Shown piece by piece: positions 1 to 64,000 of a stretch of 64,000 bases of DNA. The stretch spans positions 3,207,477-3,271,476 of the forward strand of contig WARS01000025.1 of NCBI GenBank assembly GCA_008933995.1, in the 5' to 3' direction. Source of the DNA: Datnioides undecimradiatus (lineage: Eukaryota > Chordata > Actinopteri > Lobotiformes > Datnioididae). The first letter of the stretch is position 1. Every line of letters begins with the position of its first letter. The notes below the pieces were generated by a model. The model saw nothing but the letters and a program-made list of their open reading frames with translations, made no database searches and was not told where the DNA came from. Position numbers and translations under genes: made by a program.

Positions 1-133
1 TCAGAGTAGTGGGAAGGTGAGAGATGCAGTGGGCCCACACATAAATGCACACATACAAATAAGTGTGTTCACACAAGCGCTTGCATGTATAGAAACATTG
101 GCATTTCACTCTGTCTTGCTCTTTCACACGCTT

Positions 134-160
134 ACACACACACGCGCGCACGCACACACA
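134..160. repeat. (AC)n/(GC)n alternating purine-pyrimidine tract
   Basis: 27 bp of strictly alternating pyrimidine and purine with a CGCGCG core between AC runs. Such tracts can adopt Z-DNA. The rest of 1-395 is unique sequence with scattered CA dinucleotides and no gene signal. Confidence 0.8.
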
Positions 161-395
161 GGCTGTTTGGCTGGAACCACTCATATGGTAATGACGGATA
201 CTCGGGGGAGGTTCAGTGGCACTTTTGACTCACAGAGCACACTTCCAAAGCCCTGCAAAATGTGAATAGTAAACATTCCTTGTTTGTGTCAGGATCTGTG
301 TGTGCACACGTGTGGGAGAAATCAACGCTATAACAAAGATCATACAGGCAAAATCCCAGTCGACCATGAAGCGACCACCCTGGACATGAACTGTA

Positions 396-407
396 TCCCC
401 CTAGTGG
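396..407 (-). promoter_or_regulatory. CTCF-like core motif
   Basis: The minus strand reads CCACTAGGGGGA, matching the core CCASYAGRKGGC at all but the last position. CTCF binds such cores as an insulator or loop anchor. A single 12-bp near-match is weak evidence. Confidence 0.25.
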
Positions 408-409
408 CT

Positions 410-1490
410 GTGAGAAATAACTGCACTAACCTTTCTCTGTGATCCTTACCTCTTTAGCAGCACTAAATGCTTTAAACATTTTAAACCGGTGACTATTTCA
501 CATTTTCTCTGACTCTACCATTAAAGTGTAACAGAATGTGAGGGCAGTGTTGATATGTCAGAAATACAGCTTCAGTGTTACAACACAGAGAACAACAAAT
601 GCTACCTTATGTGCAGATGGTACGTCTGCTTTGAATCTGTCAATGAAAAATAATGTGCCCAAAGTGACTATCTCTCTCTCTCTCCATGGGGCTAACAGCT
701 AGCAGAAGGTGTGATACAGACAGGGAAGCCATTCCGGTGTGAAAACCACAGGAGTACCCTCCCTCAGTTTCCTCGTATTGGCACTGTGCACCACAAAAGC
801 ACATGGAAAGTACCGCACTTCCTCTGACTCTGCATGGAATCAATTTTGAATTAGGTGAAAATGTAATGCTGGAGTGTTGTTGTTTTTTAAACAAATGATG
901 CGGTTCTGTAGAAATAAAATAAATTAAAATAAATAAGATCTTGCTTTCAAATTGTTTATGTTATATTGTAAAATAAAATCAATAGCACGTAAGCTGACTG
1001 CTTGTTTTGTCATTGGCTGAATGCAATAGACACCTCATACATCCTGGGTCAATAATGTTGTTGCCCCGCTGGAACCTTCTTCTTCTGAATTATTGGCCTT
1101 TAAATTCAGTATTTCTGGTTACACATCTGAGCACTTCTATTGATTTTAGACGTGCCATTATGTTGAAACTACTTTACATCAAGTGGAGAGATGGATTGCC
1201 ACATTTTAGGAGAAGTCTGGTCAATCCTCAGGAGACATTAAAAATACTGCTGTGGTAGTGTTAGAGCAGATGACAGTTGCGACTAAGTGCAGCAAACACA
1301 CATTGGGGAAAACAGCAGATTGAAAGTGCGCTTCCTAAAACAGGCAATAAGTAAAGGTCAGGAACTATGTGTGAGAATCTGAGGTTGGACTGTAACAGTG
1401 ATTGGAGATTTGTGTCCTTGCCTGCAATGGCATCGATTTTGGGGTGGCAAAATAAAGGCTAGTCACACAGAGCTGCAGTCTGTTGAGCAT
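410..1490. other. Unique AT-leaning sequence, no gene seen
   Basis: Complex, non-repetitive sequence apart from an A/T-rich patch at 911-937 built from AAAT-like units. Open frames here are short and lack splice-site context. Confidence 0.6.
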
Positions 1491-1491
1491 G

Positions 1492-1492
<1 letters not shown>

Positions 1493-1525
<33 letters not shown>
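1493..1525. repeat. (CA)16 microsatellite
   Basis: 33 bp of uninterrupted CA dinucleotides flanked by unique sequence. Perfect arrays of this length are usually polymorphic in fish. Confidence 0.97.
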
Positions 1526-1526
<1 letters not shown>

Positions 1527-2784
1527 ATGGCTGGAACACACACCATGACCAACATGCTGCTGGTGGAAGCCAGAATAAGCTGCTGACTATAGCATCACTA
1601 TGGTCTGACATGGGCCATGCAAGCACAGTGAGGTGAGTGGGCTGGAGCAGAATGTCATCCAAAGTCATACAGCATGCTGGGAAACTTAAATTACCACAAC
1701 ACTTGTGTGAGGAATTCCACCAAATCCCTGAAACATGCATGGGCAAACCCGGTGTTGGTGCCAGCAAAGGGTCATGAACCTTATTTTTGCAGCATATGAT
1801 AATATCACGGGTATTGTTTCAAAATTTACTTACAACTGAAAATGCTATTCGTAAAAACTCTCTGTGTATAAGAAAAAGGTCTTGCATTCTATTAGAAGTG
1901 TTGTGCAATGCTGAGATCAGGAATTGTGGTAAGTTATACTGAACTGAAAACAGCAGTAAAGGTTGTAAATGTCCATTAGATCCTGCAAAACTACTTCCTA
2001 AATCAACTTTAATCCACCACACTCAGTGTAGCTGTGCGTGAAATAGCAATAAATGATAATTGGTATTTAAAGTGTATTTACATTTATTTCCATGTGGGTG
2101 CATATTTGGGTTTCACTGATGTCAACCTGTTGATTTTATCAGCTGGTTTATAGTTTACACACGTGTCAGTTCTCTATAAACAGATACCTGCATATGTCTG
2201 CAGAATCTGTATGCAAGAGACAAGGTTTTGGTACATTCTGGTTTTTGTTGATAGTCCAGTGTAGTCCGGCCAGTATTGACCAGTCACATCTGAGTGGTCT
2301 TTGATTCCATGAAGGCATATCTGTTACATGGGTATCCCCTGGCAACAACAAAAGCCCCAGAACATTGAATTTTGCCCCCAGAGGCTAATCCGTCCTCAGA
2401 TGATGATCAGGGATTGCTTCGCAACCAATCTTTAACTCATTCAGGACACTCACAGATGGTCCTTTGCTATAGTGACGCTGTTAATGCTACAGTGTCACAA
2501 AATATTTATTAGTTGATTTTTAAAAGCTCAGACACAACAGAAAGAGTGCAAGCCAAATGTGCACACAGAGGTCTCCTGGGGTCTCCTCTCTAAGCCCTTG
2601 GGCCCCTACACTGTACAAGATATCAATCAGAAACATTTTGGAGTGGCAAGAGCGTAGACGCATGCCAAATGCCACTGTAACCCAACCTGCCACACTTTGC
2701 TCAGGTTTCGACCCTCTTTGTCAAACCACAGCAGAGCGTTAAGCATTCAACCAGGCAAGGCAGGACATGCAATAAGAGCCGAAA
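1526..2784. other. Unique sequence, no gene seen
   Basis: Mixed-composition DNA without repeats or convincing exons. At 2,331-2,346 a weak RFX X-box-like sequence (GTATCC, 3 nt, GGCAAC) has one mismatch in its left half. Confidence 0.6.
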
Positions 2785-2824
2785 AAGAGAGAGAGAAAGA
2801 AAGAGAGAGAGAAACAGAGAGAGC
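2785..2824. repeat. (GA)n-rich microsatellite, interrupted
   Basis: AG dinucleotides broken by AAAG and AAC units. All but a few bases are purines on the plus strand. Confidence 0.85.
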
Positions 2825-3019
2825 GCTAGATGGACGGAGACAACTGAGAAGAACATTCACTGTGAAAGAGACAAGAAGAAAGAAAACAACATATCGTCAC
2901 TACATAATGGCAATGTGTCTTTCCACGCATTCTATTCATACCGACAGCAATACAATGGTAGCTGTCTGATTGCCCAAATCTGTCCAGCTCACTGAAACAT
3001 ATGGCAGACAGAGAGAAAA

Positions 3020-3064
3020 GGGGGGGGGTGGAGAGAATAACAGAAGGAAAGGGGGCTAGGAGGC
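3020..3064 (+). repeat. G-rich tract with G9 run
   Basis: Nine consecutive G at 3,020-3,028 are followed by GG, AAAGGGGG and GGAGG clusters. Several short G runs within 45 bp could form a loose G-quadruplex on the plus strand. Confidence 0.6.
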
Positions 3065-3577
3065 GGACTGGATCCATCTCTCAGTGTCAATCAATGCCAG
3101 GACTAACCCCTTTTCAATATATAGCTTCGGGCGAGATGGACTGGTGCGAGACTAGTGGGGGAGTGTGGATGATTTGACATTAATCTCAGGGTATTAACGA
3201 GGATGTGGCACACTGCTGAGGGATGCCAGGCTGGTCGCGTAGTGTTGCTGGAGCAGGCAATCACGTATGATCCGCTATTCATTGCCAAGAGTTCAATCAA
3301 AGGCAGACAGATGAAAACATCTGTCTATATGAGTGGAAGACTGGTCAGAGAGGATACGTCTAAACATATGTGGTTTCTAAAACAAGTACTGCAGGTCACA
3401 CAAGAATGACTGATGGCGCAGTACATGCACAATGTCTTTTGGCATAGTATTTTATGTTTTATGACAAGCTATAAAGGGGACGTACTGAGCTTTTACAAAA
3501 GGCATGACATCAACTCAATGCTCTACTGCTTTCCGTTACAGAAGCAAAACATTCATTCAGTTCATTAATGACACGTC

Positions 3578-3610
3578 TTTCCTTCCTTCCCTCCCTCCCT
3601 CCTTCCTCCT
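3578..3610. repeat. (CCTT)/(CCCT) tetranucleotide tract
   Basis: CCTTCCTTCC followed by CTCCCTCCCTCC forms a pure pyrimidine tract of about 30 bp. The short frames that cross it reflect composition only. Confidence 0.85.
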
Positions 3611-4490
3611 GGCTCAACTCTTCTCTCAATTGGAGGATGAGTGGGCAAAAAACCCCACGGAGTGGAACTGAACTCATTCTGTGCTTTAATTCACTATTCT
3701 CTGTTTTATGTTTGCGATTAGGCATATCTACTACACAGCAGGATTTTAATTAATGCGTTTCCCCGGATGCCTGCACTGTGAGGGAAGGTGCTTTGTGGGT
3801 GCAAATCAGGGAAATGTCATTGTTAGCGGGGAAGTAACTACAGAGACTTGCGCTGGCAGTGTAGAAACTATGCAGAATATTGACCTCTGTAATGGCCCTC
3901 CTGTTGGGTTTGGTTCTATTGAGGTTAATCCTCTGCAGGTGATTTATTTTAGCCTGGTTGTTTAGGAACATGAGATTAAAAAGAAAGTTCCAGAAAAGCT
4001 CAATTCATTGCTCAACACCTCGACAATTTGTTGCTTTGAGATATAAGCAGTATAGCTAAGACAACAGGGGTGTTGGTAGGTGGCCAGAGTGTGACTGTGC
4101 CATGGCAGCATCAATACAATGTAACTAAAGAGGAAAGTTAAAGAAATACAGAGAGGTAGAGGAAAAAATCAATTTGAAGTTTTGTGAGAGAGCAAGCATA
4201 TGTGCACTTATGTTTGTTTCTATTGGTGCTACTTCAGTCTCCACCACCTCACATCTGGGATCTGACACCATAGCAGACAGAGCCGCAGGGGGACCCCTGG
4301 CTCAGTGACTGACCGTTGTGGCATTAAAGGTGTGGTACCTGTTAGCCTGCAGGTCCAGGCGGCCTACTAATCTAACCTTATCCCCCTGCTGAGAGATAGA
4401 CAGAAAAAGCAAGGAGAGAGGCAAAGAGAAGGACAAGAATGTTATTGTGAGGGATGATGGTGTTGGACGTGAAAGGGGACAAGTGTCTGG
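3611..4490. other. Unique sequence, no gene seen
   Basis: Moderately complex DNA. Frames of 70-73 codons on opposite strands at 3,750-3,971 overlap each other and lack coding features. Confidence 0.55.
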
Positions 4491-4494
4491 AGGC

Positions 4495-4740
4495 TTTCTA
4501 ACTCATTTCTCCCCCTGCTCTCCTCTCCTTCCTCAATCTCCCCCATGGCTTCAAAGGGTGAGTGACAGGTCTCCCTGCTATCATTCCCTTCACTGCTGAG
4601 CTGCCTTAGAGCACTGTGACCAGGCAGGGGGCTCACAGCTCTGCTTTTGTTACTCATTTCCCTTCTCTGCTATTGCTTTTGCTCTTTTTCCTCTCTCTCA
4701 CTTCCTCTATCTCTTCCTCGCCCTCTGTCTCAATCTGTAA
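4495..4740 (+). repeat. Pyrimidine-rich tract
   Basis: Long CT-rich stretches such as CTCTTTTTCCTCTCTCTCAC at 4,681-4,700 are interspersed with unique words. No AG acceptor with downstream coding sequence follows. Confidence 0.6.
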
Positions 4741-5204
4741 GTCATGAGGTTGACTAAAATACCTGCAGGCTTATGGCCGGTTCAATCTTGAGAACATTTG
4801 TGACCGCTTGGCTTCTAACAACTCACTCAGTTTGTGAAATCTTTTCCTTCCTCCACCTATTTCTCTGCAGCTGGAACAACACGTTTTGTTTGTTGCCTCC
4901 AATTCATTCTCTTTTGATTGTGCTGAAATCATTGGTTGTGAAAACACTGCAGACTTGATGGGTTGTTTTTTAATTCCTCTCTGCACACCTTGTTGGCATA
5001 TGGTTTTCGATGGTGACCATTTTCTCCAGACAATATAGGAAAACTTCCTGGCGCTTGATGCTGTGATGTATGTGGAAGTGGACAGGAAAGGCTCTTCTGT
5101 CAAATAAATAAGTCACAACACGCACAAATGAATATTGTGCCCAGTAAAGAGCAGCAAGACATGCTACAACTGAATTGTCCATTTCCTATTCTTTATTAAA
5201 CATC
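4741..5204. other. Unique sequence, no gene seen
   Basis: Non-repetitive DNA. A minus-strand frame of 110 codons (4,771-5,103) overlaps plus and minus frames of 60-70 codons and carries no recognisable domain. Confidence 0.5.
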
Positions 5205-5440
5205 ACCATCTCTTGTTCTTCTTTCATTTCAGCTTTCTATTCTCATGACCTTGCATCGTTTCTTTATCCACTGATTTTTCAGCTGCCATTTTCCCTCGGC
5301 ATATGCATCATTCCATCACTTTCGCTGTGCAGAGAAGATGTCAGAGCTCGTCTCTCTCTGCAAAACCCCTCCATACGTGGTCCTTCTCTTCCTCCATCTT
5401 TTCCCATCCAATTCCTCTTTCCCTGTCTCATTAGAGCCAC
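5205..5440 (+). repeat. Pyrimidine-rich tract
   Basis: Plus strand is dominated by C and T, with runs such as TTCTCTTCCTCCATCTTTTC. This explains the lack of stops in the plus frame across it. Confidence 0.55.
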
Positions 5441-5559
5441 AGCAGGGTGTTAGAGGCGACAGGTAGAGATCTCCTGACAGACCTCATTTAGTGCAGACAA
5501 ATACCTGGCCTGGCTGAGAAAAAAACCATACGCACATTTCTCTTTCAAAGCAATTATTT

Positions 5560-5800
5560 CCTCTACTGTTTTTCCTTTCTTACCCTGTTATTCTGCAGTG
5601 ATAAGAGCTACTGTTCCCGCCACTGCTGCTGCAGCTTCTGGCTGGGCCTCAAGGACCCCACAGAGGCAACGGCATAATTTCAGCGCACATCACCACCTGT
5701 GTCTCTATTAGTGGTGCAACCCGTTGGCAGTGCTACAGTCTTGTGTGCACCCCATTATATTTGTGACCAGAGGCCACAGTGTGAGAGCTAAAAGGCTTTG
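5560..5800. other. Complex GC-richer block after a polypyrimidine/AG junction
   Basis: A pyrimidine stretch ends in CTGCAG at about 5,599, followed by 140 bp of higher-GC, non-repetitive sequence. One frame stays open for about 36 codons, ends at a stop, and has no donor site. It could be a conserved noncoding element; an exon is less likely. Confidence 0.25.
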
Positions 5801-7300
5801 GGAGCCATTAATGAAGTCAACATGCTCCCCGGAGTAGTGAGGGCATCAAATCAGCCTATTGTGTCGAATCAAGACTTGGCCTTTCAGGCGACACAGCAGT
5901 GCACAAACTCAGAGCTATCGATGCGTTTCATTTGGAGGCGTGTGCCTGGTAAACTGCACAAATATAGCCTTCTAATCACATTGAAATTATATTTGTGTTC
6001 TGTATTTCGTGTAAGTGCACGTGTGCACTTGGCAGGCAGGGAGAGGTTGTACGCAGGTGTCCACACCTGTGAGAATCATAGCACCCAGGAAAGTGGACAT
6101 ATGGCAGAGCAAGAGGCGGCTAGCTTTGATGTTAGAGGAAACAGAGGGAAGAGGAAAATGACAAGAAGTTTGAGGAGGAAGAGATGTAAAGAAATATCTA
6201 TCTCCACCACACCTGCCAGTTTGCTAAAGTAAATAAAAAAGTAAATTAAAACCATAACGTTTAACCAAATAGGATGCTTTCTATCACTGTAAATGTCAGT
6301 ATATTTGAGTTTTAGTTACTACAAATCATTTGTAGTTCCCTGCCTCCTTTCCTCCCACAATGACTGGCATGCAGCCTTCAGATAGAGGAACCTTCTAGCC
6401 AAAATCTCTGCCCAAAGTGCAGAGAGCATATGTGCATGGGAGCTTGTTTGGGAAGTTGGTTAAGTCCAGACTGCAGACAGAAAAAGCAAGTCCAACATGT
6501 ACACTTGCAACAATGGAAGAACAATGATACTCATTCTTTCCACTGAGTCACATCGGTCATGTTGATGTTACTTTTTTCAGCTGACAACGTGCTTCCTAAA
6601 CTGTCAATCACCAATTTATCCAACCGTTGAAGATAACAATATCTGTTTGTCTTTTAAGCAAAGGAGACAGAGAATCACTGACCTTAGATAACCCTGAGCC
6701 ATGTTTAATTAGCAATGTAAGATACAAACCTTAGATCAGCTTTGCACAGAACAGGTATCGAGCACTTGTAATGAGTCGGATGAACAAGAGCTTTTTACGT
6801 AATGATCTGGTGACAGACTTTGATCAGCATTCACAGGATCATCTCACAAACAACCCCACTGTGACCTTTGTAAGGTTGTGTTTCACAGCACAAGGACAGG
6901 GGTGCATTCTTTCATCTTAACGGGACAACCTCAATAGGCTTTGCTTGATTGGACCATGCTCTGCTTCTATAAATGTCAATCAGCAGTCTCTCCAAAAATG
7001 GTGGTGAAGAAGAAGGGCCAGGTCCCCAAAGAGATGTCTAGGTCTGATAATAACCTACTGACAGGCTCAGATCAACTTTAGCCAAGGTGAAGGGATGACT
7101 TTGAGAAGTCTTTTGCCCCTATTTTTTCACCAGACTATGCTTTGTTTTAGTGGTTATCTATCTCTTTCCTTTACTGCTTATCAGCCTGTCCTCTTCTCCC
7201 TGGTCAATACTAATTTTCAGCTTGTTTACCAGGGCAAACAGAGCAGTTCATTGACTTCAAGGGTGTGATTGGCTTCCTGGGAGATAAGCACAAACACAAA
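5801..7300. other. Unique sequence with one CArG box, no gene seen
   Basis: The plus frame at 5,798-6,232 (144 codons) is not low-complexity but is within chance length for this base composition and resembles no family I know. The remainder is ordinary unique DNA. Confidence 0.5.
6992..7001 (+). promoter_or_regulatory. CArG box (SRF-type)
   Basis: CCAAAAATGG fits CC(A/T)6GG exactly. A TATAAAT sequence lies about 20 bp upstream at 6,969. A 27-codon frame starting at the ATG inside the box is too short to call. SRF sites drive muscle and serum-response genes, but a lone match occurs by chance in tens of kilobases. Confidence 0.3.
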
Positions 7301-7570
7301 AGTACACAAAGAAACACATAAACACAAGTGTACACTCATACGTGCTCAGAGAAAAGGTTCAGCGACAAAAACCGAAAGAAAGCGTAGTAAAAAGTAACGT
7401 ATGAGTGGAGAAGGCAGTGTTTGTGTGAGTGCGCCTGTGTGTGTGTGCATCCAGGTGTGTGAATAATAGATGGGGAACTGAGAGCCAGACACTGTCTGAG
7501 AGCAGACATCACCCTGGATCCCGTTACCACACACTGCCATCAGAATAACTCTGGAGACACAAGCATAGAC

Positions 7571-7735
7571 ACACAGGCACACATGCACGCACGTATGCAA
7601 CACACACACAAACACTCACACACACACACACACAAACGCACACAAGCACACTACTGCCCCAAGTTCATGCATTAATACACAAGCACAGAGCTTCACACGT
7701 GCACAATCCTGTGCACACACAATCACATATACAGA
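7571..7735. repeat. Cryptically simple CA-rich region
   Basis: CA dinucleotides dominate, with ACAC cores at about 7,600-7,650 interrupted by GCAC, AAAC and TCAC. It looks like a decayed microsatellite. The upstream 7,290-7,460 is also CA/GT-rich. Confidence 0.8.
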
Positions 7736-7883
7736 GTGACCTTTCTGCACCCCAGTGCTTCACCTTTCGACACAACACTATCTCTGCCCTGTCTTTGCTC
7801 AGGTGTAATCATAGAGTTGAGTAACATGATCTCAGGACAGGAATTTTAACTAAATCAACCACCAATTTTTGTTTCTGAAAGTA

Positions 7884-7930
7884 TTTAGTTTTATACGAGT
7901 ATAAGAGTTTATAAGAGTTTAGTTTTATAC
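7884..7930. repeat. Short local duplication
   Basis: TTTAGTTTTATAC occurs at 7,884-7,896 and again at 7,918-7,930, with ATAAGAGTTT repeated between them. This is consistent with replication slippage. Confidence 0.7.
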
Positions 7931-7969
7931 TGCTGTCAGTATGATACTAGTATGAGACTAGTGTGTGGT

Positions 7970-8008
7970 ACACACACACACGGGCACACGAATCCATGTG
8001 CTGACGTG

Positions 8009-8043
<35 letters not shown>
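7970..8043. repeat. (CA)n microsatellites, paired
   Basis: A short CA run at 7,970-7,981 and a perfect (AC)14 at 8,016-8,043 are separated by CA-rich imperfect sequence. Confidence 0.95.
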
Positions 8044-8090
8044 GTATTAAATCTATGGATCACTGACTGAAGGTAAAGATCACACATACT

Positions 8091-8106
8091 CATGAATTCA
8101 TGAATT
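8091..8106. repeat. Tandem palindromic CATGAATT x2
   Basis: Two adjacent copies of CATGAATT create a self-complementary core (TCATGAATTCATGA). Too short to assign a function. Confidence 0.6.
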
Positions 8107-8511
8107 ACCAATGGCCTTACCTTTCCTTTTGGACGTGCAGATTTGTGCGCTTGTGTATGAGCGTGTGTGCACCAGAGTGTATATGGGAAGCATTCATTGC
8201 CTACCCTTCAGTTTTATGTTGTGGTGATTTATGAGGTACCTACCAAAGTTTCTAATTAAATAGGGAAGCACCTCACAACCAATTCCTCAGAGATAAGCAG
8301 CTGTGAATTTCTGTGCTCCCTCCTTATTGTCTGCGGAAGTGTGTATGTGTGCATGTAGCATGTGTGTGTATTCCCTTGTTTTCAGTCCCAAGGGCGATTC
8401 CTTTTTTGCTCATCTCTTCTCTTTGCCTTTATTCCTTTATTAAACAGACTGGCGCACTCCCTCTATTATACCTGTTTTCCCACTGAAGTGAAAAATTGCA
8501 TTGCTGGCATA

Positions 8512-8690
8512 GCAGGGGACAGAGAGAGGGAGACAAAGAGACAGGCAGAGAGCGAGAAAATGAAAAACAAGGAGAGTGGAGGAGGACAGAGAGAGCGAGG
8601 AATAACACTGCAGTAAACCCTCGAGGCATGTGCGATAGTAATGGCAATCATAGGAGGAAAGATGGTGAGACTGAGACAGAGCGAGAAGAC
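8512..8690 (+). repeat. Purine-rich (GA)n-like tract
   Basis: The plus strand is mostly G and A (GAGAGGGAGACAAAGAGACA and similar). Opposite-strand frames of 137-146 codons here are translations of the CT-rich complement, giving Ser/Leu-rich peptides, and were discarded. Confidence 0.75.
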
Positions 8691-8744
8691 TAAAGGCCAA
8701 TGTCCACTGCAAATGGTTGGGATGCATTCCATGAAGACTGTGTT

Positions 8745-8782
8745 TATTTGTGTGTGCATGTGTGTGCTTGTGTGTGTGTTGG
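8745..8782. repeat. (TG)n microsatellite, interrupted
   Basis: TG dinucleotides with GCATG and GCTTG interruptions over about 37 bp. Confidence 0.85.
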
Positions 8783-9116
8783 AGCCACAGAGCGGGGGTT
8801 GATATAGTGGTTCCAGTGTCAAGCAGTTGCAGTAGACAAGCATAAAATAGCATAACATTTTATGTCCTGGGTAAATAGTCAATGAAAGTACTACATTTAT
8901 CCACAATAAACATAAAAACCAGAATGCAATTAATGTGCAACTGTGTTCTTAAAGCAATAATATAAATCTACTGCTTTATCCCCTTGTTGACATAAGTGTA
9001 TTGACTATCTGCGCTAAAGGAACCTGTGAATTTGTGTTGTGAATGCAAAAACTTAAACACAAGCAAAAAGCTACACTGTGTGCAATAATCTGTGATAGAA
9101 GTTTTATACTAAACCA
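8783..9116. other. Unique AT-leaning sequence, nothing seen
   Basis: Ordinary complex DNA without repeats, motifs of note or coding signal. Confidence 0.55.
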
Positions 9117-9140
9117 TCACACACACACACACAAAAAAAA
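9117..9140. repeat. (CA)8 followed by A8
   Basis: CA dinucleotides run directly into eight A residues. A short transposon tail is an alternative to a plain microsatellite, but no body is visible upstream. Confidence 0.85.
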
Positions 9141-9719
9141 GTGGGTCACAGTACTGAACAAATCATGCTCGGAGCCACAGGTGGTGCATGTTTTCTGCTA
9201 TGCCGTGATTTTACTTCTAAAGTGAATAACTTCTACAGTGAGGAAAAAAAAACACAAAATAAAGAGCAAAGTCAGGAAAACCAGAAACACTCTTAAGTTC
9301 TTTTCTCTCTCTGGTCCCATTTTACTCTCACTCCAAACATCTAACAGAGGCAAACACATTAATCACAGCACAAGGTGATTTCTACATCTCCCTGTATGCA
9401 GTGTAATACCTCACCCTGAATTATGTCTGACACAGTGGAATTGTATCATTAGGATATGGGCCCACTTAGACCTTTATACAGCAACAAGGCTTTTTTTTAG
9501 CTTGATGTATTAGCCTGAGTGACACTTATTACTAGGTGGTATAGCGATTTATTCAAGTTTTGTAATATAAGGCAAACAATATATTCCATCTACTTTGCTT
9601 ACAAGGAGTAAAGGAGTCAAGAAAATGAGTTCATGACCAGGTTGGGAATCAGTTAGTCTTCTTGGTCTCTGTATTATTTTCAAACACATTCCCTCTCATC
9701 TACCAATGAAGACATCACA
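9141..9719. other. Unique sequence, nothing seen
   Basis: Includes short A8 and T8 homopolymers (9,244; 9,491). No exon-like or hairpin structure noticed. Confidence 0.5.
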
Positions 9720-9965
9720 AGTATAAGCCGTCCTTTCACTGACTCTACGGGAGGTTTTTCTAAAATTAGCGCTTCTTTATCAAGGGAGCACATTAGAGTT
9801 TCACGCCCATGCATTATGCCGTAGCACAAAAGCAATGTATTGTGCATGATAATGGAGGCTTCACAGTGGGAGTCAAATAACTTTACCCCATAAATAAATG
9901 AGCGTGTTGTTTCAGGATGGTTGGTTATCTAATCACAAAGACGAGGGAACAAATAAAAGGAGCAT
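9720..9965. promoter_or_regulatory. Conserved-noncoding-element-like block
   Basis: High-complexity, repeat-free sequence with clustered factor-like words: CATGCATTATGCC around 9,808, CATAAATAAATGAG around 9,888 and TTATCTAATC around 9,924 (GATA plus homeodomain-like). No frame is usefully open. Confidence 0.35.
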
Positions 9966-10120
9966 GCAAGCATGTTTGAATACAAATAATACCTTTAATA
10001 CTATGTTTCACTGTGTAAAAGTGTAGATGTGTGAGTCTGTGTGTTATTGTGCACAGTCAAAACATGGAAACACATTAGTTAGTGTAGTGTAAACTGTGGG
10101 TTGATATGAATTCTGATGTG

Positions 10121-10670
10121 TAGGGCTGGCCCCTAACAGTTGTCTAAAACAATAGCTGATCAGAAAAGGCTTCGTCTCCATGGCAGCTGCGCCTTGTCGT
10201 TAGGGCTGTGACAAAAGTATCAGGGGGTTAGGCCACGGACCTTTTCACTTGTAGCAAGGCAATTTGCTGCCCATTACAGCTGCCATTAGCTAGTTAGCTC
10301 AGTTAGCCGTGTAGCTAACGGTGCTTTTACTTTAACTAGCAGACTCTGCCAGATCTGGTAGCGTGGAACACAGGGGGACTGTTTGGGGAGGGCTGTGTTT
10401 ACGCTGCTCACACAGCAGTGAGAAGTGGAGGGGGTTTACAAGCACAGCAGTGATTTACAGCAGCTCGGAGCAGGACTCTGAATCCAGGGTCAACAAAGAG
10501 AAGACACATGGGGACATGACAGGTGTGATGCGGGAGTAGTGCGAGTTTGTAGTGAGGTCATACTGTGGTATTGTGTTGAGGACAACTGTACTAATGTGTC
10601 AAAGGAAGGACTAATAACTTGAATATTGTTCTGTATTGAGTGGATATAAACTTTGCTGATATGGCGGTTT
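10121..10670 (+). mobile_element. hAT-like nonautonomous element, degraded
   Basis: Starts TAGGGCTGGCCCCTAACAGT, resembling the 5' terminus of fish hAT elements, and carries an internal TAGGGCTGTGACAAAAGTAT at about 10,200 and a TTAGCTAGTTAGCTCAGTTA-like repeat near 10,288. No matching 3' terminus ending in CAGCCCTA was found, so the right end is approximate and probably truncated. No transposase frame is present. The family call is from memory of such termini. Confidence 0.45.
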
Positions 10671-10680
10671 AAGCGCATCT

Positions 10681-10994
10681 AATAACCACAGTCGTTCTCT
10701 GCATTACCTCAAAGTCCCACTCTGCCTCGTCTCCTCCTCCTCTCCATCCTCCATCTCTTATCATAATATCTACACCGTCTCCCTACTATGCCCTTTTACA
10801 GTGTGACATATCAAAAGTATGATGAGCAAGACCAAGTGTCCCTGTCAGAGCAGAGCAAGCCTGAATGACAGAGAGAGCAAGAGACAAAGAGAAGAGATTG
10901 AGAGGAAGTGAGACAGATCACCTGCAGAACGTTCAGACAGTGATGGGTGTAAGCTGCACTAAAACTTGAAGACAGATAAAAGTTAATTCTTTCT
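10681..10994. other. Unique sequence grading into purine-rich DNA
   Basis: A short CT-rich patch (10,730-10,760) is followed by purine-rich words toward the GA array. No gene seen. Confidence 0.5.
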
Positions 10995-11039
10995 CAGAGA
11001 GAGAGAGACAGAGACAGAGAGAGAGAGAGAGAGAGAGAG
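10995..11039. repeat. (AG)n microsatellite, interrupted
   Basis: About 45 bp of AG dinucleotides with two ACAG interruptions; the 3' half is perfect. Confidence 0.95.
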
Positions 11040-11417
11040 GAGTCTAAGAGGATATTTGGTGAATGGAGCCTGTCAGCTCACGTTGTGCAGAAATCCTCTT
11101 ATACCTCAAAATTTCAATTAGGTGGGGAAGCGTTTTGCTGTGGTGCGCTTCTCTCATTCTGCACAGGAAGTACAAGGTGCATGAGGTGGGATTTGTCACA
11201 GCAGCGACAGGCCTGCTCCACCTACATTATGATTCAAAGAATACGCACACAAACACGCACACACAAAGAAAGCTCCCCCTTCCTCCTGCCAAAGCCATTT
11301 CAAGTGACAACAGTGGTACAGTTGATGCTACTTCAGTGTTCAGTGAGCAGTGTTGCAATTGAGTTTGTTCCACTGAAGAGGATCTGAAATTTAAACTCCA
11401 CAGGTTTGTGTTGGGCT

Positions 11418-11437
11418 GCTGTCATCTGTATGACAGC
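11418..11437. repeat. 8-bp perfect hairpin with TGACAG arms
   Basis: GCTGTCAT, loop CTGT, then ATGACAGC. Each arm holds TGACA(G), the core of TALE homeodomain sites. A handful of 8-bp hairpins is expected by chance in 64 kb. Confidence 0.5.
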
Positions 11438-11999
11438 TACAATTACACTATGTGTCAACCTCTCCAAATGACAATGACTTACAGTAATTACAATGCCAAA
11501 TGTAGCAGCCCATTTCCATGGTTTGTTTTCATTTAATCCCCACCTTACTGTTTCGCTTTCATTTTTTTTACTTGCCTGTCACGATCTGCATTACACAGAA
11601 TAAAAAAAGAACAAAAATCAAAAATCCAACTTAAACTCTGAAACTGAATTAAAAGTAGGATTAAAGGTGTAAATGTAACTAGCTATTCTTACAAAGTTTA
11701 GAAGCTCTGGAGAACTGAGGCCCACGTGTGCAATTAAGAAAGTTTTAAGAGGATAATTTCAGTTTATTGAAACTTTGGTACTAGTTTAGTTGTTTTGTCC
11801 TTTAGTGTTAATAACTAAAATGTGACTTTACACCAACTACAATTTCCAGAAAGTTTCTTATACTGATCTGATAGTGGCTTGACATGTACAATGTTCCCAT
11901 AGCGGATAGAGATAATTGTCAAAACAAGAATAAAACCAAAGTTGTAATAAACAAGGATAAAATATATACAAACACCTGATCACTGCACCAACATGACAA
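11438..11999. other. Unique AT-rich sequence, nothing seen
   Basis: Contains ordinary poly-A/T words and no open frame of interest. Confidence 0.5.
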
Positions 12000-12360
12000 C
12001 TGTATTCAACCTTTCCAACCTTTCTCTCCTCCAACCCCCTCCCACTTCCAGATTAGTTTTGCTCCTCTCTCCTTTCCTCATCTTCCAGCTTCTGTGTCCC
12101 ATCTCTCTCCTCTAAGCATTTCACACATGTAGTCATCTATTCCCTCAGCGTTCTTTACAAACTATCCATCTCTTGGTACCTTTGTGTACCTTTTCTCCCC
12201 CCTCCGCCCCCACCCCACTCTTTTACTCATTCTCTGCCTATCTAGCCCTCCTGCTCCTTTCTTTCACAAAACTCTATCCTGTCCTTCTCTTCCTCTCACC
12301 TTTCTCCCCTCCTTGCTCTATTCCCAGCTTCCCAGCTGGCTTTCATCTTCCCCAGGTTAG
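12000..12360 (+). repeat. Pyrimidine-rich tract
   Basis: Around 350 bp dominated by C and T on the plus strand, with CTCC- and TTCC-rich words. The 65-codon plus frame at 12,173 is a product of this composition. Confidence 0.7.
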
Positions 12361-12471
12361 ATTACTGTAAAGCACTGCCTGTCTGCCAGCATTCCTGAAA
12401 GCTTTTCATCTCTGCTCCGATTCATCTGGGGAGACAGAGAGTGAGGGAGTAGGGGAGAAAGGGTGAGGGAA

Positions 12472-12480
12472 AGAGAGAGA

Positions 12481-12527
<47 letters not shown>
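12472..12527. repeat. (AG)22 microsatellite
   Basis: 44 bp of perfect AG at 12,483-12,526, preceded by GA-rich purine sequence from about 12,431. Confidence 0.97.
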
Positions 12528-12896
12528 CTGTGTTGTGCTGCAGCTATGGATTTCAGAGCCTTCAGTGGTTAACCTGCACTGCACACTGCACTGGCTGATG
12601 GGAAATTTTCCCGCTGGTCTCTTGGCTGTCTGTGAAACGCCCACTCAGAGCTGAGAGCACACCTCACCGGGGACACACAAATATGCTCACAAATACATGC
12701 ACACTTTGGATAAAGCAACACACAAAATGAGACACTATAAACATAAACAACATTCATGACGTTGTAAGTGTGGGACATTATGAGCGTGAACATATACTAC
12801 ACATGTGCAGAAGCATGACAGACTTAAACCAAGAAAACTGTTCAAGAGAACAGAACATCGATTTATTCATTTTTCATTCTTAATATATAAGGACGC
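12528..12896. other. Unique sequence, nothing seen
   Basis: Complex DNA between the AG array and a decayed MITE. Scattered CA words at 12,670-12,730. Confidence 0.5.
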
Positions 12897-13200
12897 TAGG
12901 GCTGAGCAAAATCAAATATCACATATTTTTCATCACACTTATATCGATACTGCACCGATGCTGAACTCATGACTATTGGTGCTTTCACAAATAATTTACA
13001 GATCAAGATTTTCAATAAATAATAAATAATGAATAAAGATTTAGTGGGTTAAGGCAACTAATATGATAGCCAGAACAGTGTGGTTGGCTTAAATGATATA
13101 TAGAATAGGTGCAACACAAACTAAGATGGAGAGCACTTTTTCCATAATAATGCTATTATGATAACAAAAATCTAACATCTAGTCTCATATGAATCACTGT
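12897..13200 (+). mobile_element. Degraded hAT-type MITE (AGGGCTGGGCAATAT family)
   Basis: Opens CTAGGGCTGAGCAAAATCAA and continues with ATATCACATATTTTTCATCA, TTATATCGATAC, TTGGTGCTTTCACA and GATTTAGTGGGTTAAGGCAA. These are words in the order I remember for a widespread fish MITE whose termini resemble CAGGGCTGGGC. The 3' end (TCTAGTCTCATATGAATCAC) is a mutated version of its ATATCG-rich terminus. It has no coding capacity. The family assignment rests on memory and needs a repeat library. Confidence 0.6.
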
Positions 13201-13534
13201 TCTTGTTCTTGTTGTGTTGTTTGTTTTTTTGCATTGATTTGAATGTTTAGACAGTAAAAATCCATAATTCTCTGGCAGCATGATGATACACCTGGAGATG
13301 TGTTTATGGTGTAATTGAGATAGGCAACACTCGTCGCCACACAGCACCCTGAAATGTACTCAGCCCTGAGAAAAAGAACGAGATCCATGAGATGTAAATG
13401 TAACGGAATGTGTGCTGAACTCTGTGTGAATGTGTGTTTGTGTGTTTCTGCCCACATACATGCATTGACAGCTTACAAACAGCAGTGCAGGTTTAATTAC
13501 AGACGGCCCTCCAGCTGTTTATCGCGCTGCTTCG

Positions 13535-13592
13535 GTGTGTGTGTGTGTGTGTGTGTGGGTGCGTATTTGTGTGTGTGTGTGTTTGTATGTGT
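13535..13592. repeat. (GT)n microsatellite, two blocks
   Basis: (GT)n at 13,535-13,558, then a GCGTATT interruption, then (GT)n with TTG/TATG variants to about 13,592. Confidence 0.95.
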
Positions 13593-14005
13593 CTTACTGT
13601 AAAAAATTGGGGGACTGTGTCAGTGGGTGAGTATCTAGTGTAGCAACACTGCAGTGCAACATTGTATGTTATGTATGTGACTGTAAGGTCTGGTTACTGA
13701 GAAAACAGTGTTTATACTGCTTAGTGCTGTGTGTTTGTGTGGGTATCTTCTTAGAAATGTCTGTGTCAGTGTGCGTGAGCCTGTCTGTGGAGATAGCAGC
13801 ACATGTGCAGATTTAAAAACAAAATGTGCTTTCTTTAACCATGTTTGAACAGCAAATCCAAAATAGCCGCTACAAACGTCTATCCATTCTGCGTTTCTGT
13901 GGATCCTCCTACAGTTCCAGTTTTCTACAAATAAGCTCAGCATCTAGATATAAAACAGGCTAAGGCAATCCACTCAGGCATGACTACTGATTTTAAAATA
14001 TCACT
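13593..14005. other. Unique sequence, nothing seen
   Basis: A minus frame of 102 codons (13,635-13,943) has no domain-like sequence and no splice context. Confidence 0.5.
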
Positions 14006-14198
14006 AGATCCAGGGCTGCAAAGTGATGATTACTGTCAGTATCGGTTGATTTTATTTTTTCAAAGGTCAAATGGTGAAAAAGTGCATAACGACACAACAT
14101 GGGGCAGTTCACAATGATATGAAACTTAATAAGTGAACAATTAAAAAAAATTGTGGTCAATCCACTAATCATTTTTTCAGTAACTGTTTTAGGTCCAG
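14006..14198 (+). mobile_element. Degraded hAT-type MITE with possible 8-bp target duplication
   Basis: Begins GGGCTGCAAAGTGATGATTA, has internal AAATGGTGAAAAAGTG and ends CCACTAATCATTTTTTCAGT, the arrangement of the common fish AGGGCTGCAACTAACGATTA element. AGATCCAG (14,006-14,013) and AGGTCCAG (14,191-14,198) flank it and differ by one base, as a decayed hAT 8-bp duplication would. At about 177 bp it is nonautonomous. Confidence 0.5.
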
Positions 14199-15289
14199 AT
14201 TAGAACAAAATAACTGAAAAAAAGAAAAATCATATATCCATCTCTCCGCTTCCTCTCGGGCAGCTTCGCAAATGGACTTGTGTATTACTAGGCTTGTGAG
14301 ATTGTTTCTGCTGTGCCTTCAACATAACTTTGCATTCTCCTACAGACACACACTCACATCCCAGTGTCATTGTACCAAGTCGATCCTCTATGATGGGGCT
14401 GTGTGATGATATGGTGCTATGAAGCATTAGGGGCATCCCTGCATGGGAAATTTATGGACCTGCCAGTCTTCGGGCCCTACTCACAACTCTCACACCCTTT
14501 AATCTTACTGCTGTCATCTACTGTCAATGCCTTATGACTATGGCCTTGGCTAACTGCCAGCCGCTACATAGGCACTCTGTCTGTGTGTGTGAGCGCAGGC
14601 TTGAGAGTGTGAATGTGAGACTGGTGATATACAACACTGCTGTGTTGTACAGTAGAGTATAGTGTGTCAGTCAAATATAGGCCAGAAGTGACAGGCACAA
14701 GTGCTGCACTAGTAACAGTGCTAAAACCTCCAAAAAAGAAGTTCTGCGATTGTACACAGACAACACACAGCAAATGCATGCCAAATCACAGTCTTCACTT
14801 CCACTACAATTCCTGTATGTTAGCAACAACACACTGATTTGGCAAGAAGACAGCGAGACAAAGAAAGAATGGAGGGGTAGGGAGGATAACAAAACTGTCC
14901 TCTAAGCAATGCTTTGATGCTCACAAACTGTACTGAATGAGCAACTTCTGAAAATATTAATTCTTTATTCTTTGGCAGAAGCTACCCCCACACAGAAAAA
15001 TGGATATTACACATAATGACATGCATTAACGTGTATTTCATGATAATTCTTATAATCATAGCTAACAGGATGTGGTTCTTATTGCCCTTATTCATCCACA
15101 TTTTGTCTCAATAGGCCCTTAGAGGCAGTTTGGTTGCTGTCCACATCCTCTGTAGACAGATTCAGAAGTCACTTGAGGCAGATGAGCAGACTCAATGAGC
15201 GAGTGAATGAAAGAAGTGATCAACAGTCTGGCAAATGGCCTGCACAATCCCGCACGCACACACATGCAGACAGAGACAAGTGCTGAGCC
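14199..15289. other. Unique sequence, nothing seen
   Basis: Ordinary complex DNA with a few GT words (14,581; 14,636). Minus frames of about 70 codons near 14,564-14,892 overlap each other and are discounted. Confidence 0.5.
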
Positions 15290-15540
15290 TTACCCTTTTA
15301 TGATAAGCATTTATAACCAAAGCCTTGAACAAAACAGCTAATTCGTCGGGCTCTGTGGGAAGCTCATTGTTTCACTGAAGAGGTGATTTGAAATTGCTGT
15401 GATCAGCCAAGAAAGTAATTATAGAATGAAACATCAACAATAATGTTCAAAGTTGGAAAGCAGCAATTGGCAAATTCTCAATAAATTAGCATGAATATGA
15501 AATAAAGAATGGATGCTATATGGTTCAGAGATTGTAGTAT
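15290..15540. promoter_or_regulatory. Conserved-noncoding-element-like block
   Basis: Repeat-free sequence with TGATAAGCATTTATAACC (15,301-15,318), CAGCTAATTCG near 15,335, and TAATTA at 15,416-15,421. This GATA, HOX/CDX-like and homeodomain mix is typical of developmental enhancers. Stops occur in all frames. Confidence 0.4.
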
Positions 15541-16155
15541 AAGCCTTTTCTAATGCTCAAGCATCATTTAATAAACCTTTGAGTCAAATGCAAAGCGTGT
15601 ATATATGTACCTTATGTCTCTTACAGAATATCTTATATTATACATTGTCCAAAGCAGAGGGTATTAGCTACCAGGACACAGAGTTAAGGCTAAATACCCC
15701 TAAACCCTGTATATATTGGTCCCTGCACACATAAATTATACTTTTTACATGTGCATAAAATAACACTACTTCTGTCCACTGCTAAATACGTTAACATAGT
15801 CTAAACAGACGACCGTCAGGGTCTTCGTCAGGGTCTCATTCTCAGAGTAGCAGCCTCAGGGCTGAATGTGCCTTCCTCCTACCAGCCTCCAGAGTGGGTT
15901 AATTGCACAGTCTGGAGGGGAGTGCTGTCTCAGTGCTTTAACTTTGGACACAGACAGATGGGTTCGCTCACCCTTTTCCTGTCTTTCTCTCTCTGTGGTA
16001 TGAAAGCTGAGCATCATTATCTGTCGGGAAGTCTTTAGGTGAGCCTGCTGAGTAAGCGTAGTGACCAACCTCATCCATTTTCTCTATATGTTGCTATTGT
16101 TCTCAGTGTGTAGAGTTACCGGAACTAATACTGTCTAAATGGTAAATCCAGTACA
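15541..16155. other. Unique sequence, nothing seen
   Basis: No repeat, hairpin or coding signal of note. Confidence 0.5.
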
Positions 16156-16400
16156 CGTAACACTAATTGTATATTCAATCAGTTGCTGCATTATTAAGTT
16201 GCTGGCACCACGGTGTTTAAACAGCAATCAATAAATGCAATTAATACCACAAAATATACCGCAGCATTTTTTCGCCTGGCTGTCACTGTGCGGTAATAGT
16301 AAAAGGGATTATTGTTGTCACTGCTCGGCTCGCCTGTGTAATGTCAGTCTTTGGGGAAATTAACAACATTTCCCAGGTTTCCTTCTGCTTTGCAAGCCCA
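16156..16400. promoter_or_regulatory. Conserved-noncoding-element-like block
   Basis: Contains CTAATTG (16,163), an 8-bp palindrome GTTTAAAC (16,215-16,222), CAATCAATAAATGCAATTAA (16,226-16,245) and several CpGs in the 3' half. Complexity is high and no frame is open. Confidence 0.4.
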
Positions 16401-17336
16401 GCAACCAACATACTGAATGACCAAATGACTGATGCAGTCTGGAAAATTAAAAAGGTACAAACAAAGTTAAATATACAAAATTATTTACTGGTATAAAAAG
16501 GTCCCGGGGTATAGTGTTGGAAATATTCCTTATTATTATAACGTCTTTAATGATCAGTTGACATCAGTACTACTTGAGAAACCTTTCAGCAGTCAATACT
16601 GTTGGACTGTTTGTACTGAAAACTTTCTGCACTGGCATTACAAAGCACAACACAATCTGAAGTTTACAAATCTAGGATCACACTCTTTTTGAGAGCTGTC
16701 TATCGCTAAAACACAGATACACTCAAAATCCCATTGAACCCATTTCCATCACTCCGAGACCCTAAACTGTCCCATTTGAGCCCTATCATTTCCATCTCCC
16801 ACGGGCTATGTATTTTAGCAAGCTAGGTCTCAGGCCAGGAGATGAGGACTCTAGGAGGGTCCTGGTGGAAGGATTAGCTTTCCTATCCTCCTTCAGCTCT
16901 TTACCATTTTAATGAGGCAGGGCCAGAGGGTCTTTCTTCTGCCCCAGCCAACTGTGTCATAGTCTGGGCCTGGGGACGGAGTGCGGCTGCTGGGGTTCAG
17001 GGACGGTTCTAATACAGCACAGCCATTGTATGGGGAAATGGAGTGAGATATGGCGCTGATGAGAGGGGAATGAGGGAGGTGTGTGCATGAGAGAGAAACA
17101 GACAGAGACAGAAGTATGTGGGTGCCATATATGAGTATGTACGCGCAAACCTCTATGTGTGTCTTCTGCCAGAATAAAAGAGTAATTTAGGTCTTTCTAT
17201 GGGCCTACCTCTAAAGCTCCCCTGGTATGCACCCCGATAACACAGAGAGGGCACATGTGGATTAACTCTCTATTGAAGGAACTGTAATTACCTGCTGATA
17301 TGAATATTATTATTACTACATGGGGAAAAAACGGAC
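16401..17336. other. Unique sequence, nothing seen
   Basis: Ordinary DNA. A mildly GC-richer patch at 16,840-16,990 lacks splice-site context. Confidence 0.5.
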
Positions 17337-17415
17337 AATTTTCGTTTCAAAAATCCACAAAACCAGCCAAGTGAATGTTAAGGGTTAACTTAGCACGGAA
17401 ACGAAATTGGCTGGT
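17337..17415. repeat. Palindrome-rich 80-bp segment with interlocked inverted repeats
   Basis: AATTTTCGTTTC (17,337-17,348) is inverted as GAAACGAAATT (17,398-17,408). ACCAGCCAA (17,362-17,370) is inverted as TTGGCTGGT (17,407-17,415). GTTAAGGGTTAAC (17,377-17,389) lies between. The two long-range pairs interlock instead of nesting. Confidence 0.6.
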
Positions 17416-18719
17416 AATGCTTTATTTGCAACATCACTCTCACAAAAGACAATGAGCATCAGGCAAAGTCAGTGAAAGGGCAACTGTCTGCGGCTGTATT
17501 ATTCTAGGATTTAAGAAATACACCAATGTTTCTAGACTATTTTCTTCTATTTCTCATTAAATTGTGTATACATTGTGAAGTGGATACTTTCAACCTACTG
17601 TAAAATAAAAGCCATTGACAGAAAAGACTAGATAATTCAAGGCACTGCAGGAGATGTGTGTGTATCCAATATTAATAAATTGGCTCTGACAAACACTTCC
17701 AAAGCCACCTGGGGTTATGCAAGGCAGATGTCTACTCAGTGCTTTAAAGGAGGACAAAGCTACTGCCACTGGGGTGAGAGAATGGACAAAAAGCCATTGG
17801 GCTGCCACAAGGCTTGACAGGGATGGACAGCGGGAAAAGCAAAGGGGCTGAGGGCTCTAGTGGTGTGTGTAAAGATCAAAAGGTGTGTGAGTGCTTGTGT
17901 CTCTAGCGTGCACAAGGATGTGCATGTATCCAAGCATCCAATGACACCTCAAAGAAATCCAGGCTGAAACAATTTTTTAGATTCCACAAAACCCCACGGC
18001 AAAACAAAACTGCAGCCACAGCAGGGGGTCTGAGTGAGTCCTCTCTATTGGACAAAAGGCCTGTCAATCATCACAGGGGGTCAGGAGGGTGGTCAAAACT
18101 CAAATCAGGGCACAATGGCTCTTTGGGATTCTACGTTCACGCATGCACACACACACCCTGAAAGAATGCATGGCTAATCAACATTGTAGAAAAAAAACCA
18201 CAAATAACCTTGAACTGATGTTCTGTGGGTTTCAGCGATAAAGGGTTTCATAAAAAGAACTCAACCAGCCAAAGAATGCTCCTGATGTGAATGCGTGCAG
18301 CCATGGCTATTGAATTGGTTATAATGGAGGAGTCCATGAAGAGGAGTCATTGATACAGGCTGAAGTCCACTTCACGGTGGTTTTGGCATTGAGAGGGTGA
18401 GACTGAGAACCATTTCACAGCCAAAGACACTTGGCCTTGGGGCAGAAATGCCTATGGAGTAGGGCTAGCCTCAATGCTATGACCTACGAGTTTCAGGGAG
18501 CATAGAACACAATCATTACTGTCACTAGGGCTTGACATTGACTTAGTCTTTGTCTATCAGCCTCGATCTTTCTCACGCATACAATGAATGACCTCAACAC
18601 AAGTGTCAAGCATCCATGTCAGTGAAACAAGACTTGCTGTAGTCATATCCTGAGCCACTGAAACACCCCACCCTTTTTACTGCAGTTCTGTCCTCTTACA
18701 TATGCACTTTTCTTATTTC
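17416..18719. other. Unique sequence, nothing seen
   Basis: Mixed DNA with small CA words at about 18,145. No exon, hairpin or strong motif noticed. Confidence 0.5.
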
Positions 18720-18870
18720 ATTTTACATTCCCAATAGCCTCCCCTCCTAATGTCTCTCTTTACCTCTCCCCACTTCTTCTACACTCTATACTTTCCAAAT
18801 CCTCTGCCAGACATTCACCTCTATTCCACTCACCTTTATTCTGCTATTCTCTCCTCAACAAGGCGGTTTC
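18720..18870 (+). repeat. Pyrimidine-rich tract
   Basis: CT-rich plus strand with words such as CCTCCCCTCCTAATG and CTCTCCCCACTTCTTC. Confidence 0.55.
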
Positions 18871-19683
18871 CTCTGTGCTCGGGCCCTACAGTCCCAGGGC
18901 AGGCTAAATCACAGCCAGCCACAGGCGCTAAATAAGAACAAACGCCCCTGCTTTACCTGGACAGCCTCCCTGAGGGGACACTCAGAAACTAGAAGACAGC
19001 TAGCATTCTCTCTATTTCTTCCTGTATACCCCCTCCCCAGTTCCCCTCAATCTCTGCACCGTGTGTAATTGAAAAACATAAGGCCCAAAGGCTTTTGCTT
19101 TCTCGACTAAAGAAATAGGGCGAATGCCTCATAGGGAGAGGAAGAGAAAGGGAGGGTTTGTGGGTTACACAGAGCAATAAGGCAGCCACCATGTACCTGG
19201 CAACCAGATGCACACAGAGGAGTACTGTTTTTAAGTGGGTTGAGGGTAGTCGATGAGGAAAAACATGTGATCTTCAAAGATCTAAAGAACATAAAGTTGC
19301 ATTCAGTGAATTTTGAATGTTCTACAAAAACGTACTGAGTCAAAAGGAAACAGGAGAATATGGAGAAAGTGACAGCGAGAACTAGAGTTCCTGGTAAGTT
19401 TTGAGATGTCTCAGAGTCTGAGCTGTTAAAAACATGTGTGCATAGATACGCATGGTACTGCAGCCAAGAATACAGCATCAAGTACCTTACAAATGCCTAA
19501 TGTCACTAGCTATACAAATAGCTAGAAGAAACTCTGCGTGTAGAGACTGAAAGACAAGGTGTGCAGGGGGCTACTTGGAGGATCCTCCATCCTGCTATGT
19601 TGTTTGATTTCAAGCAGCAGGTGTGCATTAATCCCCCTACTGACAGGACACTAGCTATGGGGCTCTCCTGTCATTCTATTTAG
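18871..19683. other. Unique sequence, nothing seen
   Basis: A minus frame of 124 codons (19,107-19,481) is within chance length and shows no domain. Confidence 0.5.
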
Positions 19684-19712
19684 ACACACACACACACACA
19701 TACACATACACA
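19684..19712. repeat. (AC)n microsatellite, interrupted
   Basis: AC dinucleotides with two TACA interruptions. Confidence 0.9.
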
Positions 19713-19994
19713 ATCAATCAAGTCAAATGAAAATGCACCTGACTCCTCAACAGTGTGCACAAGGGGGACATGCACAATATGGTGTACATGCACAATCACC
19801 TTGTACAACTTTTAGACGACAGTCAAATCAGACATCAGTTGCGAGTGCATATGCACGTGCGTACATATGACGCCAGTGTGTGACTAATTATTAATTTCTT
19901 CCTTGCGTATTAGTGTGTGTCACTGCTCCTGCCTGACTGCTTTGCATTCTCATCTCTCCCTCTTGCGTGGTGCACACAGATGAAAGCAGGACTT

Positions 19995-20180
19995 GTGTGT
20001 AATTAATTGGATATGTTTGTAATTAGGGAGCGAGAGAGGGAGAGATGCGTGCAAGCCTCCTTTTGTTTTGTCTGTAGCGCCTAACAACAGCACAGGAAAA
20101 TAAAAACTGATTACACAGAACACTAATTACCATGGAATTATCCCCCTCACTTCACAGGGTTAATTCGTATTCCATGTGCA
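19995..20180. promoter_or_regulatory. Homeodomain-core-rich conserved-like block
   Basis: TAATTAATTGG (20,000-20,010), GTAATTAG (20,020-20,027), CTAATTACC (20,123-20,131) and GTTAATTCG near 20,159 give four homeodomain cores in about 160 bp. Just downstream, ACGCATGCATGCGC (20,207-20,220) is alternating purine-pyrimidine. Confidence 0.35.
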
Positions 20181-20220
20181 TGTGTGTTTGTGGAACACTC
20201 AGACGGACGCATGCATGCGC

Positions 20221-20975
20221 TTGCATGTGATTTGTACGCGTTCCCTCTACATGGATACAGACGCACGCTTTGGTGCTGCAATCAGTATGTTATTGACCAT
20301 TAGCCTGGTCAGAGGGAAGCATAAACTCGGGATGGAAGGTAATGAAATATTTGCTTAACAAGAAAGCAGCTTGCTCACAGGTGCTCTTTGTGACAAAATA
20401 CATATTTTCTTTTAAAGGGAAGTTTACTAGCTAGCTTTGAGGTCCATGGACATTTTACCTGTCCAAAGGTAAAAGACACTGCACAGTCAAACAGTGAAAT
20501 TCAAACATTGAGAGTACAGAAACCATCATGGTTCAACTAGTTATTGCAGTTTGAAGGCAGGAATGAACGAGATGCACAGTGGTCTTGAATACTGGTCACT
20601 CTTAACACCTGCTCTTCATTTGTGCAGTGCTCTAAATGCAAACTAAAGAAACAATAAGAAAAATATTCCAGACAAAAAAGACGTTCCACTTTTAAAAATA
20701 AGGCATGTATCTTGTATCAGGTGATGGCAAAACACTTCTCATATTAAGCTAAAGAAAATTTTTATACTGCTGCAGTGAGTGAGCAAGGGACTGTGAAGCC
20801 AGGATCTATTCATAAACAAGGCCAGGCAGCTATTCAAAATGGTTCAATAAAGTGCTTTAATCGTACTCATGTTGGTCTCAAAAGTCAAGCTCTGCTGCTG
20901 AATAAGCACAGCAGTGCTTCACTCTGCCTGCTTTCCTGTTATCATTGCCTTTTGCTAAGAAAGGAGAGTTGGTAA
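20221..20975. other. Unique sequence, nothing seen
   Basis: AT-leaning DNA with no repeat array. Frames are 60-66 codons. Confidence 0.5.
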
Positions 20976-20979
20976 TGAG

Positions 20980-20996
20980 TTGGTTGGTTGGTTGGA
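20980..20996. repeat. (TTGG)4 tetranucleotide repeat
   Basis: Four TTGG units ahead of TTGGATTG. Confidence 0.85.
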
Positions 20997-21119
20997 TTGT
21001 TCTGTCTGTGTGTTGCATGTGTGCGTCTGCCTTTTTGAAAGTACATATTCCCGCGAACACGTGTGCATACACACATCACTTCCAACTGTGCCTAAAATGC
21101 CATCTGATTAACAGCCCCA

Positions 21120-21137
21120 TTTTTTTTTTTTTTTTTT
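21120..21137. repeat. Poly-T (T18) followed by (GGT)3
   Basis: Eighteen T residues and then GGTGGTGG. On the minus strand this is an A tract, which could be the tail of an unrecognised retroposed copy, but no SINE or LINE body is visible beside it. Confidence 0.9.
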
Positions 21138-21289
21138 GGTGGTGGTGTTAATAAGCTTATCCTCTGGCAGCTTTTATACAAACAAACACAGATGCACAAC
21201 CGACACCAAGAGACTCACTATAAAAGCATTTGAGGCTTTTAGAGCGAGTTTCTATTGGCCAGGGGCGCTACAGAGGTCTAAACACAAAA

Positions 21290-21291
<2 letters not shown>

Positions 21292-21339
<48 letters not shown>
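21292..21339. repeat. (CA)24 microsatellite
   Basis: 48 bp of uninterrupted CA, one of the longest perfect arrays in the window. Confidence 0.98.
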
Positions 21340-21481
21340 ATGACAGGTAGCACACTGTGCTTAGCAAGAGCCAAAACATTCTATGATGACTGAAAACTGA
21401 CATTTAAAACTTTCTGCATTCTGAAACTAAAGCAAAATAAAGCACATAACTTACACAACAGCATATGTTGCTCAACAACCT

Positions 21482-21508
21482 ATTAATGCTGAGCCTTTCA
21501 GCATTAAT
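21482..21508. repeat. 11-bp perfect hairpin
   Basis: ATTAATGCTGA, loop GCCTT, then TCAGCATTAAT. A further T-G wobble and C-G pair extend the stem. About 0.1 such hairpins would be expected by chance in 64 kb. Both arms carry ATTAAT homeodomain-like cores. Confidence 0.65.
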
Positions 21509-22300
21509 GGCATGTTCACAGATGTAACCTATACCACAGGCATTAACACAAGCCCATGCCATCATAAATGCTGGCTTTTGAACTTTGCACTGAAAGCCAT
21601 TAGGATGGTCGTTGCCTCTTAAACTCATTTGAAATGTGGACTGTAAGATAAAAGGACACTTTCCCTTTATGCGCTAGTCCAACTCATAAGACCTTGGACG
21701 AAAGACATGTTAGCTGGATGTTTTAATATATGGTTTTCAATTTGCATCGTTGACATTTAACTTGCATTTGTGGATGCAGCAACAAAATGTTTACCAATAA
21801 TTAAATTAAATAAATAATGATTATATTATGTAATTAAATAAATGATTTTTCCACAGTGTTCCCAGGCCAATGTAAAAATATTTTATATAATTATGTCATA
21901 CTTGTTGGACTTTTTGTTGCGAATCTCATCCAAGCCTTACTTGTCAATGACAAGCTATGGTGACCGAGAACAATTTACTGCTCATCAGAAATCTGGAAAC
22001 AGATTAATGTTCCTCCCAAGTCAACCATAAACATTTTTCCTCATACTTGTAGATGCATTTTTCTCGGCATACTCATAATGCCGCTGCTGTTGTATGAATG
22101 CCAAATTAAACAGTGAAGCATCAACAGCCATGCAAATAAAGTAGAGGATAAAAATGCAAAAACCAAGCCAAGCAGAGAGATGACAGCGTGTGCATCCAGA
22201 GCATGTGCTCTCGGAAAGCAAATGTATCTTTTGAATCTATTTTTCCACTGAGGTGGACCTGAGGGGGGACACCCTCTTCCCTGTAGAATACGGAAATGGA
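21509..22300. other. Unique AT-rich sequence, nothing seen
   Basis: An A/T-rich patch (AAATTAAATAAATAATG-like) at 21,798-21,845. No gene signal. Confidence 0.5.
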
Positions 22301-22375
22301 GGAGTGGATCCCTCTAGACTTTTCTTCCTTTCTTTCTCACCCTCTCTCTCTCTCTCTCCATCTTCCTGCATCCCT
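22301..22375 (+). repeat. Pyrimidine tract with (CT)9
   Basis: CT dinucleotides at 22,342-22,359 inside a CT-rich stretch immediately upstream of a CpG cluster. Confidence 0.85.
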
Positions 22376-22455
22376 GCGTTGCATGGCTCGGCTCGCCCTG
22401 TGTTACCATAGCAACAAGGACTGGTGCGGCATGGCGAGGAGTACGGAGGGAGAAA
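22376..22455. promoter_or_regulatory. Local CpG cluster containing a perfect RFX X-box
   Basis: Six CpGs in about 75 bp where the neighbourhood has few. GTTACC, AT, AGCAAC at 22,402-22,415 matches the X-box GTNRCC-N(0-3)-RGYAAC at every position. RFX factors bind such sites in ciliary and immune promoters and in neural enhancers. No TATA box or initiator was noted, so promoter or enhancer is undecided. Confidence 0.45.
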
Positions 22456-22559
22456 GGAGAGGAAGAGAGGGAAGGAAGACTCCACCTGCAGTCCCCTACC
22501 AGCAGCAGAAACCCTGAGGGAATCTAGTGGGAGAGACGGAGAGACAAGAGTTCGTTCCC

Positions 22560-22797
22560 AACTTCCTTTCTCACACAAACGTATTTGTCCTTCAGCATCA
22601 ACACTGACTTGTCCTCCTGTCTCTTCCTGTCTTATCTCAATCCTCTGCTCCCTTATCCTGCCCTCCTCTTCTTCTTCTCCCCCCCCCCAACTCTTTTTTT
22701 GCCTACAATCTTTGCTCTTCCAACCTTTTCTTCCTCTTTTTTTCTCCTCCTCTCCCCTTCGTCTTTGCGTCTGTCCCTCCCTCCTCTCCTTCTCCAG
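22560..22797 (+). repeat. Long polypyrimidine tract with C10
   Basis: Almost continuous C/T for about 230 bp on the plus strand, including C10 at 22,679-22,688 and T7 at 22,695. It ends in TCTCCAG at about 22,797. The 199-codon minus frame across it encodes a Glu/Arg/Lys-rich artefact. Confidence 0.9.
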
Positions 22798-22960
22798 CCC
22801 CCGGAATGAATTAGTAATGACAGTGGTTTGGTCCACAGTGGTGACGGAGAATTGTAATTATAAAAATGTCAGTCCTGGTTATGCCAAGAGACTGAGAGAG
22901 GAGCCATTACTGTCTGTGACATCTGTACTTTGTTGGAAACGTAAAAGAAAGAACTAATTC
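22798..22960. promoter_or_regulatory. Conserved-like block after polypyrimidine/AG junction
   Basis: Complex sequence with ATTGTAATTATAA (22,851-22,863). One plus frame stays open to 22,957 for about 50 codons after the CAG, but no clear donor follows and the peptide is unfamiliar. A noncoding element is favoured over an exon. Confidence 0.3.
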
Positions 22961-25139
22961 TGCCTCATTTTATTTACAAGGTCTTATCTATCAGTCTTAT
23001 GTGTGCCTGGAGAACTCAAATAGGAAAGATTGTGATTGTGAATTGCTTTTTATGGAAGTATGACTGCCATGTCATTTCTGAGAGAAATGTCACCTTATGG
23101 CATTATGTGGCAGAAATAAAATTGACTGTTGCACCTGTAATGCCTCAGTGTTTTTGTCACCCAGCACTTTAGTTACATATTACACGTATAAAACTGAAAT
23201 TATTTATACAGTCTTTCTATTTCCTCGTCTCCCTTTTTTCCAAGTACAGTTTAAATACAGTGTGCTGCATTTAGAGTATCATGTGCACTGGAAACCATGC
23301 TCTTCTTGAAGAGGTCATGAATAATGATCAAAGCTTCCTAACAGAAAGGAGTAAACTGTTTGGGATCCCATGATGATATGGGGTTTAACTAGATATGTTT
23401 TTTGTACTGGCACAATCTTGTGTGAAGATAGCACTCCCAAAGAGTGGTATCAGGTGCGAGCACAAACACAAGGATCAAGCCCCTGCACTGGCAAGCATCC
23501 ACTGTGCTGGTGTGCTTTGAGAATAATCCTGAACACATATCAGCTCCGGCGCTGCTGTTGTGCTGCTGACCATCTGGTTTCACCAAGTAAAAACCCAATT
23601 CCTTATTAATTAAAAAGATAATACATCATCATCAGCATCATTTGAAAAAGTTATGAAGTGTATTACATTCTTACCTACACTTGCAATATGCTAAAAACAT
23701 TTCATGGTTTGATAGTGATAAGCAAGCAGCTTTATCATAATTCACACTATATTGCTATGATCTGAGAAGCTTATGTAGCTACAGAAGCAGCGGATTGTAA
23801 TAAAGTCTATCTATATCTTTGTCAGTTAGAGTCACAAGTAAAGGCAGAGCTGTCACACTGATGTAACAATCTGACCTGAGCAGGACCAGGGTGCAGAGAC
23901 TCCCATCAGACTGATAAAGATGTTCATAAAAGGATTTATATTGGCTGTCACAGAGTGTATAGATACATATCGGGCACATATAGATGCAACATCCACACAT
24001 GCACACACACACGTACAACAACACATGGACACAGACGGAGGGACAGACACATCACACACAAGCTGAGTTCCTGCCCCATTCATCTTCACTATTTATGCTA
24101 CCAAACAGACCATGATCTGAGTGATCTCACCAGCTGATTCTGGTTCAGATTTGAGGTATTGGATGACAAGAGGAAATCACATAGAACCCAGATATGATCA
24201 CATTCAGGGATGTTCTCTAATGCCTTGCACCGAAACGCAACTGGATCACGTTTTGACACATAACACAGGCGTGCTTATCCCATCATTACTGCAGCTCACA
24301 TTCCCTTTGAAAGACAACATAACGCAATTACCAGCATCCCGCTTTTGACAGAAACAATACATGGCAGTGTGTGTGCACGCTTTTGTATCATGATAGTTCA
24401 GATAGGTGTTATTACAGTGGGATGGTTCCTACTGAAGGTCACACATTTCCTACTACTACTCTATCTTGGTTCTTTATCCTTACACATTTAAGGGTAGTTA
24501 GACCGGCTGATACTGCCTGATGTTACATTTAATAAAAACATGTCATCAATCATGAATTTTTATTTGCAGAGGAATTTAAAGATGGATTCTGGGGAGATAT
24601 GACAGTATACTGTATACCATGCTGCAGTAGAAATGTACATCTTGTAAAAAGCATTTCTTTTGACGACTTAGATAATGGAGAGGAATGAAGTGACTTCATT
24701 CTGAATATTAAGTATAGAATAGAGGAATACCTGTTGCATGTGAATGTGATCACTGTTTCTACTTGATGCTGAGAGAAAAACAAGAGGATATTCTTTTACG
24801 CTTTTAAACGAACCTCCAACATGAAAATGCATCTAAAATGTAGAAATTTAAAGGAAAAGTATTTAAAAACAGCAGTGAGAAAGAAGGTACAGTGACAGGT
24901 GGGGTGGTGCGGCTGAAGGACTTTCCGAACCATTGAAATTCTGAACTCCATCACTGTCCTCCACACTGCTGAGTTACATAACAAAATTAACGAAATGCAA
25001 TAATAAGCTTGTTGATTAGGATAAATGCAGCACGCTGGAGAAGCTTTTTATGACTGATGTTGTGCCTGTGTAAACATAATGAAGAGAGCTTGGATGGAAA
25101 GATGGAGGCAGAGATGGAGGGATGAAGAGGTGTTATGGT
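22961..25139. other. Unique sequence, nothing seen
   Basis: Complex DNA with small simple patches (ATC repeats at 23,625-23,640; CA words at 24,000-24,012) and a 10-bp palindrome CAGTATACTG at 24,603-24,612. Open frames are at most about 80 codons, none convincing. Confidence 0.5.
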
Positions 25140-25640
25140 GCAAGACCCAGTCATTAACAGAATCCATTAGTGCATAAATGAACAGTGGCAATAATACAAA
25201 CAGGAAAGGCTAATTACGATGTACTGACTTGATACAGCGCATGTGGGTTTTGCGTGTCTGTGTATGTGAGTCTGCTGTTTATGTGCAGATTAATAGGCAT
25301 GTGCACCCACTGCCATGTGTGTTTCAGAGGCTTACAAAAGTCATGAACGCGACATTGCTGAGCGTTATCAGGCCTTTCTCAAGGTTGCCATGTGCAAACT
25401 TTAATTAACACACACCGCCAGAGGGAGGCTCCACTGATACAACAGCAACGCACCCAAATTCTCTATCAATGCTCCTACAACATTGCTGCAGGCCCAAAGT
25501 ATTTATGTTGTTCTCACTGAGATGCACCGGCAATAAATCAAACTGAAAGAAAATCCAGGCACTCTTGCGCTTCATGTAGAGGCACGGTGATGAGAGAATT
25601 TATAAACCAAGTTTAACACGTAGATCATGAGGAGAGGCTG
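25140..25640. promoter_or_regulatory. Conserved-noncoding-element-like block
   Basis: GGCTAATTACGATG near 25,208, then from about 25,330 a repeat-free stretch with several CpGs, TTAATTAA (25,401-25,408) and CCGCCAGAGGGAG (25,415-25,427), the last a two-mismatch CTCF-like core. A GT-rich gap (25,250-25,320) splits it. Confidence 0.35.
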
Positions 25641-26630
25641 TTGGTGTGTAATCCTTTCAATATGCCAAGGAAATGTTTAAAGACACACTACACTTTGTCA
25701 AGGTTAGGCTGTTATTGCGTTTCTGCAAATTCTTGTTACTTGAAAGTTCAGAATGAAAATTAATTGTTAGATTTCTGATATTTTGTAGCTAAAATGGGTG
25801 CTTTTGAAAATAGCTATTTCTCTCCCTTCACCTGTGTATGTAGAGAGAGAGTGTTCCTGCTGATGTCTGAAACATGTCCTTGAGCAAAGCAGTGTGTAAG
25901 GAACAGAAGATAAGGCCTGTCTGTGCATGCACACCTACAGAGTCAGTTTTTCACGGGGTAATGTATAGACACACGTGGAAATGTTCTCTAGCGTGCACAG
26001 TCATCTTGATACGGTCCTTTAAAATCTTCACAGAGGGCACCGGTATGGCTGTGATCACAAATACTGACCTGCTGCGCTCCTATCATATGCGCACACCGGT
26101 GCACAACCAAACACATTCTTTGAGATATGACTCAAGTAAACACACCTCTGGGTGAACACAGAATTACAAAGACACCAACAAATATAATCTCAGAAGGATA
26201 CACGTACACAAATAAATCTATACAAGCAGATACACATATGCATTTGCATACTGGAGACAGCAACAGCTACACTGCCACAGAGACCCTTTTCTTGGACCAT
26301 TCCATCTCCTACTTGAGTAACCCTCTTGAGTCTCATTTCCTACTGGAATACCCTCCACTTGCCTCTGTATATTTTGGCCCTCACATGCATACATGAAGCA
26401 GTCAAAGCATACCATATGATGTAAACATCTGTAAATATTTATTCACAGCTTTTACAAACTGACAGTTAATACACAAAGGTCCAATACAAAATCAAATCCC
26501 GCCTCAATTAATCTCCCTTTAAAGTTTGCCTCCGACCCAATGCTGCCTCTCTCTTCTTTCGCCTGCTTCTCCCCATCAAAACCTCTTCTCCCTGATGGCC
26601 TCGCTCTGTTGGCTCGCCGACATGCAAGCG
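25641..26630. other. Unique sequence with scattered CA words, nothing seen
   Basis: Plus frames of 93 and 89 codons (25,874-26,155; 26,127-26,396) are Thr/His-rich because of CA words and are not called. Confidence 0.5.
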
Positions 26631-26765
26631 GAAGAAGAGAAGCAGTAAAACATAAAGAGAACGAAAAAGGAAAATAGATAAAGCTCCTTCGCCACTACAG
26701 AGTTCAGAAGAAACAGTGGAAGAGAGGAAAAGGAAGAGGAAAATTAAAGACAGAGGGCTGAACGC
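26631..26765 (+). repeat. Purine-rich tract
   Basis: GAAGAAGAGAAG-type sequence in two stretches on the plus strand. No perfect array. Confidence 0.6.
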
Positions 26766-26874
26766 TGTTGAAAGCAGAGACTAATGTACTAATGTAAAGA
26801 CAACGCTTATGATACAGTAACATTACAACAAAAACTTACTGTACTTAAATGCCAGTGAGCCAAATAATTAACCT

Positions 26875-27065
26875 ACTTGAAAGCGCCGTCAAAAACATTT
26901 GTTCACGTAACAGGCATGTCATTAAAGCATGCCGAGTTGGATTAGGGGAGCGAGACAGGCAGCGAGAAAGATAAAAACAAATGACAACCTTGATGAAAAG
27001 TTAAAGTACGCAACAAAGGTAAGAGAAGAAATGCAATTAAAACGAAGGCAGAACAGGTTCAAAGA
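26875..27065. promoter_or_regulatory. Conserved-like block
   Basis: Repeat-free sequence with several CpGs and a small inverted repeat, GGCATG (26,913-26,918) with CATGCC (26,928-26,933), around TCATTAAAG. Confidence 0.25.
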
Positions 27066-27177
27066 CAAATCAGTGAAAAAAATGAACTGAATAGAAGCGG
27101 AGGAAGATATGCAGATTGAATGTGGCAAAGCATGACTGCAATGCAACATACCATTCTCTGAACCAGCTCATAAATAG

Positions 27178-27495
27178 AGAAAAGGAAGGAACAAAGGAAG
27201 GAGAGAGTGTGCACAAAGAGGAGAAGAGACTAGAGGAGAGCATGTTTCCTCTAGTGCTGAGTCCCCATGTGTCTGACAGCCGAATGGATGATTTATGGTG
27301 AGCATTGTCTTGCGGTGTAATTGGCCGCCATGTTGGTTCGCACAAGAGAAGCGGAGATATCTCTGGACTTGTGTGTGGACTATGTCCAAATAGCGGCAAT
27401 CTACAGAGAGAAGTAGAAGGTAAAGGGTGCAGAGGCTGAAAGGGAAGAGAGAGAGAGAGATATGAGGGGGATACAGAGAAAGACAGAGACCACAC
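27178..27495 (+). repeat. Purine-rich DNA, interrupted
   Basis: Two A/G-dominated stretches (27,178-27,245 and 27,405-27,495) flank about 150 bp of unique sequence. The 143-codon minus frame is a Ser/Leu/Phe/Pro-rich artefact of the CT-rich complement. Confidence 0.65.
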
Positions 27496-28744
27496 TAACA
27501 AAGGCTAAGTGTGGCAAAACATTTTTTTGAGTTTTTCCCTCTCAGTTTTGCTCTATTCCACATACAAGAACCTATATATAACGAGTACGTCACAGTGTGT
27601 GGAGTTTGTCATCAGCAGAAAGCACCCAATAAAAAGTTGTATATATGGTATTTGTATGTAGAAAGTGAGGCCTGGTTGGGTCAGGTGCTTTAAAAAACAT
27701 CTGAGCTGATGATCTAGCACTGCATCAATAGGTGAGTAAAACCCAATCAACATGCCATCAGTGTTGAGTGACATAGCTGCAACCATGCCTCAATTTAAAG
27801 GTTATCGTGTTCTCAGCAATGAGCTCACTGCCGCCACGTCAAAATGAGGTCATACTAGTGCTCTGTGATTTAAGATGAAGTGCACCATGCGATAAGATCC
27901 ATCCCCAAGGGACATTGATTTTGGTGGAGGAGCCAAGGTTAAAATACCACAAATATTTTTGAGGAGACTACTTACATAGGTCCGCTTTCATGTTTCAGAT
28001 CCTAGAGCTATGTTTCAGTAATAACAATAAGACATGGTGAGTTCTCTATTTATTAAACAGCGTTTATTTTAAGAAGTGTGAAACTATTAGGTAAATGTTA
28101 TGGACATGTGCTACACAAATTACTTTAAAATGGTCCTGAAATTGCTTTTAAATCATTTTCAAAAGCATTTTCTGGTTTCATTCAGTAAGCAATGGTCATA
28201 CAGAGCCAGAGAAACAAAAGCCTGTATGTCATACAGGCCCAGCAGGCAGGAAGGGACCAGAAAGCATTTTTTTTTTCCGATTATATGCTGGGTGCACAGC
28301 TTTAATTAGGAAGAATGGGCCACAGTGCTTAGATAGCTACAGCATCCAGTGTTGAATACAGTCTAGAGATAGACTAAAATGACTTAATGGCAGCATCAAC
28401 GTAGCTGAAGAGGTTTGTTCAATTTCAATTATATGTATTTACATACATTTTACTGTAATGAAAGCAATCATTTTCTCAAAGTAGGTCTCCCATTTGATGC
28501 AATTTTGTAATAGGACTCTTCATATACAGATAAATGATTGAGAATATTCAATCATGTACTTGTCCAAGTGGGCAGCCATGTTTGAAGTCAGTGCATGTTC
28601 TTACGTTGCTCTGATGTGTAAATAACGTCGTAAAAAAAGTTGAGTGCTATTTGGTTTGGTGTTTAACTGATATGGTCTTTGAGGAAGACATCAAAGGGTC
28701 CTCTGTGTCTTTTATCTTCCCATCCTGGAACTGGTTTAATGCAT
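27496..28744. other. Unique sequence, nothing seen
   Basis: Complex DNA with T9 at 28,268. No repeat array or exon-like segment. Confidence 0.5.
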
Positions 28745-28775
28745 ACACACATGCACACGCACACACACACACACT
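28745..28775. repeat. (CA)n microsatellite, interrupted
   Basis: Perfect core at about 28,759-28,774, with ATGCACACG upstream and an A10 run shortly downstream at about 28,808. Confidence 0.9.
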
Positions 28776-29015
28776 ATCATCCACCCACCTATCCACATAC
28801 ACACAGAAAAAAAAAAGATGGGCGAGAAAGACAACTGCACTGTCATCTGAAGAGCTGAGCCAGATAAACTTCTGTCTCTTTCCTATTCTTCCTCTGATGC
28901 ACCTCCATCACTCCCTCCCTCCTTTTTCCCTTCCCCCCTTTTTGTCTCCACTTTTCCCACCGGTGCTGGCACTCAGTACAGAGAAGTTGTTCTCGCTATT
29001 TTCTCTATGTGAGTG

Positions 29016-29110
29016 GACCAGGCCAATAACTTCTCTCTTTAATGAGCATGTCGTGTTCTCCCGCTCTGCTCATTCCCCAAACACACTCTCCCACACTGGC
29101 GGCTTTCTGA
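29016..29110 (+). repeat. Diverged tandem duplication, copy 1
   Basis: GACCAGGCCAATAACT followed by CTCTCTTTAATGAG and then looser similarity down to TTTCTGA. The same order recurs 194 bp downstream. Copies differ by substitutions and small indels, so the event is not recent. The best-kept word contains CCAAT and TTAATGA. Confidence 0.85.
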
Positions 29111-29160
29111 GAAGGGGGAGGGGTGGTGGTGGTTGGTGTGCCTGTGTGTGCATGTGTGTG
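29111..29160 (+). repeat. G-rich and GT-rich spacer between duplicates
   Basis: GGGGG, GGGG and repeated GGT units at 29,113-29,135 make a possible G-quadruplex, followed by a short GT run. Confidence 0.55.
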
Positions 29161-29209
29161 AGGGAGAGGAAAAGGAAGTAGAGACAAAGATATTGTCGCT
29201 TTGTGCCCA

Positions 29210-29308
29210 GACCAGGCCAATAACTCCTCTCTTTAATGAGTGAGTGTCATGTTCCCCTGCTCTCTTAACTCTCCTAACACAGCCCCTCAAATGCGGATAG
29301 TTTTCTGA
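29210..29308 (+). repeat. Diverged tandem duplication, copy 2
   Basis: GACCAGGCCAATAACT at 29,210 matches copy 1 base for base for 16 bp, then C/T changes, CTCTCTTTAATGAG again, and a variable middle ending TTTCTGA at 29,308. Confidence 0.85.
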
Positions 29309-29520
29309 CGGATGGAGGGACGGAGAGGGAGGATTAGGAGATATAGGAAAAACATACAGAGAGAAACAAGGGCAGATTGTGATGAGAATATAGTGCAGGA
29401 TGGAGGAAGGGCAGGAGGAAAACAAGGCAAGAAAAGCAAAAGTGATGAGAATAAAAGAACAAAAAACATGGACGACAGACAGGCGGAACTAAACCAAACA
29501 CCTTCAAAAAAAGCTGCAAA
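29309..29520 (+). repeat. Purine-rich tract
   Basis: A/G-dominated plus strand with GGAGG and GAAAAAC words. It follows duplicate copy 2, and copy 1 is likewise followed by purine-rich sequence. Confidence 0.7.
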
Positions 29521-29599
29521 CTAAAGCTGTGAAAGGCTGGCACAAACAGCCTCAGACAGACACATACTACATGCATAAATGCCAGCCTCCCTGCACTCA

Positions 29600-29601
<2 letters not shown>

Positions 29602-29637
<36 letters not shown>
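29602..29637. repeat. (CA)n microsatellite
   Basis: About 29 bp of perfect CA followed by GCACACA. Confidence 0.97.
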
Positions 29638-29639
29638 TC

Positions 29640-30170
29640 CAACAACAGCCTGCGGCTACACCGTCAATCCGCAAAACCCTTCTCACCAAACTGTAATCCC
29701 CTCAACCTTCCTCTCTCTAGCCTACAGTGATTTCTAAACCCTCCACTGATGTTGCATCACTGTTGTTGTCTCCTTGATGACATCACAGACTTTCCTTGAG
29801 GTATAGATCAGTGAGTTTTGTACACCAGAGACCGTGTATCCCACCAAAGACCCTTATAGCACAAAGCTGGTAAGGAACTGCTGATTTGCATAATAGCCAA
29901 GCTATTAGTGGAAAACAAACCAGTCTGTCACCATTTAGTAACCTTTGCTATTTCATAGGCAATAGAATTATGATATGTAAGCTCCCACCAGATGAATAAA
30001 AGCATAATTTTACCACAAGGTCAAAACATCAACCAATTATAGTTGGTACATTTTTATGTGGCAAAAGATATAACTTAGAATTTTATTGACAAATAAAGGA
30101 CACAGAAATAAAGATGGTTATAGCCAAGACAGCAGCTTTGGGGCAACACAGTACACACACAAGCAGACAT
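29640..30170. other. Unique sequence, nothing seen
   Basis: Ordinary DNA without motif clusters or frames. Confidence 0.5.
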
Positions 30171-30174
30171 AGAA

Positions 30175-30210
30175 ACACACACACACACACACATACACAC
30201 ACACACACAC
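30175..30210. repeat. (CA)n microsatellite, one interruption
   Basis: CA dinucleotides with a single ATA interruption near 30,194. Confidence 0.96.
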
Positions 30211-30292
30211 AAGACAAAAGAACCCAAGTCCAAACTTCTGTCTGAGCAGCAATGAAACCTGCTAAAAACTTTCTGCCGGAAGCAGGTGTGAA

Positions 30293-30517
30293 TGAATATT
30301 CATGAATGGAGGGAGTATCAGGTTGTCTTTCCAACCAGTATTGTGTGAGCGAGACAAGCGTGTGCGTGTGCGCATGCGCATCCCGAATGCGTTGCAAGTG
30401 TGCTTCTGTATATCCGTGTTCTTGCGTAGGTGGAAAAAAGGGTCATTGCTCGGAGAGGGACAACTAAAGAAAGACAGAAAGAAAAAGCAGACCAAGTGCA
30501 GTTCTGAATATTCATGA
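30293..30517. promoter_or_regulatory. CpG-clustered NRF1 site flanked by TGAATATTCATGA repeats
   Basis: TGCGCATGCGCA at 30,369-30,380 is a perfect palindromic NRF1 site. It lies in a 24-bp strictly alternating purine-pyrimidine run (30,358-30,381, Z-DNA prone) and in about 85 bp with nine CpGs. TGAATATTCATGA occurs on each side (30,293-30,305 and 30,505-30,517), each followed by GGAG. NRF1 sites are typical of CpG promoters of housekeeping and neuronal genes. No coding start follows. Confidence 0.45.
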
Positions 30518-30562
30518 GGCGTGGAGTGACTCATAGCTAATCAGCAGGAAAGAACGGGACAT

Positions 30563-30571
30563 GGGGGGGGG
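30563..30571 (+). repeat. G9 homopolymer
   Basis: Nine G after CAT; a mutable homopolymer. Confidence 0.9.
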
Positions 30572-31508
30572 CTCCTGTTCCACTAACTCCTGTTCGATCA
30601 AGTTTGATATATGTAAGCTTGGAACAATATTGCACGTCATGTTCAGTAGTTCAGTTTTTTTTAATAAAAACATAAAGCTGAGTGCTTCAAAGCAGGGATT
30701 AAATGAGGTGTTTTGAAGAAAATTATAGATCTCTGCGGCAGCTGATGTGAATTTTAATCATCGTAACCTTAATCAGGGCAACAAGAAAAGTTCAGTAGGC
30801 CAGAAAATGAGGCGAAATGAGCTCAGGATGCAAACGTGGCTGTCAACACTAGACTTTTTAGGGAATATGAAAAATTGCTAAAATGGATCTGTGACAAGAT
30901 GAAGTAAAAGAGCTGAACAAAGGGTCGGCCACTGGGCATAAAAAAGAAACTCCTTGGTCTTGTTTTTAAAATTTCAGTGGTAATGTCTGTTTACTTATGA
31001 TCCACACTATTTGAGAGTGAAACCAAAAGTGGGCACATGGAAAATAGCCCTGATAATCAAAAACCCCTAATTATTACATAGAAAAACTCTGTGTGGGCAG
31101 TGATGATATATAGTTGGTCAAAGGTGAAGCAGGAAGAAGGTCCCTAAACGTCGAGGGATGTTTACGTTGGATATTTTTGTAAGAAGTTTTTGTTTTTCGT
31201 TATCCAAATTAATTTGGCTGTTGTTTTAATATCTGTATGACTGTCTGATCGGTCCTGCTCCTTCCCGCTGTGGATTAATTTCGATCATGTTGCTGCCTTT
31301 CCAGATCACACACCTGTTTTATGGTGAATACTGGGTAAAATGATGGTCCAAACAATGATAAAAATGATAAACCCAACAATATCGACACTACCTATGCAAA
31401 CAGGCAAGAAAATAAAGTGAAACATGCACAGAAATAAAACATATTAACAAGCATGTATCATAGAAACCACACTGTGCACTGTCTTTGTCTCTCGCTCTTT
31501 CTCTCTCA
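30572..31508. other. Unique sequence, nothing seen
   Basis: AT-leaning complex DNA, no open frame over 60 codons. Confidence 0.5.
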
Positions 31509-31562
31509 CTCACACACACATGCACGCTAACACACACATACACTCTAACACACACATACACA
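31509..31562. repeat. CA-rich minisatellite, 18-bp unit x2
   Basis: CTAACACACACATACACT (31,527-31,544) is repeated as CTAACACACACATACACA (31,545-31,562), preceded by imperfect CA. Confidence 0.85.
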
Positions 31563-31649
31563 TCTGCTTCAAAGCCTTCTTCTACTGAATGGGGAGCTTT
31601 ATCAAAACCTGGCCTCTGAAAATGTGAGGGACATGTTGCCAAAGGGCAT

Positions 31650-31676
<27 letters not shown>
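31650..31676. repeat. (AC)13 microsatellite
   Basis: 27 bp of perfect AC ending at ATACA. Confidence 0.96.
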
Positions 31677-31680
<4 letters not shown>

Positions 31681-31766
31681 GTGATACAGACATGCACACT
31701 ATCACACTAAAACGCTGTCACGCCACAGTAAAAAGACGAAAAGCACATTTTCTCTGATCGCAGAAC

Positions 31767-31780
31767 ATTACCATGGTAAC
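31767..31780. promoter_or_regulatory. X-box-like palindrome
   Basis: ATTACC, AT, GGTAAC, with a 12-bp perfect palindrome TTACCATGGTAA. One base (A for G at the first position) departs from the RFX consensus. About fifteen one-mismatch matches are expected by chance in 64 kb. Confidence 0.2.
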
Positions 31781-32039
31781 ACTTTTCAACAGCTGGTTTG
31801 CATGCCAGAACTATGCTGGTATTCACCCTACATAATTTAAGCCCCATTTAGATGAGCCTTGTCCACTCAGTGATCCAGTGGGGGCAATGGCAGTCATACA
31901 TATTTTAAAAGCAGGAGGGGGAAATGGAATGGAGATGTTTTGAGAAAATTTATAGTGGACAAGTAAATTTGGTGAGTACTGGTAAGGTCTCAATTTCCCA
32001 GTGGCATGAGGTGCAAAGAGGTGAAGGTAGTGGGAAAAC

Positions 32040-32170
32040 ACTCAAGAAAAGAGGAGGATAAAGAGAAAGAGGAACGATAAATGAAAAAATGAGTCCAAAA
32101 CACAAGAGACAAAGAGCAGTGATGAGAGAATGTGAACTGTGTGGAGAAGCAGAGAGGAGAAAATCATATT
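32040..32170 (+). repeat. Purine-rich tract
   Basis: A/G-rich plus strand with AAGAGGAGG, AAAGAGAAAG and GAGAGGAG words. Confidence 0.6.
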
Positions 32171-32319
32171 GTTTCACCCACAGAGAGAAAACGATAAATT
32201 ATTTATGTAATCCTTTGTTTTTCCCCCCAATCAGTTAGGATATCCACTTATTCCAGTGAGTAGGGGAGATTGAAAGAAAATCTGAGGAGTGAGACGGAGA
32301 GTGAGTGCTGAGTACTTGA

Positions 32320-32680
32320 CATGATTGGCATTTTAATGTGATACTAGATAGCTGTGAGACCAGCAGCTCGCTATGGTTTCAATAATAATAATGATAGTAA
32401 TAATAATAGCTTCGCAGTTGGACCCACATGGCCAGGGCAGAGCACAGTAGTGGAATCTGCTAAAGCTATTTATTTCCATCTTTACTTCGATTCATTACCG
32501 TCCTCTCTTCAGCTCAAACTGTTGCCAGGGGTTTTTGAGTCCTGTGTTGCACGAGAAAGTAAATACGCCATTACAGGAGCTGAAGAGATATTTTTCACCT
32601 GTTATCTCATCGTGTTCATGTGTTCTCTTGAATCACAGTGTCTGCAGGCTGCCATTCAACTCATTTAAAAAGCTGTTTAA
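32320..32680. promoter_or_regulatory. Conserved-like block with (AAT)n and a long open frame
   Basis: An (AAT/AGT)n microsatellite (32,381-32,409) is followed by about 270 bp of complex sequence. A plus frame of 104 codons (32,354-32,668) runs through both, including an Asn-rich stretch from the repeat. The peptide is unfamiliar, and a CAG|GAG acceptor-like site lacks a partner donor. A noncoding element is favoured. Confidence 0.35.
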
Positions 32681-32928
32681 CTAGATCCCCCCAAAAAGGA
32701 GACTATTATGCTTTTGCATTGGAGAAATGACAACTCAAATGTAATGGTGACTAACTCGTGTCTTTTAAAAATGAAACTTGATATATGCCCGGCAACTAAA
32801 CTTTAATAACTTCAGTAACTTGAATTATTCTTTGCAGTAAGTTGTGATTTATGTTACAGGTGTTACAATGAGCTATAAATCAATAAACTATGAAAGCTGA
32901 CTGTGCAGGCAGAGTTACCTCAAGGACT
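32681..32928. other. Unique AT-rich sequence, nothing seen
   Basis: Low-GC complex DNA. Confidence 0.5.
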
Positions 32929-32938
32929 GTGTGTGTGT

Positions 32939-32989
<51 letters not shown>
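32929..32989. repeat. (GT)30 microsatellite, one interruption
   Basis: 61 bp of GT with a single GTAT unit at 32,941-32,944. The second-longest GT array in the window. Confidence 0.98.
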
Positions 32990-32990
<1 letters not shown>

Positions 32991-33590
32991 CCTCGACTTG
33001 TCTTATCTTGTCAGTCAGGATAGTATGACAGTAGAGAGATAAACAATGAGTCAGCAAACACCCTCAACGAATTTCAATCAGGCCAGATGGGCTGCTGCTG
33101 TGTCATGAGAAATATCCAGACCTGCATTCACCATGAAAACAGCTACACGGCTGCTGCAGACAACAGGGCAAACTGAGGGACCAATTCAGGACAAACCTCT
33201 AAACATGAGCGCACTTCACTTTGTGCAGACAGGTGTGGGATTGTGTGACTTAAAAAATAGCGCTGTCTGTGCTGGCATGCTAAAGATATGTGTAAAGCAT
33301 CAACATTGAATTTGTAGCTTCTTGGCAGCAATATTCATCTTTGAAGCATTGTCTGCTGTCATAGCTACAACTTGTCCTGACAAGGAAGTGTGGCATCATG
33401 ATTGACAGCTCATGTATGCTCGTGATTGGGAAGGCTGGATATGCCCATCGCCCATATGTCCTATATTTATGGTCGATGGTGTATGCACACATTATTTCTT
33501 AATATATTTCTTATGTAGTGTATACATCAACATTTAAAAATATACTCCAACTCCAACCAAGGAAAACTCCAAATTCTGAGATGTTTCTTT
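32990..33590. other. Unique sequence, nothing seen
   Basis: No feature of note. Short minus frames only. Confidence 0.5.
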
Positions 33591-33647
33591 TCATTTTTTC
33601 ATCTCTGCCTATAAACTCCTTTCCCCCTTTTTCATCCCCTCCTCCAG

Positions 33648-33682
33648 TCGCCTAGCCTGCTGTTCCAGAGCATCTCCTCCAG
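33648..33682 (+). other. Candidate 35-nt micro-exon
   Basis: A pyrimidine tract (33,588-33,645) ends in CCTCCAG, followed by 35 nt and then AG|GTAAAG, a good donor. Frame 1 reads SPSLLFQSISS with a split Arg codon and a second frame is also open. Length and signals fit a neuronal micro-exon, but I recognise no protein and no neighbouring exon is visible. CT-rich fish DNA often makes such acceptors by chance. Confidence 0.2.
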
Positions 33683-33759
33683 GTAAAGAGCGATCACACC
33701 AGCCCATGACACCATGCTGGGACATGTGGCACTTCTGCCGCTACACATCTCATCTGCCT

Positions 33760-33815
33760 AAATTAGCATGCATTACACTATCACATGAGTAGTTTAATTG
33801 TGTGGGAGGATGACG
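33760..33815. promoter_or_regulatory. Short conserved-like segment
   Basis: CTAAATTAGCATGCATTACA followed by AGTTTAATTGTGTGG: homeodomain cores around a GCATGC palindrome. Confidence 0.25.
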
Positions 33816-34086
33816 GTGTACACTAGGTGGGAGACAGATCGACAAAGATGCAGAGAGAGAGAGACAGAGGGGCTGCTACATGTTCGGGGAGGCAGGTGTT
33901 GCCAGGCTGGATTGGAAGGGCTTTTGAGCAGGGCACAGCAGGGGTGAGAGCAGTTGCAGAAGGTTAGTCAGGCAGAAAGAGCGGAAAAAAAGAAGGAAGG
34001 GTGGCGGATTTTAGAAAAATATATGATTGAGTCTGGGCGATAGGGGAATACAGCAAAAGAGTATATCCAGGCCAAGTTAACTATAA

Positions 34087-34104
34087 ACACACACACACAC
34101 ACAC
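34087..34104. repeat. (AC)9 microsatellite
   Basis: Short perfect AC run before A5. Confidence 0.93.
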
Positions 34105-34149
34105 AAAAATCACAGGCTGTCCTGCTCACTTGCTTTTTCTCTCTTGACA

Positions 34150-34385
34150 CCATCACAGCCCTCTGACATCACCTGACGGATTAAGTGCTTTTCATCTTGT
34201 GGCAGGGTTTTTCCACCAGGAGACAGCAATTGAAAATCTAGCTAAAAAGTCCTGTTAAGAGCTTAACAGCCTCCTTCGTAATGGGCGAGGAAAAGCACCG
34301 GCTAAAAGGTCAATAGGCTTCCACTTAAAATCTTGATGATAACAGCAAGAACGACAGCACACGTTGGCATGATAATTCCTATGGT
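34150..34385. promoter_or_regulatory. Conserved-noncoding-element-like block with inverted repeat
   Basis: Repeat-free, high-complexity sequence with AGCAATTGAAAATCTAGC, an inverted repeat CTGTTAAG, AG, CTTAACAG (34,252-34,269), several CpGs and GATGATAACAGC. Stops interrupt every frame. Confidence 0.4.
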
Positions 34386-34773
34386 GATGCATATTACTTT
34401 CTGAATGTATTTTCCTCAAAAGCTACGCTGCTGAGGTTAAAATCACATTTGCATTGGCTTGCACACACTGACAGAAAGGGGAGTTGCAAACAGCAGTATG
34501 TCCGGAAAGGGAAGACAACAACAGTGAGGCCATCTGAAGACTCTTCGGCAAAGCAGAAGCACAAAGCATTTTCAATCATTACTTCAAATAAACACACTCA
34601 CGCAAAGGAAATCTGCCAATAAGATTCAGCAGCACACCGCTATCAGCAGCTTCACATGCATTCCAACAGTTTCCCAGTTCAAACATGCCTGTTGTCACCG
34701 GCACGTCAAAACGAATTCTCAGGAAAACTGTAACACTGGGGAAACTTTGCAAAATCTTTGGTATATATAGTCT
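34386..34773. other. Unique sequence, nothing seen
   Basis: Ordinary complex DNA. Confidence 0.5.
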
Positions 34774-35256
34774 CTAAGTCTCACATTCCTGATTTCCCCC
34801 ATGTAGGGCAAGACAACAAGTACAGAATAGTCCACAAATCACAGTAACGAATATGAAGTGGGGGGTTTTTCCCATGATTGACACATGTCTCACAGTACCT
34901 ATGCATAAAATTGACATGCAGCAAAACTGACACACCTGGTAAAGTAGGCAAGTTATAAATACATGAGGAATTCTTTGCAACCACTGTTTGACCCAGATAT
35001 AATCAATATCAGAGAAGTCTAGGATTTGTTTCAAGATTTCTATGGATCCAGATATAAATCTATCTAGGCATTGGCTCTTGGATAAATTTAGGTAGTTTGG
35101 AAGGCAAAAAGGTATTTTAAACCAGGACCAAATCATTGTAAGATACATGATCACACACAGAAACACAAACAAGTGCTGTGTTTGCAACATGGTACTGTAG
35201 TACATCACTTTCAGATCAAGTAGGGCAGCTGTGCTAAAAAGGCTAATGATTATCAT
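34774..35256 (-). other. Unrecognised 160-codon open frame, probably chance
   Basis: The longest frame in the window not explained by simple sequence. The peptide is hydrophobic and Cys/Trp-containing, with LPNYLNLSKSQ and FSDIDYIWVKQWLQ stretches vaguely like decayed retroelement ORFs, but I cannot match it to a family. At this base composition about 0.2 such frames are expected by chance. No splice or promoter context was seen. Confidence 0.12.
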
Positions 35257-35400
35257 AAAGGGACAACATGTGCACAGTAGTATGCAGAACTATAGTCTGT
35301 CTTAATACTGGATAAATGGAGAAAACAACAGGAAAGTTGAGGGGATAGGAGAAAAGAGCATTATTAAGTTATTAATCTTGCACACTGAATGTAAAAACAG

Positions 35401-35415
35401 GTTACCATTGGCAAC
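35401..35415. promoter_or_regulatory. RFX X-box (3-nt spacer)
   Basis: GTTACC, ATT, GGCAAC fits the X-box at every constrained position with the longest allowed spacer. The surroundings are ordinary and CpG-poor, unlike the site at 22,402. About 0.5 perfect matches are expected by chance in 64 kb. Confidence 0.3.
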
Positions 35416-36418
35416 AGCAAAGCAACCAACATCTTGTAGGGAGGCATGATAGGGTCATCATCGCCAAGAGCATTATGTGAAGTGAGTGAAAGGATCCCTT
35501 GAAGTGTGAGTGTTTTTGTCTGTATGTCTCCATCTAGGTCAGTGTGAGACCACATGAGTGGCTCCTTACATAATTGAGTTTGTGTTTAATGTGTTTGTGT
35601 TTTCTTTCTTGTTTGCGTTTAGACTGAGCAGATTATGAAAATTTCATCATTGCTTGACATGCGTGATTGTGTGACACGACAGCTAGTTGGGGAAACATCA
35701 TCAAAAACCAATCAGTGTGCGACACCACCACAGAGAACTAATAAAACTGCCATTAGTTCTAGGAAGTGGGGAGTTTCTCATTATAAAAGAAGATGTAGAG
35801 CGTTTAGAGCAGTGGTAGACTTTTTAACTTCATTGGCTTATCGGTGGCAGTGTGTTTGTGCTTATTTGTGGGTAAGATAGGAGAGGAGGAGATGAGCACA
35901 GATATGCAGTAGACTTGATAAGGATTTTTTCCCATTTCAGAGTTCGTGGTGTGCCAAATGCCAGTCTGCCCACACAAACACTGACAAACTTACACCAGCA
36001 ATTTGCTGTCTAACATGGAAAAACATGATATACATGGAGATTTTATGAAAGCAATCACTCTCTAAACATAAAATATTAAACGAACATTTGCATGTGCGTA
36101 TGCACACACAAACACCAGCTCTGCCACACAGTCCCACAGTCATTAAAGGGCTCTCTGTGGACGTAATGTGCAGTAGGTAGGAAACACTGCTGACAATGCA
36201 CAGCAACTTCTGCCTCAAGCCATATTATTAAGGTGTTTGCAGGTAGCTAAGGGAAGTATTGCATGACACAGAGTTATCACTGGGGACCAGTTCCACTGGA
36301 TCAATACAATCTAACATCCTTCTGAAAGAAGCCAACACTTTTTCCACATATTGAGAATACTGTTTCGCAACATTAACATGCACTCAGGCCAGAAAATGGA
36401 CAAATCTTTATTTAGCTG
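35416..36418. other. Unique sequence, nothing seen
   Basis: Plus frame of 81 codons (35,635-35,880) and minus frame of 93 (35,937-36,218) lack coding features. Confidence 0.5.
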
Positions 36419-36436
36419 AAAATAAATAAATAAATA
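36419..36436. repeat. (AAAT)4 tetranucleotide repeat
   Basis: Four AAAT units. Confidence 0.9.
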
Positions 36437-37988
36437 AGAGCCAGACAAGGTTTTATCTTTCAACGCAAGCTGTTTGCTTATACCTCAAGTACCTCTGTGT
36501 CTCATGTTGCAAAAGAGTAACAGTCATAAAAGGAGAGATATGAATAACATAACATGGTGCGTTGGGAGGACAGAAGCTCCAAACACACACCAGATGCTAA
36601 ACTAGCAGTGTGCTGCCCACTGTGCCAGCTGAAAATTGATTAAAACAGCCTCTGGCCAGGGGCAACAGCCCAAGCAGGATGGACACAGGATAGAGAGGCA
36701 CACAAACACACACATACGCACGCACACCTACGCAAGATCACATGGCCTCACATTAATTTTTGTCTGTAATGCTTAGTCAGCACTTCAAGCCTTGGCTGAC
36801 AAAAGAAGATGAAGTGGGTGCAACAGGAACATTTTGACCTGACCCACCATAAGGCCAGCAATCTGAGCCCCCCGGCAGGGTGAAAAACTCTGGGCACACA
36901 CAGTAAGTGCATGACTTTGGCTAAATCAGGGAGACATCAGACAGTCCTTCAGTAAAGGAACACATAAAGCGATGAAAAGTTCCTGGTCTCAAGTTGAAAT
37001 TCAAAGCTGAAATTCAGCTTATCAAAAAATAAAATGAGTACATTTTACTATAAAAACATGATAAGGTTTGGGATCCATTCTAAATATGATCTTATGATAA
37101 ATATAAAATAAAATCTACTTTGATGTAATCTTCATTTTCGGTATTATTAAGATAAGACAGCCCTTTGTCGGGACACACAAGGACTTTTAAATAACAAAAA
37201 AAGAACTTTGTCAATTTGCTCCAGAATATACCTAAGTCAGTCTTAATCCATTGTCCTCATATAAAGCTGAATTTCTTTTCCTTTGCTAATTTACACAGCT
37301 GCTGTGTTTACATACCTGATATTGGGAGACGTCCATTTCAAAAGGTGTGCAGAAGAGGAGGACATGTGAAAAGAAAAGGAGAAAAGGAAAAAAGAGTATT
37401 AAAAAATTATTGGCTGGGCATAAAAACAAGGATACACAATAATCCATTTTGAGCAAAGATTATTAAGACTGGCACTACAAAACAACTCAAAAAAATGAAA
37501 TGCTCAATTTACACCACATAATAACCACATATGTCAAACTAATTCAACAACATTCCGCGGGGGGTTGTTTGTGTGAAGCGAAAAAACACCCACAGGCTGA
37601 AATGATCAAATTTGTCAGGCAGTTTCCGCTCATACCCGGAATCTAATTTTCTTCTCCTTGCACTTACTCTCAGCCCCTGTTAGCAGTGACAGCACCCACA
37701 CCCTGTGCCATGTTGTGCCAGTGAGGCAGCCTGGCACGGGGCTGACTGGCGCTCTGCAGTACTGTGAAAGTGCAGCGGCACAGTAGCAGCCTCAGGTTAG
37801 AAAGATGTGATTCATTAATCAACACTCCCCGCAGGGAATAACGCTGCCTGCTGGCACAGCCGTTCTTTCCATCCTCCTTCGCTCCCTTCTGACTATCCAC
37901 TGGACAAACAGCACAATAGTACGCTGTATACATAAGGGTATGCATGTACAAACACACCAGTATGCATCCCACTCGTAATTAAAGACAC

Positions 37989-37990
<2 letters not shown>
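36437..37990. other. Unique sequence, nothing seen
   Basis: Includes a small 8-bp hairpin AAGCTGAA, A, TTCAGCTT (37,004-37,020) and a CpG-bearing stretch at 37,555-37,640. No exon signals. Confidence 0.5.

Positions 37991-38025
<35 letters not shown>
37991..38025. repeat. (AC)17 microsatellite
   Basis: 35 bp of perfect AC. Confidence 0.98.
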
Positions 38026-38026
<1 letters not shown>

Positions 38027-38164
38027 CAACATAAATATTCATACTTTTTTTTGCCTGAGCCTTGTCCCCTGAGGCTTATCTGTGATAGAATGAGCTTGGT
38101 TTGGGGACTGACGAGGCTAGGAGGATAATTAGTTAAAAGCAAAGAGGGATTTTTATCTGAAAGC

Positions 38165-38400
38165 TCCAGATTTCTCTTGCCGTCCTGGCCTCTTTGGTCA
38201 ACCGTTTACATTCACTTCCCGTTTTCGTTTATGTAGCAACAGTGGTTTTATTAATCACTGTCAGCCATAATAGGGCCTGAAGTGGCCAGTAATTGCTGCT
38301 TGCAGTGTCATTTACGACATTATACAGGTTCGCTGTGCTGTTCTGTAAAGGTGAGAGGACCTTTAGTGGTTGTAATCTTTTTTCTTAAATGATTTTACAG
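38165..38400. promoter_or_regulatory. Conserved-noncoding-element-like block
   Basis: GTTTACATTCACTTCCCGTTTTCGTTTATG-type sequence split over 38,203-38,232, GGTTTTATTAATC (38,243-38,255) next to CTGTCAG (38,258-38,264): forkhead-, CDX- and TALE-like words in about 60 bp. Confidence 0.35.
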
Positions 38401-38462
38401 ATAAGATAGGAAGACATGCAGATATCAGTTTCTTTGACCAGATCCTCATTTAAATAATTGAA

Positions 38463-38478
38463 AATTAATTAATTAATT
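38463..38478. repeat. (AATT)4 repeat
   Basis: Four AATT units, self-complementary. Confidence 0.85.
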
Positions 38479-38499
38479 CATTTTCACTATCATTTTCTT

Positions 38500-38700
38500 T
38501 CAAGAAACGAGTAAATTGAGCACAGTGCCAGCTAAGCCACTCTGTGGATGCAGTACTTCCTATCAATACACTGAGGATGAGTGTCTGGCGCTAAAATACT
38601 CGCACATGCCATTAAATGCCCTAAGGTTCCCAGGCTCTTGTTAAGTGCTGGTTTAGCATCATGAGTAACCATGCAGTCTGCCCGACAGAGCCCTCAGACA
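38500..38700. promoter_or_regulatory. Conserved-like block
   Basis: Complex sequence without repeats, containing GGCGCTAAAATACTCGC and CATTAAATGCCCTAAGG. No usable frame. Confidence 0.25.
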
Positions 38701-39690
38701 GACACTTTAAGAGGACAGCCTTGCTGGGATTAGAGATAAAAGACCACAAGTGTGCAGCCAAAACACAGTTTGATGCAGTGTGTCGCTCACAACAGTCTTA
38801 ATGGATCAGCTTTAGCAAGGAACGGAGGTGAAAAATGGCAATAGTTCCCTCTGCAGGCTGGAGATGAGTCACTAAGGACACACAACCCATGAGATTTTGA
38901 GTTTTTTAAGATTCAGGGAGAAAAACAGCACGTAAATGCAGCTCACTGAAAGCATTTGAAGACTACAGCACACAGGAGCTGACTGCAAGTGTGTTTGGCA
39001 TAGTGTTTAAAGGACAGAGAAGCTGAACAGAGGTGAAATGTAAACAACGGTCAGCACCAGCCCAAACAGCCTTTTGTCTCGGGCTGACAGGAAGTACTAA
39101 CTCTTCCCTGTTTAGAGCTGGGTCTGTGTGTTGGATGTAATTTGTGGGGATGCTGGCTCACATTTAGGTCCCATCAGACTGAAGACAGATGGGTCTTGTT
39201 CCTAACATACCACTGACTTTGATGTTAAGGTGAGTTATACACTCCAGATGGAAGGCATCTAATACCAGTATGAGTAATGCCACAGCACTTTTGCTGTATA
39301 GAAAGGTTCCGGGGTGTAAAATCAAATTCTGTTTGTAGTATTTTGTAAATAGTTTTTAAAGAAGTCTAAATGAATGACCTGAACAACAATATCCAAAGTC
39401 CACATTCACTTCTAATAGGATCTAAAAAGCACAAACAATAACCATTAACCAACTAATAGCCATCTGGTTTTGCCTGACTTCACAGGCTACTGAGGTGGAG
39501 AAGTGGTGCTCAGAAAGGCAGGGTTATTATCAACAGTCCAGCTGGCTGTGACCAAATAAAAAAGGGCAGACTAATTCTGCTAAAACAACACGTCAATTCT
39601 ATGTCCTGTCAACCACAAAAGGGTTCTTTTAGATGTCAGCTGCTTAGTGGGACCATGCCACAAGCTTCAGATTAGACCTACTTTAAAGGC
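38701..39690. other. Unique sequence, nothing seen
   Basis: A half RE1-like word, TCAGCACC, occurs at about 39,051 without the partner half at normal spacing. Confidence 0.5.
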
Positions 39691-40095
39691 AAAGGTAAAT
39701 CCACATCACGGCCCCGAATGATGCAGGGCCATTGCCAGTCATCATGACAGGGCACTGCGCTAAGGAGAAGGGACACACTGTGGCACATCACTCTACCCCT
39801 TTGCGTGCCTTCCATCTATCATAACTGCACCACAGTGAATCAGGAGCCTTTTCACAGTGGGCGCAGGTCCAATACAGTGGGAGCCACTTATTTCATTATC
39901 GTATTTCAGATTTCACATTTCCAAAACATATGTGGCCACCCTGAGAACGCTCCCCATTTTATGAATTAGCATTTAAACCCTGCAAACGAGATAAGAGGCG
40001 GACAGGGGGGAGCTGAAGGGAGAAGGGGAGTGAAGAAACATAATAGTGCATGAAGAAAATTATGGAAATTTTGATTAAGGTTCAACAGATGGGCG
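39691..40095. promoter_or_regulatory. Conserved-like block
   Basis: Repeat-free DNA with CpG-bearing words (CACGGCCCCGAATGATGCAG near 39,706) and ATTTTATGAATTAGCATTTA near 39,956. The 3' part becomes purine-rich. Confidence 0.25.
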
Positions 40096-40265
40096 TCATT
40101 TGGATGAGCCACAGCTGACATTTCTGTACCAGGGGAAATGGGTACTGAGACTGGCGCTCCTAAAATAAGGCTGCACTAAGTAAACACTTAGAGGAAACGA
40201 GGAATGTAGTATGTGTGCATTTGTGCATGTGAGCGCGAGCATGTCTGAATAAGTGTGCCGCCAAA

Positions 40266-40289
40266 TGTGTGTGTGTGTGTGTGTGTGTG
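40266..40289. repeat. (TG)12 microsatellite
   Basis: 24 bp of perfect TG. Confidence 0.95.
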
Positions 40290-40431
40290 CCCACACTTCA
40301 AATACTTCAGGGAGCAACAGAGGGGGCTTAAGCACTTCTTGTTTTTGTCTGAAGACTGCCTTCACACACTCGACTGTAGCTCAAACTAATTACCTGTAGA
40401 AACCACGACATTATTTCACAGCAACTAATGA

Positions 40432-40489
40432 CTGCTGTTAATATGCCGGTAATTACCTGTCAATAGGATATAATTGACAGTAACAGCAG
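40432..40489. repeat. Nested stem-loop (9 + 8 bp) in a conserved-like block
   Basis: CTGCTGTTA (40,432-40,440) pairs with TAACAGCAG (40,481-40,489). Inside, CTGTCAAT (40,457-40,464) pairs with ATTGACAG (40,473-40,480). The 3' arms are contiguous, giving 17 perfect pairs with one 16-nt bulge and an 8-nt loop. The bulge contains GGTAATTAC. The surrounding 40,380-40,560 is repeat-free with homeodomain and TALE (TGACAG) words. Confidence 0.6.
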
Positions 40490-40560
40490 CAGGCCTGAGC
40501 CTAAGGAGGAAGGAAATTAGTAGCCACAACATCAAGAGTTTTACAACTGGCAGACACAGA

Positions 40561-40829
40561 AAATATTGATAGCAGTAAACTCTGGTCAGAGTGGTTTTAT
40601 TTTCACGTCTTGTCCCTTTGTCCCACCCTCGCTGTGTTTTTGAACATTTGTGGTTTAATTTGCAGTGATTTCGACGTGTTCTAGTTCTAAGGATGATGCC
40701 ATTTTTACATTGCTATCTTGCATCATCCTCTCTGATCTGTTTTAACTACACAGGAGACCGTCACTACATGTTTTATCTTCGTATTATATGTAGTACATAA
40801 CAGTGTTTTATGGTGCAGTTTTGTTATAT
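40561..40829. other. Unique sequence, nothing seen
   Basis: Complex AT-leaning DNA. Confidence 0.5.
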
Positions 40830-41085
40830 CCTTTTTCCCTTTACATATTGTCTAAAATCTTTTTCACTCCTCTCTTACACCTCTCTTACTTTTCTCACTT
40901 CATCTCCCACTGTTGTTCTCTTACTCTGTCATCTCTCTCTTTATCTCTCTCTCGCCCTCCTTGTCTTTCTGTTTCTCCAGCCATTGACAGCTCCCACAGC
41001 TTTCTCTTTGCCATGCAGCAAGCGCTCTCCTTTCCTCGCTGCTTGCTTTCTCTTCCCTCTCTCCAATCTGTTAGCTGCACACTCT
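40830..41085 (+). repeat. Pyrimidine-rich tract
   Basis: CT-rich plus strand including TCTCTCTCTTTATCTCTCTC. It contains GTTTCTCCAG at about 40,971-40,980, an acceptor-like site, but the downstream frames of 102-105 codons are Ser/Leu-rich products of composition with no donor. Confidence 0.7.
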
Positions 41086-41131
41086 CGCCGCCTTACCCCA
41101 TTATTTATTGATCGTGGAACGGGTTGAAGTG

Positions 41132-41140
41132 GGGGGGGGC
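41132..41140 (+). repeat. G9 homopolymer
   Basis: Nine consecutive G. Confidence 0.9.
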
Positions 41141-41849
41141 TGTGCATGGGGTCTGAGAGGAGGCTGAGCAGTATTTCCATAAAGGATATTTAAGGCCATT
41201 GCTTCTCAGTCCCTCATTCACCATCCCTGGAAGACATACTGCAGGGTCATAGGGCATGATAAAAGGACAACCCAGCCATCATGAAATATGGACAGCTTAT
41301 AAGAGCAGCAATAGTAGGATGGGAGAGAGATGGGGGGGTGTTTAAGGGGCTTTACTGTAGGTGGGATCTTTGTGGCCATGTTGTAAATCTAACAGTAAGA
41401 AAGACATAAAGATCTTATACTCATTCAAATCTGAGTAGTAGAGGGCACTCCCTCCTCACTCAATCCTTCACTCTCTTGCTGTCAGATTGGTTAAAGGGCC
41501 ACTCAAGCCCACCCAACCCTTTCTCCTTTGAATAAAGGACAAATGGTGCACCTGGTAGCCTGGCTGCAGAGCGCTCAAATTGAAGCGACATCGTGTGTCA
41601 TTAAATTCCACCACACCATCCCAGACTCTGCTGATTCAAAGGCACGGCCAGTAATAGGAATGGTGTGTGTATGTGTGTGTTCTGTAAGCCCCGTAAAAGG
41701 TCAGAGATGGTACTGCAGTCTCTTGTCAGCATTTATGGTGAGCGGTGTGGCAGGAGGAAGAAAAGGTTGGTCGTATCTTTTCATTTGGGTTTCCCTGGGA
41801 AATAGCTGAGGAAATGAGGCTGTGTTTCACGGCTGTCTTCACAACATAC
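41141..41849. other. Unique sequence, nothing seen
   Basis: GTAGTAGAGGGCACT at about 41,435 is a partial CTCF-like core. Otherwise ordinary. Confidence 0.45.
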
Positions 41850-41950
41850 CACGCAGGGAGAGGATAGAGGGAAAGACAGGCAGGAGAAAGAAGAAGAGGA
41901 GGACATATGCAGAAGGATACTGAGAGATGCAGAAGAGAGTGATGACTGAT
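41850..41950 (+). repeat. Purine-rich tract
   Basis: A/G-rich plus strand with GAAAGAAGAAGAGGAGG. Confidence 0.65.
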
Positions 41951-42246
41951 GGGACAGACCCAAGGTGTGAGTGCTGTTTGGTGTGAGTGGGAGTGTGTCT
42001 CCAAGGCCAGAGTACTACCTCAGTAGCAGACACTTGCCACTGCAACATGACACAGATGCCAGGAAGCAGACAGACAGGCTGAGGCAGAGGCTCTGGATCA
42101 GGAACACAGGCTGAATAAGGTTAAATAAGAAACCATAACTAAGCAGTCACTAGGTAGAAGACAGGCTAAACACACATGGGCTAATAATCTCTAGTGGAGG
42201 TGGGTTAACACAGAATTGCATGTTGGGAAAACAGTAAGGACATATT

Positions 42247-42270
42247 AGCTGGGTAGCTGGGCAGCTGGGA
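42247..42270. repeat. 8-bp minisatellite, three units
   Basis: AGCTGGGT, AGCTGGGC, AGCTGGGA in direct tandem. Confidence 0.9.
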
Positions 42271-42354
42271 ATCTGTTGTACATAGGATGGAACACAGGGA
42301 GAGGCTGTAGTGAAAGAGACTGGGAGAGACAGATGCAGCCAAGGCAGCAACACG

Positions 42355-42369
42355 CTCACTCACTCACTC
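42355..42369. repeat. (CACT)n tetranucleotide repeat
   Basis: About four CACT units. Confidence 0.85.
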
Positions 42370-42394
42370 CCCATTGGCTTCTGTAAGGTCTTCC

Positions 42395-42500
42395 TCTCCA
42401 GTTACCGTGTAAATGATCTATTGGCCATCATTTAGCAGGGCTGCATGTTAATCATTCATCACCGTAACCATTCAGTATGTAGGAGGCTGTTAGATGGCTA
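42395..42500. promoter_or_regulatory. Conserved-like block
   Basis: GTTACCGTGTAAATGATC and GCATGTTAATCATTCATCAC: repeat-free homeodomain/PBX-like words with two CpGs. Confidence 0.3.
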
Positions 42501-43119
42501 GCCAACCTATGTGAGACAGAGAGCAGAGGGCTCCCTATGGGACTCACTGGAATGGAGAACAGCCATGGATCATCCCAGGAACATTAATCATACTAGCCTA
42601 GTTCCTAATACAAAGTGCAAATATGAGGGGAGTTAAGGTGTAGTATATTCATACGAACGGTATATATCTATGTTAGAGTGCACAAATGCTAACATACTGA
42701 TTACTGTTCAAACCAATGTGACAGCATGTTGCAGTGGCTATAAAGCTGCAACAGCAGTCTGATGTGATGTTTTGAGATGTTTTTTGAAAAACACAAGCTA
42801 ACAACAGCTATCCATTCTGTGCAAAGACAACCGTTTCATAGCCAACTTTCGAGATATATTTAAAATATGATATTATAATTGTGCTTCCTTCAGTATAGGT
42901 CCATCAGCCTGAGGCAGTCTAAGTGTAGGTCCAAGACAACGGCAATGCCGAATTGCTGAAAAGCCAGTAGCTGCCACTGATGTAAATAAGCTTTCTAAAT
43001 TTGCCGAGTAGCATCCCAATTGCACAGCTGTGTGTGTGTGTGCTGTCGTGCGTTGATGCTGACAGAGAGCAGACAGAGAACACGACAGCGGTAACTGCAA
43101 GCAGGGGACCTGTCACCTG
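42501..43119. other. Unique sequence, nothing seen
   Basis: A short GT run at 43,030-43,042. Minus frames overlapping here are discounted. Confidence 0.5.
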
Positions 43120-43320
43120 AAGACAAGGGATGGAGGGGAGGGGAAAAAAGGAAAACGGGGAATACAGAAAAGTAAGAAAATGGCAGAAGAGAGATTAAAT
43201 GAAAAAGTGGAAAAGTGCAAATGGGAGATGGTAACACAGAGGAGCTACAGGGAAGGTAAACGGGAAGAAGAGAAAAATATAGATATGGAGGAACACTAGG
43301 AGGGAGGAAGAGGATAAAAG
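43120..43320 (+). repeat. Purine-rich tract
   Basis: About 200 bp dominated by A and G on the plus strand. Its CT-rich complement lacks stops and largely explains the 275-codon minus frame at 42,995-43,822. Confidence 0.75.
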
Positions 43321-43839
43321 ACAACAGCAGGCCATCTGGTGTGTGCATGAGTGTGTGTATGTGCATGTTGAGAAAATAGGCTCTTAGTTTGTTAGATCTA
43401 TGTATATGAGCATTTATGGTCTCCCACTCACATAGCCTCTGCTGGGGTAGAGAGGACACTATTACCATACAGCAGGCGGTGGACATGCCCGCTTCTGCAA
43501 CCCTGCACTGGAGAATGGTGTTGGTGTATTTGGGGACGCGCGCATACGCACAGACGCAGTGTTCAAATAAATGCACACTGCTGATGTTCCCGTGGGAAGC
43601 CACCTCAAACAAATGGTTGACCTGTGTGTGTGCGCGTGTTGTATATGTCTGTGTGTATTTCAGACGTTTATCTTCACAATGTCTAGGTAATAAACAGTAA
43701 CAGCTGCAGTCAATCCTAATTAAATACCTGTGCATCTGCTCCTGGATCTGTCTTGCTTCTTGTGTGTCTGTTGTGCTTGGTGAGTGGGTGGCTGTGCATT
43801 TCTCTGTGTGTGCATGCATCATTGTGTTATGTGGAAATT
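43321..43839. other. Unique sequence with GT words, nothing seen
   Basis: CGCGCATACGCA at 43,539-43,550 is a one-mismatch NRF1-like site in a small CpG patch. Confidence 0.45.
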
Positions 43840-44020
43840 TACAGGCATAGTCGTATCAAATATTCGCTTCTAATTTCATCCCTTGAATTGCCATATCAAT
43901 GTCTAATTAGTTTACACTCGACCCAATTGCATGTGTTTAACGCGACTTCATAAAAGAAAAGGCCCACAATGGACGTGACCTTGACTTTCAACCAAAAACT
44001 GGAGCCATTACCGTCGTCAT
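43840..44020. promoter_or_regulatory. Conserved-like block with ERR/SF-1-type site
   Basis: CTAATTAG palindrome (43,903-43,910), AATTGCATGTG near 43,925, then TGACCTTGA at 43,976-43,984, which on the minus strand is TCAAGGTCA, the extended nuclear-receptor half-site used by ERR and NR5A factors. Repeat-free, several CpGs. Confidence 0.4.
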
Positions 44021-44344
44021 TACAATCTATGCCCAAGTGTGAAAGGATAAAGGGTGGCCATAAAGACAGAGACCAGAGGAAAGAGACGATGGGAGAAGGT
44101 CAGAACATTAATCACTTTTGGAACTAGATAAGAGGAAGCTCGATGAAAGAAATGCGGATGCTTGTGTTGTGATGATGATGACGAAGATGATAAAAGACTG
44201 GGCAGACAGAGACAGAGCTCTTTGTGTGTAGTCAATAGCGGCCAATGTCCAGTTTCTGACCATATCAATCTGTCAGTCTGTCTCCATTCAACTCATCACC
44301 TTCCCTCAGGCTACCTCTGGCTCTAAATTGAGGTCACATGTCAC

Positions 44345-44346
<2 letters not shown>

Positions 44347-44413
<67 letters not shown>
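44347..44413. repeat. (GT)33 microsatellite
   Basis: 67 bp of uninterrupted GT, the longest perfect array in the window. Confidence 0.99.
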
Positions 44414-44414
<1 letters not shown>

Positions 44415-44953
44415 ATACACAAGCACGAGGACAAGCGTCAAAAATGTAAGCTTGGGTCACTGCATCCTACGCAACCATGCACCAAAAACCACATGAGAAG
44501 AGGCGGACGCACATTACCATCCACAACTCATCCTGCCTGGGGGGGACAGCAGTACTTGACCCTGTTAAATATTAACTGGCATTGCTGTCATCAAGTGTCT
44601 AACGCACTTAACTGCTGTCCATAGTATCATACTGTCTGTCTATCCTACATCATCTCATTCAGAGATGCGATAGGACAAACACGTTCTGCCATTCTCTGTC
44701 CACTCTGTCTTTGTGCCTGATATACATAACCAGAAGCCGCCTTGACCTTTGTGACCAAGCCTGTTTAATAGAAGCCTGCACAAAGACACACCTAATGAAG
44801 ACCTCTGAACTATAAAGGCTGACATCCATCAAGTTATATACGTCCATGGTATAACATAGGACCAGCGAAACCACTCAATTACACAGCTGATGCACTCCAT
44901 TGTTTGAAGAATGGTAGGGACAAGTCATGGATGTATAATGAAAAAGCCTTGTC
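44414..44953. other. Unique sequence, nothing seen
   Basis: Ordinary complex DNA. Confidence 0.5.
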
Positions 44954-44957
44954 TGTG

Positions 44958-44988
<31 letters not shown>
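44954..44988. repeat. (GT)n microsatellite, one interruption
   Basis: GT with a GGGT interruption. Confidence 0.95.
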
Positions 44989-45844
44989 ACATATGTATGA
45001 ATGAATGGAAAAGCCAGCCTTATTCACCCCAGGGCTGACACTCGCGGGCAATCCCTCTCGCCTCTGCATTGTGTTTAACCCCTGACCTTTTGGAGTGATA
45101 CAGTGTCAGAGTGTTAAATACGTCTAGACCACTTACTGATCGGTGGGGTCAGAACAAAAGAGTCGGCCTCAGGACATCATTGACTGAGATTTATGAATGA
45201 AAGAGGAGAGACTGTGAGGATGTTTTGGATATTAAGGAAAGTGGCTGTTGAAGTAGATGTTGCAAATTCTGGCAAATACAATCTGGAAGGTAAGAATGCC
45301 TGTGAGAGCTTGTGTCCATGTGTGAATGTTCTTCTGAATTACATAATAGTAATTTGCAGAAATTATATTTTTATGACTTAATAAAGTCATTAATTCAGAG
45401 TCAGAAAACATTAAATGAAGCTGTGCTTATCAGCTTCGAGCCAAAGCATTTAAAAAACATTTTTCTTGCTCGATGGAGAGAGAGAAAATGTAATCAGTAA
45501 ATGATGAGCAATTGATCAAATGCAAATCTGGAAAGCAAATCTGTATTGGCTTTAAAAATTGGCTGCAAATGAGGTGGACTAAGTCCAAAAATATCCATCA
45601 AACTCTGGCAAACACAAAAAGTGAAAACAGAAAATAATCAAACTTTCATAGTTGGATAACAAGACAAGCTGCAACACACCTGCTGTGTATTTGGTTCATT
45701 TTTATGATGGAGTGCGTGCTGTAAGGCAGTAATCTACATAATGTAATGGAAACTGACAAAGGGGCTCCTCAAATGTGATACCTGCTCTCTGATAATCTCC
45801 CCTCTGTGTTTAGGTCATCTGTATTGTGTCAACACAAGCTTAAG
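44989..45844. other. Unique sequence, nothing seen
   Basis: AT-leaning DNA. Frames of 62 codons are not supported. Confidence 0.5.
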
Positions 45845-45866
45845 TGTGTGTGTGTGTGTGTGTGTG
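45845..45866. repeat. (GT)11 microsatellite
   Basis: 22 bp of perfect GT. Confidence 0.95.
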
Positions 45867-47814
45867 AGTACGATGGGGCTGTTGGGAGTTTTGGAAATCA
45901 ATAATGTCACGTGCTTAGACATATGCTAGGGTAGTTATTGGCTGGGATCATCAATCAACACACTCTCAACCCCATGAGTCTCTGCAAACCACAAACTATG
46001 GGGGTGCTGTCCCACAAACATAACCACTTGCCATAGCCCAGTGGTTATGTGCATGTACTGTGTATGACTTTGTGTATACTCAGAGGTGATCCTGTGGCAT
46101 TCCACATTATTCCCATTAAAGAAGATAAACGGCACTTATGGATCAAAGGAAGGACAATGAGGTCCTCCTACTTCAAATACACAACAGTTGTTATCAGGGG
46201 AGAAGCACTTTGCCCTAAGAGGGGTCTCTCCCTCAGAGGTCTTGAGAGCTAGCAGGGGGAAGACGTGGGAATAAGGGAGGATGAAATACAGAGGGTGCTA
46301 GTTAGGCAGTTTGCCTTAGGGATGCTCTTCACGGCTCTTATTCCATCTTCCGCTCCTCTGTGGGATGTTGTGTATCCTAGACCAGTCAATACCCCCAACC
46401 CCCTCCCCGAGGTGAGCCCTCTAAAACATGCATGAGTTTATGAGCTGAGAATGTGCCATTGGAGGCCTTCAGGGCTTTTCGAGGTGGTGGAATATCTAAA
46501 AGCTAAGTAAGACCATCTTTCCAGGATTAGGTCTAAGGGCTTTCTACCTCCTGTGTAATACTCTTTGAGTGTTCCTGCACTCGTCTCCTCCTTCTTTTAC
46601 CTCTTTTTCTTCCCAGACAGACATATGCCTCTATACATATAAATCAGTCCTAAAGCCTCAACCCTTGGGGCAGGTTTTTCCACAAATCCAACCTGTTTAG
46701 TGTAATGAGAGAAACTCCCACGTCCTTTGTACAAAGCTTAAATTGTAGTCACTCCATGAGGAACTATACAACCCCACAATGTACTGTAAAAAAATGTATT
46801 TTAAGCAAGAAGCGGGGAGCTCATCCCTCTTGATCTCACTTTTTGAGAGCCTTGTGAGGCTTTTTAGATTTAAATTAAAAATGCTCAATACTCTCTCAAG
46901 ACTATTTGAAAAGCAAGATGAGGAAAAATAAGATGGGGGTAGGTGGAAGGAGGGAGATTTGGGTCAATGAATGTTTGATGAGCCCAAATGGCCTGTAGTG
47001 TGACCCAGCTGCTGAGGGCCAGGTGGGCTTTTAGTGGAGGGCAAAGTGCAGCTGAACAGAGTTTGAGCGATTGGGAGCTACAGGACAAAACAGAGGGAGG
47101 CAAACATTTGGGAAAAAGTTTGCTAAAAGGATAGAAAATGTGTTTTTGTTTAAAAAGTTAGGGTGTATATTTTTTCATCTAAATTCATTTTAAGAACATT
47201 GTTTACTTCCAACGCTACATTCTTTACTTTTCCATGCACAGAAAAAGTTTGGGATCAATGCCTTGTCATGCCTAATGTGCACTGTCTGCAATCCTTCATA
47301 TTCAAAACTGGGTCTCGGTATCAGAGCATAGCTGACACAAATCACTGCTCAACTGCAAATGCGGAACAAAGAATGGGAAGAGAGCGTGATAGATGGATGG
47401 ATGGTGAGAGGAAGGACAGCCACAGCTGATGGAGGAGAGGACCCCCTACTTACCAGCACATTAATCATTAACATGCAAGAAAAAAAGCTGAAACGAACGC
47501 AGACATGATGACGCTTAAGCCACAACAACCCTTTACATGCAGCTCCTATTCAGAAACATGAGGGTTTTTCTTATATAAGACACAGATAGGAGTTGTTCCC
47601 TTTTCAACTACCTCTCACTTCATCTCATCAAAACCTACCCTCCTACTTCTTTTCCACCATGGCTTCCAATCTTATTTCCACCCATGTCTCTTTCACACAT
47701 TTTCCCTTACTCACACACTAGAATTTCTTTTTATTTGTTGCTGCTTTTGCATCCCCTGCTCTGCATTCCTCCATCCACCTCTCTCTCCTTCTTCCTCCAT
47801 CACAGACAATGATG
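45867..47814. other. Unique sequence, nothing seen
   Basis: Complex DNA with a short (GATG)3 at 47,391-47,404 and a CT-rich stretch at 47,600-47,805. The 88-codon plus frame at 47,163-47,429 has no domain. Confidence 0.5.
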
Positions 47815-48330
47815 CTTAGTGAATATTACAGTCATCCATCCTTCTTTTAAGTGCCGCCATTATGGTTACCAGATGCACTTATGGCTTTTTAGGCCCATTG
47901 ATTGGCACAATCAATACATCATCTTAGGAAAGTTTGGAGACACTACATTAGAGCTCCCAGACGCTCTTAAAGCTTTAAGCAGTAATTTGTATGGAGATGG
48001 GTGCTAGTTCATTATGTTAATGGTCAACAGCAGGTGGGTTGGGGTGGGATCTGAACGCCTTATGGCTGTTTCTGGTATTTCAAAATTGTTTTCCACAGGC
48101 TTACTGTGGTCAGCATGCTAAACATTATTTTCTCTTTTCAGGCCTCATCACTGCCATTAAGGTCACAAATGTCCCTGCAATCAGTTTTATCACAACTGTC
48201 ATCAACTGTGTTATGGTATCCATAATGAGAACCGCTGCCTACAAAAGGGCCAAGACAGTTGTTTCTATAATCATATTAATAAGTGCAACAAATCCATACA
48301 GAACACATCTTCTGCATGGTTTTCTGCGGT
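47815..48330. promoter_or_regulatory. Conserved-noncoding-element-like block with inverted PBX-like repeat
   Basis: ATTGATTG (47,897-47,904), GCA, CAATCAAT (47,908-47,915) is a perfect 8-bp inverted repeat of PBX-type TGATTG cores, within repeat-free sequence. A plus frame of 100 codons (48,039-48,341) contains an acceptor-like CTCTTTTCAG at 48,132-48,141 and a weak donor ATG|GTATCC at 48,215. The hydrophobic peptide is unfamiliar, so an exon is possible but less likely. Confidence 0.4.
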
Positions 48331-49493
48331 TGAACGGTTAATTTTTTAATACACAAGGATAACTGTGTTTTCCACGCAGTAGATGTAGTACTCAGTGACA
48401 ACACAACAGACATCAAAATAAAACAAAGGTCATAAACAATATAAAATGCCTCTGGAGGCTCGGCAAACGGAAGAAGCTATACTTCACTGTGCAAGAAATG
48501 CATGCTGTTGTTTCTGTTTAAACTCACCTATAGCCTGATTGGCCTTCGGTCAGTCTTCAAAAATATGGATCTGAGCTTTTGTAAACGTTTAAGAAAGGAG
48601 CAAGTAATAAGTCATCACTGTAGTTTTCACCATTGTTACTATCAGCTTTATGTGTAATTAAACCTTACCCATCATTGTTGAATTCATACAGTTGATAATC
48701 AAAGCATTTACCCATAAAATGTTAGATTCTGCTGTGGAGCACTTGCACCATGCTACGCCACAGATAAGCTCCGATTGCTTTACTATCTTCCCACTGGCCG
48801 CCAAGCTAATCTGGCATGTCAGCTCGCAATCAGGCTGAAGCAGGTGACATGTGACTGAATGGCTGAACAATGGGATGGAGCTTGGGTCTCAGATAAGAGA
48901 ATTAATATTGATTGCACATGCATGTCAGACAGATTGTGTCCATTAGGAGTCGCATAGCTCTGCTCAGTCACACTGGTAACATGCCTTGGCTGAGAGCTGA
49001 GTGAGGGAGGAGCAGACCAAAAGTTAATTTTATTTCAATATGTCCATCGTTAAAGTCATTGTTCCTTAAAGCATAAATGTTAAAGTTTGAAGTGTTTATT
49101 ATGATGTAGGTTCTAATATGTTTCATGGTTCCTACTATACAGTCATACTGTAATGTGGCCCATTTATCTGCAATCAAACTTGGTCAGTCTGACTGTATTA
49201 TTGTGAATTTTTTTTGTGTGGTCTGAAAATGTGCTGCTGACATTGAGAACTGAAAGTTCAATAGGAAAAGTATTCAGTCATTTGCTGACTCATTTGCTTC
49301 ACTTAGACCGAGGTTACATAAAATGTTCCGTCTATTTTCCCAGCAGCAGGGTTTGCACAGTCCAAATAAAGCTGCTGATATCCCCACACAGTCACCTATT
49401 CACAGATAAGGCATAAATAAAAGCACTCACACACTCAGTCTGGATAGTGTAAGTAACACCCAAATATAGATCTGTGTGTATACGTGTTTATAT
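48331..49493. other. Unique sequence, nothing seen
   Basis: Ordinary AT-leaning DNA. T8 at 49,208. Confidence 0.5.
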
Positions 49494-49515
49494 ATGTGTG
49501 TGTATGTGTGTGCGA
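49494..49515. repeat. (TG)n microsatellite, interrupted
   Basis: TG with a TAT interruption. Confidence 0.85.
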
Positions 49516-49639
49516 GAATGAGAGTGAGAGACAGACAGACAGCGAGCGCTAAGAGCTATAACTGTGGGAGTGTTTTACAAGCTCAAAGCCCTGTGCCTGC
49601 TCCTCTAATTCAGCACACACATTGCACTTTCAGCAGATC

Positions 49640-49857
49640 AATGATCCCACTGTGCCTCACACTCACACACAATCTCTCTCTCCTCACATCCACACATATG
49701 CACATATACCCTCAAAAGTGCACACAGACAAACACACATACATTCAGTCCTGCTCATTTCAACCTCCCTTCACTCCTGCTCTGTTTCTCGTGTACATGTG
49801 CTCTCATATACCCTCCTCTCTCTCTTTTTTCCATCCCTTCTTCTCTCTGAGGCCCTG
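49640..49857 (+). repeat. CA-rich then pyrimidine-rich tract
   Basis: CA words grade into CTCCTCTCTCTCTTTTTTCC-type sequence, with a G8 run soon after at 49,903. The 124-codon plus frame (49,476-49,850) is His/Ser/Leu-rich and reflects this composition. Confidence 0.7.
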
Positions 49858-50049
49858 AGCAATTACTCATCGAGACTCTAGAGAAGAGCAAAAGAAAAGG
49901 GTGGGGGGGGCAACTGAGGAGAAGGAAGAGGACAGAGGGATGGATGGGAAAAATAAAGGGAAATTGCAGGAGTCCAGGAGTGTGTAGCATTTAAACAGGA
50001 GCACTTCAAAACATCTGCTCTGCAATGACCAGGATCAAGGTGTCAGACG

Positions 50050-50150
50050 AGAGTGTGTGTGTGTCTCATTTGTGCAAGTAAACGTCATGTGCATACATGC
50101 GTGTGCACACGCGTGTGTATACATGCATGTGTGTGTTTATGTGTGTTGTG
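50050..50150. repeat. Alternating GT/CA-rich region
   Basis: GTGTGCACACGCGTGTGTAT and TACATGCATGTGTGTG form long purine-pyrimidine alternations with a palindromic ACACGCGTGT centre (50,107-50,116). Confidence 0.75.
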
Positions 50151-50331
50151 GGGCATCTGTGAGAGAGGAGGGTCACAGCAGTACGACACAACATCATTTA
50201 TTCATTGGGGAGAGTAATGCGTGTGTGTTACAGCTGGGACGCACATGCTCTCCAAACAACACACACATGCACATGGACACTTCTGGAGAACAGACTTAGT
50301 CCTATCGACCAGCTGTAGCGCTCTTACTGCA

Positions 50332-50360
<29 letters not shown>
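50332..50360. repeat. (CA)14 microsatellite
   Basis: 29 bp of perfect CA. Confidence 0.97.
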
Positions 50361-50365
<5 letters not shown>

Positions 50366-50438
50366 TAGAAACACTGTTGAAATGGCCATTATATACTGGG
50401 GAGAAGTTATAATGGGGAATACAAGTAAATACTCTCTT

Positions 50439-50458
50439 TGTGTGTGTGTGTGTGTGTA
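50439..50458. repeat. (TG)10 microsatellite
   Basis: Perfect TG run 80 bp from the preceding CA array. On opposite strands, the two could pair in single-stranded DNA. Confidence 0.95.
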
Positions 50459-51028
50459 TCTTCTTGCAGTCTCCCCAGCCTTCACTAAGCTCTCAGGTTG
50501 ATCCATTTAAAACACAATGAAGGATTACATTCTCATCTGGCCACTGGCTTCAGCCTGCACAGAAAAACACTAAGGCTTTAATACTACCTTGGCACAGACT
50601 GTGTCTACGTCTAAGGGAGTGTGTGCTTTCATACGTTATGCAAGCAACACAAGTTACCCGTACAAGTGCACGTCCATCAGTGTGTCTATGTGTGTATCTG
50701 TGTGTGCAGGAGGCTCGGGCCTGTCATAGTGAGGGCAGGTTGGGGGGATAAGACCCCTCTCCAGTGTGGAGTGGTTGTGAATTGGTTTTGGCTCCGGGCT
50801 AAATCTCCTCACAGACACCTCTTCGTTTTCTCCACAAGACCAGAAAAAAGACTGCTTTCACTCAAGCCTCACACAACACATCCAATTCACTGTGATTTGA
50901 GCCAGTCCTTGGCCAAAATGCAGGTGTAAATGTGTGCAAACACACACAATGTCTCTCCCTCTCTATGCATTTCTCTCTCCACTATCTCATTTCCACAACC
51001 ACTGAATTATTTTCAAAACAATAATGGA
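50459..51028. other. Unique sequence with GT/CA words, nothing seen
   Basis: No convincing exon. Plus frame of 102 codons (50,621-50,929) is unsupported. Confidence 0.45.
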
Positions 51029-51041
51029 CCCCCCCCCTCCC
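51029..51041 (+). repeat. C-run (C8 T C5)
   Basis: Homopolymer C interrupted by one T. Confidence 0.85.
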
Positions 51042-51399
51042 CCATATCCAAGCCTGCATGTCATTCTTCTACAACCAAACAACAGCTTAACCATAAACCC
51101 CTGCTCTCACACACATGTACACACGAAACGCAAACACACATACATGTGCACACACACACAGAAAAAAACAGTAACCATTCCTACATACCCGAGCCCCCCA
51201 CAAAGAAGACGACAGTTGCAGTCTGTCTATCCGGCAGTATTCAGGCCCCTGATTAAACCAGCGCTTATTGGTAATTAAACACTGTGCTTTGTGGCAGTAT
51301 CCAGAATGCTGTAAAGCACTCCACCTCCCCACCACATACACACCCATCCCACCTCGATTGGCACAATGCCGTCCCCTCCTCTCCTCTTTTTCTGCCTTT

Positions 51400-51475
51400 C
51401 AGGGGGCCGCAGGTGGCACAATTGGCAGTAATGTGTTCTAATTGTTGGCAGCGCTGCCCGGGTAAAGATACGTAG
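51400..51475. other. Complex patch with NFI-like words
   Basis: GGCACAATTGGCAGTAATG and TTGGCAGCGCTGCCC (51,445-51,459), the latter a palindrome-like NFI half-site pair. Repeat-free island between CA-rich and purine-rich DNA. Confidence 0.25.
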
Positions 51476-51479
51476 TGGG

Positions 51480-51755
51480 GAGCGGGAGCTTGGCTGGCAT
51501 ATAGCAGGAGACAGGAGAGGTGGGAGGAATTGAATGTAAGGTGGAGAAGAGGAAGGTAAAAAATGGAGGGAGGATGGGGAGCAAAGTATTGAGGATGTAT
51601 GAGGAAAGATGGGATTAAAGTAACCAGCAGAAGTAATATGCCAAGCATATTATTAGAAGGGACAAGGTGAGGATGTAATGTGAATAACACCAAGAAGAGG
51701 GAGAGTGGAAATAAGAATGAAAGACAGAGAGGAGAGTGGAAGAAATATAAACCAA
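51480..51755 (+). repeat. Purine-rich tract
   Basis: About 270 bp of A/G-dominated plus strand. The 172-codon minus frame (51,265-51,783) is Leu/Ser/Phe/Pro-rich because its coding strand is CT-rich. Confidence 0.75.
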
Positions 51756-53413
51756 AAGAGGATGCTGTTCCCATCGTGTCCAAATGTTTCCTTGCTGTTG
51801 TTGTTTTTCCAGGCAGCTTGGAGACAAACTCCCCTGGGTTGAGGCTTAGCTATAACTGCAGAAGAGACCGACACAGCACGAGTTGCTGGCCTCATGTAGT
51901 AACAGGGAGGTTAGACACGAGCCTAAGTTGCTGAGTTCCTGACCATAAAAACCCCTGGGGTTTTCCAATTCACTCTTTGTATATAGAAATGTCCAGGACA
52001 GAGTGGAGTATGGTGAGTGTAAACAGAGAGCCAGTGAGTTTATACTTCAGTACAAATAATCAACATATTGTTGTTTCTCTTCAGCACTGATCCACACAAA
52101 CAGTTCTTTCCCTATAAGCATTCAGACGTGTACTGTCGCCACTCCTCTATTAAATCCTCTCCAAAAACCCTCAGACATCGGCACCACGCAATCTGTTATC
52201 GCTTGTTTAAAGCGCAGGAGTTGTTTTGATTTAAGTGCAGTAGGTTGTTTAATCAAGTACTTTACTTAATGTATTATTAGACAGGATGACAGTACTGTGA
52301 GACAGGAAAATATGGAATGAGAGGTGAGAGGAGGACAGGAAAGAAGCAGAGAAGAACGACAGAAGTGAGGAGGAGAGTCAAGAGCAACCGTGGGGCATAG
52401 GCTGTCTGGCTGCATCTTGAAATTATATAAAACATAATTTGACATCCATATTTGTGGACAAATATGTATCTAAAGCCCTCCTCATGTCAGAAGATGCTCC
52501 AAGTATTTTCTGGCAGTGCAAACAAAACTCATGCATTTTATCACCACTGCTGGGAAACTAATCTTAGTATTTCAACCTATATAAAACTGCTAGTTCTTGT
52601 AAGAAAATATATGTTACATAGCATTCTTGGCTAAAATACCATTACAATACCTTCTATAACAGAAATTTAATTGAGACAGTCAACAAGATAATGCTTAAAA
52701 CAGCATGTCATCACCTGTGAAGTAGATCTGTGCTATGTTGGATTTCATATTTTTTAAAAAAACCCAACAAATCAGGTCAAAAAGCTTTGTAGCTGGTCTG
52801 TATTTCCAGTCTTCATTTCAGTGTTGACTGAAACTGAAATGATGGCCAAATGTGTCAATGCCATGACAATGCCATAAGACAAAATGAGTCATGGTTCATT
52901 GAGATTCTTCCCAGGCTCTGTCTATTGTGTACGTGTGTATGTGTAAGTGTGAGAGTGACTCAGCAGCTCTCCTGCGGCGCAACAGCACCTGTTCTTCAGT
53001 ACTCGTCGACAGGTGCTGCCATCCCCCCTGAATGTTGTTAACGTGGACTAAATCAGATGGAAAGGCAGAGTGACAGCCACCGAGCATACGTGGATTTGTC
53101 ATGAGACACTGAGAGCCAGAAATAGTCCTCATAGATAATGTGGTGAGATCTAGGGATGTCACTATGGTGGTAGACATACTGTACTTTTATACACCTATAC
53201 CTGACACTGAAACTAGTCTATATAAATATTATCTTACATTGTCAAAGCTACATGATTGGTATGCTCTAGAGACTAACGGGAAACACAGGAGCAGAAAATA
53301 AAGGTCATAGGCCTGATATAAACAAACTGTGATTACATGGTGGGACTCCTAGCCTTCCCCGGCACATGGATGCCCCCAAAATATATCAAGAAGTGCACTA
53401 TTTGAATACAGAA
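51756..53413. other. Unique sequence, nothing firm
   Basis: TTGTTTTTCCAG at 51,801-51,812 is acceptor-like and one frame then stays open about 40 codons, but no clear donor follows. A purine patch lies at 52,310-52,382. A two-base-limited TATA-poor remainder shows no motif cluster. Confidence 0.45.
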
Positions 53414-53440
53414 AGGGTTTGGTAGGGTAGGGTTTGGTAG
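53414..53440 (+). repeat. Short GGGTTTGGTA duplication
   Basis: GGGTTTGGTAGGGTAGGGTT: two GGGTTTGGTA units separated by GGGTA. G-rich but short of a four-run quadruplex. Confidence 0.75.
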
Positions 53441-53722
53441 ACACGGCTATGTGTCTTGCGATCAAATTGTGTGCACACGCTGTATGCGTGACTGTGCGTG
53501 TGTCTTATCTTTAAAGGCAGATAGGCAAGTGAGAGGGGCTGCTTCACACGCATCCATGTTGATAGTCACACACCCAATCATGGTTATCTCTCTGGCTACA
53601 CGCATGCACACACAAACACATCCTGTCACATCTCTCTTACACATCTCTTACTCCGTCTCACGTTCCATGTCTCTCGCCATCCCTCTTCCTCTTTCTTTCA
53701 CTTTTTCTCTCTCCCTGTACAG

Positions 53723-53758
53723 TGGCTCTGCACGAGCTGTTGGGTCATCTCCATGCAG
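53723..53758 (+). other. Candidate 36-nt micro-exon
   Basis: A strong pyrimidine tract (53,670-53,717) and CTGTACAG precede 36 nt (a multiple of three) ending CAG|GTGGAA. All three frames are open. One reads ALHELLGHLHA, containing HELLGH, the zinc-binding motif of dipeptidyl peptidase 3, but the residues after it do not follow that family and no other such exon is nearby. Chance is the simplest explanation. Confidence 0.17.
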
Positions 53759-53833
53759 GTGGAAACTTTGAGATGAGACAAAACCCACTGGAATGAAAAC
53801 TGCAGTGAGCTTGTGAGAAAACACTGCTGCTGC

Positions 53834-53847
53834 ATTACCATGGCAAC
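53834..53847. promoter_or_regulatory. X-box-like motif
   Basis: ATTACC, AT, GGCAAC: one mismatch (first base) from the RFX consensus. Confidence 0.2.
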
Positions 53848-54052
53848 GGTGAAGAGAGCATGTGTTGGAGTCAGAGTCTCAAGGTTACTCAATCTCTTCA
53901 TGTTTTAATAATACCACTCCCTTATGAAAGGAATATTACATCCCTTGTAAGTATGATGAAAATACATATCAGATCTCTCCAGCCAGTGTATTCGTACAAT
54001 GAACATGGAGAACCTGCCATTAAGGTTAAGACAAGGAAATGAACTGCACATA

Positions 54053-54073
54053 TCTTGGTTTCATTAACCAAGA
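54053..54073. repeat. 8-bp perfect hairpin
   Basis: TCTTGGTT, loop TCATT, AACCAAGA. Within chance expectation for the window. Confidence 0.5.
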
Positions 54074-55730
54074 CTTGAGCTGATGAGGCCTGATTTCAGA
54101 CTATTACATGGGTATACTATTTCTGGCTTGGCCTATTTAAATGGGACAAGATTGGTCAAAACCACCGGTGTGTGTGTTCCTCTTTGGAATAGGCAGCGCT
54201 GAGAGGGGAAGGAGGAGGTGGACTTTAGTGTATATTAAACCACCACATACACAGATGAAGATAGTCTGAGTAGGATACATACAGGGCTGGCAGTGTTTAT
54301 ATGAGAAAAAGGGAGTGAATCCATCAAAGCAGCTGAAAAGCTTTTTATGGTCAGAGTGTGTCCCATCTTTTTCCCAGGTGTTTGTGTCGGAGGTGAAGCA
54401 GCAGGTGAATGACTAGCTCTGCACTGATGTCTGTGTAGGTGGGGTGAAGGAAGCCTGCTGGGATTCGGGTTTTCCACCTGATCCATCTCTGGACACACAT
54501 GTGGCCTGCTGAAGCTGATGACAGTGGATCTGACAAATGGCATTCTGCATGCAGTTAATGAGGGAAGAGCAGATGTATGCTGCCTCTCTGGAGATACTCT
54601 GTGTGAGAGTGCATGTGCCTTAGATACAATTAATTGTGTATACATCTAATATATGCGTGCTCGCACAATGCCATGATTAACATATGTCATGACAGATAAA
54701 TAAGTCACATATAAGCACATAGAAGCATAGACTACAGAATGCACAGAAGCAGTTTTCTTTCTGTAGTGGATACCAGTTCAAGTCCTCACAGTTCAGTCTC
54801 CACAGTCTTTCAAAATCACATGGAGATGCATGCCAACACTTGTTAGCAAGGTGATTTACATAGAAACATAAGGATATTTCTCCTCTTTGCACAAGAAGGA
54901 CACGTGATTTTCACATGCTCTTCCAGTTACATATGTGTTGCATATATACGTATAGCACATATATCATGCACAGCATGCCAGCAGGCAGCTTGATACGATA
55001 ACCATCTAAAAAAAAAGCTTTGAAAAGAAGAAACATGGCTGCACTATATTCCCTCCATTTTAAATAATTAAACAGCAGTGAGCTTTACACAAGAGAAAGA
55101 TGAAACAGAATTGAAGAACAATATGTTAAAGATGTTATAATACAAAGATTTATTTGTTGTTGTTAAGACAGAAATGAAAGAGCTATTAAAGCAGGAAGGG
55201 GTGGAGTCAGCCTCTTTGCTGTCTTGGTTGATACAGCTCAGTTTTTTTCCGCCACTCAATAATATGCTGTCACTGCTCTACTGTCCACTTTCCTCTTTTC
55301 ATGACTACACAAGTTGTTGTTTTCATCAGCCTCTCTTTCTTACTCTGCCTCTTTGATCTGGAGTGCAGACTATCATGAGTTGTGTGTTTATGTCTGGGCT
55401 CTAAAGTCTCCGGTCTGCTCTACAGCAGCAACAACCACTGCAGTGCTACAGCATGCACTGACCCCTGACAGAACCGCTGCGGTGCTAGCAGAACCCTCTC
55501 TGACATAAATTCATGATATTAAAGAGATTATGTTAACCCAAGAGGAATAAAACGAGAGTAAACAGTCCCTGCTGTAATACGTTTAGACCTTCTGGCCAAA
55601 TAATTGTGGCAAATTCAATTAAGTCTTCAGAGCTGGAGGGACAGTGAGCATTTCATTTGTTTTGACAAAGACTTCACTAAGCAGGCAACTGCATCCGAGG
55701 ACTGGAAAAAAGTTGTAATTATTTTGAGCG
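54074..55730. other. Unique sequence, nothing seen
   Basis: Complex DNA. Minus frame of 136 codons (54,235-54,645) has no recognisable domain. Frames at 55,604-55,864 run into the RE1 module below and are not called. Confidence 0.5.
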
Positions 55731-55798
55731 TTTCTGTGACATGGCAACAAATCCAATGTGTAAACAATGTGACCCCGTCTCCTGCGACTGGAATCACA

Positions 55799-55819
55799 GC
55801 CGCTGGCCGTGGTGCTGCC
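55799..55819 (-). promoter_or_regulatory. RE1/NRSE (REST-binding) motif, copy A
   Basis: Minus strand reads GGCAGCACC, AC, GGCCAGCGGC, matching 17 of 21 positions of the canonical RE1 (TTCAGCACC, AC, GGACAGCGCC) at canonical half-site spacing. REST (NRSF) binds RE1 to silence neuronal genes outside neurons. The mismatches include one in the right half (C for A). Confidence 0.6.
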
Positions 55820-55844
55820 GGTGCCAATCTGAGGGGCTTCTCGG

Positions 55845-55865
55845 GTCACTGTCCGTGGTGCTGAT
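55845..55865 (-). promoter_or_regulatory. RE1/NRSE (REST-binding) motif, copy B
   Basis: Minus strand reads ATCAGCACC, AC, GGACAGTGAC, matching 18 of 21 positions, including an uninterrupted 16-base identity over both half-sites and spacer. A specific 16-mer is expected about 3 in 100,000 times by chance over both strands of this window. It has the same orientation as copy A, starts 46 bp apart, and lies in a CpG-enriched patch. Confidence 0.8.
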
Positions 55866-56011
55866 CCAACTCTGACCTATACATTCTGTGTGTGCTCAGT
55901 CTTAACCTGAGTGTTGTACTCTAGTTAAGCGCATGTTTTAGAGTTGATCGATATTCCATTGTCACTTTTGAAATATAAGGTAAAACCATTTGTGATTAAC
56001 AAGGTCCGGCC

Positions 56012-56058
56012 ACAATGCATTGTACCCATTGTACTACAAAGCCTTTTGCCATTGTTTT
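56012..56058. promoter_or_regulatory. Cluster of five SOX-type motifs
   Basis: ACAATGCATTGT (56,012-56,023) is a perfect palindrome of two SOX sites. CATTGT (56,027-56,032), ACAAAG (56,036-56,041) and CATTGTTTT (56,050-56,058) follow. SOX HMG factors, including neural SOXB proteins, recognise these cores and often act as spaced dimers. The cluster lies about 150 bp from the RE1 pair in repeat-free sequence. Confidence 0.5.
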
Positions 56059-56600
56059 CAAGTCTTGCATTGTGACAGGGTTGCAGCTGGAACACATGGA
56101 CAGCACTGTAATCATCTCTTTGCGGTTATTCTTTATCGCCTTGCTAAAATGAATGTGGCTCTAAGAACAGCAACACTGTTCACTTGATTGCTTCCTCAAT
56201 CACACAGTCAAACCATCGGCTGTTACCAGACCCAGCCGTAATATACAACGCATCCTCTGGGGTATGAGTGGGCTTTTAGACTCTGTCTTGTTTTCTTTCT
56301 TGCGGGAAAAAAAGCTGAAAAATAATTGATTTAGCACACCAGTACACACTCTCTTATGAAGCCACAGAAACATTAAAAACTCAATTTTGAACCTGCGAAA
56401 ACATAAACAAAAATGTTTTTAGCAGTCAAGTTTCTTAAAAGATATTTTTGGCCTAATTAAGCAGGCAAACGTTGGCGGTGGCGCATCAGAGCATGAACCA
56501 CTAAGACAGGCAATTTCACTGCTCTCTCCTCTCTTCTATAAACTATTAATTGATCTCCGGGGAGCCTTGCTGTTTAAGCTGTTCAGAAATATAGAGGAGA
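56059..56600. promoter_or_regulatory. Conserved-noncoding-element-like block
   Basis: Continues the RE1/SOX region with repeat-free sequence including CTAATTAA (56,453-56,460), several CpGs near 56,470-56,485 and ATTAATTGAT (56,544-56,553). No exon signals. Confidence 0.35.
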
Positions 56601-57297
56601 CTGTACCACAACCTTTAACAGAAAGTGGGAAACACCCCCTTGGGTAGGGAGCTGCTAGTATGGACTGGGTCTAAAAAACCAATGAACTTGGTCTCACCAC
56701 TGCATAATGAAGTCATTATCACGTTTGTGAGTCCAACTCCAGAGTTGTCAAAGAATGTCTAGTGTATGTGATCTCTTCAAACCTAACAGGGTAGAACTAT
56801 AATTGAGAGGAAAAAAACATAATTTAAAGAAGATCAAAACTTCTTCTCTGTTCATATGGGGTCGAGAAAGGCCTTGATGAGTTAAAACCCTTCTGTCATA
56901 ATTTACGCTCAAAATCTTGTTACAAAAACAAACCAAGCACCATTAAAACTTTGACTAATTTGGCTAAGGATTCACCCCATTTGAAATTCAGATGTCTCTC
57001 CACTTATGAATGATAAATAAGGACTGGGAGGTTATCATCAGTGCCATGCTGGTCCCTGTGTGTCTATGAATGTGTGTTATATTATTAATGACATTATACT
57101 ATACCATCTAATAGATTTAGCCATGTTCTACAAGCTAAAGGGTATCAGTATTTAAACAGTAAAAAAAAAGTAAATACCAACCTTAGTAATGCTGGACTTA
57201 TTTAGTATAGTAAAATTTGAAGTTGATCACGACTGTGACTATGTGTACGTCTGAGTTAATGCTTCTAACTGCTTCTATGTAAGCTCAAACACATGTT

Positions 57298-57301
<4 letters not shown>
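56601..57301. other. Unique sequence, nothing seen
   Basis: Ordinary AT-leaning DNA with A9 at 57,162. Confidence 0.5.

Positions 57302-57328
<27 letters not shown>
57302..57328. repeat. (TG)13 microsatellite
   Basis: 27 bp of perfect TG followed by TATA8. Confidence 0.97.
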
Positions 57329-57841
57329 ATAAAAAAAACACACCACCACTGGCAGCATCAGCAGCAGAGGCGGGAGGTAAACCAATTGCATCTGCTAAGA
57401 GATGCTCCTGATGTGTGACGATGGTGGGGCCTGGAGGTCCACAAACAAGCCAGCCAGCCTACTCGTCTGTCACAAGCAACAGAAAAGTGACACGCCACAC
57501 ATCATGAGCAGAAACTCACACACGTTTATAACAGACAAATGTAAAAACTCCTTTCTTCTCTCCCCTCATCTCATGTGCTTTGGCTTGCTACATATGAACC
57601 CGCAGGTATAAACAAAGACTCAAATTCAATCTTTTTCCAACTTTCCGTGGCTCAATTCTAAGCACGGCAGCAAAAACAGACAAATAAGTTTAAACAACAA
57701 GGGACAGTGGTGAAAGGTGCCATGATGTAACAAACTGTAAACAAATACAGTGGAACAAATCACTGTTTGTCTCAACACGACGGAAAGTAGACAGACCTGG
57801 AGACCACAGGAGAGGGTATAACTTTCCATCAAGCACAGAAC
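57329..57841. other. Unique sequence, nothing seen
   Basis: No feature of note. Confidence 0.5.
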
Positions 57842-57879
57842 AAGAGTGTGTGTATATGTGTGTGAGTGTGTGTGTGTGA
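57842..57879. repeat. (GT)n microsatellite, interrupted
   Basis: GT with TATAT and GAG interruptions. Confidence 0.88.
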
Positions 57880-59534
57880 AGGAGGGAGAAATGGAAAGGG
57901 CTCGGTCACAATGGAATTCATAACAAATTTAAATTCATTTAAATGGAGTGGCCAAGATCAGCGGATTTACTCATGGAGAACTCACACATAGATAACGTTT
58001 AACGCAGTGGAAGAACTGGGTGAACTTTGATACGTAAACCTGTCGCTGACAAATTTCAAATCATTCTGACATTGATGACCTTTGAGGTAACAGTCAAAAA
58101 CCAAGTGAGCTATTACAGTATACAATGCAGATAAAAATCTCAAAGGCAACTAGTAACTTTTGTTATCTATGCACGGCACTATGTGGTTTGAACCATGACA
58201 TGACACGTTGTGTATTTATTTCAACACAAAATGCAACTGGCCACAGTCAGTGGTGGCCACCGCACAACCTGAAGTCACTGTATCAGCGTTTTAGTATTGG
58301 CTTTTTGGTGGATGAATGAATTTATCTCTGCAGCTTTCTGATGCAACAAGGTCCTGAAATTGACTAGGAAAGAGGTGCTGGATGAGCAGAACTGAGAAAT
58401 CAAAGAAGGTGACAGCCAACAGAAATGTTGATTGAGTGCGTAATTCTGGAAGTGAAAGACAAAGCAAAGACTCGAGAAAAAGGTGAGAGTGCAATAACAA
58501 ACTCCTATGCTCTAATGATAAGTTTAATGCATTATTATTATTAACCCAGATTGTACAAAAGAGGGGGTTCCCATGTCTGTCTCCGTTTCTCTCTCTCTGT
58601 CTGTCAAACACACGCACACACAGGCTGCCCACATTTTCTTCAGACGAAAACACTGGTGAACTGGTCACCGGTGGAATGGATGGTCACCACACATCATAAA
58701 AAGCATGGAAGTGTGTATGTGCTCCTCAGCTATCATTATGGAGTAGTGAATGTTGTCTTTGCTGCTGCTCCTAAACAGTACATGATCAGGCAAGTCTATG
58801 ATTCATCAGCCTCCACCATGGGAAACATCCCCACACCGCAGCGATAAACAACGGAAGAAGAATCCCCATAGATCACAAAGGGGAACCTCGCCGGTGTGCC
58901 TACGCGTGTGTGCATGTGCGACCTCGTGTGCACATGTGTTACTATCCCTTATCATCACGGGCATCCATCACAACAAGCAGCTGAATAATTCAACGCTACA
59001 AAATAAAGGAACATCCTTGTGCATGCTGAAGAATAAATGGCCTCATAAATGATGAAGGAGAGGATGACAAACCAAAAGGGCTACCATGGTGTAAGCAACT
59101 CATTCATTTTCTTATGTATTACTGTGCTTTTGTCCATGTGTCTGCATGTATGCATGTGGATCCTTTATACCTCTCCACGTGTGTAGAAAAACTACAAACA
59201 AGGTGCACATAAACATACACATCAGCGGATATTGTACTCTACAAAGATTCTATTTCCCCTCGGGGTGACTTACAACACAAAGCAGTTGGGAGCTAGGCCA
59301 AACAATTTTCTTTAACACAACAACAGCAGTAGTCTTGATGCTTGAATGTAGAGAGGCCCAGCTTATTTAGAAAATATATTGATAGAGAAGAGAGAGTTAT
59401 GACAGAATCAGGGAGGGAGACAACAGTGGAATGGAAAAAGAGGGAAGAAAACGCAATGGAGAGATGACTGGAAATGAAAAGACAAAGGCAATAAGGCAAA
59501 AGCAAACACTGGGGCTTATTGAAAGTGCCAAGGC
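57880..59534. other. Unique sequence, nothing seen
   Basis: Includes (ATT)3 at 58,534-58,543, a CT-rich patch at about 58,578-58,602 and a CpG-bearing stretch at 58,885-58,925. No supported exon. The 125-codon minus frame at 58,291-58,668 is unfamiliar. Confidence 0.45.
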
Positions 59535-59578
59535 ATACACACACACAAACACACACACACACAGACACACACACACAA
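59535..59578. repeat. (AC)n microsatellite, interrupted
   Basis: AC runs separated by AAAC and AGAC units. Confidence 0.95.
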
Positions 59579-59746
59579 GGATGGAGATGTAGCATATGTC
59601 TCCAGAAGTGCCAGCTGGAGACATCTGGTGCCAAAACTCCACAGGTCAAACCAAGTGACATGCTCCCTGAGGCGTGGATGGGAAAGTGTGTGCATGTCTG
59701 TCTTTGTGCCAAATGATTAAAATGACCATTATGTTTGAATAGAGTA

Positions 59747-59790
59747 TACACAAAACACACATGAACACACACAAACACACAAAAACACAT
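59747..59790. repeat. CA-rich tract, interrupted
   Basis: ACAC runs with AAAA and ATGA interruptions. The 165-codon minus frame (59,293-59,790) and the 125-codon one (59,646-60,023) are Cys/Val-rich products of these arrays. Confidence 0.88.
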
Positions 59791-59907
59791 ACGGTCATCA
59801 AAGAATCTAAATTGGATGTGAATTCAAAGTGCGACGTGTACAGAGATGGAGCAACAGAGAGCCTGTGTGTTTCAATCTTTGTGTTGTGTGTGATAGAACA
59901 CAGATGT

Positions 59908-59919
59908 CCACCAGAGGGG
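59908..59919 (+). promoter_or_regulatory. CTCF-like core motif
   Basis: CCACCAGAGGGG then CG: matches CCASYAGRKGGC except the last base. Orientation is opposite to the candidate at 396-407. Confidence 0.25.
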
Positions 59920-60473
59920 CGACAGAAAAGGCAAGAAGGACGGGGAAGATGGAGGATAAGAGATGAATTCTCAACTCTAAACTTCCTGACCAGAGGCCTG
60001 GCAGCTTCAAAGGAAAGACCCAATAAGACAAAGCTGCTGTTAACTGCTGCCTAGAAAAACAACGGACACAAACAAAACTATTTTATGGCTCACCCTGAAC
60101 ACTACTCTCGCGATCATTACACACAGCCGATTTCAAGACATACAAATGAAAACTTAGTAAACTATGTGATGGTCACCAGTAAAAGTGCGGCCATGATTAA
60201 GCAGCAAATGATGAATGTATATATTCAGGAAGACTGTTTTGTTGGCCCTGCTTCCAGTGATATACAGTATACCATAAACTGGTGTTATAAAAAGTTATGT
60301 AAGGCTATAAAAGGAGCGAAAACTGGTTCTTAGGCTCACTGAAACAGAAGAGAACTGAGGAAAAATAATACTAAACTAAAGTAAAGTTGCTTTATCCTCC
60401 ACTGCTGCATTGCTGATGTATTTTTACTGTCCTTTCAACAAGACAGCCAGACAAAGGCCTGAGCAGTCCACAG
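59920..60473. other. Unique sequence, nothing seen
   Basis: Ordinary DNA. Plus frames of 97 and 82 codons show no coding features. Confidence 0.5.
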
Positions 60474-60551
60474 TGTTCTCAAATCTGATTAGTAAGAGTT
60501 ATTATCAGTACATAATGTTCTCAAATCTGATTAGTAAGAGCTATTATCAGT
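60474..60551 (+). repeat. 42-bp tandem duplication
   Basis: TGTTCTCAAATCTGATTAGT and TAAGAG(T/C)TATTATCAGT repeat with a period of 42 bp and a single T/C difference over 36 bp, so the duplication is recent. Each unit holds a TGATTAGT homeodomain/OTX-like word. Confidence 0.95.
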
Positions 60552-61495
60552 GTAAATAATACAATTGTTTATTTATTAGAAATATGCTGTTACAAAAACC
60601 AGATGCTGTGTCTCCTACAAGACAATGGCCAGTCTGTTGAAATGAATTTAATTCACACACAGAAACACATAATTAAAACCATCTTTTCACAAAATATGTG
60701 ACGAAAGGGACGAAATGATTGGTCTCTACTTTGTAAAAAAGTGTTTTGTTGAGACTGTTCTCCCTTGTGCATCTACATGAATGACTGAAGTGTGTTCTGA
60801 CTGAAGTAGTAGAATTTGCCAAAGAGAGATTAAAAAACTCAAGGATCATAACTGAAGGTCAGATGTCGGGGAGCTTTCACACTGAAGCTATCTCTTCAAG
60901 TTCAACAAAATGGAAATCTGAATACACACAAACACAAATCTGGACACGGAGCATAAACTAACCGTAGGTCAGTTAGGGACAAAATACTTAAACAGTTGCA
61001 CAATATATGGGAGAATTCTGCCAAATTCTCAGAAACACACACACTGTCCCTCCAGTGAAAATTGCCCACTTTCGACAGAGATCTGGATTTCATCATTCAA
61101 TTCCAAACAAATGGCAATTACTTTCATCCCTCACTCTTACAACAACAAACTCAGAAACCACAGCTGTTTTCATAAAGCTAAGCCACTCTACCCATATCCC
61201 ATCCAAGCCTCCTCTTTACTAGTCCTTTTTGGATTCAAGCAGCTTATTATGCCAACAAAAACACCAAAGAGCTCTGAGATGTATATTACTCTTCAGCGTG
61301 GCTGTGTTACTGAGGAGTACTGAAGTAAAACAGTGCTCATCAAGCCGTGGAGAGTTTACTGCAGAATTAGCATTGGCTCACAGCTTCCAGTGCAAACAGA
61401 CAAACAGAGAAACAGAGATATGATTGTTATACTGGTTGTCCGGCATTGCTCATTAGGGCTGAAGAGAGATACGCTGGCAGGGCCCAATCAAACTA
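60552..61495. other. Unique sequence, nothing seen
   Basis: AT-leaning complex DNA with overlapping plus frames of 64-83 codons, none supported. Confidence 0.5.
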
Positions 61496-61526
61496 TGTGT
61501 GTGTCTGTGTGTGTGTGTGTGTGTGC
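61496..61526. repeat. (GT)n microsatellite
   Basis: GT with one CTG interruption, ending in GCGCAC. Confidence 0.95.
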
Positions 61527-61622
61527 GCACGCTCGCAGTTACAGCTGTATTTGTGTGTTACACAGAAGTCTGTGTGCTCATTAGACTGCCTGTAGAGAGA
61601 ATGAGAGCCAGTGGCCAGAAAA

Positions 61623-61638
61623 ACACACACACACACAC

Positions 61639-61681
<43 letters not shown>
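61623..61681. repeat. Compound (CA)8-(GA)20 microsatellite
   Basis: (CA)n at 61,623-61,639, ATG linker, then perfect (GA)n at 61,642-61,681. Confidence 0.98.
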
Positions 61682-61685
<4 letters not shown>

Positions 61686-62095
61686 GAGGCAGAGATGAGG
61701 AGAGAGACAGAAACAGACATGAGAAAAGAGACATTCTTAAACTACATTCAACAATCAGATCAAGAATACAAATTAGATGCACAGCAGGATACTGACGACC
61801 GCATACACGAACATCCCATCTGAGTTAAATCTCTAATAAAAACAAAACTGAAAGAAGAATTGAAAACCTTGATTGTTAGTGCTGACATAACCCACAGACA
61901 TGAAGAAAGAGGTTAAAACTGACAGACGAGCCAACCTTAACCCTCTAACAACGAGACCTCTTCCAGTGCAATCACACCACGCCCGAAACATCAGACATTT
62001 AGACGGTTAAAACAAATCACACACGTATATACACACACATACGTTCATATTCAGTTTATCATTCAACACCAGTGACCCTGTCGTTTGGCTCACTG
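61682..62095. other. Unique sequence, nothing seen
   Basis: Purine-rich at first, then ordinary DNA. Confidence 0.5.
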
Positions 62096-62245
62096 CTCAC
62101 ACAGCCAAACAAACACGGGAGAGGAAAAGGGCAACGTCCATCTCTTGTCCCGACCATCATGACCAAAGCATTTAGCGGCCATGCCTGATTTGTCATTAGT
62201 GCTCAAGGCCGACAAGTCAAGCATTTTTAATACCAGTCCCGATTT
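62096..62245. promoter_or_regulatory. Conserved-like block
   Basis: Repeat-free with scattered CpGs: AGCGGCCATGCCTGATTTGT near 62,174, GTCATTAGTGC and AAGGCCGACAAG. Stops in all frames. Confidence 0.3.
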
Positions 62246-63285
62246 TCATCTCTTCATAGACACTGGGATATAAGTTTATAGATTTATTTGTAACTAATCT
62301 ACATGTTATTTTATACAATTTCTTGTTTTGGAAATTTCCTGTTGTCAGCAAGTGCACGGACCTTGGCCCACATGCACTAAATAAGAGCGTGCAACCACGT
62401 GAATCAAGGAGAAAAGTTGTATAACATCTGAGTCACCAAACGACTGTAGGTCAGCCGGAGGTGAAGCCAGCCGCAGTGCAGAGCTGTGATGCTCAAAGTT
62501 TGAGGTTTAAATCTTGCACAGACTTCCAATCGTGGATACAACAATGTCATTGGCTTTCAAGGATTAAATGATGCATGCATAAGAAACATTGAGTAAATAT
62601 GGTTTTAATTAGAATGTGCAAGTTCATTATGTTTTTCCCTGTTCAATCGCCTTAAACAGAAAACAAATATATTCAGGAAGAATTAGAATACTGTATTGTA
62701 AATGAATTTTCAATTATGTGGTCTAAATCTTCCTCAAAGTTATTTTTCAAGCTATTGCATTTATCCTTCACAAACTGGAGTACAACATAACATTTTTAGC
62801 TGAGAGTGGTGTTGAAATGTAATTCCTGACTACATGTTAGATGATGGGAGTGACTATATAATGCACCTTCACACCCTTAAAAAAAATTACAATTTGTATT
62901 TAAATACTGAAGCACGTGAAAAATATTTTTTCCCAATTTCGCACATAACCAAAGAAATGAAATGTGCTCCTTTTAATTTGAGGATTGAGATATCTGTGGA
63001 TATAACTTTTCTTAACTCATCTGCTGTCATTTGCCAGTTGTGCCACAACAAGCATGATAAAACTGCAACAACCAATCAAAAATCCTTAACGACCACTCAC
63101 ATTAAGACTACTGAGCTCTATTAGTATTTAGTCAGCTAAGGAGTGGATAATGCTCACAGTTTATTAGTTTTAGTATCTGGCTTAAATTGTGTGACTATTA
63201 GATTAAAATAATCTTTAATTATGTACCCAACAGGATAAGTACAGTGGGGGACATGTTAATGATATGGTGAACAGACGGCACCATT
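62246..63285. other. Unique AT-rich sequence, nothing seen
   Basis: Low-GC DNA. The 96-codon plus frame at 62,834-63,124 is Lys/Thr/Asn-rich and unrecognised. Confidence 0.5.
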
Positions 63286-63299
63286 GTCATTCCTGTCAC

Positions 63300-63362
63300 T
63301 GAGAGTGAGTGAGACGGAGGGAAAGAGAAAGGAAAAAGAAAGGCTGATAGAGGAGAAAGAAT
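63300..63362 (+). repeat. Purine-rich tract
   Basis: GAGTGAGTGAGACGGAGGGA and AAGAGAAAGGAAAAAGAAAG. Confidence 0.7.
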
Positions 63363-63508
63363 GTGTGTCTGTGTGCGTGCGCCCACACCCATGTGGGTTA
63401 GAGCCAGTAAGCACATTTGCTGAACCCATCATTAAGTTCTCTCCCCTTGTGGTTGGTGTCAGGGTCTAGACAGGGAGACAAAGCCTGGGCCTTGCCTCCA
63501 CATGGTAC

Positions 63509-63561
63509 CCAGGGGAGAGGGCAGAGGCCCGGGGGAGAGAGCTGGGGTGGGACAGCACGTC
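63509..63561 (-). other. Candidate 53-nt exon in GC-richer right edge
   Basis: On the minus strand, CTGTCTGTCTGTCACCCAG forms an acceptor at 63,562. The next 53 nt are GC-rich and one frame reads DVLSHPSSLPRASALSP, with a weak donor GG|GTACCA at 63,508. The same frame continues to a stop at about 63,465. The peptide is unfamiliar; high GC alone could keep the frame open. Confidence 0.18.
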
Positions 63562-63567
63562 CTGGGT

Positions 63568-63581
63568 GACAGACAGACAGC
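63568..63581. repeat. (GACA)3 repeat
   Basis: Short tetranucleotide run followed by purine-rich sequence to about 63,640. Confidence 0.85.
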
Positions 63582-63743
63582 AGGGAGGAAGGGAAGCCAA
63601 CAGAGGGAAGTAAGAGGGATGGGGAAGATGTATGAACGTATGGCGACAGAGATGAAACTACAGTATCTTTCTTCTTATTAAGAAGGAGGAAGGGGTGCAC
63701 ACTTGGCACGCTGGTGTAAGGGGGGTAATTAGTGAGGGAAACA

Positions 63744-63856
63744 CACGTGTCCCCTCATTGAGGGGGTCCCCTGGGTGGGGAACAGCTCAATCAGTAGCCA
63801 GCTGCAGGTATATAGGGGTCGTATGTTAGTGGAGTGCAGGTGCCAGAGTACAGCTG
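63744..63856 (+). promoter_or_regulatory. E-box cluster with TATA-like box
   Basis: CACGTG (63,744-63,749), CAGCTG (63,799-63,804), CAGGTG (63,837-63,842) and CAGCTG (63,851-63,856) lie in 113 bp, with TATATAG at 63,809-63,815. E-box groups mark bHLH-controlled promoters and enhancers. No transcript start can be placed, and the window ends soon after. Confidence 0.35.
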
Positions 63857-64000
63857 CACTTTTACCCTTTGCACTCTGACTCATTAATTCTTGTGCTACA
63901 TTAAAGGGTTTACTAACACATACAAAGAGACACACACATCTCTACTGAATACCGGCTGCACTAATGGCGTCTTTCACTGTCTGAACATCATACACAACAC

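Follow-up and report, generated by a model that had tools for sequence, protein, structure and literature searches.

Two adjacent RE1/NRSE motifs on one strand of a Datnioides undecimradiatus contig form a candidate REST-dependent silencer

The RE1 pair and its genomic setting

The window, meaning the whole 64-kb stretch of DNA analysed here, contains two closely spaced RE1/NRSE motifs on its minus strand. Together with their immediate surroundings they comprise the following features:

55799–55819, minus strand: RE1/NRSE copy A, full 21-mer, GGCAGCACCACGGCCAGCGGC; second-best RE1 score of the window
55803–55818, minus strand: core of copy A; two mismatches to TCAGCACCNNGGACAG
55820–55844, no strand: gap of 25 bp between the 21-mers, equal to 30 bp between the 16-bp cores
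55845–55865, minus strand: RE1/NRSE copy B, full 21-mer, ATCAGCACCACGGACAGTGAC; best RE1 score of the window
55849–55864, minus strand: core of copy B; perfect TCAGCACCACGGACAG
55661–55960, no strand: one of six GC- and CpG-richer patches in the window; encloses both sites and may mark the extent of the element
55639–55647, plus strand: isolated RE1 right-half-like sequence GGACAGTGA, exact, on one side of the pair
56098–56107, plus strand: isolated RE1 right-half-like sequence GGACAGCACT, on the other side of the pair

A sequence-only reading had proposed two same-strand RE1/NRSE motifs 46 bp apart, and both were recovered at 55799–55819 and 55845–55865 of the minus strand. The copies share their orientation, and the start-to-start distance of 46 bp corresponds to ~4.4 helical turns. 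With the canonical RE1 TTCAGCACCACGGACAGCGCC as printed in PMC3529185 taken as the reference, copy A matches 17 of 21 positions and copy B 18, the identity of B being unbroken over the 16 bases of positions 2–17; the figures of the earlier reading (16 unbroken bases for B, 17/21 at canonical spacing for A) were thereby reproduced. Both copies have the canonical 2-bp spacer between their half-sites, which rules out an atypically spaced RE1 (half-sites 8–9 bp apart), and A retains 7 of the 9 left-half positions. Copy B also fits the degenerate 17-mer search motif NTYAGMRCCNNRGMSAG, from which copy A departs at just one position, position 2. Compared with the core TCAGCACCNNGGACAG, B is free of mismatches and A carries two; the five next best places in the window carry three. 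Judged by their bipartite 21-bp motif, 2-bp spacer and core, the two sites can be assigned to the canonical RE1/NRSE class.

No convincing Pfam exon domain or transposase was found when six-frame translations, with stops written as glycine, were scanned at E 0.01 or E 0.05 over nearly the entire 64-kb window (five of the six frames at 59200–64000 and the plus strand at about 59001–59200). These exon scans were run without a positive control, and short, Pfam-domain-free or non-coding exons would escape them. Matches to Atrophin-1 (E 0.017, under the curated cut-off) and DUF4134 (E 0.03) were taken as chance. All six frames of 48801–63800 gave no match among PDB sequences at E 0.01. The stretches picked out by a codon-usage scan, based on an approximate codon table, were mainly of low complexity or weak; the RE1 patch was among them (11.3 bits), with no protein match. 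No Rfam family reached its gathering score in the window and no tRNA was found there. Nine Rfam matches at E 0.5 in 44000–64000 all lay well under their cut-offs, the best of them at CA/GT repeats, and were rejected. Because the Pfam, PDB and Rfam scans gave no convincing gene, the pair probably lies in an intron or in intergenic DNA, and the window is probably a large intron or a gene-poor stretch. The neuronal target gene that the sequence-only reading placed beside or around the window did not emerge from these scans, which covered the window itself. Such an exon-poor setting is not odd for an RE1, since in human, mouse and frog the distance to a gene exceeds 20 kb for about 65% of NRSEs and 100 kb for 17–24% (PMC4430910).

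The window as a whole has a GC content of 42% and a CpG observed/expected ratio of 0.32, which seems low for a teleost. Only 17 of 3190 200-bp windows pass the joint thresholds of GC ≥0.5 and CpG observed/expected ≥0.6. The patch at 55661–55960 is compatible with a regulatory element, and part of its GC content comes from the RE1 sites themselves.

Dinucleotide repeats, many of them CA repeats, are abundant in the 64-kb window; together with its GC content and CpG ratio they fit a vertebrate source. It also carries a 50-bp direct repeat that is not simple sequence (28997–29046 and 29191–29240, 84% identical, 194 bp apart) and a 42-bp tandem duplication at 60464–60547 (90% identical). A transposon origin of the RE1 pair gained no support: no copy at 55.7–55.9 kb occurs among the repeat copies listed (at least 40 bases; the two largest families, both simple-repeat, are listed in part), and there was no transposase match.

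Strength of the two sites

The window was scored with two matrices built here, a consensus matrix derived from two published consensuses and a site-count matrix derived from 15 sites. The consensus matrix gave 24.3 bits for B, 22.0 for A and 13.9 for the third-best place in the window; the 15-site matrix gave 24.6, 21.9 and 10.6 bits, respectively. A and B are therefore the top two places of the window under both matrices, and the matrix scoring named as a check in the earlier reading did not refute the pair.

As yardsticks we used 14 predicted human RE1s near miRNAs (PMC1794552) together with the canonical site, scored leave-one-out under the site-count matrix. B outscores 8 of the 15 yardsticks under the consensus matrix and 6 under the site-count matrix; the corresponding numbers for A are 6 and 4. 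By this comparison A and B fall in the usual RE1 range, with A in its lower half, a range that is no binding threshold.

A search for half-sites at 75% of the maximum score gave a weaker result. The left half of B passes this cut; the right half of B and both halves of A fail. Across 55000–56700 the sole further match is the isolated right half at 56098–56107, and no left half above the cut was found near either right-half-like sequence (55639–55647 and 56098–56107). A third RE1 or a half-site cluster was consequently rejected, leaving just this isolated right half and the exact GGACAGTGA at 55639.

These differences bear on whether both copies would work. It is possible, though we doubt it, that B is the sole working RE1 and that A is weak or decayed and attracts little occupancy, making the element effectively a single-site silencer. 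The two core mismatches of A, its rank below 11 of the 15 yardsticks under the site-count matrix and the failure of both its halves at the 75% cut point in this direction. So do two literature reports: just one NRSE lies within 100 kb of 80–90% of putative target genes (PMC4430910), and in a human reporter assay silencing was absent for weak motifs scoring under a boundary value (PMC9903721). However, A is the second-best match of the whole window and leads the third by 8 to 11 bits under the two matrices, and it keeps the 2-bp spacer and most of its left half. In 1000 column-permuted matrices run on the real window, none reached A's score with its second-best match (highest 18.2 bits), just as none reached B's score with its best (highest 23.9). 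The single-site reading is in any case a weaker form of the two-site explanation and does not exclude it.

Duplication and chance

The sequence-only reading had also suggested that the shared core might reflect a local duplication. Under this explanation, tandem duplication of one site produced the pair and the extra copy has no separate function. The copies are identical at 16 of 21 positions, they form a 15-base direct repeat (93% identical) at the 46-bp spacing, and a short gapped match, CCAA-TCTGA, lies downstream of each. Yet this likeness is explicable by constraint alone, because 30 of the 91 pairs that can be drawn from 14 printed RE1 sites also share 16 or more of 21 bases (mean 14.6). 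The flanks do not align significantly either: in register they match at 3/24 and 5/24 positions, and gapped alignments gave P = 0.84 upstream and 0.083 downstream. The suggestion is thus unsupported and we consider such an origin unlikely; an old duplication with since-diverged flanks would be compatible with the sequence, but nothing calls for one.

To express chance expectation, tail probabilities were taken from a first-order model of the window over both strands, with a GC-matched null at GC 0.616 as the alternative. At window composition, 0.0045–0.0055 sites like A and 0.0006–0.0009 like B are expected per 64 kb; the GC-matched null raises these values to ~0.02 and 0.003–0.004. Simulation of 300 windows produced two sites scoring at least as high as A, one of which (26.2 bits) exceeded B, and with so few events it is the coarser estimate. 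Scaled to a gigabase, about 70–90 single sites like A and 9–14 like B are expected at window composition, and about 340–370 and 46–59 at GC 0.616. Pairs this strong within 100 bp are expected at 0.0001–0.004 per Gb, assuming independence of the two sites. A gigabase genome should therefore contain single sites this strong by chance alone, but no independent pair within 100 bp. What the sequence shows directly is the two motifs with their order and spacing, and how improbable they are.

That the motifs are RE1-like by chance and unbound is very improbable: the pair was picked from 64 kb after many kinds of motif had been looked for, single sites of either strength arise by chance at the gigabase scale and a site outscoring B turned up in one of the 300 simulated windows, but independent pairs are expected at the minute rate given above and none of the 1000 permuted matrices yielded a comparable pair in this window (two matches of at least 18 bits within 100 bp among its own top 30).

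Predicted silencer function and known paired elements

We consider it likely that the two adjacent RE1 sites constitute a REST/NRSF-dependent silencer. As a candidate, the pair resembles a vertebrate silencer of ordinary type but high strength; REST binding, corepressors, tissue logic and a neuronal target are inferred from what is known of the RE1 family. REST, through its zinc fingers, would occupy B firmly and A more weakly in non-neuronal cells as well as in neural progenitors. REST at the pair would then recruit CoREST, Sin3A, histone deacetylases (HDACs) and other corepressors (CoREST, Sin3A and histone deacetylases are summarised as REST corepressors in PMC4430910), and these would hold a neuronal promoter off, that of the host gene if the pair is intronic and otherwise that of a neighbouring gene.

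The cooperative or buffered REST recruitment proposed in the sequence-only reading is plausible by analogy with other paired sites. The second site may raise local REST occupancy with no need for contact between two REST molecules. Additive occupancy would be likelier than direct contact, because an offset of 46 bp (~4.4 turns) should place the two sites on different sides of the helix. Chromatin immunoprecipitation by Bruce et al. 2004, as cited in PMC3531662, found occupancy to be greatest with two different sites within 30 bp.

The closest known counterpart is REx2, one of the two zebrafish elements, REx1 and REx2, described by Bergeron et al. 2012 (PMC3531662). The core of B equals the first core of REx2, which is also that of the REx1 element, letter for letter, and in both systems two unlike RE1 16-mer cores lie in a common orientation. 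Spacing is also similar, at 46 bp start-to-start with a 30-bp core gap here and 43 bp with a 27-bp gap in REx2. REx2, however, is synthetic, sits at a promoter and has two perfect cores, whereas one core of the present pair departs from the consensus at two positions and a promoter was not found.

According to the same source, Rest binding to the REx1 core had been shown earlier. At least 10% of zebrafish embryos carrying REx1 or REx2 showed brain-only expression, compared with 0/114 of those without; REx2 gave neuron-only expression in 26.4% of embryos, the top share among the constructs tried, and in 3 of 10 REx2 lines repression eased upon rest knock-down (PMC3531662).

Other paired elements are more distant. 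Tandem NRSEs (2xNRSE) bias driver expression to the nervous system in zebrafish transgenes (PMC3529185). Like the present pair, 2xNRSE places two RE1 sites in tandem, but it is a synthetic repeat of one canonical 21-mer, and in one construct it precedes a minimal promoter by 18 bp. The dual RE1 of KCC2 (reviewed in PMC7730145) likewise comprises two RE1 sites at one gene; there the sites flank the transcription start, whereas only 25 bp separate the two sites described here. A PGBD5 study (PMC3902484), considered as a possible pointer to a REST target, was not relevant.

Published reporter data also indicate that RE1 sites do not silence in every context. In zebrafish, UAS reporters escaped paired-NRSE silencing in two studies (PMC3531662, PMC3529185), and one of them saw the same failure with REx2 positioned intronically, downstream of the promoter (PMC3531662). 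In a human reporter screen, strong repression was seen with just 31% of the canonical RE1s bound in ChIP (PMC9903721).

A more specific proposal, which we regard as speculative and rather unlikely, is that the pair represents a natural equivalent of REx2 and operates at long range from a region lacking protein-coding exons. B would anchor REST and A would tune its residence, giving graded repression between high- and low-REST tissues.

RE1 sites are numerous in zebrafish, with 1102 potential sites at up to one core mismatch (PMC3531662). As a natural pair of one strong and one weaker RE1, close to a spacing already tested in synthetic form, the two sites would offer a handy test of whether neighbouring RE1s act additively or buffer against mutation; otherwise, the pair simply adds to the many RE1 sites that a vertebrate genome carries.
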